This document shows, piece by piece, positions 1 to 40,301 of a stretch of DNA of 40,301 bases; the stretch's first letter is position 1; each line of letters begins with the position of its first letter. This DNA comes from Rhodovulum robiginosum (GTDB lineage: Bacteria > Pseudomonadota > Alphaproteobacteria > Rhodobacterales > Rhodobacteraceae), in NCBI RefSeq assembly GCF_003944755.1, contig NZ_RWGU01000049.1, positions 344,671 through 384,971 of the forward strand, read 5' to 3'. Below the pieces are notes generated by a model. That model searched no databases. It had not been told where the DNA came from and was given only the letters and a program-made list of their open reading frames with translations. The position numbers and the translations under genes are program-made.

Positions 1-480
1 AAGAGCCTGCTGCCGAGGAAGCCGCCGCTGAAGAGCCTGCTGCCGAGGAAGCCGCCGCTGAAGAGCCTGCTGCCGAGGAAGCCGCCGCTGAAGAGCCTGC
101 TGCCGAGGAAGCCGCCGCTGAAGAGCCGGCCGCCGAGGAAGCCGCTGCTGAAGAGCCGGCCGCCGAGGAAGCCGCTGCCGAAGAGCCGGCCGCCGAGGAA
201 GCCGCTGCCGAAGAGCCTGCTGCCGAGGAAGCCGCTGCTGAAGCGCCGGCCGCCGAGGAAGCCGCCGCTGAAGAGCCTGCTGCCGAGGAAGCCGCCGCTG
301 AAGAGCCTGCTGCCGAGGAAGCCGCTGCCGAAGAGCCGGCCGCCGAGGAAGCCGCTGCCGAAGAGCCTGCTGCCGAGGAAGCCGCTGCCGAAGAGCCTGC
401 TGCCGAGGAAGCCGCCGCTGAAGAGCCTGCTGCCGAGGAAGCCGCCGCTGAAGAGCCGGCCGCGGAAGAGGCGACTGAAG
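1..480. repeat. 30-bp in-frame tandem repeat (at least 15 copies)
   Basis: The unit is 30 bases, encodes E-E-P-A-A-E-E-A-A-A and continues to the left edge of the window. Fifteen clear copies plus a degenerate sixteenth are visible. Copies differ mainly at third positions (CCT/CCG, GCT/GCC), with a few coding changes such as E to A near 244. The near-identity of neighbouring copies points to recent expansion by slippage or unequal recombination. The array keeps the reading frame of the cytochrome gene. Confidence 0.97.
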
Positions 481-899
481 AAGGCGCTGGCGATGAGGCC
501 GCCGATGCGGCTGCAGTCGTGCCCGTCGCGTTCAGCGGCGATCCCGCCGCTGGCGAGGCCGCCTTCCGCCAGTGCATCGCTTGCCATGTCGTCGTGGACG
601 AGGCCGGCGAGACGCTTGCGGGCCGCAACGCCCAGGTCGGGCCCAACCTCTATGGTATCGCGGGCCGTCAGGCCGGCCAGGTCGACGGCTTCAAGTATTC
701 CAGGTCGATGGAGGCCGCCGGCGAAGCCGGGCTGGAATGGACTGAAGACACGTTCGTCACCTACGTTCAGGACCCGACCGCCTATCTGCGCGACTATCTC
801 GATGATCCGCGCGCCCGCGGTGCGATGACCCACAGGGTCCGCAAGGAGGACGAGGCGTATGACGTCTACGCCTACCTTGCCAACCTGGCCGAAGAGTAA
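1..899 (+). CDS. c-type cytochrome with Glu/Ala/Pro repeat arm (5' truncated)
   Basis: Codons run from base 3 to a TAA at 897-899, so the start and any signal or anchor lie outside the window. About 155 residues are a ten-residue repeat (E-E-P-A-A-E-E-A-A-A). They are followed by a class I cytochrome c domain of about 120 residues. This has a CIACH heme-binding motif, a GPNLYGIAGR segment typical of the c2/c550 group, and a Met in GAMTHRV at the place of the sixth heme ligand. The C-terminal domain resembles Paracoccus c550, a periplasmic electron shuttle. A long extended linker before the domain recalls tethered cytochromes such as Rhodobacter c-y, so a membrane-anchored electron carrier is inferred. 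The partner oxidase or reductase cannot be told from the context. A strong terminator follows at 942. Confidence 0.85.
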   Translation, partial: EPAAEEAAAEEPAAEEAAAEEPAAEEAAAEEPAAEEAAAEEPAAEEAAAEEPAAEEAAAEEPAAEEAAAEEPAAEEAAAEAPAAEEAAAEEPAAEEAAAEEPAAEEAAAEEPAAEEAAAEEPAAEEAAAEEPAAEEAAAEEPAAEEAAAEEPAAEEATEEGAGDEAADAAAVVPVAFSGDPAAGEAAFRQCIACHVVVDEAGETLAGRNAQVGPNLYGIAGRQAGQVDGFKYSRSMEAAGEAGLEWTEDTFVTYVQDPTAYLRDYLDDPRARGAMTHRVRKEDEAYDVYAYLANLAEE

Positions 900-941
900 G
901 CGACGATGCCGCGGCCAACCAGCCGCGCACGATAACACACG

Positions 942-973
942 CACCCGCCGGGCAACCGCCCGGCGGGTGTTTG
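942..973 (+). terminator. intrinsic terminator of the cytochrome c gene
   Basis: Perfect 12-bp stem (942-953 with 958-969), AACC loop and a short T-run (TTT) right after. It begins 42 bases beyond the cytochrome stop codon. Confidence 0.85.
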
Positions 974-1208
974 CATGTCTCGGCGGCGTTTCAGCCACGC
1001 AAGCGCGACGGGGGCAGGTCCGCCTTTGGGAAACGCGACGCTGCGGACGGCCAGCCATTCTGCGAAGTTCCGGGTCTAGGCCGCCGCCACGCAGGTGTCG
1101 GGCAGGAAGCCGGGGCCTGCGCCGCAATCCTTGCGCGTCGGCGGAGCCGGATTGGCCCGAAGGGGGCAATGCCACCTGCCTTTTTGCAGGGACGGCGCAA
1201 GCTCGCGC

Positions 1209-1250
1209 TTGAACAGCGCGCCGTTCGATCCAATTATATTCAATTGAACG
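1209..1250 (+). promoter_or_regulatory. probable trxC promoter and palindrome
   Basis: An AT-rich island in GC-rich DNA just upstream of trxC. A TTGAAC hexamer at 1209 is followed 17-20 bases later by an ATTATATT tract (-10-like). A perfect 10-bp palindrome TTCAATTGAA lies at 1239-1248, inside a wider CGTTC...GAACG inverted repeat (1222-1250). The palindrome overlaps the expected transcription start, so it is a candidate operator. The regulator is unknown. Confidence 0.4.
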
Positions 1251-1270
1251 AATGTAAAGGAGGCGGGGCG

Positions 1271-1717
1271 ATGAGCGACTCCCTCAAACTCGTCTGCCAC
1301 GAGTGTGGCGGCACAAACCGGGTGCCGATAGCCAAGCTGGGCGCGGTGCCGAAATGCGGTACCTGCGGCGCGAAACTGGCCGACGGCAAGGTGCGCGATA
1401 TCGACTTTCGCACCATGGAAAAAAGCGCCAGAACCGACGATCTGCCGCTGCTGGTCGATTTCTGGGCCGCTTGGTGCGGGCCCTGCCGGATGATGGCGCC
1501 GCAAATCGCGCAGGCCGCCCAGGCGCTTGCCCCGAACGCGCGGCTGGTCAAGGTCGATACCCAGGCCAACCCCGACGCCACCGTGCGCTTCAACATCCGC
1601 GGCATTCCGATGCTGATCCTGTTCCAGGGCGGGCGCGAAGTGGCCCGTCTGACGGGGGCGCGGCCCGCCGCGGATATCGAGGCATTCGTGCGCCGGAACG
1701 CCAAGCTGCCCGCTTGA
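1271..1717 (+). CDS. trxC: thioredoxin 2 (TrxC), zinc-finger thioredoxin
   Basis: A cytoplasmic protein disulfide reductase of 148 residues. The ATG follows a strong AAAGGAGG site at 1256-1263. The N-terminus carries two Cys pairs (CHEC near residue 10 and CGTC near 34), which in the TrxC family bind zinc. The thioredoxin fold follows, with the active site WCGPC and the cis-Pro segment RGIPMLILF. Length and layout match E. coli TrxC (139 aa). TrxC proteins reduce ribonucleotide reductase and oxidised proteins and are often induced by peroxide. The palindromic, AT-rich upstream region is compatible with stress control but does not prove it. The gene appears to be transcribed alone; tRNA-Ala follows 35 bases later. 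Confidence 0.95.
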   Translation: MSDSLKLVCHECGGTNRVPIAKLGAVPKCGTCGAKLADGKVRDIDFRTMEKSARTDDLPLLVDFWAAWCGPCRMMAPQIAQAAQALAPNARLVKVDTQANPDATVRFNIRGIPMLILFQGGREVARLTGARPAADIEAFVRRNAKLPA

Positions 1718-1752
1718 CATCGCCAGCCGCTTGGGCCAAATCAGCGCGCACC

Positions 1753-1828
<76 letters not shown>

Positions 1829-1925
1829 GATTTCCCAGGCATGTTTTGTGACGTCGGGCTGCGTGCGGCGCGGCGCAAGGGCGGGGTGCCATGACAAGTA
1901 TCTTTCTGGCAACGGGGCCCGTCCG

Positions 1926-3113
1926 ATGACCCCTGCCGCCCGCATCGCTGCCGCGGCCGAGCTGCTGGACGCCATTCTCGCCGGCGCCCCGGCCGAGCAG
2001 ATCCTGACCCGCTGGGCGCGCGCGAGCCGCTTTGCCGGCTCGAAAGACCGGCTGGCAGTGCGCGACCTGGTATTCGAAGCGCTTCGGCGGCGGCGCTCCT
2101 GTGCCGCGCTCGGCGGGACCGAGACCGGGCGGGGGCTGATGCTGGGGCTGGTCCGGGCCCGGGGCGAGGACCCGGACACGCTCTTCACAGGCTCCGGCCA
2201 CGCGCCGGCGCCCCTGACCGGGGCTGAGCGCGCCGTGGCCGCCGGTGATCTGCCCGAAGAGGTCGCCCTCGACGTCCCCGATTGGCTGGCACCGCGCCTG
2301 CGCGCCAGCCTGGGCGCGGATTTCGCCGCCGTCATGGCGCTCTTGCGCGACCGGGCGCCGGTCTTTGTCCGGGTCAACCTGGCCAAGGCCGACCGCGCCG
2401 CCGCCCAGGCCGCCCTGGCGGAGGACGGCATCGCCGCGCGGCCCCATCCGCTGTCGCCCACGGCGCTTGAGTTGACCGAAAACGCACGCAAACTGCACCT
2501 CGGCCGCGCCTATCGCGACGGCCTGGTCGAGGTGCAGGACGCCGCCTCGCAGGCGGTCTGCGATCACCTGCCTGTGCCCGCGGCCGGCACGGCGCTGGAT
2601 TATTGCGCGGGCGGCGGCGGCAAGGCGTTGGCCCTTGCCGCACGGCCGGGCGTGCGGGTTTTCGCCCACGACGCCGAGGCGCAGCGGATGCGCGACCTGC
2701 CCGCGCGCGCGGGCAGGTCGGGCGTGCGGATCGACTGCCTTGCGCCCGGCGCGGCGGGGCAGGCGGCGCCCTATGACCTGGTGTTGTGCGATGCGCCCTG
2801 TTCGGGCAGCGGCGCGTGGCGGCGCAGCCCCGATGGCAAATGGCGGCTGACCGAGGCGCGGCTGGCCGAATTGGTGCGGATACAGGCCACCATCCTCGAC
2901 GCGGCGGCGCCGCTGGTGGCGCCCGGGGGCGTGCTGGCCTACGCCACATGTTCGCTGCTCGACGAGGAGAACGCCGCGCAGGCCACCCGCTTTTGCGCCC
3001 GCAGCGCGGGCTGGCAATGCCGCGCCGAGCATCGGTTCACGCCGCTCGACGGCGGCGACGGGTTTTACCTGGCGCTTCTTGAGCGCAGCGGGACCGGCTT
3101 AACACGCGCTTAA
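1926..3113 (+). CDS. RsmB/NOP-family RNA (cytosine-C5)-methyltransferase
   Basis: A SAM-dependent m5C methyltransferase of 395 residues, probably acting on 16S rRNA. The N-terminal region is helical and NusB/RsmB-like. The Rossmann core has motif I in [15 protein letters not shown], motif [12 protein letters not shown] with Cys292, and motif VI YATCSL with Cys342. In this family one Cys attacks C6 of the base and the other helps release the product, so both key residues are present. ATG 1926 is chosen because the family-like sequence begins there; an in-frame GTG at 1848 would add 26 unlikely residues. The stop codon TAA lies inside a CtrA-type box serving the next gene. The exact target (C967 as for RsmB, or another site) cannot be read from the sequence. 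Confidence 0.88.
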
Positions 3114-3114
3114 C
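3099..3114 (+). promoter_or_regulatory. CtrA-type box upstream of cckA
   Basis: TTAA-CACGCGC-TTAAC is an exact match to the alphaproteobacterial CtrA consensus TTAA-N7-TTAAC. It lies 50 bases before the chosen cckA start and spans the TAA stop of the methyltransferase gene. Confidence 0.65.
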
Positions 3115-3164
3115 CAAATTCCGCCGAGAGTGGTCGCAGGGGCGAATCGCGAACGGAGGTGCGC

Positions 3165-5474
3165 GTGCCGCGGCTGATCGGGATCGAGACACCGCTGACG
3201 CGGCTGGCGGCGCTGGAGGCGCCGCGCGCCGGGCTGGTGCTGGCGCTGGGGCTGGTGTTTGTGCTGGCCGCGCTGCTGGCCGGGGGCTGGCCGGTGCGGG
3301 CGGGGCTGCTGGGGGCCGGGGCCACGCTGTGTGCGCTGGCCGCGCTCTTGCGGCTTCTGGCCGACACGCGCGGTGCGCGGCGGGCCGGGCGGCTGCGGGC
3401 CGCGGCCGCGGCGCTGGCCGAGCGTCAGCCGGCCCCGGGCTTTGCCACCGATGCGGACGGGGCGCTCGTCTATGCCACGCCCTCGGCCGAGGCGCGGTTC
3501 GGCGTCGGCGGCGACGGCACACTGGTGCGCGCCCTGGGCGAACTTTTCGCCAACCCCGCCGCGGTGATCTACCGGCTTCAGGCCAGGGCCGCGGCGGAAG
3601 GCGCCGCCAGCGAAGAGGTCGTCACCCGCCGCGGCTTTGTCAAGATCGCCGTGCATCGATTTGGCTGCGATGGGTTTTTCTGGGTTCTGGACGAACGGGA
3701 AGAGCGCCCGGGCACCACCCGCGGGGCGTCCGGGCTGGGCCTGCCGGTGCTGACCGCGGGCCAAAGCGGCACGATCCTTTACCTGAACGACGCGGCCCGC
3801 GCGTTGTTGGGCGGACAGCCTCGCCGGCTCGACCAGGTCTTTCCGCGCGGCCTGCCGCGGCCGGGCGCGTTGGCGCGGATCGCAGGCGACAACGGCCCGG
3901 TCTCGGTGCGGTTTCTCGAAATTGCCGGGCGGCACGGGCGGCGCGAGATCTATCTCTGGCCGCAGGAGGCGCTGGCCGAAATGGCCGGGCCCGACCTTTT
4001 CGAGTCACTGCCGGTGGCTCTTTTGAAACTCACGCCCGAGGGCGAGGTGCAGTTGATCAACCACCAGGCGCGGGCGCTTTTGGGCGTGTCGGGCGAGGCG
4101 ACGGTCGATTTCTGTGCCCGGATCGAGGGGCCGGGACGGCCGGTGCGCGACTGGTTGGCCGACACCGCCCAGGGCCGCGCGGCGCATCGCGCCGAGGTGG
4201 TGCGGGTGCTGCGCGAGGACCGCGACCTCTTCGTCCAGGTCACGCTGGAGCGGATCGATGCGCCCGGCGCGCCCGAGCTATTGGCGGTGCTGCACGATGC
4301 CACCGAATTCAAGACCCTCGAGGCGCAGTTCGTGCAAAGCCAGAAGATGCAGGCGATCGGGCAACTCGCCGGCGGGATCGCGCATGATTTCAACAATCTT
4401 TTGACAGCAATTTCAGGTCATTGCGAGCTGTTGTTGCTGCGCCATGATGAGGGCGACCCGGATTTCGGCGATCTCGTGCAGATCAGCCAGAACGCCAACC
4501 GCGCGGCCAGCCTGGTGGGCCAGTTGCTGGCGTTTTCGCGCAAGCAGACGCTGCGGCCCGAGATCGTCGATCTGCGCAACACGCTGACCGACCTGACCCA
4601 CCTGCTGAACCGCCTGGTGGGCGAGACCGTGCGCCTCAGCCTCGTGCATGACCCCGATCTGCCGCCGATCCGCGCCGACAAGCGCCAGCTCGAACAGGTG
4701 ATCCTCAACCTCGTGGTCAACGCCCGCGACGCGATGCCCGCCGGCGGCCAGGTGCGGATCGAGACGGTGCGCCACCGGCTGGGCGAGGATCTGCACCGCG
4801 ACCGGGCGGTGGTGCCGGCGGGCGACTTCGTGCTGGTGCGGGTCGTGGACGAAGGCGTGGGCATCCCGCGCGACAAGCTGGCCAAGGTGTTCGAGCCGTT
4901 TTATTCGACCAAGCGGCCGGGCGAGGGCACCGGGCTGGGGTTGTCGACCGCCTATGGCATCGTCAAGCAGAGCGGCGGCTTTATCTTCGTCGACAGCGCG
5001 GTGGGGGCGGGCACCTGTTTCACGCTCTATTTCCCGGCCTCCGACAGGGCCGCGGAGGCGCCCGCCCCGCCGGCCGAGCGCCCGGCCGATCCCGCTGCCG
5101 CCCGGCCTTGCGCCGGGGTCGTCCTGCTGGTCGAGGACGAGACGCCGGTGCGGGCCTTCGCGGCGCGGGCGCTGCGGATGCGCGGGCTGACCGTGCTCGA
5201 GGCCGACAGCGCGGAACGGGCGCTCGAGCTGCTGGCCGACCCGGCGGTCGAGGTCGATGTCTTCGTCACCGACGTGGTCATGCCGGGCAGGGACGGGCCG
5301 AGCTGGGTGCGCGAGGCCCTGGCCGACCGCCCCGACACCCGCGTGATCTTCGTCTCGGGCTACGCCGAGGCCCCGCCGGCCATGCCGGGCGGGGACATTC
5401 CGCATGCGCTGTTCCTGCCCAAGCCGTTTTCCTTGCGCGAACTCACCGAAACGGTGCAGCGGCAGATCCACTAG
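3165..5474 (+). CDS. cckA: cell-cycle hybrid histidine kinase CckA
   Basis: An inner-membrane hybrid kinase of 769 residues. It has two membrane helices within the first ~65 residues, a PAS-like sensing region, a HisKA domain with GGIAHDFNN (phospho-acceptor His407), an HATPase_c domain with VVNARDAMP and [11 protein letters not shown], and a C-terminal receiver domain with LLVEDE and Asp703 in TDVVMPG. The GIAHDFNN box and layout are typical of CckA, which through ChpT controls phosphorylation of CtrA. CtrA governs motility, gene-transfer agents and quorum-linked traits in Rhodobacterales. GTG 3165 sits five bases after a GGAGG at 3155-3159; an upstream GTG at 3159 would overlap that site. 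An exact CtrA box lies upstream. Position directly before recA is common in Rhodobacterales. Confidence 0.93.
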
Positions 5475-5484
5475 CCGGGCGGCG

Positions 5485-5500
5485 CTAACCGGGCGTTAAC
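5485..5500 (+). promoter_or_regulatory. CtrA-like site between cckA and recA
   Basis: CTAA-CCGGGCG-TTAAC differs by one base from TTAA-N7-TTAAC and continues as TTAACCAT, a common form of the strong CtrA half-site. It lies 11 bases after the cckA stop and about 35-50 bases upstream of the recA -35 element. Confidence 0.4.
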
Positions 5501-5532
5501 CATGATCTGCAAGGCTCACGATGAGAAAACCG

Positions 5533-5561
5533 TTGATCTGTTCTTGGTTTGCCCCCATAAA
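5533..5561 (+). promoter_or_regulatory. recA promoter
   Basis: TTGATC (5533-5538) and CATAAA (5556-5561) are spaced by 17 bases, a sigma-70-like pair. The predicted start near 5568 falls on the SOS box, the arrangement expected for LexA repression. Confidence 0.6.
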
Positions 5562-5566
5562 AAGGG

Positions 5567-5581
5567 GAACTTAACGTGAAC
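5567..5581 (+). promoter_or_regulatory. LexA (SOS) box of recA
   Basis: GAAC-TTAACGT-GAAC is an exact match to the alphaproteobacterial SOS box, the reverse complement of GTTC-N7-GTTC. It overlaps the predicted transcription start of recA and lies 50 bases before the start codon. Confidence 0.85.
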
Positions 5582-5631
5582 AAGAGCAGTCATTGCCGCC
5601 ACGTGGCGGTTGTGGAATAAGGATGCGACAC

Positions 5632-6705
5632 ATGGCGACGGCGAACCTTCTGGACATGGCGGACAAGCGCAACAGCGACAAGCAGAAAGCTCTCGATTCC
5701 GCGCTTGCGCAGATCGAGCGGCAATTCGGCAAGGGCTCGATCATGAAGCTCGGCCGGGACAACCCGGTGACCGAGATCGAGTCGACGTCGACGGGGTCGC
5801 TTGGCCTCGATATCGCGCTCGGCATCGGCGGCCTGCCGAAGGGCCGGATCGTCGAGATCTACGGGCCTGAAAGCTCGGGCAAGACCACGCTCACCCTGCA
5901 TTGCATCGCCGAAGAGCAGAAAAAGGGCGGCGTCTGCGCCTTCGTCGATGCCGAGCACGCGCTCGACCCGCTCTATGCCCGCAAGCTGGGCGTCGATCTC
6001 GACGAATTGCTGATCAGCCAGCCCGATACCGGCGAACAGGCGCTGGAGATCACCGACACGCTGGTGCGGTCGGGCGCGGTCAGCATGGTGGTGGTCGATT
6101 CGGTGGCCGCGCTGACCCCGCGTTCCGAGCTTGAGGGCGACATGGGCGACAGCTCGGTCGGCGTGCATGCCCGGCTGATGAGCCAGGCGATGCGCAAGCT
6201 GACCAGCTCCATCGCGCGGTCGAAATGCATGGTGATCTTCATCAACCAGATCCGCATGAAGATCGGCGTGATGTTCGGCAGCCCGGAGACCACGACCGGC
6301 GGCAATGCGCTGAAATTCTATTCCTCGGTGCGGTTGGACATTCGCCGCATCGGCGCGATCAAGGACCGCGACGAGGTGGTCGGCAACGCCACCCGCGTGA
6401 AGGTGGTCAAGAACAAGGTCGCCCCGCCGTTCAAGCAGGTGGAATTCGACATCATGTATGGCGAAGGCATCTCCAAGACCGGCGAATTGCTGGACCTGGG
6501 CGTGAAGGCCGGCGTTGTCGAGAAATCCGGCGCCTGGTTTTCGTATGGCGACGAGCGGATCGGGCAGGGCCGCGAGAACTCCAAGGCGTTCCTGAAGGAT
6601 CACCCCGAGGTTGCGCTGGAGATCGAGGACAAGATCCGCGCCGCCCACGGGCTGGATTTTCACATGGATGCCGAGGGCGGCGAAGAGGACGTGATGGAAA
6701 GCTAG
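5632..6705 (+). CDS. recA: recombinase RecA
   Basis: A DNA-dependent ATPase of 357 residues that forms filaments on single-stranded DNA, pairs homologous strands and triggers LexA self-cleavage. Visible family features include the N-terminal segment [15 protein letters not shown], Walker [11 protein letters not shown], Walker [10 protein letters not shown], loop L1 [15 protein letters not shown], loop L2 [13 protein letters not shown] and an acidic tail ([10 protein letters not shown]). ATG 5632 is preferred because it lies about nine bases after an AAGGA site; ATG 5623 abuts that site. It is transcribed from its own LexA-controlled promoter and ends at a strong terminator at 6765. Confidence 0.98.
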
Positions 6706-6764
6706 CCGCGCGCGGCGCGTCCGGCCGGGGCCGGAGGCGCTGTAGGGTGCGGCACGCATCGGGA

Positions 6765-6799
6765 AAGCGCCGGGTGGGAAACCGCCCGGCGCTTCGTTT
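6765..6799 (+). terminator. recA intrinsic terminator
   Basis: A 13-bp GC-rich stem with one G-T wobble (6765-6777 with 6782-6794), closed by a GAAA tetraloop and followed by CGTTT. It separates recA from alaS. Confidence 0.85.
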
Positions 6800-6870
6800 A
6801 TGGACACCGACTGGTCGTGGATATACATCGGACGGCAAACCGGAAATCTGCCGCGAAAGGCCGACCCCCC

Positions 6871-9528
<2,658 letters not shown>

Positions 9529-9531
9529 GCG

Positions 9532-9816
9532 ATGGGCGCTTTGTGGATTGCGAATGTACATGTGACCGACGAGGCGGCGTACAAGAAATACGCCGCGCTT
9601 GCGACCGAGGCGATCGCCGCTCATGGCGGCGTGTTCCTCGCGCGCGGGGGGCGCTACGTCCAGCTTGAGGGGCGGGACCGGGCGCGCAACGTCGTGGCGC
9701 GGTTTCCCAGCCTGGAGGCGGCACAGGCCTGCTATAACTCGCCCACCTACCAGGAGGCGCTGAGCCATGCCCGCGGCGCCGCCGAGCGCGACCTGGTGAT
9801 TGTCGAAGAGGCCTGA
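9532..9816 (+). CDS. DUF1330 family small protein
   Basis: A 94-residue cytoplasmic protein with the typical DUF1330 pattern: WIANVHVTDEAAYKKY at the start, a central HGGVFLARGG strand-turn, VVARFPSLEAAQACYNSPTYQ, and the end AAERDLVIVEE. The family adopts a ferredoxin-like alpha/beta dimeric barrel. No enzyme activity is established for most members. It begins three bases after the alaS stop and is probably co-transcribed with it, though a functional tie is not evident. It converges with the next gene, their stops six bases apart. Confidence 0.88.
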   Translation: MGALWIANVHVTDEAAYKKYAALATEAIAAHGGVFLARGGRYVQLEGRDRARNVVARFPSLEAAQACYNSPTYQEALSHARGAAERDLVIVEEA

Positions 9817-9822
9817 GCGCAG

Positions 9823-10500
9823 CTATTCCGACGGGATGCGCAGCGTGTCGGTGCCCTCGATCAGCTTTTCCACGAAGGCACATCCGTTGTCCGGCGCGCT
9901 GAAGTGCAGCCACGCGGCCTGGGCGAAATAGCCCGGCGCGGACAGCACGGTGAACTCGTTCAGCCCCATCGGGTCGACCGGCAAGCGCACCTTGTGACCG
10001 TCAAGAACCCGTGCCCGGTCCTCGGGCGACAGGCCGTCGATCTGAAGCGCATAGGCGATGTATTCGTGATCGGCGTAGCACGGCACGCCCGTGCACTCGG
10101 TCTGGTCCAGGAAGGCGTGCGCCAGTTCATGCGTGATCAGGCTGTCAAAGAGCGCCGCCGGGGCGATCCGGGCCCAGATGCTGTCGTGCTTGAGGCTGCG
10201 GCTCAGCGCATCCGGACCGCTGACAGAGATGCTGTCGTCGCGGCAATCGTAATACGCAAGGCAGGCTTCATCCAAATGTTGCGTTTCATCGACGACGCGG
10301 ATCACCAGCGGGCGTGATTGATCAAGATGGCAGGCGGCGAGCCGCGGGCGGGCGCGGGCCACGGCGTCGCAGGCCGCGGCCATGATGGCGGGCCGCTCGG
10401 CCTCGACCGTGATGCGCGGGTCGCCGGAGCAGGGCAGCGCCCCGGCCACGGCGCATCCGCAGGCCAACAGCCAGAAGCTGGCAGCGATGACAGCCCGCAT
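9823..10500 (-). CDS. exported hypothetical protein with HExxH motif
   Basis: A 225-residue protein I do not recognise by name. The N-terminus is a cleavable signal peptide, hydrophobic to about residue 19 (VIAASFWLLACGCAVAGA). The Cys residues near the signal end do not form a clear lipobox. The mature part has several Cys (for example CLAYYDC and CTGVPC), suggesting disulfides in the periplasm. The central HELAHAFLDQT has the HExxH zinc-metalloprotease signature; a third zinc ligand could be the Glu in YADHEYIAYAL. A peptidase-like fold is inferred, and an inactive relative is possible. It lies downstream of typA on the same strand, separated by 89 bases. Confidence 0.75.
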   Translation of the reverse strand: MRAVIAASFWLLACGCAVAGALPCSGDPRITVEAERPAIMAAACDAVARARPRLAACHLDQSRPLVIRVVDETQHLDEACLAYYDCRDDSISVSGPDALSRSLKHDSIWARIAPAALFDSLITHELAHAFLDQTECTGVPCYADHEYIAYALQIDGLSPEDRARVLDGHKVRLPVDPMGLNEFTVLSAPGYFAQAAWLHFSAPDNGCAFVEKLIEGTDTLRIPSE

Positions 10501-10589
10501 GTCCTCCCCCCTGCTGGCCCGACGGTCAGCCTAGGCGCAGGGGGGCGGAGCTGTCCAGCCCGAGCCGCGTGCGGCCGCGGGCGGCAATG

Positions 10590-12410
10590 CTAGCCCGCCG
10601 CGCGGGACTGGCGCTTGCGCTCATGCGGGTCGAGAAAGCGTTTGCGCAGGCGCACCGCGTTCGGCGTGACCTCGACCAGTTCGTCGTCGTCGATATAGGC
10701 GATGGCCTGTTCCAGGCTCATCGTCACAGGCGTCGTCAGGCGCACCGCCTCGTCGGTGCCAGAGGCGCGCACGTTGGTCAGCTTCTTGCCCTTCAGCGGG
10801 TTCACCTCGAGGTCGTTGTCGCGGGAATGCTCGCCGATGATCATGCCTTCGTAGACGGGTTCCTGCGCGCCGATGAACATCCGGCCGCGGTCTTCGAGGT
10901 TGAACAGCGCATAGGCCACCGAGGTACCGTTCTCCATCGAGATCAGCACGCCCGCGCGGCGGCCCGGGATCGGGCCCTTGAAAGGTGTCCAGCCGTGGAA
11001 GACGCGGTTCAGCACGCCGGTGCCGCGGGTGTCGGTCAGAAACTCGCCGTGATAGCCGATCAGCCCGCGCGAGGGCACATGGGCGATGATCCGGGTCTTG
11101 CCGGCGCCGGCGGGGCGCATCTCGACCATTTCGCCGCGGCGCGGGCCGGTCAGCTTTTCGATCACCACGCCGGAATATTCGTCGTCGACATCGACGGTGA
11201 CCTCTTCGACGGGCTCCAGCCGCTGGCCGTCTTCCTCGCGCATCAGCACCTGCGGGCGCGAGATCGACAACTCGAACCCCTCGCGGCGCATGTTCTCGAT
11301 CAGCACGCCCATCTGCAATTCGCCGCGCCCCGCGACCTCGAACGCCTCGCCGCCGGGCGTGTCGGTCACGCGGATGGCCACGTTCGACTCGGCCTCTTTC
11401 ATCAGCCGTTCGCGGATGACGCGCGATTGCACCTTCTTGCCGTCGCGCCCGGCCAGCGGGCTGTCATTGATGCCGAAGGTGACGGTGATGGTCGGCGGGT
11501 CGATCGGCTGGGCGGGCAGGGGCGTGTCGATCGCCTGCGCACAGATCGTGTCGGCCACGGTCGCCTTGGCCATGCCTGCCAGCGTGACGATGTCGCCCGC
11601 CTGGCCTGCGTCGATCGGCTGTTGCCCAAGGCCCCGGAAAGCCAGCACCTTGGAGACGCGGAAGTTCTCCAGCAGGTCGCCCTTGCGCGTCAGCGCCTTG
11701 ACCGTGTCGCCGGGCTTGATCCGGCCGCTTTCCACGCGGCCCGTCAGAAGGCGGCCCATGAACGGGTCGGCAGACAGGGTCGTGGCCAGCATCCGGAACG
11801 GCTCGTCCACATGGTGCAGCTGTTTCGGCGCCGGCACGTGGTCGAGGATCAGATCGAAGAGCGCGTGCAGATCCTTGCGCGTGCCGTCGAGCGTGGCGTC
11901 GGCCCAGCCGTCGCGCCCCGAGGCGTACATATGCGGGAAATCGAGCTGTTCGTCATTGGCACCGAGATTGGCGAAAAGGTCGAACACCTCGTCGAGCGCG
12001 CGGTCGGGCTCGGCATCGGGTTTGTCGACCTTGTTCAGCACCACGATGGGGCGCAGCCCGAGGGCCAGCGCCTTGCTGGTGACGAACTTGGTCTGGGGCA
12101 TCGGCCCCTCAGCGGCGTCGACCAGCAGCACCACGCCGTCGACCATGCTCAGGATGCGTTCGACCTCGCCGCCGAAATCGGCGTGGCCGGGTGTGTCGAC
12201 GATGTTCACCCGGTGCCCGTCCCATTCGACCGAGGTCGCCTTGGCCAGGATGGTGATCCCGCGCTCGCGTTCCAGGTCGTTGCTGTCCATCGCACGCTCG
12301 GCCACCGCCTGGTTTTCGCGGAATGCGCCCGACTGTTTCAATAGCTCGTCGACCAGCGTGGTCTTGCCGTGGTCCACGTGTGCGATGATCGCGATATTGC
12401 GAAGGTCCAT
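10590..12410 (-). CDS. typA: ribosome-binding GTPase TypA/BipA
   Basis: A translational GTPase of 606 residues. G-domain motifs are present at the N-terminus: G1 [10 protein letters not shown], the G2 region with RERGITI, G3 DTPGHADF and G4 NKVDK. EF-G-like beta-barrel domains follow, then the TypA-specific C-terminal domain with [12 protein letters not shown] and [14 protein letters not shown]. The family binds the ribosome and helps 50S assembly and growth in the cold or under stress. Length and order match E. coli BipA. It lies downstream of an SMR-family gene on the same strand (71-base gap), so a shared transcript is possible. Confidence 0.97.
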
Positions 12411-12481
12411 AGTTGTGTCTGCCTGAAGGGAGGGTTGCCGTGGCGATAGAGGGTTTCGCCCCGAAAGGCCAGCGCCAATGC

Positions 12482-12817
12482 TCAGTGGGTCGCGGAATTC
12501 GAAAACAGGTGAATCACCGCGATGCCGGCGATGATCATCGCCATGCCGAGCAGCGCGGCCAGGTCTATGCGCTGGCCGAAAAAGACCCAGCCGATGGCCG
12601 CGATCAGCACGATGCCGAGGCCCGACCAGATGGCGTAAGCGACCCCCACGGGGATGGATCTGAGAGCGAAGGCAAGGAAATAGAACGACAATGCATAGCC
12701 CACCACGACGATGACCGACGGTACCAGCCGTGTGAATTGCTGGCTGGCCTGCAGCGCCGAGGTGCCCACGGTCTCGGTCAGGATCGCCAGCATCAGAAAG
12801 AGATAGGCTTTGGGCAT
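12482..12817 (-). CDS. SMR-family multidrug/guanidinium exporter
   Basis: A 111-residue inner-membrane protein with four predicted helices. The essential proton- and cation-coupling Glu is present as Glu15 in LAILTETVGT, equivalent to EmrE Glu14. The segments YALSFYFLAFALRSIPVGVAYAIWSGLG and WVFFGQRIDLAALLGMAMI match the EmrE/SugE family pattern. Such proteins work as dual-topology dimers exporting quaternary ammonium compounds or guanidinium. The substrate cannot be assigned from sequence alone. The gene starts 17 bases after the stop of the YitT-like gene, so the two are probably one transcript. Confidence 0.93.
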   Translation of the reverse strand: MPKAYLFLMLAILTETVGTSALQASQQFTRLVPSVIVVVGYALSFYFLAFALRSIPVGVAYAIWSGLGIVLIAAIGWVFFGQRIDLAALLGMAMIIAGIAVIHLFSNSATH

Positions 12818-12834
12818 CCGCGGGCTCCGGGAGT

Positions 12835-13449
12835 TTAGCGCACGATATAGCGGTCGCGGCGGTGGTTGGTGGCGATGATGATATTGAGCACGGCCGCGCC
12901 GATCAGGGAATAGAGCACGGTCATCGGCGCCATGACGGCCAGCGCCAGCGCAAACACCACCGCGTCAAAACCGAGCTGGACCCAGCCCGCCTTGATGCCG
13001 CGGGTATCTTGCAGCCAGAATGCGACGATGCCCACGCCGCCGAGGCTGGCGCCGTGCCGGAAGAGCGCGAGAAGCCCCGCGCCGGCGGTCACGCCGGCAA
13101 GGATGGCGCCGACCAGCGGGTGGACGGTTTCCAGCTGCAAGACCTTCGGCAGGATCTCGGTGAAGAGCGACAACAGGCCCACGGCCGAAAAGGTCTTGAC
13201 CGTGAAGGCCCAGCCCACCCGGCGCAGCGCCAGCCAGTAGAACGGCAGGTTGAGCGCGAAGAATATCAGCCCGAACGACAGGCCGCTGGCATAGGACGCC
13301 ACCAGCGACAGCCCGGCGATCTGGCCGGTGGTCAGCCCGGCGCTTTGCAGAAGCTGCACCGAGAGCGCCACCAGCAGGGTGCCCACGAATAGGCCCTGTG
13401 CGTCTTCCGCGAGCGAATGGCGCGGCGGTGTCTGGGGACGATTCGCCAT
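12835..13449 (-). CDS. YitT-like integral membrane protein
   Basis: A 204-residue protein with about five or six membrane helices. Features of the YitT/DUF161 group are an N-terminal GTLLVALSVQLLQSAGLTTGQIAGLSLV segment, an early NLPFYWLALRRVGW motif and a central GASLGGVGIVAFWLQ. Function in the family is unknown; a transporter is often supposed. ATG 13449 is chosen because the upstream in-frame extension to 13539 is charged, not conserved-looking, and crosses a hairpin. It probably shares a transcript with the SMR gene downstream. Confidence 0.82.
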   Translation of the reverse strand: MANRPQTPPRHSLAEDAQGLFVGTLLVALSVQLLQSAGLTTGQIAGLSLVASYASGLSFGLIFFALNLPFYWLALRRVGWAFTVKTFSAVGLLSLFTEILPKVLQLETVHPLVGAILAGVTAGAGLLALFRHGASLGGVGIVAFWLQDTRGIKAGWVQLGFDAVVFALALAVMAPMTVLYSLIGAAVLNIIIATNHRRDRYIVR

Positions 13450-13487
13450 GGCAGCCAAATCGCGCCTCAAGCGACGCTTGTCCAGAG

Positions 13488-13513
13488 CGCCCGCAGGGCC
13501 GGCGGGCGTTTTT
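13488..13513 (+). terminator. plus-strand terminator-like hairpin upstream of the YitT gene
   Basis: Stem CGCCCGC/GCGGGCG, 7-base loop, then TTTTT at 13509-13513, in plus orientation. No plus-strand gene ends nearby, so its role is unclear. On the minus strand it would be a leader hairpin of the YitT gene. Confidence 0.45.
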
Positions 13514-13687
13514 GTTGTTTGGGATAGATGCAATAACACAACTTGCGCGGGTTTGTGTCCGGTCGGCGAACAATAGGGCGAAAAGCATCCCGCAAATTTT
13601 GGGCGCGCTCCGTCGGATGGTAGTTTCCAGATCTTGGTAAATCATTTTGAGTATCCTGTTTTATTTCAATTGCAGGAGACCCTAGAC

Positions 13688-14275
13688 ATGGGAATAAAGA
13701 CGACCCTTGCGGCCACCGCGCTTGCGCTGGCCGCCTCACCCGCCTTTGCGACGACGGAGCTTCTGACTTTCGAGGAGTTCGCAGACGGCGATCTCATCAC
13801 AACGGTCGGCAATGCGACCTTCACGACCAATGGCGCGACCGAAGTCTATGACTTCGGCGGCAGCTACGCCCAGTCGGGAGTGAATACCATCGCTCCCGAC
13901 GCGTCGGGCGGTTCGTTCAATGGCGATCTCTACGTCGATTTCTTCGAGGCCGTTTCTGACCTGTCCTTTTGGTCGGGTGGGGATGACACCGCCGGCACGC
14001 AGGCCACCATCAACGTCTTTGTCGGTGGGCTGTTCGACACTGCGGTCGCCCTGTCGGGCGACGGAGACGCGACCACCACCGAATTCCACGACCTGTCGGC
14101 CTTTGTCGACGTGACGCGGATCGAGGTGGTGAACGTGGTCGATGACTTCGGCCTCGTTTACGACGATTTCTCGTATTCCTACGCGGTGGACGTGGTGCCG
14201 CTTCCGGCCAGCGGCGTGCTTCTGCTGTCCGGTCTGGCCGCGGTGGGCTTCGGCCGCCGCCGCCGCCGCGGCTAA
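13688..14275 (+). CDS. exported VPLPA-CTERM sorting-domain protein
   Basis: A 195-residue secreted protein. It has a signal peptide ending near ASPAFA (residue 21), an acidic beta-rich body with many Asp, Gly, Thr and aromatic residues and no Cys, and a C-terminal tripartite sorting signal. The signal reads VVPLPASGVLLLSGLAAVGF followed by a run of Arg. VPLPA-CTERM signals occur in Rhodobacterales and are thought to be processed by exosortase-type enzymes that place proteins at the cell surface or in the matrix. The body (opening TTELLTFEEFADGDLIT) resembles other short PEP-CTERM exoproteins but has no assigned activity. ATG 13688 follows AGGAG at 13673-13677. It stands alone with its own terminator. 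Confidence 0.9.
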   Translation: MGIKTTLAATALALAASPAFATTELLTFEEFADGDLITTVGNATFTTNGATEVYDFGGSYAQSGVNTIAPDASGGSFNGDLYVDFFEAVSDLSFWSGGDDTAGTQATINVFVGGLFDTAVALSGDGDATTTEFHDLSAFVDVTRIEVVNVVDDFGLVYDDFSYSYAVDVVPLPASGVLLLSGLAAVGFGRRRRRG

Positions 14276-14319
14276 GGGCGGGCGATCCGAACCTGGCCGT
14301 CTGACGCCAAAAAACCGAA

Positions 14320-14354
14320 CGGCCCGCCGGGATTGCACCGGCGGGCCGCTTTTT
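14320..14354. terminator. bidirectional terminator between VPLPA gene and icd
   Basis: Perfect 11-bp GC-rich stem (14320-14330 with 14338-14348), 7-base loop. A T-run follows on the plus strand (CTTTTT), and an A-run at 14309-14314 gives a T-run on the minus strand. It serves both convergent genes. Confidence 0.9.
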
Positions 14355-14389
14355 CGTATACGTGTCGCGTGCCGGGCCGTGCCGGCGTC

Positions 14390-15604
14390 TCAGCCTGCCA
14401 GCGCCTTGTTCAGGTTCTCGTCGACCTTTTCGAGAAAGCCCATGGTGGTCAGCCATTTCTGGTTGGGCCCGACCAGCAGCGCGAGGTCCTTGGTCATGAA
14501 GCCGGCCTCGACCGTATCGACCACGGTCTTTTCGAGCGTCTCGGCGAAATGCATGAGCTGGTCGTTGCCGTCGAGCTTGGCGCGGTGCTTGAGGCCGCCC
14601 GTCCAGGCGAAGATCGAGGCGATCGAGTTGGTCGAGGTCTGTTCGCCCTTCTGGTGCTGGCGGTAGTGGCGTGTGACGGTGCCATGCGCGGCCTCGGCCT
14701 CGACGATCTTGCCGTCGGGCGTCATCAACTGCGAGGTCATCAGCCCGAGCGAGCCGAAGCCCTGCGCCACGGTGTCGGACTGCACGTCGCCATCGTAGTT
14801 CTTGCAGGCCCAGACGAAGCCGCCGTTCCACTTCATCGCGCAGGCGACCATGTCGTCGATCAGGCGGTGTTCGTAGGTGATGCCGGCCGCCTTGAACTTG
14901 TCGGCGAATTCCTCGTCGAAGACCTGCTGGAACAGGATCATGAACTGGCCGTCATACTGTTTCAGGATCGTGTTCTTGGTCGAGAGATAAAGCGGCCAGC
15001 CCATGCTGAGCGCGTAATTCATCGAGGCGCGGGCGAAATCCCTGATCGAGTCGTCGAGGTTGTACATGCCCATGTAGACGCCCGAGGACGGGGCCTTGAA
15101 CACCTCTTCCTCGATCACGGTGCCATCCTCGCCCACGAATTTCATGCTGAGCGTGCCGGGGCCGGGAAATTTCATGTCGGTCGCGCGGTACTGGTCGCCG
15201 TATGCGTGACGGCCGATCACGATGGGCCGGGTCCAGCCGGGCACCAGGCGCGGGACGTTCTTGCAGATGATCGGCGCGCGGAACACTACGCCGCCCAGGA
15301 TGTTGCGGATCGTGCCGTTGGGGCTGCGCCACATCTTCTTGAGGCCGAATTCCTCGACCCGGGCTTCGTCCGGGGTAATCGTGGCGCATTTCACGCCGAC
15401 GCCGATCTCCTTGATCTTCTCCGCCGCGTCGACGGTGATCTGGTCGTTGGTCCGGTCGCGTTCCTCGATGCCGAGGTCGTAATAGAGAAGGTCGACATCG
15501 AGATACGGCAGGATGAGCTTTTTCTTGATGAAGTCCCAGATGATGCGGGTCATCTCGTCGCCGTCGAGTTCGACGACCGGGTTTTCGACTTTGATCTTCG
15601 ACAT
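14390..15604 (-). CDS. icd: NADP-dependent isocitrate dehydrogenase
   Basis: A TCA-cycle enzyme of 404 residues converting isocitrate to 2-oxoglutarate, CO2 and NADPH. The start [19 protein letters not shown] and motifs such as [36 protein letters not shown] and [12 protein letters not shown] mark the eukaryote-like type II homodimeric form common in Alphaproteobacteria, not the E. coli type I enzyme. Substrate-binding Ser and Arg residues are present in SPNGTIRN. It is a single gene ending at the bidirectional terminator. The 206-base upstream region has AT-richer patches near 15690 that may hold its promoter, but no clear hexamer pair. Confidence 0.97.
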
Positions 15605-15810
15605 TATGCCCTCGTTTGGATGGCGGGAATCGCGCTTCGGCTGGGTGATAGCCGATTTCGGCGGTATGGGCTAGAGCGGTATGCCTTTGTATACTGAGCG
15701 CCGCGGAAAGCTTGCGCGCGCCGCAAAACCATCGCAGCGGATTTTGCCAGGTGTTTTCGAATAACACGCGGGACGAGACGGCCGCGTGCCGCGCCCCCGC
15801 GTGTAAAGGG

Positions 15811-16056
15811 TTAGCTTTCTTGCTCGGCCTGTCCGGGCTGGGCGGAGGCCTGTTCCAGCTTGCGGCCCATCACGGTCCGCCCGCGCTGCAGCGCCCTGCG
15901 GAACCGCACCGCGGTCATGAACGCTTCTTGCGTGGTGGGCGAGATCTCTCCGATCGCCCTCGACATCTCGTCGACCAGCCGCTCGTCGTCCAGACGTCCG
16001 GCCGCCTCCAGCGCCTCCTTGGCCAGCGCATCGGCGAGTTCTTCGAGTGCCGCCAT
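15811..16056 (-). CDS. small helical hypothetical protein
   Basis: An 81-residue, probably all-helical, hydrophilic protein with no Cys. It reads as two helices rich in Ala, Glu and Arg (ELADALAKEALEAAGRL and FMTAVRFRRALQRGRTVM) followed by a polar tail. I do not recognise the family. An AAGGAG ribosome site lies eight bases before the ATG. It starts 12 bases after the alpha/beta hydrolase stop, so it is probably translated from the same transcript. Coding is supported by spacing and ribosome site rather than by a known homolog. Confidence 0.65.
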   Translation of the reverse strand: MAALEELADALAKEALEAAGRLDDERLVDEMSRAIGEISPTTQEAFMTAVRFRRALQRGRTVMGRKLEQASAQPGQAEQES

Positions 16057-16068
16057 CGGCCTGGCTCC

Positions 16069-16722
16069 TTACCGTGTGAGTTCGGTCAGCCGGCGCCGGA
16101 CATAGGCGTCGACGATCTCGATCATCTGTTCGAGTTGGTCGTCCTCGAAGAAATGGCCCGCACCCTCGATTTCCTCGTGGGTGACCGTGATGCCCTTCTG
16201 CTCGTGCAGCTTGTCCACCAGCGCGTGGGTGTCGGCGGGCGGGGCCACCCGGTCGGCGGTGCCGTTGATGATGAGCCCGGACGAGGGGCAGGGCGCGAGA
16301 AAGGAAAAATCGTACATGTTCGCCGGCGGGCTGACCGAGACGAAGCCGGTGATCTCGGGCCGGCGCATCAAGAGCTGCATGCCGATCCAGGCCCCGAACG
16401 AGAACCCCGCCACCCAGCAGTGCTTGGCGTTCTGGTTCATCGACTGGAGGTAGTCCAGCGCCGAGGCGGCGTCGGACAATTCGCCCACGCCCTGGTCGTA
16501 CTCGCCCTGGCTGCGGCCGACGCCGCGGAAATTGAAGCGCAGAACGGTAAAGCCCATGTCGTAGAACGCGTAGTGCAGACGGTGCACCACGCGGTTGTTC
16601 ATCGTGCCGCCGAATTGCGGATGCGGATGCAGCACGATGGCGATCGGCGCGTCCTTTTCCTTTTGCGGATGATAGCGGCCTTCGAGCCGTCCTTCGGGGC
16701 CGGGGAAGATGACCTCGGGCAT
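16069..16722 (-). CDS. alpha/beta hydrolase (dienelactone hydrolase-like)
   Basis: A cytoplasmic protein of 217 residues with the alpha/beta hydrolase fold. The oxyanion region is HPHPQFGGTMNNRVV, the nucleophile elbow is GFSFGAW (Ser), the acid Asp lies in INGTADRVAPP, and the catalytic His in GAGHFF. The HPHP...GGTMNN pattern is characteristic of a bacterial subgroup whose substrates are unknown. No signal peptide is seen. It is divergent from iscR, sharing a 146-base intergenic region, and precedes a small helical protein gene. An esterase or thioesterase role is inferred only from the fold. Confidence 0.85.
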   Translation of the reverse strand: MPEVIFPGPEGRLEGRYHPQKEKDAPIAIVLHPHPQFGGTMNNRVVHRLHYAFYDMGFTVLRFNFRGVGRSQGEYDQGVGELSDAASALDYLQSMNQNAKHCWVAGFSFGAWIGMQLLMRRPEITGFVSVSPPANMYDFSFLAPCPSSGLIINGTADRVAPPADTHALVDKLHEQKGITVTHEEIEGAGHFFEDDQLEQMIEIVDAYVRRRLTELTR

Positions 16723-16757
16723 GATCTACTCTTTTCTCACGGCGCCGAACGTAAATC

Positions 16758-16786
16758 TTGACAAATTTCGTCGGACTACCTAATAC
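16758..16786 (+). promoter_or_regulatory. iscR-suf operon promoter
   Basis: TTGACA (16758-16763) and TAATAC (16781-16786) with a 17-base spacer make a near-consensus sigma-70 promoter. It lies about 80 bases upstream of the iscR start. It is the strongest promoter-like sequence in the window. Confidence 0.8.
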
Positions 16787-16795
16787 AACGGACGC

Positions 16796-16809
16796 GTCGG
16801 CACGCCGAC
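16796..16809 (+). promoter_or_regulatory. palindrome just downstream of the iscR -10 element
   Basis: GTCGGC-AC-GCCGAC is a perfect 6-bp inverted repeat around positions +3 to +16 of the predicted transcript. Its position fits a repressor site. It does not match the E. coli IscR consensus. Confidence 0.4.
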
Positions 16810-16868
16810 TGGGCTGTGTTGAGTTAAAGACCCGACCGCGTGCCGTCAACCATGGACGGAGACAGGGT

Positions 16869-17330
16869 ATGAAGCTCAGCACCAAGGGGCGTTACGCAAT
16901 GGTGGCGCTGGTCGATCTGGCGCTGCAGCCCGAGGACGGGCTGACCTCGCTGGCCGAGGTGTCGCGCCGACAGGACATCTCTCTGCCCTATCTCGAACAG
17001 CTCTTCGTCAAGCTGCGCCGCGCCGGGCTCGTAGAATCGGTGCGCGGCCCGGGCGGCGGTTACCGGCTGGCGCGGCGCGCGTCGGATATCAGGGTGGGCG
17101 ACATCCTGGGCGCGGTCGACGAGACGGTAAGCGCGATGCACACGGGCGCGGGCGCCTCGGGCGCGACCTCCGGGTCGCGCGCGCAGTCGCTGACCAACCG
17201 GCTGTGGGAGGGGCTGTCGGCCCATGTCTACGTGTTCTTGCACCAGACCCGGCTGTCGGACGTGGTGTCCAACGACCTTGCGCCCTGTCCCGCGGTGCCG
17301 GCGCTGCTGGAGGTGGTCGATGACGCGTAA
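16869..17330 (+). CDS. iscR: Rrf2-family regulator IscR, atypical (no ligand Cys triad)
   Basis: A DNA-binding regulator of Fe-S biogenesis, 153 residues. The winged helix starts KLSTKGRYAMVALVDLA, with recognition-helix region ISLPYLEQLFVKLRRAGLV and wing GPGGGYRLAR, all typical of IscR/Rrf2. E. coli IscR binds a [2Fe-2S] cluster with Cys92, Cys98, Cys104 and His107. Here the matching stretch (residues 88-110, MHTGAGASGAT...LTN) has no Cys and no equivalent His. The only Cys is Cys140 near the C-terminus. Rhodobacter IscR is known to lack most ligand Cys yet bind a cluster and repress iron-sulfur genes, so the same is inferred here. It heads the suf operon and probably represses its own promoter. 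Confidence 0.93.
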   Translation: MKLSTKGRYAMVALVDLALQPEDGLTSLAEVSRRQDISLPYLEQLFVKLRRAGLVESVRGPGGGYRLARRASDIRVGDILGAVDETVSAMHTGAGASGATSGSRAQSLTNRLWEGLSAHVYVFLHQTRLSDVVSNDLAPCPAVPALLEVVDDA

Positions 17331-17408
17331 GGGGGCGCTGCCCCCGTCCGCGGCTATGCGCCGCGGACTCCCCCGGGATATTTCCGGCCAGAAGAAGGTG
17401 GGGGCGCT
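17331..17408. repeat. palindromic intergenic element between iscR and the desulfurase gene
   Basis: The whole 78-base gap is made of inverted repeats. These are GGGGGC-GCT-GCCCCC, then a perfect 9-bp stem GTCCGCGGC/GCCGCGGAC with a 5-base loop (17346-17368), then a CTCCCCCGGGATATTTCCGG stretch ending before GGTGGGGGCG. From memory, closely similar stretches recur between genes in Rhodobacteraceae genomes. It could act as an mRNA-stability or attenuation element. Confidence 0.6.
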
Positions 17409-18458
17409 GTGAGCCCTGCGCGCGTCTATCTCGACTGGAACGCGACGGCGCCGTTGAGGCCCGAGGCGCGCGCGGCGATGGCCGCGGCGATGGACGTGGT
17501 CGGCAACCCCTCGTCGGTCCATGCCGAGGGGCGCGCCGCACGCGCCCTGGTCGAACGGGCGCGCGGACAAGTTGCCGCGGCGCTGGGGGCCGAGGGGGCG
17601 GATATCGTGTTTACCTCGGGCGCCAGCGAGGCGGCGGCGCTGGCCTGCGCCGGACGGGGCCTGGTGGCCGGCGGTATCGAGCATGACGCGGTGGCCGCCT
17701 GGGTCGAGCCCACGCTGCCGGTGGACGGGCAGGGCCGCGTGGCGGTGGCCGAGCCCGCGCGCACCGCGCTGCAGCTGGCCAATTCCGAGACCGGCGTGGT
17801 GCAGGATTTGCCGCGGGGTATCGCGGTGTGCGACATGACGCAGGCTTTCGGAAAGCTCCCGGTGGCGTTCAATTGGCTGGAGGCCGAGATGGCGCTGGTC
17901 TCGGCGCACAAGCTGGGCGGACCGAAGGGTATCGGTGCGCTGGTGGTGCGGCCCGGCACCGATCTGGCCGCGCAGATCCGCGGCGGCGGGCAGGAGATGG
18001 GGCGACGGGCCGGCACGGAGAACCTGATCGGGATCGCCGGATTCGGCGCCGCGGCCGAGGCGGCGGCGCGCGATCTGGCGGCGGGCGTGTGGGAACGGGT
18101 TGCAAAACTTAGAACAGTTCTAGAAAAAGGGCTTGAGGCGAGCGCAAATAAGACTATTTTTGTCGGGAAAGGCGCGCAGCGTCTGCCGAACACCAGCTGC
18201 TTCGCCACGCCGGGCTGGAAGGGCGAGACGCAGGTGATGCAGATGGACCTGGCCGGCTTTGCGGTTTCCGCGGGATCGGCCTGTTCCAGCGGCAAGCTGC
18301 GCGAAAGCCGCGTGCTCATGGCCATGGGCCACGACGCCGCGACCGCGGCCGGGGCGATCCGGGTGTCGCTGGGGCCGGAGACGCGCGAAGAGGATGTGCT
18401 GCGCTTTGCCGAGGCGTGGCTGGCGAAGGAAAAGAGGTTTCGGGCCCGCGCGGCCTGA
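17409..18458 (+). CDS. cysteine desulfurase (NifS/IscS type)
   Basis: A PLP enzyme of 349 residues that removes sulfur from cysteine for Fe-S assembly. Visible features are [14 protein letters not shown] at the start, [14 protein letters not shown], the pyridoxal Lys168 in [10 protein letters not shown], and the sulfur-accepting Cys292 in [12 protein letters not shown] on the group I active-site loop. It is about 40-50 residues shorter than E. coli IscS. The start is a GTG 78 bases after the iscR stop. It is the first of two desulfurases in this operon; the other is group II SufS. An AT-rich patch with rare codons (18099-18170) interrupts its GC-rich composition. Confidence 0.92.
18133..18160 (+). 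promoter_or_regulatory. possible internal promoter for sufB
   Basis: TTGAGG and TATTTT spaced by 16 bases lie in an AT-rich patch inside the desulfurase gene, about 365 bases before sufB. It could give sufB-onward transcription independent of iscR. The evidence is composition and hexamer resemblance only. Confidence 0.25.
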
Positions 18459-18473
18459 CCGCAAGGACAAACG

Positions 18474-18495
18474 GCCCCGGCCAGCCGGCCGGGGC
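18474..18495 (+). other. GC-rich hairpin before sufB
   Basis: Perfect 9-bp stem (18474-18482 with 18487-18495) and 4-base loop, without a T-run. It lies in the 65-base gap between the desulfurase stop and the sufB start. An RNA-processing or stability element is more likely than a terminator. Confidence 0.5.
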
Positions 18496-18523
18496 GCTCA
18501 GATCAGAGAGGCGTGAAACCGCG

Positions 18524-20047
18524 ATGGCTGCTTTCGATAAGGCCGATGTCAAGGAAGGCGTGGACAGGGAAACGGTGGAAACCGTCCAGTCCATGGCCGG
18601 AAAGTACAAATACGGCTGGGAAACCGAGATCGAGATGGATTACGCCCCGATGGGGCTGACCGAAGACATCGTGCGCCTGATCTCGGCCAAGAACGAAGAG
18701 CCGGAATGGATGACCGAATGGCGGCTCGAGGCATTCCGCCGCTGGCAGGCGATGGAAGAGCCCGACTGGGCGATGGTCGAATACCCCGAGATCGACTTTC
18801 AGAAACAGTATTACTATGCCCGCCCCAAGAGCATGGCGGAAAAGCCCAAGTCGCTGGACGATGTCGACCCCAAGCTGTTGGAGACCTACAAAAAGCTGGG
18901 CATCCCGCTGAAAGAGCAGATGATCCTGGCCGGCGTCGAGGGGGCCGAGGCAGCCCCGGCCGAGGGCCGCAAGGTGGCCGTCGATGCGGTGTTCGATTCG
19001 GTCTCGGTCGGCACCACCTTCCAGAAAGAGCTGGAAAAGGCCGGTGTCATCTTCTGCTCGATCTCCGAGGCGGTGCAAAAGCACCCGGAACTGGTCAAGA
19101 AATACCTCGGCAGCGTCGTGCCGCAATCGGACAATTTCTACGCAACGCTGAACTCGGCGGTGTTTTCCGACGGCTCGTTCGTCTACGTGCCGCCGGGCGT
19201 GCGCTGCCCGATGGAGCTGTCGACCTATTTCCGGATCAATGCCGAGAATACCGGCCAGTTCGAGCGCACGCTGATCATCGCCGACAAGGGCGCCTACGTG
19301 TCCTACCTGGAAGGCTGCACGGCGCCGCAGCGCGACGTGGCGCAGCTGCATGCCGCGGTGGTCGAGATCGTGCTGCTCGACGATGCCGAGGTCAAATACT
19401 CGACCGTGCAGAACTGGTTCCCGGGCGACGAGAACGGACGCGGGGGCATCTACAACTTCGTCACCAAGCGCGCCGATTGCCGCGGCGACCGGGCCAAGGT
19501 GATGTGGACGCAGGTCGAGACCGGCTCGGCCGTGACGTGGAAATACCCCTCGTGCATTCTGCGCGGCGACGACAGCCAGGGCGAGTTCTACTCGATCGCC
19601 ATCACCAACAACTGGCAGCAGGCCGATACCGGCACCAAGATGGTGCATCTGGGCAAGAACACCCGATCGCGGATCGTGTCCAAGGGGATCTCGGCGGGGC
19701 AGGCGCAGAACACCTATCGCGGACTCGTCTCGATGCACCCGCGCGCCAAGAACAGCCGCAACTACACCCAGTGCGACAGCTTGCTGATCGGCGACAGATG
19801 TGGCGCGCACACGGTGCCGTATATCGAGGTGAAGAACAATTCGTCCCGCGTGGAACACGAGGCGACGACGTCGAAGGTGGACGACGACCAGCTCTTTTAC
19901 TGCCGCTCGCGGGGCATGGACGAGGAAGAGGCCGTTGCCCTCGTCGTCAACGGCTTCTGCAAGGAGGTGTTGCAGGCGCTGCCGATGGAGTTCGCCATGG
20001 AGGCGCAGCAGCTCGTGGCGATCAGCCTCGAAGGCTCGGTGGGCTGA
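18524..20047 (+). CDS. sufB: Fe-S cluster assembly scaffold SufB
   Basis: A cytoplasmic scaffold subunit of the SufBCD complex, 507 residues, on which [Fe-S] clusters are built with sulfur from SufS. Family segments include [12 protein letters not shown] at the N-terminus, [76 protein letters not shown] (Cys417 in the first part) and [10 protein letters not shown]. Length agrees with SufB proteins (about 480-510). The ATG at 18524 gives the expected N-terminus. It is followed 23 bases later by a cupin gene rather than directly by sufC, an unusual insertion of accessory genes. Confidence 0.97.
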
Positions 20048-20070
20048 GGCACGAAAGCGGAGACTGGGCC

Positions 20071-20571
20071 ATGGCGCCGGTGGTCAAGAATGTGTACGAA
20101 GCCGCTGGGCTGCCCATGCAGGGCGGCGACGGGGAAAAGTTCTCGGCGCGCATCGCGCCCATCGGCGCGGCCCTGGGCCTGACCGGGCTGGGCATGATGT
20201 TCATAACCGTCGCGCCGGGCAAGCGGGCCTTTCCGTTCCACAACCATCTGGGCAATGACGAGGCTTTCGTCATCCTCGAAGGGCGGGGGACGTACCGGTT
20301 CGGCACGCAGGAACATCCCGTCGGGCCGGGCGATGTCTGCGCCGCGCCCAAGGGCGGGCCGGACAGGGCGCATCAGCTGATCAACACCGGCGAGACAGAC
20401 CTGAAATACCTGGGCATTTCCACGAACAACGACCCCGACGTGGTGGAATATCCCGACAGCGGCAAGTTCGCGGTGCTCGCGGTCGCGCCGGGCACGTCCT
20501 TCGTGGATGCGCATCTGAAGTTTATCGGCCGGGCCGAAGAGACCGGCGACTATTGGAACGGCGAGCTATGA
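20071..20571 (+). CDS. cupin-domain protein in the suf operon
   Basis: A 166-residue cytoplasmic protein with one cupin beta-barrel. Motif 1 is [23 protein letters not shown], with two His and the Glu of the metal site; motif 2 contains [12 protein letters not shown] with the third His. A metal ion is therefore expected. The substrate is unknown. It lies between sufB (23-base gap) and a YbjQ-like gene (21-base gap), so it is co-transcribed with Fe-S assembly genes. An iron-sensing or small-molecule role linked to Fe-S synthesis is possible but not shown by the sequence. Confidence 0.85.
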
Positions 20572-20591
20572 ATCCCTGGGAGAAGCAGACC

Positions 20592-20903
20592 ATGATCGTG
20601 ACCACCACCCCCAGCATCGACGGCAAGACCATCACCGCCTATCACGGCGTCGTCGTGGGCGAGGCCATCCTCGGCGCCAACGTGTTCCGCGACATCTTCG
20701 CGGGGATCACCGACATCATCGGCGGACGGTCGGCGGCCTATGAGGAGTCGCTGGGCAAGGCGCGCACCACTGCGCTGCGCGAGCTGGAAGAGCGCGCGGC
20801 GGCGCTGGGCGGCAATGCCGTGGTCGGCGTCGATCTCGATTGCGAGGTGATCAACAACATGCTGATGGTCTCTGCCTCGGGCACCGCGGTGACGGCGAAC
20901 TGA
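20592..20903 (+). CDS. YbjQ/UPF0145 family protein
   Basis: A 103-residue cytoplasmic protein with the full YbjQ pattern: [50 protein letters not shown], and [14 protein letters not shown], ending SGTAVTAN. The family forms pentameric rings and is sometimes described as heavy-metal binding; its role is not established. ATG 20592 is chosen because GGGAG at 20578-20582 is ideally spaced and the E. coli homolog begins at the same residue. ATG 20568 overlaps the cupin stop and would add eight residues. It is embedded in the suf operon. Confidence 0.9.
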
Positions 20904-21006
20904 CACCGCATGGCGGCAACGGGGCCGCCACGGGATGAACGGGATGCGGCGCGACGGGAACGGCCCCGGGCCGGTGCCCCGCCAATACATGAAACGAGGA
21001 TGAAAA

Positions 21007-21761
<755 letters not shown>

Positions 21762-21762
<1 letters not shown>

Positions 21763-23051
21763 TGGGGTTGCCGCAGGCGAAACAAAACGCGACCGAGGCA
21801 CGGCTCGCCCGGCTGTCGATGCCGCCCGAGACCGGCTGGACCAAGCTGCCGCGCGAAGCGGCGCTGGCAAGGGTCCGCGCGATGGGTCTGCCCGGCAGCC
21901 GCGATGAATACTGGCGGTTTTCCGATCCCTCCTCGCTGATCGCGCCAGAGGCGCCGCGGGCCGCGCTTTTCGAGGTGAAAGACGAGGCGCCGGTCTTCGA
22001 CGCGATGGACCGGCTCAGGATCGTGTTCGTCGACGGGGTGTTCGATGCCGAGGCCTCTGACGAGCTGGCGCTGGCCGGCGTCGAGATCGACCGGCTGGGC
22101 GGCGCCGCGGGGCAGGACATCCACTGGGCGCGCGAGGTCTACGGCACGCTCGAGGCCCGCGGGCATGAGCCCGTGGATCGCCCTCTGGCCGCGCTCAATA
22201 CCGCCTTCGCCACCGATGGCGTGCTGATCCGCGTCACCGGCAAGGCCGAAAAGCCGGTGAATATCATTTATCTGCACCGCTCGGAAACCTCCGACGCGCA
22301 TTTGCACCACTGCATCAAGGTCGAGGCCGGCGCCGAGATGACCTTGCTGGAAAACGGCCCGGCCGCAGCGCGGTTCAACAAGCTGATGGAGGTCGACATC
22401 GCCGATGGCGGCACCTTCCACCATATCCGCACCCAGGGCCGCGACCACGAACGCAGGGCGGCGACCCATATCTTCGCGCGGCTGGGCAAGGAGAGCACGT
22501 TCAAGTCCTTCACCATGACGGCGAACGGGCGGATGACGCGCAACGAATGCATCATCGAGCTGACCGGCGACAACGCGGTGGCCCATGTGGCCGGCGCCTG
22601 TGTGGGCGACGGCGATTTCGTGCATGACGATACCGTCTTCATCACCCACGACGCGGTCGATTGCGAAAGCCGCCAGGTCTTCAAGAAGGTGCTGCGCAAC
22701 GGCGCCACGGGCATTTTCCAGGGCAAGATCCTGGTCCAGCCCGGCGCGCAAAAGACCGACGGCTACCAGATTTCGCAATCTCTGCTGCTGGACGGGGACA
22801 GCCAGTTCCTGGCCAAGCCCGAGCTGGAGATCTACGCCGACGACGTGGCGTGCTCGCACGGCTCGACCAGCGGCGCGATCGACGAGACGGCGCTGTTCTA
22901 CCTGCGCTCGCGCGGGGTGCCCCGGTCAGAGGCGACCGACCTTCTGGTCCTGTCCTTCCTTGCCGAGGCGATCGAGGAAATCGAGGACGAGGGCATCCGC
23001 GAAGAGATCGTCGGCCGGATGGCCGGCTGGCTGTCGCGGCACCGGGGCTGA
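21762..23051 (+). CDS. sufD: Fe-S cluster assembly protein SufD
   Basis: The partner of SufB in the SufBCD scaffold, 429 residues, cytoplasmic. It shares the SufB/SufD beta-helix core: FQGKILVQPGAQKTDGYQISQSLLL, then CSHGSTSGAID with His366 at the place of the SufD His that takes part in cluster assembly in E. coli, and FYLRSRGVPRSEATDLL near the end. The N-terminal half is variable, as usual for SufD. The start overlaps the sufC stop by one base, implying translational coupling. The next gene begins three bases after the stop. Confidence 0.96.
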
Positions 23052-23054
23052 CCC

Positions 23055-23570
23055 ATGGCCGTCAGCCGCGAGATATTCGCCACCTGGCGCGCGCCGCGAA
23101 CGGTGATGCGCCGGCAACTGGCCGGCGGCCAGCGCGAAGAGCGCGCGCTGGTCTACCTCATGGCGGCCTGTCTGATGATCTTCGTGTCGACGTTGCCGGG
23201 GCTGGCGCGCGATGCCTATCTCGACCCCTCGGTGCCGCTCGAGGCGCGTATCGGCGGAGCGCTGGTGGCCTGGATGTTCCTTGCGCCGCTGATCTTTTAC
23301 GTGCTGGCGGCGGTGGGCCACCTGCTGGCCCGTCTCTTTGGCGGGCGCGGCACCTGGTTCGGCGCGCGTCTGGCGCTGTTCTGGACCCTGCTGGCGGTCT
23401 CGCCCCTGTGGCTGTTGCAGGGGCTGGTCGCGGGCCTGATCGGCCCCGGCGCGGCGCTGGCGCTGGTCTCGTCGGTACTGGCCGTTGCCTTTCTGGCGAT
23501 ATGGCTGTTGTCTCTGGCCGAGGCCGAAGAGTTCGGCCTGCGACAGGAGCCTGGAAAGACCCCCCGATGA
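23055..23570 (+). CDS. YIP1-family membrane protein (first of pair)
   Basis: A 171-residue inner-membrane protein with about four predicted helices: LVYLMAACLMIFV, ALVAWMFLAPLIFYVLAAVG, LALFWTLLAVSPLWLLQ and LVSSVLAVAFLAIWLLSL. The N-terminus (AVSREIFATWRAPRTVMRRQL) is amphipathic and basic. Layout and paired occurrence fit the YIP1 family; no catalytic residues are evident and the bacterial function is unknown. It begins three bases after sufD and its stop overlaps the second YIP1-like gene by four bases (ATGA). Close coupling implies co-translation with the suf genes. Confidence 0.8.
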   Translation: MAVSREIFATWRAPRTVMRRQLAGGQREERALVYLMAACLMIFVSTLPGLARDAYLDPSVPLEARIGGALVAWMFLAPLIFYVLAAVGHLLARLFGGRGTWFGARLALFWTLLAVSPLWLLQGLVAGLIGPGAALALVSSVLAVAFLAIWLLSLAEAEEFGLRQEPGKTPR

Positions 23571-24169
23571 GCGACACGATGAAATCGTTGCTGGCGCTTG
23601 CGCGCGAGACTGTGGCCAACCCGAGTGAGGGCGCGCGCCGGATCCTGTCGCTGCCGCTGCCTGTCGGCGTGCTTGGGCCCGCGCTGCTGCTGGAAGTGCT
23701 GCTCAGCGTGCTGCTGAGCCAGTTGGGCGAGCGTATCGCACCCTCGCCGGTCGATCCGCTGATGCCGGTCTTCATGGCCAACCCGCTGCTGACGGCGGCG
23801 GTACAGGCGGCGCTGCTGGTGATCATGGTCTTTGCGATCCATGTCATCGGGCGCGGCGCGGGCGGCGGCGGCGATTTCGAAGGCGCGCTGCGCATCACCG
23901 TCTGGCTGCAGTTCATCCTGCTTTGCGTGCAGGTGCTGCAAACGCTGTTTCTGATCCTGCTGCCACCTGTGGCGGGCCTGCTGGGCCTGCTGGGCGTGGG
24001 GCTTTTCTTTTGGCTTCTCAGCCACTTCATAGCCGTCCTTCACGGATTTTCATCGCCGCTTCGGGTGTTCTTCATGACGATCCTGTCGATGGTCGGCATC
24101 GTTTTCGCCCTAAGCCTCGCACTGACACTGGTCGGCATCACGATTAGCGGAGCTGTTCCCGATGTTTGA
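23567..24169 (+). CDS. YIP1-family membrane protein (second of pair)
   Basis: A 200-residue inner-membrane protein. A basic cytoplasmic start with LARETVANPSEGARRIL, typical of bacterial YIP1 proteins, is followed by about five helices (GVLGPALLLEVLLSVLL, LTAAVQAALLVIMVFAIHVI, ITVWLQFILLCVQVLQTLFL, GLLGVGLFFWLLSHFIAVL, TILSMVGIVFALSLALTLV). It overlaps the upstream YIP1-like gene by four bases and sufS by eight, so it is translated as part of the suf message. A role in membrane localisation of the assembly machinery is conceivable, but nothing in the sequence shows it. Confidence 0.85.
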   Translation: MSDTMKSLLALARETVANPSEGARRILSLPLPVGVLGPALLLEVLLSVLLSQLGERIAPSPVDPLMPVFMANPLLTAAVQAALLVIMVFAIHVIGRGAGGGGDFEGALRITVWLQFILLCVQVLQTLFLILLPPVAGLLGLLGVGLFFWLLSHFIAVLHGFSSPLRVFFMTILSMVGIVFALSLALTLVGITISGAVPDV

Positions 24170-25382
24170 CGTCCAAACCATCCGCCGCGACTTTCCGATC
24201 CTTGCGCGCGAGGTGAACGGCAAGCCGCTGGTCTATCTCGACAACGGCGCCTCGGCGCAAAAGCCCAAGGTGGTGATCGACGCTATCACCCGCGCCTATG
24301 CCGAGGAATACGCCAACGTACACCGCGGCCTTCACACCCTGTCGAACATCGCCACCGAGAAATACGAGGCCGTGCGCGGCACCATCGCGCGCTTTCTTGG
24401 CGCGGCGGACGAGGAGGAAATCGTGTTCACCTCCGGCACCACCGAGGGCATCAACCTGGTCGCCTATGGCTGGGCGATGCCGAATCTCGGCCCCGGCGAC
24501 GAGATCGTGCTGAGCGTGATGGAGCATCACGCCAATATCGTGCCGTGGCACTTCCTGCGCGAACGCCAGGGCGTGGTCCTGAAATGGGTGGATGTGGACG
24601 CGGCCGGCAATCTCGACCCCCAGGCGGTGCTCGACGCCATCGGGCCGAAGACGAAACTGGTGGCGGTGACGCAGATGTCAAACGTGCTGGGCACGGTGGT
24701 GGACGTGGCCGCCATTGCCCGCGGCGCACGCGAAAAGGGCGTGCCGGTGCTGGTCGATGGTAGCCAGGCCGCGGTGCACATGCCCGTCAATGTCGACGAG
24801 ATCGGCGCCGATTTCTACGCCATTACCGGGCACAAGCTCTACGGGCCCTCCGGCTCGGGCGCGATCCATATCCGCAAGGAGCGGATGAACGAGATGCGGC
24901 CCTTCCTCGGCGGCGGCGACATGATCCGCGAGGTGCACAAGGACAGCGTCACCTACAACGCCCCGCCGATGAAGTTCGAGGCCGGCACGCCGGGCATCGT
25001 CCAGCAGATCGGGCTGGGCGTCGCGCTGGACTACATGATGGGCATCGGCATGGCCGATATCGCCGCCCATGAGCAGGCGATCACCGGCTACGCTATGGAC
25101 CGGCTGGGCGGGCTCAACTGGCTGCAGGTGCAGGGGCGGGCCGAGCATCGCGGCGCGATCTTTTCCTTTACGCTCGACGGGCCGGCGCATGCCCACGACA
25201 TCTCGACCGTACTCGACAAGAAGGGCGTGGCGGTGCGCGCGGGCCAGCATTGCGCGGGCCCGCTGATGGACCACCTGGGGGTCGCCGCGACCTGCCGGGC
25301 CTCTTTCGCGATGTACAACACGCCCGAGGAGGTCGACAAACTGGTCGAGGCGCTGGAGCTATGCCACGAACTGTTCGCCTGA
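24162..25382 (+). CDS. sufS: group II cysteine desulfurase SufS
   Basis: A PLP-dependent desulfurase of 406 residues supplying persulfide to the SufBCD scaffold. It has LVYLDNGASAQKP, the cofactor-contacting His region VMEHHANIVPW, Lys225 in TGHKLYGPSGSG (pyridoxal aldimine), SVTYNAPP...FEAGTP, and the active-site Cys364 in RAGQHCAGPL, the same position as in E. coli SufS. The short loop before Cys is typical of group II enzymes, which need SufE or SufU as sulfur acceptors. Neither a sufE/sufU nor a sufA or sufT gene is visible in this operon. The start overlaps the preceding gene by eight bases. Confidence 0.97.
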   Translation: MFDVQTIRRDFPILAREVNGKPLVYLDNGASAQKPKVVIDAITRAYAEEYANVHRGLHTLSNIATEKYEAVRGTIARFLGAADEEEIVFTSGTTEGINLVAYGWAMPNLGPGDEIVLSVMEHHANIVPWHFLRERQGVVLKWVDVDAAGNLDPQAVLDAIGPKTKLVAVTQMSNVLGTVVDVAAIARGAREKGVPVLVDGSQAAVHMPVNVDEIGADFYAITGHKLYGPSGSGAIHIRKERMNEMRPFLGGGDMIREVHKDSVTYNAPPMKFEAGTPGIVQQIGLGVALDYMMGIGMADIAAHEQAITGYAMDRLGGLNWLQVQGRAEHRGAIFSFTLDGPAHAHDISTVLDKKGVAVRAGQHCAGPLMDHLGVAATCRASFAMYNTPEEVDKLVEALELCHELFA

Positions 25383-25497
25383 GCGGCGCCGACCGAAAGG
25401 CCCGGACGGGCTGGCGGCGACGCAAAAGGCGTGCTTTCTGGCCATTCTCCGCCCGCTTTGCTACGAGGTGTCCAACCGCGACAGCAAGGGGACGGGC

Positions 25498-26511
25498 ATG
25501 ACCGCGCTGACCACCGCCGACCAGATTTCCGATATCGCCTTCGGCTTCATGGGCTCCAAGGCGCTCTTTGCCGCGCTGGGGGCCGGGGTGTTTACCGCGC
25601 TGGCCGAGGGGCCGATGACGCCCGGCCGTCTGGCCGGCGCCACGGCGCTCGACGCCGAGCGCGCCGAGACCCTGCTGACCGCGCTGGCGGGGCTGGGCCT
25701 GGTGACGGTCTCGGACGGCCGCTTTGCCAATTCCCCGGCGGCCGAGGCGTTCCTGGTCAAGGGCGCGAAGTACGATTTCGGCGACTACCTGCGGCTTCAG
25801 GTCGGCCAGCAGATGTACGGGCTGCTCGACCAGATCGACGCCGCGCTGACCGACAGCCTGCCCGAGGATGCCACGGCATCCTACGCCGATTGGTTCTCCG
25901 ACCCTGACGAGGCGCGGCTTTATTCGGCCAGCCAGCATGCGGGCTCGCTGGGCCCGGCGCGGCAACTGATCAAGATGGCCGGGCTCTCGGGGGTAAAGAC
26001 CCTGCTCGACGTGGGCGGCGGCACGGGCGCCTTCGCGATCACGCTCTGCCAGGCCATGCCCGGCCTCTCGGCGACCATCGTCGATTTTCCCAACGTCGCC
26101 GCGATCGGGCGGGACTACGTGGCCGAGGTCGGCCTCACCGACCGTATCGCCTATGTCGAGGGCGACGCGCTGAACGCCGACTGGCCTAGCGGGCAGGACG
26201 CGATCCTGATGTCCTATCTCTTTTCCGGCGTGCCGGGGGCGGCGCATGACGGGCTGGTCGCCCGCGCCTTCGATCATCTCGCGCCCGGCGGGCGGCTGAT
26301 GATCCACGATTTCGTGGTGAGGGCCGACCGAACCGGCCCCAAGCTGGCCGCGCTCTGGCAGTTGCAGCACACCGCGTTCACACCCCGCGCGCGCTCGCTC
26401 GACGCGGGCTGGCTGCAGGACACGCTGGCCGGGGCCGGGTTCCAGCAGGTCGAGGTCGCTCAGATGATCCCCGAGATGACCATGCTGGCCCAGGCGGTGA
26501 AACCCGAATAA
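25498..26511 (+). CDS. SAM-dependent methyltransferase; candidate DMSP-synthesis S-methyltransferase (DsyB-like)
   Basis: A protein of 337 residues with an N-terminal winged-helix dimerisation domain ([19 protein letters not shown] through [15 protein letters not shown]) and a C-terminal Rossmann methyltransferase domain. SAM motif I is [15 protein letters not shown], followed by ATIVDFPNV and [13 protein letters not shown]. The layout is that of the acetylserotonin/caffeate O-methyltransferase superfamily (Methyltransf_2). The segment where O-methyltransferases carry the general-base His (LHDW) reads YLFSGVPG here, so that base is absent. This fits methylation of a thioether, as in DsyB (methylthiohydroxybutyrate S-methyltransferase of marine Alphaproteobacteria, about 340 residues). 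The DsyB assignment is inference; a hydroxyneurosporene-like or other methyltransferase remains possible. It lies 115 bases after sufS. ATG 25498 follows AAGGGG. Confidence 0.85.
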
Positions 26512-26567
26512 GACGGGGCGGGAAAGCATTTGCGCCCCCGCCCGGTTTCACCTATATCGGCGCCGAG

Positions 26568-26644
<77 letters not shown>

Positions 26645-26783
26645 GCCCTCCAATTTTGGCGCCGAATGCGCCGAGGCGCGAGTTTCACCGCGCCCGCGAA
26701 TGTATTGGCTGCGCCGGCAAGGCATCCGGGCACCGCAGACGGCCGTCACCGCGCGCGTTGCGATACGTGCGGGGCGCGGCTGA

Positions 26784-27653
26784 TCAGAGGAGCGCCGGCA
26801 GGCTGGAGCGCAGACGCGCCCAGCCGCCGGGTTGCCAGCCCAGCGCGCGCATCCGCGCACAGTCCATCGCGCTGACCGGGCTGTCGGCGGGCGCGGGCAG
26901 GGGGGCGGTCAGGCCCTCGTGCCGGGCCACCAGTGCCAGCAGGTCGTGGCGGTCGAGCACCAGGTCGGAGAGGTTGACGGGCCTGCCCGCCACCGCGCCG
27001 GGCGCGGCCATGCGCACCAGGCGCGCGGCGGCGGCGAGGTCGTCGCCATGCACCTCGGTCCCCCGGCGCGGCGCGATGGGCCGGCCGGCGCGAAAATCGT
27101 CGAAGAGATCTGCCCATTTGTGCCGCTGCCCGGGGCCAGCGGGCCCGTAGACGCCCGTGGCGCGCAGCGAAACCGGCGCAAAGCCGGGCCCGGCCAGGGC
27201 AAAGAGCGCCTGCTCGGCCTGCCATTTCACCTGGCCGTAGAGCGTATCGGGCTGCGGCGCCATGGCCTCGGTCAGCACGGTGCCGGGCGGGTAGGCGCCG
27301 TAGACGGCACGCGAGGAGAGAAACAACAGCCGCTCGACCCCCGCCGCCCGCGCCGCCTCGAAAAGCGCCACCGACCCGTCCAGATTGGCGCGCTGGAACC
27401 CGGCCGGGTCGTCCCCCTCGCCACCGCGATAGCGGCCGGGGACATGGGCGAAGGCGCAGTGGATGACCGCCGCCACCCCGGCGAGGTCGGGCCGGTCGCC
27501 CAGCGTGTAGGGGCGATGCGCCACGGCCGCCGAAAAGAACCCCGCGGGCGGCGGACGGCGCGTCAGCACGGTGACGGGCTCGCCCCGCGCCAGCGCCTCT
27601 TCGACGAAGAAGCGACCGACGAGGCCGGTGGCGCCGGTGACGGCCAGGCTCAT
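26784..27653 (-). CDS. sqdC: sulfolipid biosynthesis reductase-like protein SqdC
   Basis: An extended short-chain dehydrogenase/epimerase of 289 residues. It has the nucleotide-binding TGATGLVG at residues 6-13, the catalytic LLFLSSRAVYG strand, and Tyr139-xxx-Lys143 in YGQVKW. It is the third gene of sqdB-sqdD-sqdC, the order known in Rhodobacter sphaeroides. There SqdC is needed for normal sulfoquinovosyl diacylglycerol synthesis, and mutants accumulate a sulfoquinovosyl-dihydroxyacetone compound. The identification rests on family plus position. The exact reaction is not established. It overlaps sqdD by four bases. Confidence 0.85.
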   Translation of the reverse strand: MSLAVTGATGLVGRFFVEEALARGEPVTVLTRRPPPAGFFSAAVAHRPYTLGDRPDLAGVAAVIHCAFAHVPGRYRGGEGDDPAGFQRANLDGSVALFEAARAAGVERLLFLSSRAVYGAYPPGTVLTEAMAPQPDTLYGQVKWQAEQALFALAGPGFAPVSLRATGVYGPAGPGQRHKWADLFDDFRAGRPIAPRRGTEVHGDDLAAAARLVRMAAPGAVAGRPVNLSDLVLDRHDLLALVARHEGLTAPLPAPADSPVSAMDCARMRALGWQPGGWARLRSSLPALL

Positions 27654-28485
27654 GCGGCGGCAGGGGCGGGCAGGGTGGCCGGGTCGGGAATGCCCTCGCC
27701 CCGCTCATAGGCGCGCCAGAGCTCGATCAGGGGGCGCAGGCGGTCGGCCTTGGCGTGGTCCTGCCAGGGCTTTTCGTACTGGAAATGCAGGACGCGGATC
27801 TCGGGCCAGCTCCACAGTTCGGGCAGGTTGAACCAGACATATTGCAGCATGTTGTCAAAGACCGGCAAGCCGTGCCAGCCGGGAAAATAATCCTGCAAGA
27901 AGGTCTGGTCGGTGCGCCGCCAGAACGCGCCGGGCGCGTCGAGCCGGGCGAGCATCGCGTCGAACGTGCCTGCCGAGGGCCGCGCGGTGAAGACGCCGGA
28001 ATTCATCCGGTGAAAATCGGCGAGACCTTCGTAGACGTTGGGCGCGGCCGAGAACTCGGGGTAGTCGAACAGCCGGTCGATGGTCTGCAGAACCAACGTG
28101 TCTGCGTCGAGGAACACGACGCGGTCGTAGTCGAGCTGCCAAAGCCGCAGCTTGCAGAAATTGTCGAGCGGCGTGTGAAAGGCGGGCTTTTCCCCCTTGG
28201 TAAAGGGGGCGAGCCCGTGCAGCCGGTCGCGCGCATGGGCCGCGTTGAACGCGGACGAGGTCGGCAAGAGGTCGGTTTCCACCAGCCGCGCGCCGAGGCC
28301 GGCGAGCGGCGCCAGCGCCTCGGACCCCACGCCGCCGGTGTGCAGGACGCAGATGTCGGCCGCCGTGCCCGTCCGTTTGAGCGAGCGCACCAACGCCTTG
28401 GCGCCCAGCGCGAAATCGGCGTTGGTGACCAGCGTCACATAGGCGTCGCGGTGGCCCGCCGGCGCGGCGGGCCTGAGCCCATCGG

Positions 28486-28489
<4 letters not shown>
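27650..28489 (-). CDS. sqdD: sulfolipid glycosyltransferase SqdD (GT8, glycogenin-like)
   Basis: A protein of 279 residues of glycosyltransferase family 8. The start AYVTLVTNADFALGAKALVRSL is the typical GT8 first strand. The metal-binding DxD is Asp128-Ala-Asp130 in VVFLDADTLVL. An FHRMNSGVF acceptor-loop segment and a late HFQYEKPW (second metal-ligand His) complete the fold. In Rhodobacter, SqdD is the presumed transferase moving sulfoquinovose from UDP-sulfoquinovose to its acceptor. It overlaps sqdB and sqdC by four bases each, so the three genes are translated together. Confidence 0.9.
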
Positions 28490-29703
<1,214 letters not shown>

Positions 29704-29757
29704 CGCCGACTCCTTCGGATGGTCTCGTTTGCGGGCGCTGGGGCCCTGATGCGAATG

Positions 29758-29776
29758 TCCGACTAAGGATGTCGGA
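29758..29776 (-). promoter_or_regulatory. inverted repeat upstream of sqdB
   Basis: TCCGAC-N7-GTCGGA is a perfect 6-bp inverted repeat 55-73 bases upstream of the sqdB start. Several ATGTC motifs (29755, 29769, 29782) and a TGTCA at 29801 lie within 50 bases. A regulator site is plausible but unassigned. Confidence 0.35.
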
Positions 29777-29838
29777 TGTAAATGTCATTTGAAAGTTTTG
29801 TGTCAGCCGGCGGAACCCCGCGTTACCAGACCGTTTTA

Positions 29839-29852
29839 CAGCGATATCGCTG
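29839..29852. promoter_or_regulatory. 14-bp perfect palindrome in the sqdB-octaheme intergenic region
   Basis: CAGCGATATCGCTG reads identically on both strands and lies in the middle of the 280-base divergent region. It could be an operator for either gene. No known consensus fits. Confidence 0.4.
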
Positions 29853-29983
29853 CGCGTCGGGCGCCGCTGCGACGACGTGACCGTAATTAAAGCCGTTCTA
29901 ATGGGCTTCTTGATTTAAGATGCATTGCAGATAGACATTTTAATACTTTCGCATGGCCCGGGCGAATCCGGGGAGGAGAGCGC

Positions 29984-31618
29984 ATGCCACATCATCCGTT
30001 TCGCCTGAGTTTCGTCGTTCTGTCGACAGTCCTCGCGCTGGCCGGGGCGGCCGTCGCACAAGACGCGACCAAGGCCACCGGCAGCACTGCAGATCATTCC
30101 AAATTCAAGGAATTGCAGAAGGATTTTCAATCCGGCCCCGAGGTCACGGAGGCCTGCTTGGGCTGCCATACCGAAGCCTCCAAACAGGTGATGCATTCGG
30201 TCCACTGGAAGTGGGAGTTCGAGAACCCCACCACCGGGCAGCTTCTGGGAAAGAGCCATGTGCTCAACTCCTTCTGCGGCAACGTCGCGTCGAACGAGGC
30301 GCGCTGCACCTCGTGCCACACCGGCTATGGCTGGACCGACATGAGCAGCCCGCCGCCGGCCGACGAGGCCGCGGTCGATTGTCTGGTGTGCCACGACAAT
30401 TCCGGTCAATACACCAAGCTCGCCACCGGCGCCGGACACCCGCCGCTGGAAGCCAAGGGAAAGACCATCACCGGGGCCGATGCCTGGGTCGTCGATCTGA
30501 AGCAAGCCGCGCAAAGCGTGGCCGAACCGACCCGTGAAAACTGCGGCGGATGCCATTTCTACGGCGGCGGCGGCGATAACGTAAAGCACGGCGACCTGAG
30601 TTCGGCGCTCTACCACCCGACCAAGGAGGTTGACGTGCACATGGCCCAGGACGGGCTGAACTTCACCTGCGAGACCTGTCACCATTCGGACAGGCACATC
30701 TTCGCGGGCTCGCGCTACGACGTGCACGCGACCGACCCGGAGGGCACCGGCAAGCCGGGCGTCATGCGCAAGGACGTGGCCACCTGCGAAAGCTGCCACG
30801 GCACGACGCCCCACGACATGCTGACCGTGACCGGCATCAAGCTGAACGACCACACTGACCGCGTGGCCTGCCAGTCGTGCCATATCCCCGAATTCGCCCG
30901 GGGCGGCGTGGCGACCAAGACCCGCTGGGACTGGTCGACCGCCGGCAAGATGGATGCCGAAGGCCACCCGCTGCACCTGAACGAATACACCCAGGGCAAC
31001 GGCAAGGAACTGCATACCTACCTCGCCACCAAGGGTGATTTTGAATATGGCGAGGACGTGGTGCCCTATTATTCCTGGTTCAACGGCCAGGTCGACTACA
31101 CCACCGCCGACCAGAAGATCGACCCCTCGAAAGTGGTTGAGATCAACAAGATCTCGGGCAGTTCCGGGGATGGCCGTTCGCGGATCTGGCCCTTCAAGCG
31201 GATGGAGGGGCGTCAGGCCTATGACAGCGGCCTCGACCATCTGGTCTATTCCAACGTCTGGGGCCCGACCACCGACACCGCCTACTGGACCAATTTCGAT
31301 TGGGGCAAGGCGATCGCGGCGGGGATGAAAGCCGCGGGTGCCGAGTATTCGGGCGAATACGGATTCGTCGACACCTACATGTACTGGCCGATCACCCATA
31401 TGGTCGCGCCCGCCGCCGACGCGCTCGACTGTCGGGAATGCCATGCACAGGATGGGCGGCTGGCCAATCTCGCGGGGGTTTATCTGCCGGGCTCGAACCC
31501 CTTTAGCTGGGGCGGGCTGATCGGTATCGCCTTCTTCGTCGCCATGGCTGGCGGCGTGTTGTTGCACACCACGCTTCGGATCTTCACCCGCGGCGGGAAG
31601 GGAGGACATCATGACTGA
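29984..31618 (+). CDS. octaheme c-type cytochrome, tetrathionate reductase (Otr) family, membrane-anchored
   Basis: A 544-residue multiheme protein. It has a signal peptide to about residue 25, then eight CxxCH motifs starting at Cys58, 108, 133, 187, 229, 268, 296 and 483, and one transmembrane helix near 507-533 with a short basic cytoplasmic tail. The segment around heme 2 (NSFCGNVASNEARCTSCH followed by TGYGW) and the wide gap before heme 8 fit the Otr family. In Shewanella Otr a Lys replaces water at the active heme; Lys90 upstream of heme 2 is a candidate here. Shewanella Otr reduces tetrathionate, nitrite and hydroxylamine in vitro. Unlike that soluble enzyme, this one is anchored and overlaps a cytochrome b gene by eight bases, suggesting quinone-linked electron flow. 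GGAGGAG precedes the ATG. Confidence 0.9.
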   Translation: MPHHPFRLSFVVLSTVLALAGAAVAQDATKATGSTADHSKFKELQKDFQSGPEVTEACLGCHTEASKQVMHSVHWKWEFENPTTGQLLGKSHVLNSFCGNVASNEARCTSCHTGYGWTDMSSPPPADEAAVDCLVCHDNSGQYTKLATGAGHPPLEAKGKTITGADAWVVDLKQAAQSVAEPTRENCGGCHFYGGGGDNVKHGDLSSALYHPTKEVDVHMAQDGLNFTCETCHHSDRHIFAGSRYDVHATDPEGTGKPGVMRKDVATCESCHGTTPHDMLTVTGIKLNDHTDRVACQSCHIPEFARGGVATKTRWDWSTAGKMDAEGHPLHLNEYTQGNGKELHTYLATKGDFEYGEDVVPYYSWFNGQVDYTTADQKIDPSKVVEINKISGSSGDGRSRIWPFKRMEGRQAYDSGLDHLVYSNVWGPTTDTAYWTNFDWGKAIAAGMKAAGAEYSGEYGFVDTYMYWPITHMVAPAADALDCRECHAQDGRLANLAGVYLPGSNPFSWGGLIGIAFFVAMAGGVLLHTTLRIFTRGGKGGHHD

Positions 31619-32324
31619 CGCGACCAACGCCCATGACGGCGATCCGCAGGTGGAAACCTGCCCCGACTGCGCCGAGCGCACGGTGCTGGTCTACCCCAAA
31701 TTCGAAAGGCTCTGGCACTGGTCCCAGGCGGCCTCGATCATGGCGCTGTTCTTTACCGGGCTGGCGATGAACGGGATCCATGACCTGATCAGCTTCGAAA
31801 TGGCGGTGAAGATCCATACACTGGTGGCGCTTGCTCTGTTGCTGCTCTGGGTGTTCGCGACGTTCTGGCTATTTACCACAGGCACTTACAAGGTTTTCCT
31901 GCCGCGAATGTTCGGCCTTCTGAAGGTGGCGCGCTACTATGCCTACGGCGTGTTCAAGGGCGAGCATCACCCCTATCAGAAAAGCCTGACCCAACGGCTG
32001 AACCCGCTTCAGGCGCTGGCCTACTCGGCGCTCAAGACGGTGATCTTCCCGATGGTCTGGGGCACCGGGCTGGTCTATCTGACCTACAATTTCTGGGAGA
32101 CGCTGCCGAATGCGCCGTTCTGGCTGGAGGTGGTTGCCAACCTGCACCTTGCGGTGGCCTATTTCGTGGTGGGCTTCGTGATCTTGCACATCTACCTGCT
32201 GACCATCGGCCATTCGTTCCGCGAAGGTGTGCGGCCCATGGTCGTGGGGACCGAAAAGGTCGCCCTGACACCCGAGCAGGAAGCCTATATCGAACGTCAC
32301 GAACGCTGGCGCCTGGTCGACTGA
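31611..32324 (+). CDS. b-type cytochrome membrane subunit paired with the octaheme protein
   Basis: An integral membrane protein of 237 residues from the cytochrome b561/Ni-Fe hydrogenase b-subunit group. About four helices carry His residues placed for two b hemes: His36 in RLWHWSQAASI, a His in VKIHTLVALAL, and NLHLAVAYFVV plus ILHIYLLTIGHS in the last helix. The N-terminus has an unusual CPDC (residues 17-20) before the first helix, which could bind a metal. The start lies inside the octaheme gene (8-base overlap), so the two are made together. It probably exchanges electrons between the quinone pool and the octaheme protein. A strong terminator follows at 32347. Confidence 0.9.
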   Translation: MTDATNAHDGDPQVETCPDCAERTVLVYPKFERLWHWSQAASIMALFFTGLAMNGIHDLISFEMAVKIHTLVALALLLLWVFATFWLFTTGTYKVFLPRMFGLLKVARYYAYGVFKGEHHPYQKSLTQRLNPLQALAYSALKTVIFPMVWGTGLVYLTYNFWETLPNAPFWLEVVANLHLAVAYFVVGFVILHIYLLTIGHSFREGVRPMVVGTEKVALTPEQEAYIERHERWRLVD

Positions 32325-32346
32325 CAGTGCCAACGGGTCGAGCCGG

Positions 32347-32377
32347 AAAACGCCGGGCCCCGGGGCCCGGCGTTTTT
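32347..32377 (+). terminator. terminator of the octaheme-cytochrome b operon
   Basis: Arms 32347-32361 and 32362-32376 are perfectly complementary (15 bp; the central bases must form the loop), with flanking A-run and T-run. It could also work on the minus strand. Confidence 0.9.
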
Positions 32378-32489
32378 CATTGGCTTCGGTCCCGATCTTG
32401 GGGCGGCCCGGGGCCGGGGATGGCCGGCGGGCTGGTCCCCAGCAGACCGGCCGAAACCGGTTACGGCCTCCCGCGGTCTTGGACACCGC

Positions 32490-32523
32490 AAAAAGGCGGG
32501 CCGGTCGCAAGACCGCCGCCTTT
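32490..32523 (-). terminator. terminator of the DUF882 gene
   Basis: Read on the minus strand, AAAGGCGG pairs with CCGCCTTT-like bases, with an inner GGTC/GACC stem and a T-run (TTTTT) at the end. It lies about 30 bases past the DUF882 stop. Confidence 0.75.
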
Positions 32524-32554
32524 CGTCAACGTCCTTCAGGGCCCTTGCCGGGGC

Positions 32555-33124
32555 TTAGCGCCCCCAGTTGCGCACCGGGCCGCAATCCATATGCACGAAA
32601 TTCGATCTCGAGTAGCGCCCGACGCCGCCGGCATGGCAAGCCGCCGCGGCCTGGGCCATCTGCCCGACCGAGCGCGATTTCAGCCGCAGGTCGGCGGCCT
32701 GGCCCTTCATGTGCAGCGAGTTCTTGGCCACCCCGCGCGAGCGGGCGCGCAGCATCGCGTTGGTCTGGGGCGAGCGGTACCCTGACAGCAGCATGTAAGG
32801 CTCGCTCACATCCATCAGACCATGCGCGGCGGCCATGATATCAAGTGTGCGCAGGTCGATCTGCTTGATCTGGTCGGTACGCCAGTCGCGCATGAAGTGG
32901 TGAATTTCCTTGATCGCCTCGCCGATATAGTCGCCCTCGATCCAGTAGATCGTGTCGAGGCTCTCGCCGGTTCGGCCCGAGTACATGCGCAGCCGGCGAA
33001 TGTCGCCCGCCCCCCGAAGCAGCCCGAACGCATTCGCGTAGCTTGGTGCCGCAATCACCGTCGTTGCGGCAAATGCAGCAAGTACACCGCGTCTGGTGAC
33101 GCCGTCCGTTTTCGATGAAATCAT
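32555..33124 (-). CDS. Tat-exported DUF882 (YcbK-type, peptidase M15-like) protein
   Basis: A 189-residue exported protein. A twin-arginine signal (TRRGVLAAFAATTVIAAPSYA) directs folded export. The mature DUF882 domain has LLSGYRSPQTNAML, SLHMKGQAADLRL with the zinc-ligand His and Asp of M15 peptidases, and NFVHMDCGPVRNWG with the third His. These residues match a peptidoglycan peptidase fold. YcbK (MepK) in E. coli cleaves L,D-made crosslinks, so a similar role is inferred. It is divergent from a YcbB-type L,D-transpeptidase. ATG 33124 is chosen because the Tat signal starts there; an upstream in-frame start would bury it. Confidence 0.92.
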   Translation of the reverse strand: MISSKTDGVTRRGVLAAFAATTVIAAPSYANAFGLLRGAGDIRRLRMYSGRTGESLDTIYWIEGDYIGEAIKEIHHFMRDWRTDQIKQIDLRTLDIMAAAHGLMDVSEPYMLLSGYRSPQTNAMLRARSRGVAKNSLHMKGQAADLRLKSRSVGQMAQAAAACHAGGVGRYSRSNFVHMDCGPVRNWGR

Positions 33125-33442
33125 GTTGTCGTTGCCCGCCTTGTTTACTTCACTGCTTGACCGCTCTGTCGGCAGCCATTGGTCGTCATCCCCAAAACCG
33201 TCTATGGCACAAGGTGCGCCGCCGACCAAGGTCGCAGATGTCGCAAAAACACACGCAAGCGAAAATCGGCAAAGTTTCGCTCAATTTCGGGAACAGTTGC
33301 CGGTATGTACGCGTTATGGGCGGCTCGACACACAGGGGCGGCGACGGGCGCAAGTCTTCGGATTGTGAATGGACAGGGCCATGCGATTGCCGCAATTTCT
33401 GGTGAAAGTTCAAACTCTAGACCCGTCGATCAGAGGTAGACC
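33125..33442. other. 318-base divergent promoter region
   Basis: Lies between the DUF882 and L,D-transpeptidase genes. It is less GC-rich than its surroundings, as expected for two back-to-back promoters, but I cannot name clear hexamer pairs. Short open frames in it lack ribosome sites and look non-coding. Confidence 0.5.
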
Positions 33443-35050
33443 ATGATTTCAGCGCAGCCGCGCCATCCGCATTTCTTCGCCCTTGCCGGGGCCCTGCTGC
33501 TTGCGTTGCTGGGCCTGTTTGCCGTTCCGGCAAAGGCGCAGGTGACCGCGTTCAAGCAGGCCGTGGCCGAGGCCGCGGCCCGCGACGAGGCGCTTTCGGA
33601 ATTTTATCGCACAACCAATTACGAGTCCTTGTGGACCGGCCGCGACGACCGTTCGCGGCGCTCGGCCTTTCTGCGCGCGCTGTCCGACGCGGCCGATCAT
33701 GGCCTGCCGGTCAACCGCTACGACCCCGAGATGCTGGCCGCGACGTTCCGCGCCGCGCGTACCCCGCGCGAAATCGGGCAGGCCGAGGTGCTGGCCAGCC
33801 GCATGTTCCTGCAATACGCGCAGGACATCCAGGCCGGCGTGGTGAACCCGCGCAATGTCGATGACGGCATCAAGCGCAGCGCGCCCCGGCGAAACCGTCT
33901 TTCCCAGCTCGTAGCCTTTTCGAAAAGCAGCCCGCGCGCCTATCTCAACGCGCTGGTTCCCGACAGCCCCGAATACGCTCGTCTGCTGCAGGAAAAGCTG
34001 CGGCTCGAGCGGGTGCTGGGTGCCGGCGGCTGGGGCGACGAGGTTCCGGGCAGGGCGCTGGAGCCGGGCGCCAGCGGCGGCACGGTGGTGTCGCTCAGGA
34101 ACCGCCTGATCGCGATGGGCTACATGAAGCGCAGCGCCTCGCAGGTCTATGACGCGGCCCTGCAAAAGGCGGTGCAGCAATTCCAGCTCGATCATGGGCT
34201 TAGCCCCGACGGCGTTGCCGGCCCTGCGACGCTGGCCGAGATCAACGTCTCGCCGGCCAAGCGGCTGGGCCAGGTGATCGTGGCGATGGAGCGCGAGCGC
34301 TGGCTCGGCCCCGACCGCGGCCGGCGCCATGTGCTGGTCAACATCACCGATTTCCGCGCCAGCCTCGTTGAAAACGGCAAGACGGTTTTCGCCACCCGTG
34401 CCGTGGTGGGCAAGAACCAGCACGATCAGCGCACGCCCGAGTTTTCGGACGTGATGGAACACATGATCATCAATCCCACCTGGAACGTGCCGCGGTCGAT
34501 CGCGACCAAGGAATACCTGCCGATGCTGCAGCGCAATCCGAACGCGGCGTCGTATCTGCGGCTGGTGGATGCGCGCGGCCGTACCGTCAGCCGCAACTCG
34601 GTGGACTTCACGCAGTATTCCGCGCGGACCTTTCCGTTCGACATGAAACAGCCGCCGTCTTCGCGCAACGCGCTGGGGCTGGTCAAGTTCATGTTCCCCA
34701 ACCAGTACAACATCTACCTGCACGACACGCCGCAAAAGCACCTTTTCTCGCGCGAAACGCGGGCCTTCAGCCACGGTTGCGTCCGGCTGAACGACCCGTT
34801 CGACTTCGCCTACGAGCTGCTCAAGGTTCAGACCAGCGACCCGGTGGGGTTCTTCCAGTCGCGCCTGGCGACGGGGCGCGAGACGATGGTCGAGCTGGAA
34901 AAGCCGCTGCCGGTACACATCGTCTATCGCACAGCGGTGACCCAGCCCAAGGGCCGCACCCAGTTCCGCCGCGATATCTATGGGCGCGATGCGCGGATTT
35001 TCCAGGCTCTCGACGAGGCCGGGGTGGTGCTGCGGGCGGTTCGCGGCTAA
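33443..35050 (+). CDS. L,D-transpeptidase, YcbB/LdtD type
   Basis: A periplasmic peptidoglycan crosslinking enzyme of 535 residues. It has a signal peptide or anchor to about residue 33 (ALAGALLLALLGLFAVPAKAQ), a scaffold region, a peptidoglycan-binding domain near residues 213-268 (VVSLRNRLIAMGYM through GLSPDGVAGPATLAEIN) and a YkuD catalytic domain. The catalytic motif is SHGCVRLNDP with His444 and Cys446. Length and domain order match LdtD. The family makes 3-3 crosslinks, giving resistance to many beta-lactams. The divergent DUF882 gene may encode a matching crosslink hydrolase. A GAGG site lies just upstream of the ATG. Confidence 0.94.
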   Translation: MISAQPRHPHFFALAGALLLALLGLFAVPAKAQVTAFKQAVAEAAARDEALSEFYRTTNYESLWTGRDDRSRRSAFLRALSDAADHGLPVNRYDPEMLAATFRAARTPREIGQAEVLASRMFLQYAQDIQAGVVNPRNVDDGIKRSAPRRNRLSQLVAFSKSSPRAYLNALVPDSPEYARLLQEKLRLERVLGAGGWGDEVPGRALEPGASGGTVVSLRNRLIAMGYMKRSASQVYDAALQKAVQQFQLDHGLSPDGVAGPATLAEINVSPAKRLGQVIVAMERERWLGPDRGRRHVLVNITDFRASLVENGKTVFATRAVVGKNQHDQRTPEFSDVMEHMIINPTWNVPRSIATKEYLPMLQRNPNAASYLRLVDARGRTVSRNSVDFTQYSARTFPFDMKQPPSSRNALGLVKFMFPNQYNIYLHDTPQKHLFSRETRAFSHGCVRLNDPFDFAYELLKVQTSDPVGFFQSRLATGRETMVELEKPLPVHIVYRTAVTQPKGRTQFRRDIYGRDARIFQALDEAGVVLRAVRG

Positions 35051-35111
35051 ATCTGCCCCATGATCCGGCGGGCGGGCCCGAGCGCCGCGTCCGCCGCAGC
35101 GAGGGGCCCCG

Positions 35112-36203
35112 ATGAGATACACGATCCGCGAGATGGCCGAGGCTCTGGGCGCCGAGGCGGCCGGCGACACCACGATCACCGTTGCCGGCGCGGCCGAACC
35201 CGCCGATGCCGCTCCCGACCAGTTGGCGCTGGCCAGCGACCCGAAATATGCCGAAGGCCTGGCGCAGGGCGCCGCGCGCGCCGCGCTGCTGTGGCCCGGG
35301 GCCGACTGGCAGGCGCTGGGGCTGGAGGCGGCGATCTTCGCGCCGCGCCCGCGCTTTGCCATGGCCGGGCTCACGCGGATGCTGGATGTCGGGCCCGACA
35401 TCGCGCCGGGCATCCACCCCATGGCGATGGTCGATTCCAGCGCCACGATCGGGCCGGGGGCGTGCATCGGCCCCTTCGCCGTGATCGGCGTCGGGGTCGA
35501 GATCGGCGCGGGCGCGCGCATCGCCGCCCATGTCAGCATCGCCGAGGAGGCACGGATCGGTGAAGAGGCGCTGATCCTGCACGGGGTAAAGATCGGCGCC
35601 CGGGTGACGATCGGAGACCGGCTGATCGCCCAGCCCGGCGCGGTGATCGGCGCCGACGGGTTTTCCTTCGTCACCCCCGAGAAATCCAACGTGGAGACCG
35701 CGCGCGAAAGCCTCGGCGAAACGGTCGAGGCCCGCGACCAAAGCTGGGCGCGCATCCATTCGCTGGGCGCGGTCGTGATCGGCGACGATGTCGAGATCGG
35801 CGCCAACACCACCATCGACCGGGGCACGATCCGCGACACTGTGATCGGTGCGGGCACCAAACTCGACAACCAGGTACAGATCGGCCACAACGTGGTGATC
35901 GGGCGCGATTGCCTGCTGTGCGGGCAATCCGGTGTGGCGGGCTCGGCCACGCTGGGCGACCGGGTGGTGGTGGGCGGCGCAGCGTCGATTGCCGACCACC
36001 TGAGCGTGGGCGACGACGCGGTGATTGCCGGCAAATCCGGCGTCGCCTCGAACGTGCCCGCGGGGCGCGCGGTGATGGGCTATCCGGCCATGCCGATGGA
36101 GCGCAATGTCGAGGCATACAAGGCCCTGCGCCGTTTGCCGCGTCTCTTTGCCCAAGTCTCGGCTTTGCAAAAAGCGGTTTCAAAGGGTAGCCAGACGGAC
36201 TAA
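35112..36203 (+). CDS. lpxD: UDP-3-O-acylglucosamine N-acyltransferase LpxD
   Basis: Adds the second, amide-linked hydroxyacyl chain in lipid A synthesis; 363 residues, cytoplasmic trimer. The N-terminal uridine-binding domain is followed by a left-handed beta-helix of hexapeptide repeats (for example [30 protein letters not shown]). The catalytic His259 lies in [12 protein letters not shown], and GADGFSFV is typical of LpxD. It is not beside the usual bamA, fabZ or lpxA genes. Instead an acyl carrier protein and a ketoacyl synthase follow (32-base gap to the ACP start), suggesting a local supply of its acyl donor. GAGGGG precedes the ATG. Confidence 0.96.
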
Positions 36204-36235
36204 ACGGGCGCAGGTTTCACGTCAGGGAGATGACC

Positions 36236-36502
36236 ATGGCCGAAAGCGTGAAGGACAAGGTGATCGGGATCATCGCCGAACAGGCGGTTCTGGAACCCTC
36301 CGACGTGTCGATGGACAGCACGCTTGAGGATCTGGGTATCGATAGCCTGGGCCTTGTCGAAGCGATCTTCGCCATCGAAGAGGCGTTCGATATTCAGGTA
36401 CCCTTCAACGCCAACGACCCCAGCGAAAGCGAGTTCGACATCTCGTCGGTCGCCGCCATCGTCAAGGCGGTCGAGGGGCTGGTGGCCGACCAGAAGGCAT
36501 GA
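36236..36502 (+). CDS. acyl carrier protein (dedicated)
   Basis: An 88-residue carrier. Ser37 in LGIDSLGLVEA is the 4'-phosphopantetheine site. The sequence is acidic (EDLGIDSLG, AIEEAFDIQVPF) as expected of ACPs, but differs from a housekeeping AcpP and carries an insert-like NANDPSESEFDISS before helix 4. ATG 36236 has AGGGAG six bases upstream; ATG 36230 abuts that site. The TGA overlaps the ketoacyl synthase ATG by four bases. Placement between lpxD and a synthase suggests a special acyl chain for lipid A, comparable in concept to AcpXL of rhizobia, although it is not an obvious AcpXL sequence. Confidence 0.92.
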   Translation: MAESVKDKVIGIIAEQAVLEPSDVSMDSTLEDLGIDSLGLVEAIFAIEEAFDIQVPFNANDPSESEFDISSVAAIVKAVEGLVADQKA

Positions 36503-37707
36503 AGCGCGTCGTCATCACCGGACAGGGCACGATCAACGCGCTCGGGCATGACGTGCCCGCCACGCTCGAGGCCATGCGCGAGGGGCGCTGCGGCATCGGC
36601 GAGCTGGATATCCGCGACGTCGAGCGGCTGTCGATCCGCATCGGCGGACAGGTGCGCGGCTACGAGCCCGAGGCCCATTTCAACCGCCAGCAGATCGCGC
36701 TTTACGACCGCTTTACCCAGTTCACCCTTCTGGCCGCCAAAGAGGCGATGGAACAGTCGGGCCTGAGTTTTATCGGCGAGCTTTCGCAGATGTCCGGTGT
36801 GGTGTTGGGCACCTCGGGCGGCGGCATGAACACGCTGGATGAGAATTACCGATCGGTCTACGAAGACGGCAAGAACCGCGTGCATCCTTTCGTGGTGCCC
36901 AAGCTGATGAACAACGCCGCGGCCAGCCACGTCTCGATGACCTACAACCTAAAGGGTCCCAGCTTTACCGTGGCCACCGCCTGCGCCTCGTCGAACCACG
37001 CGATGGGGCTGGCGTTCCAGATCATCCGCGCCGGCGGCAGCCAGGTGATGATCACCGGCGGGTCGGAATCGATGCTGTGCTTCGGTGGCGTCAAGGCGTG
37101 GGAAGGGCTGCGCGTGATGTCCAAGGATGCCTGCCGGCCGTTTTCGGCCAATCGCAACGGCATGGTCCAGGGCGAAGGCGCGGCGGTCTTCATCTTCGAA
37201 GAATACGAACACGCCCGCGCCCGCGGCGCCGAGATATTGGCCGAGGTGGTGGGCTTTGCGATGACCGCGGATGCCTCCGACATCGTGATGCCGTCGAAAC
37301 AGGGCGCGGCGCGGGCCATTGCCGGGGCGATCCGCGATTCCGGGCTCGACCCGAGCGACGTGGGGTATATCAACGCCCACGGCACCGGGACCGCCGCCAA
37401 CGACAAGACCGAATGCGCTGCGGTGGCCGATGTTTTCGGCGCCCATGCGGACGAGTTGATGATCTCGTCGACCAAGTCGATGCACGGCCACCTGATCGGC
37501 GGCACCGGCGCGGTGGAGCTGCTGGCCTGCATCATGGCGCTGAAGGATGGGGTGATCGCCCCCACGGTCGGCTATCAAGAGCCCGATCCCGAATGCACCC
37601 TCGACGTCGTGCCCAACGTCGCGCGCGAGGCCAAGGTCGACGTGGCGCTGTCGAACGCCTTTGCCTTCGGCGGTCTCAACGCCGTACTGGCGCTGCGCCG
37701 GGCCTGA
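36499..37707 (+). CDS. beta-ketoacyl-ACP synthase (KAS I/II family)
   Basis: A condensing enzyme of 402 residues extending acyl-ACP with malonyl-ACP. The active-site triad is visible: Cys162 in ATACASSNHA, His294 in INAHGTGTAAND, and His331 in KSMHGHLIGGTGA, with Lys326 nearby. The N-terminal RVVITGQGTINALG and the final NAFAFGGLNAVLALR are typical. The first part is shorter than in E. coli FabF. Coupled to a private ACP by a 4-base overlap and following lpxD, it probably serves lipid A or another special fatty acid rather than bulk synthesis. The partner reductases and dehydratase are not in the window. Confidence 0.93.
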   Translation: MKRVVITGQGTINALGHDVPATLEAMREGRCGIGELDIRDVERLSIRIGGQVRGYEPEAHFNRQQIALYDRFTQFTLLAAKEAMEQSGLSFIGELSQMSGVVLGTSGGGMNTLDENYRSVYEDGKNRVHPFVVPKLMNNAAASHVSMTYNLKGPSFTVATACASSNHAMGLAFQIIRAGGSQVMITGGSESMLCFGGVKAWEGLRVMSKDACRPFSANRNGMVQGEGAAVFIFEEYEHARARGAEILAEVVGFAMTADASDIVMPSKQGAARAIAGAIRDSGLDPSDVGYINAHGTGTAANDKTECAAVADVFGAHADELMISSTKSMHGHLIGGTGAVELLACIMALKDGVIAPTVGYQEPDPECTLDVVPNVAREAKVDVALSNAFAFGGLNAVLALRRA

Positions 37708-37738
37708 CACCGGTCTCCCACCTGCGGCCAAACCAGAT

Positions 37739-37764
37739 CGCCCCGGCGCGGATGCACCGGGGCG
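37739..37764. terminator. possible terminator between the KAS gene and ialB-like gene
   Basis: CGCCCCGG and CCGGGGCG form a perfect 8-bp stem with a 10-base loop between the convergent genes. No T-run follows, so it is weak evidence for intrinsic termination. Confidence 0.35.
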
Positions 37765-37821
37765 AGGTCGTCTTCCATGCGTCTTGTTTCGGGCGCGTCC
37801 GAAGAGGGCGGACGGTGGTTG

Positions 37822-38421
37822 CTACTGCTCGGCGGCCAGCGCGTCGAAACCCGCGGTAAAGCCCGACAGCGACACGCGCAGCACCACCTGCTGATCGGGC
37901 GCGGCCACGGGCACGATCCGCAACGCCGCCTCGGCCCCGCGTTTGAAGCTGGCCACATCCTCGGCGGTAAAGCCGATCCGGGCGAAGCAGCCGACCTGGT
38001 TGCACCAGGAGAACGGATAAACCTTGGCCTCGCCGTCATCCACGTTCACGCGCAACTGCTCGGTCAGAAGCGTCTCGAGCGGGGTGACGATGGTGGCCCC
38101 GGCCACAGCCTGGCCGTTGGCCCCGTCGGGCAGAGGAAAGATGCTGATTTCGGCAACCGAATTGCCCTGTTCGTCGCTCAGAAGCTGGTAGAGCTGGCAG
38201 GGATCGGTCTGGCCCTCGGGCGCGCGCGCGCAGCGCAACTGCCAGTCGCCGTGGGTGTCGCGCACGTAAGTCTCGCCGACCTTGGGCGCCGCGGCTTCCT
38301 CGGTGGCCGTCTGCGGCTCCGGCGTGTCCTGCGGGGCCGCGTCGGACGTGTCCTGCGCCAGCGCCGGGGCCGCAAGGGCCAGCGCGGCGATGCAGGTCAG
38401 GCTCTTGATGAGATCGCGCAT
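37822..38421 (-). CDS. exported IalB-like (invasion-associated locus B) protein
   Basis: A 199-residue periplasmic protein with signal peptide (LTCIAALALAAPALAQ, cleavage near residue 22) and an acidic Pro/Thr/Glu-rich linker to about residue 46. The IalB domain follows: DTHGDWQLRCARAPEGQTDPCQLYQLL, then SIFPLPDGANGQAVAGATIVTPLETLL and YPFSWCNQVGCFARIGFTAEDV. The four Cys probably form two disulfides. The family is named from Bartonella but is widespread in non-pathogenic Alphaproteobacteria; its molecular role is unknown. It stands alone on the minus strand, divergent from the DUF853 gene. Confidence 0.9.
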   Translation of the reverse strand: MRDLIKSLTCIAALALAAPALAQDTSDAAPQDTPEPQTATEEAAAPKVGETYVRDTHGDWQLRCARAPEGQTDPCQLYQLLSDEQGNSVAEISIFPLPDGANGQAVAGATIVTPLETLLTEQLRVNVDDGEAKVYPFSWCNQVGCFARIGFTAEDVASFKRGAEAALRIVPVAAPDQQVVLRVSLSGFTAGFDALAAEQ

Positions 38422-38512
38422 GATGGGATGTCGCCTCCTAGGTTGTTTCGGCGCGCTCTAGCACGGTCAGGCGCGCCTGTCAGGCCGAAATCCGGCACCC
38501 GCTTGCGCCATG

Positions 38513-38545
38513 AAAAAAAGGGCCAGAACCTGGCCCTTTTTCTGT
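38513..38545. terminator. orphan bidirectional terminator between divergent genes
   Basis: A 12-bp stem (38515-38526 with 38530-38541) with GGGCCAG core, flanked by seven A on one side and TTTTT on the other. It lies between the starts of two divergent genes, where no gene ends, which suggests an unannotated small RNA or leader. Confidence 0.7.
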
Positions 38546-38708
38546 TGGTTTCTCCCTGTCGGATCGGGCCGACCTTTGTAATGCCGCAACGCTACGTAAG
38601 TTGTTCACAGCCGTCAACACCCAATACCGACGCCGCCGCAAAGGGGCTGGCGCGGCGCGCCGGGCCCTGTATTCTCGCCCGGACTCAAACGCTTGCGGGG
38701 GGATGTGC

Positions 38709-40247
38709 ATGGGGCAGGGGGTGTTCGTCGGGGGTGGCGGCCCGGACTATGGCGCGCCGCAGGTGCTGCGGCTCGATTATGCCAACCGGCACGGCCTGAT
38801 CGCCGGCGCCACCGGCACCGGCAAGACCGTCAGCCTGCAAATTCTCGCCGAGGGGTTTTCGGCCGCCGGCGTGCCCGTCTTCCTCGCCGATGTGAAGGGC
38901 GATCTCTCGGGCCTCGCCGCCCCGGGCGAGGCGGGCTTCAAGCTGCACGGGGCGTTTCAGGACCGCGCGGCCCGCATCGGCTTCGACGATTACGCCTACC
39001 AGGGCTTTCCCGTCACTTTCTGGGATGTGTTCGCCACCTCGGGCCACCCGGTGCGCACCACCATGGCCGAGATGGGCCCGCTGCTGCTCGCCCGCCTGCT
39101 TGAGCTGAACGACACCCAGGAGGGCGTGCTCAACATCGCCTTCCGGGTGGCCGACGACGAGGGCTGGCCGCTGCTCGACCTCGCCGACATGCGCGCGATG
39201 CTGCTCTGGCTGGGCGAGAACCGCCAGGCGCTGTCGCTGCGCTACGGGCTGGTCTCGACAGCCTCGATCGGCGCGATCCAGCGCCGTCTGCTGGTGCTGG
39301 AAAACGAGGGCGGCGCGGGCATCTTCGGCGAGCCCGCGCTCGATCTCGCCGACCTGATGACGACCGATGCCGCGGGGCGCGGGCGCATCAACATCCTGGC
39401 CGCCGACCGGCTGATCGCGGCGCCCCGGCTCTACGCCACCACGCTTCTGTGGCTGCTCTCCGAGCTGTTCGAGGATTTGCCCGAGGTCGGCGACCCCGAG
39501 AAACCCCGCCTCGTCTTCTTCTTCGACGAGGCGCATCTTCTGTTCGACGGCGCGCCCAAGGCGCTGGTCGACAAGGTCGAACAGGTGGCGCGGCTGATCC
39601 GGTCCAAGGGCGTCGGGGTCTATTTCGTCACGCAAAGCCCGACCGACATCCCGCCCGATGTTCTGGGCCAGCTCGGCAACCGGATCCAGCACGCGCTGCG
39701 CGCGTTTACCGCCCGCGACCGGCGGGCGCTGATCCAGGCGGCCGAGACCTACCGCGACAACCCGCGCTTCGACATCGCGCAAACCATCCGCGAGGTCGGC
39801 GTCGGCGAGGCCGTCACCTCGATGCTCGAGGCCAAGGGCGTGCCGGGCATGGCCGAACGCACGCTGATCCGCCCGCCCTCGTCGCGCCTCGGCCCGCTGC
39901 CCGAGGCCGACCGCCACGCGGTGCGGGCGGCCTCTGCGCTGGGTCCGAAATACGACGCGCCGCTCGACCGCGACAGCGCGCACGAGATCCTCGCCCGCCG
40001 CGCCGAGGCCGCCGCCCGCGCCGCCGCAGAAGCCGAACGCGCGGAAGAGGCCGCCGCGGACCGCGAACACGCAGCCGGGCGGCGCTATTCCGGCCCGCGC
40101 GTCGGCCGCTCGACCTCGCGCGGCAGCCGGCGCAGCCCCGACAGCATCGGCGAGGCGCTCGGCCAGGCGCTGATCAAGGAGCTTTCGGGCACCACCGGCA
40201 AGCGCCTCGTGCGCGGCATCCTCGGCGGGCTCTTCAAGGGGCGCTGA
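38709..40247 (+). CDS. DUF853/HerA-like ATPase (YjgR family)
   Basis: A 512-residue P-loop ATPase. Walker A GATGTGKT lies near residue 30, and Walker B VFFFDEAHLL is preceded by the LLWLLSELFEDLPEVG helix. ADVKGDLSGLA, GVYFVTQSPTDIPPDVLGQLGNRIQHALRAFTA and TLIRPPSSRLGP are hallmarks of the DUF853/YjgR group, related to the HerA/FtsK translocases. The C-terminal third has an Ala/Glu/Arg-rich probable coiled coil. The function of YjgR is not known; a DNA or nucleoprotein motor is the usual guess. ATG 38709 is preferred because GGGGGG lies six bases upstream; ATG 38703 is also possible. Confidence 0.93.
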   Translation: MGQGVFVGGGGPDYGAPQVLRLDYANRHGLIAGATGTGKTVSLQILAEGFSAAGVPVFLADVKGDLSGLAAPGEAGFKLHGAFQDRAARIGFDDYAYQGFPVTFWDVFATSGHPVRTTMAEMGPLLLARLLELNDTQEGVLNIAFRVADDEGWPLLDLADMRAMLLWLGENRQALSLRYGLVSTASIGAIQRRLLVLENEGGAGIFGEPALDLADLMTTDAAGRGRINILAADRLIAAPRLYATTLLWLLSELFEDLPEVGDPEKPRLVFFFDEAHLLFDGAPKALVDKVEQVARLIRSKGVGVYFVTQSPTDIPPDVLGQLGNRIQHALRAFTARDRRALIQAAETYRDNPRFDIAQTIREVGVGEAVTSMLEAKGVPGMAERTLIRPPSSRLGPLPEADRHAVRAASALGPKYDAPLDRDSAHEILARRAEAAARAAAEAERAEEAAADREHAAGRRYSGPRVGRSTSRGSRRSPDSIGEALGQALIKELSGTTGKRLVRGILGGLFKGR

Positions 40248-40273
40248 GCCCGGCCCTTCTTCTTGGCCGAAAA

Positions 40274-40301
40274 AGAACGGAAGAGCACACGACTGAACTC
40301 C
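40274..40301. other. residual Illumina adapter at the contig end
   Basis: The last 28 bases match the TruSeq read-1 adapter (beginning AGATCGGAAGAGC) with two substitutions (A for T at 40277 and 40292). This is library sequence, not genome, so genomic sequence probably ends near 40273. Confidence 0.9.

Follow-up and report, generated by a model that had tools for sequence, protein, structure and literature searches.

A tail-anchored octaheme cytochrome of the Otr family and its cytochrome b partner in Rhodovulum robiginosum: a candidate quinone-linked oxidoreductase

Two overlapping genes of Rhodovulum robiginosum, located in a 40,301-nucleotide stretch of contig NZ_RWGU01000049.1 (hereafter, the window), encode an octaheme c-type cytochrome of the Otr family with a hydrophobic C-terminal helix and a cytochrome b (Table 1). 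We propose, with middling confidence, that the two products form an inner-membrane, quinone-linked oxidoreductase of two subunits, which most likely reduces sulfur compounds with an S-S bond (tetrathionate/thiosulfate or a relative) at the expense of quinol. Among the genomes that we sampled, this membrane-anchored pairing, and not a soluble enzyme, is the usual form of the Otr family.

Table 1. Features of the otr-cytochrome b unit, with positions in the window
Feature	Position	Strand	Basis
Octaheme c-type cytochrome, Otr family, 544 aa, tail-anchored	29984..31618	+	TIGR04315, PF11783, 1SP3 by sequence and fold
Sec-type signal peptide, no twin arginine	29984..30061	+	Hydrophobic N-terminus ending AAVAQ, by inspection
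CXXCH 1 (C58)	30155..30169	+	Motif scan
C98, non-heme cysteine, C64 of 1SP3	30275..30277	+	Invariant in A1 (column C70)
CXXCH 2 (C108), expected catalytic heme	30305..30319	+	Motif scan; heme II role in Shewanella OTR
CXXCH 3 (C133)	30380..30394	+	Motif scan
CXXCH 4 (C187)	30542..30556	+	Motif scan
K201, K153 of 1SP3 (presumed Lys heme ligand)	30584..30586	+	Counted along 1SP3 alignment
CXXCH 5 (C229)	30668..30682	+	Motif scan
CXXCH 6 (C268)	30785..30799	+	Motif scan
CXXCH 7 (C296)	30869..30883	+	Motif scan
CXXCH 8 (C483)	31430..31444	+	Motif scan
C-terminal membrane helix, residues 509-536, with HxxxR (H528, R532)	31508..31591	+	Model helix; A1
8-base stop/start overlap, otr/cytochrome b	31611..31618	+	ORF coordinates
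Cytochrome b subunit, PF01292, 237 aa, four membrane helices	31611..32324	+	Pfam, model, fold search
CPDC, clade-specific N-terminal motif of cytochrome b	31659..31670	+	Motif scan
H36, H69, H179, H193, predicted ligands of two b hemes	31716..32189	+	A2; FdnI alignment
Hairpin and T run, likely terminator closing the two-gene unit	32345..32378	+	-29.4 kcal/mol, z -4.99

The octaheme subunit and its C-terminal helix

The product of the upstream gene matched TIGR04315 with 605.8 bits (E 5.1e-182; curated cut-off 375), and a PF11783 match of 224.7 bits spans its C-terminal half. PDB entry 1SP3, the octaheme tetrathionate reductase of Shewanella oneidensis, was its only PDB relative by sequence (phmmer E 1.1e-101), also when a 53-sequence profile was used, and a fold search with the AlphaFold model returned 1SP3 (TMq 0.68, 38% identity) and no other match below E 0.001. 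With its eight CXXCH motifs, the protein is the Otr-type octaheme cytochrome that an earlier note on this DNA had recognized.

By alignment, K201 corresponds to K153 of 1SP3, which we take to be a heme ligand, and D198 corresponds to D150. K201, C98, and D198 are all invariant in a 53-row alignment (A1; columns K173, C70, and D170). The K201 equivalent was kept in all 136 loci inspected, which comprise 112 loci, including 81 close ones (79 by pattern and two by eye), and 24 more (23 by pattern and one by eye). The NxFC pattern around C98, an active-site Cys pattern, was present in 110 of the 112 loci. The alignment and the conservation agree with the earlier note's claim of a lysine ligand position, and K201 is the probable ligand. 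Lysine ligation of a heme is stated for octaheme tetrathionate reductase in a passage of PMC4476040, and heme II is described as catalytic in Shewanella OTR in a section of PMC4484225. The AlphaFold model, with a mean pLDDT of 67.3 and no hemes, is of low quality; its pLDDT falls below 50 across most of residues 163-216, K201 included, which is too poor to confirm the ligation.

Two other assignments did not fit. The MccA/SirA octaheme sulfite reductases are marked by a CX15CH heme site (a passage of PMC7096707) and the NrfA/ONR ammonifying nitrite reductases by a CXXCK heme (an excerpt of PMC12142623); all eight hemes of the Rhodovulum protein have CXXCH motifs, and neither a family of the former type nor a CXXCK family was among its listed NCBIfam matches. 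One Otr-family protein (L121:2359-4023) has nine CXXCH motifs and an insertion ahead of the lysine-bearing segment. At another locus (L142:2674-5459), two heptaheme-motif proteins adjoin each other, the second of which bears a weak resemblance to Otr (E 2e-11); no cytochrome b like that of the Otr pair accompanies them, and similar partial Otr matches occurred in many genomes of the phylum sample described below. A review table, as excerpted from PMC13188914, includes one GenBank-annotated selenoprotein of the TIGR04315 family.

The Rhodovulum protein continues for 57 residues beyond the last heme, first as a hydrophobic helix and then as a basic end. The Kyte-Doolittle maximum of the hydrophobic stretch is 2.04, and the AlphaFold model has a predicted helix at model residues 481-508, which are residues 509-536 of the protein; both results support the membrane anchor that the earlier note had placed there. 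Late in this helix is an HxxxR motif, both residues of which (H528 and R532) are invariant in A1. The motif was found in 130 of 131 tail-anchored loci (108/108 in one set and 22/23 in a further set), with L122, which keeps the His and has lost the Arg, as the sole exception, and it was absent from the four tail-less Otr proteins in the comparison set of 112 loci. The tail helix of E. coli FdnH, which is the anchor of formate dehydrogenase-N (AGLIFHYIGI at the matching place), shares the His with the Otr tail but has no Arg four residues later.

The cytochrome b subunit and its pairing with Otr

The downstream product matched PF01292 with 76.8 bits (gathering cut-off 30.1) and has four long helices in its structure model, as befits the b-type cytochrome that had been proposed. 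H36, H69, H179, and H193 are invariant in a 50-sequence alignment (A2) and align with H18, H57, H155, and H169 of E. coli FdnI, which are presumably heme ligands; FdnI and HyaC were the nearest folds of the model. The best NCBIfam match, the cytochrome subunit of the PhsABC thiosulfate reductase (PhsC; NF011582), scored 89.9 bits where the cut-off is 204; the protein is therefore not a member of that family, and the otr locus has no molybdenum subunit. The coordinates, frames, and 8-base overlap of the two genes were as first claimed. By a count of the nearest ATG, 53 of 78 related loci share the overlap, and E. coli fdnH and fdnI also overlap by 8 bases. The N-terminal CPDC motif to which the earlier note had drawn attention is indeed present, but it was found in only nine of 81 loci, once as CPGC and always within the clade of the Rhodovulum window; a tenth match (L024) was discounted because it falls in a wrongly extended ORF. 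We therefore rejected CPDC as a general functional element.

The likely terminator downstream of the cytochrome b gene was not among the matches of a simple terminator scan, and a promoter scan gave a single match, on the minus strand, which was of no use. The pair is flanked by a divergent gene of UDP-sulfoquinovose-synthase-like type (332.9 bits, under the cut-off of 575) and by mepK, which is on the other strand. Membership of the pair in a sulfolipid or mepK operon was rejected, given these orientations and the below-cut-off score of the epimerase. MepK-type neighbours occurred in 41 of 81 loci, which we read as inherited gene order. Positions 26784-29703 of the minus strand encode the UDP-sulfoquinovose-synthase-like epimerase, a family-8-type glycosyltransferase, and another epimerase, perhaps for glycolipid synthesis.

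Whether the two genes occur together in other genomes had been posed in the earlier note as one of two points that could refute its interpretation, and on both of them, lysine and co-occurrence, the outcome was in its favour. The pairing exceeds chance: a relative of the cytochrome b gene was directly downstream of otr in 81 of 81 loci (the best 80 of 322 relatives from genome contigs and the Rhodovulum locus itself), split over two frames in L028 and L072. Because these 81 loci are close kin, we drew a sample of 398 Pseudomonadota genomes, 67 of which matched Otr at E 0.001 and 45 over the cut-off, at 54 places; all 54 loci (L001 and L085-L137) were examined. The tail helix was present in 49 of the 54, and 48 of these 49 had a cytochrome b gene downstream or fused. 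The lone unpaired tail-anchored locus (L130) is an additional copy in a genome that also contains a paired one. The description of Otr as soluble thus applies to the Shewanella enzyme and does not extend to the sampled family. The pair also resides on plasmid records of Paracoccus ferrooxidans (L083) and Photobacterium sp. DA100 (L084). One locus labelled Chromatiaceae (L009) encodes an Otr protein 71% identical to that of Rhodovulum, with the cytochrome b motif of the Rhodovulum clade; its contig of 6.5 kb shares a sample series with L005 and is possibly misbinned.

In 18 of the 48 paired loci, belonging to five families, a PF00072 receiver domain is located at the C-terminus of cytochrome b (17 over the Pfam cut-off). 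At three of these (L120, L122, and L135), Otr, the tail helix, cytochrome b, and the receiver domain constitute a single open frame; the other 15 (L108, L111, L113, L116, L123-L129, and L131-L134) have the receiver on cytochrome b alone, L116 being interrupted by the contig end. The fusion loci are in draft genomes, and a frame error is possible for any single one; the three fusions come from three genome families. The single-frame fusions are a strong argument for Otr and cytochrome b belonging to one complex, and their order would fit a periplasmic Otr, cytoplasmic ends of cytochrome b, and a cytoplasmic receiver. One could also envision the pair as an electron conduit or redox relay that has no small substrate of its own and feeds soluble c-type cytochromes, with the receiver variants acting as a redox sensor. 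The eight hemes, the lack of conserved neighbours (see below), and the 18 receiver-bearing cytochromes would accord with such a relay. We think that this is very unlikely, however, given that the lysine (136/136) and the active-site Cys pattern (110/112) would be superfluous for a mere wire, and that the Rhodovulum pair itself has no receiver domain.

The five tail-less Otr proteins of the Pseudomonadota sample (L091, L093, L099, L104, and L118) had no separate PF01292-type cytochrome b beside them (0/5, against 48/49 for the tail-anchored ones; Fisher p 1.9e-6). Four of the five form one clade (100/99) in a 45-row tree from which L118 was left out, so that the association of tail and cytochrome b reflects few independent changes and the p value overstates it. 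The tree was midpoint-rooted, and either form, tailed or tail-less, may have come first. The tail-less genes of L099 and L118 adjoin a gene in which a multiheme protein and a PF01292 cytochrome b are joined; at L138 (855-6353), where a tail-less Otr has such a fusion beside it, the next genes encode two PF04143 sulfur-transport proteins, of which one includes a rhodanese domain. The other three of the five tail-less genes (L139-L141), from three genomes of one family, lie behind genes for a monoheme cytochrome c and a DUF3373 protein, with no PF01292-type cytochrome b within the 8.5-9 kb around them; this set is probably Shewanella-like.

Substrate and direction of electron flow

We envision that the Otr subunit would be exported unfolded, would acquire its eight c hemes in the periplasm, and would be held at the membrane by its C-terminal helix, which may pack against the cytochrome b subunit. 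Two stacked b hemes would then pass electrons across the membrane between the c-heme chain and a quinone site that, by analogy, may lie near the cytoplasmic face. Catalysis would occur at the lysine-ligated heme, with participation of the conserved lysine, cysteine, and aspartate. The architecture is most likely that of formate dehydrogenase-N or hydrogenase-1. In the direction that we consider most likely, quinol would be oxidised and a periplasmic sulfur oxidant reduced, which might serve redox balance or detoxification alongside Sox-type sulfur metabolism. The potential of the tetrathionate/thiosulfate couple is near +0.2 V, above that of ubiquinone near +0.1 V. Electron transfer from quinol to tetrathionate is downhill and that from thiosulfate to ubiquinone is not, and for this reason we ranked reduction first.

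Alternatively, the same complex might run in reverse, oxidising a periplasmic reduced sulfur compound (thiosulfate to tetrathionate, or a sulfide-derived compound) and delivering the electrons to quinone, as formate dehydrogenase-N does. The hosts of the pair, by record titles, include many sulfur oxidisers (Rhodovulum, Thioclava, Paracoccus, Sedimenticola, and Leucothrix), which would suit oxidation, and FdnI and HyaC, the nearest folds of the cytochrome b, serve quinone-reducing enzymes. The distribution of SoxB, too, shows hosts that lean to sulfur metabolism, and it bears on a sulfur substrate as such as well as on the reverse reading. SoxB scored 844 bits in the R. robiginosum genome, in which no DsrA was found. 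In a sample of 198 genomes of the family, 13 of which matched Otr (12 over the cut-off and one interrupted by a contig end), SoxB was over the cut-off in 12 of the 13 Otr genomes against 127 of 198 overall (p 0.022), and in the phylum sample it was present in 13 of the 45 Otr genomes and 60 of all 398 (p 0.009), a modest excess whose p values ignore kinship and multiple tests. SoxB is common across the family sample and is missing from one genome with Otr (G409). According to a passage on Chromatium okenii (PMC6374484), purple sulfur bacteria conserve a cytochrome b561 together with an octaheme cytochrome c, homologues of a pair in A. vinosum whose upregulation on sulfide is also cited there. 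If that pair belongs to the same family as the Otr pair, its upregulation would be at least as consistent with oxidation as with reduction. Thiosulfate oxidation by ubiquinone would nevertheless be uphill by the above potentials, unless the substrate is more reducing, and the characterised relative is named for reduction. We regard the reverse direction as unlikely, though to be reckoned with.

Another scenario is that the pair is a quinol-dependent nitrite or hydroxylamine reductase with a detoxifying or ammonifying role. Shewanella OTR reduces both compounds besides tetrathionate, and a role in nitrite reduction through STC has been proposed for it, as stated in part of PMC4484225. In the R. 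robiginosum genome, however, a profile search found no NrfA and no cd1 nitrite reductase, and the NirK and NapA models matched only far below the cut-off. Within the family sample, neither NirK (0/13 Otr genomes against 24/198) nor NapA (2/13 against 28/198) departed from chance, and no excess of either gene among the Otr genomes speaks for nitrogen oxides. We consider this scenario distinctly improbable, and the substrate evidence leans toward sulfur rather than nitrogen oxides.

When 38 loci were clustered for recurrent neighbours, only Otr, cytochrome b, antisense ORFs, and local gene order recurred, apart from small sets (3-8 loci) of general families that were judged by eye, and no sulfur gene was recurrent beside the pair. 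No sulfur or nitrogen operon was seen among ten neighbours of L084 or ten of L051, L074, and L075. In lucinid symbionts, otr adjoins soxYZ (a passage of PMC11237559); a Thioclava study counts the octaheme protein among the heme proteins and, in the section concerned, assigns it no role (PMC9226611).

Relation to known systems and significance

The Shewanella enzyme and the Rhodovulum protein share family, fold, eight CXXCH motifs, the lysine, and the equivalents of C64 and D150, but the former has neither a tail helix nor a cytochrome b of its own and receives its electrons through STC (a passage of PMC4484225). In their architecture, FdnH/FdnI and HyaA/HyaC resemble the Otr pair, each having a periplasmic redox subunit with a C-terminal helix and a four-helix diheme cytochrome b, except that their periplasmic parts bear Fe-S clusters instead of c hemes. 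Another module, described in part of PMC10924467, links an Otr-family octaheme c to quinone by way of a tail-anchored Fe-S protein and a HybB-like subunit; there, unlike in the Otr pair, the anchor is on the Tat-dependent Fe-S protein and the membrane subunit carries no heme.

The earlier note had called the complex undescribed, which is only partly right. A genome paper of 2020 reports, in the passage concerned, a cluster of Otr and cytochrome b561 with membrane helices in Ignavibacteriae Ch128a, the electrons being thought to be drawn from quinone (PMC7509429). This is the same pairing, likened here by its description and known from a single genome of another phylum. In the open-licence papers searched, we found no biochemical study of the anchored form of Otr, and nothing related to an octaheme protein combined with a receiver domain and cytochrome b. 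As far as these searches reach, the conserved HxxxR of the tail, the distribution of the pair, and the receiver-domain fusions are new. One interpretation, which we put forward only tentatively, is that the pair represents a widespread, undercharacterised quinone-linked enzyme, that the soluble Otr of Shewanella is a derived or side form of it, and that in some lineages the complex, with a receiver domain fused to it on the cytoplasmic side, acts as a transmembrane device coupling Otr electron flow to a phosphorelay.

The receiver-domain fusions hint that respiration and signalling may be connected, and the small size of the unit, two genes and nothing else conserved, makes it well suited to an initial test. 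What is known of Otr comes from a single soluble enzyme. Should the majority of Otr proteins be anchored to a cytochrome b of their own, then their electrons would come directly from quinone and not via CymA and STC, and the substrate inferred from Shewanella may not be transferable to the numerous bacteria with a sulfur metabolism in which the pair occurs.
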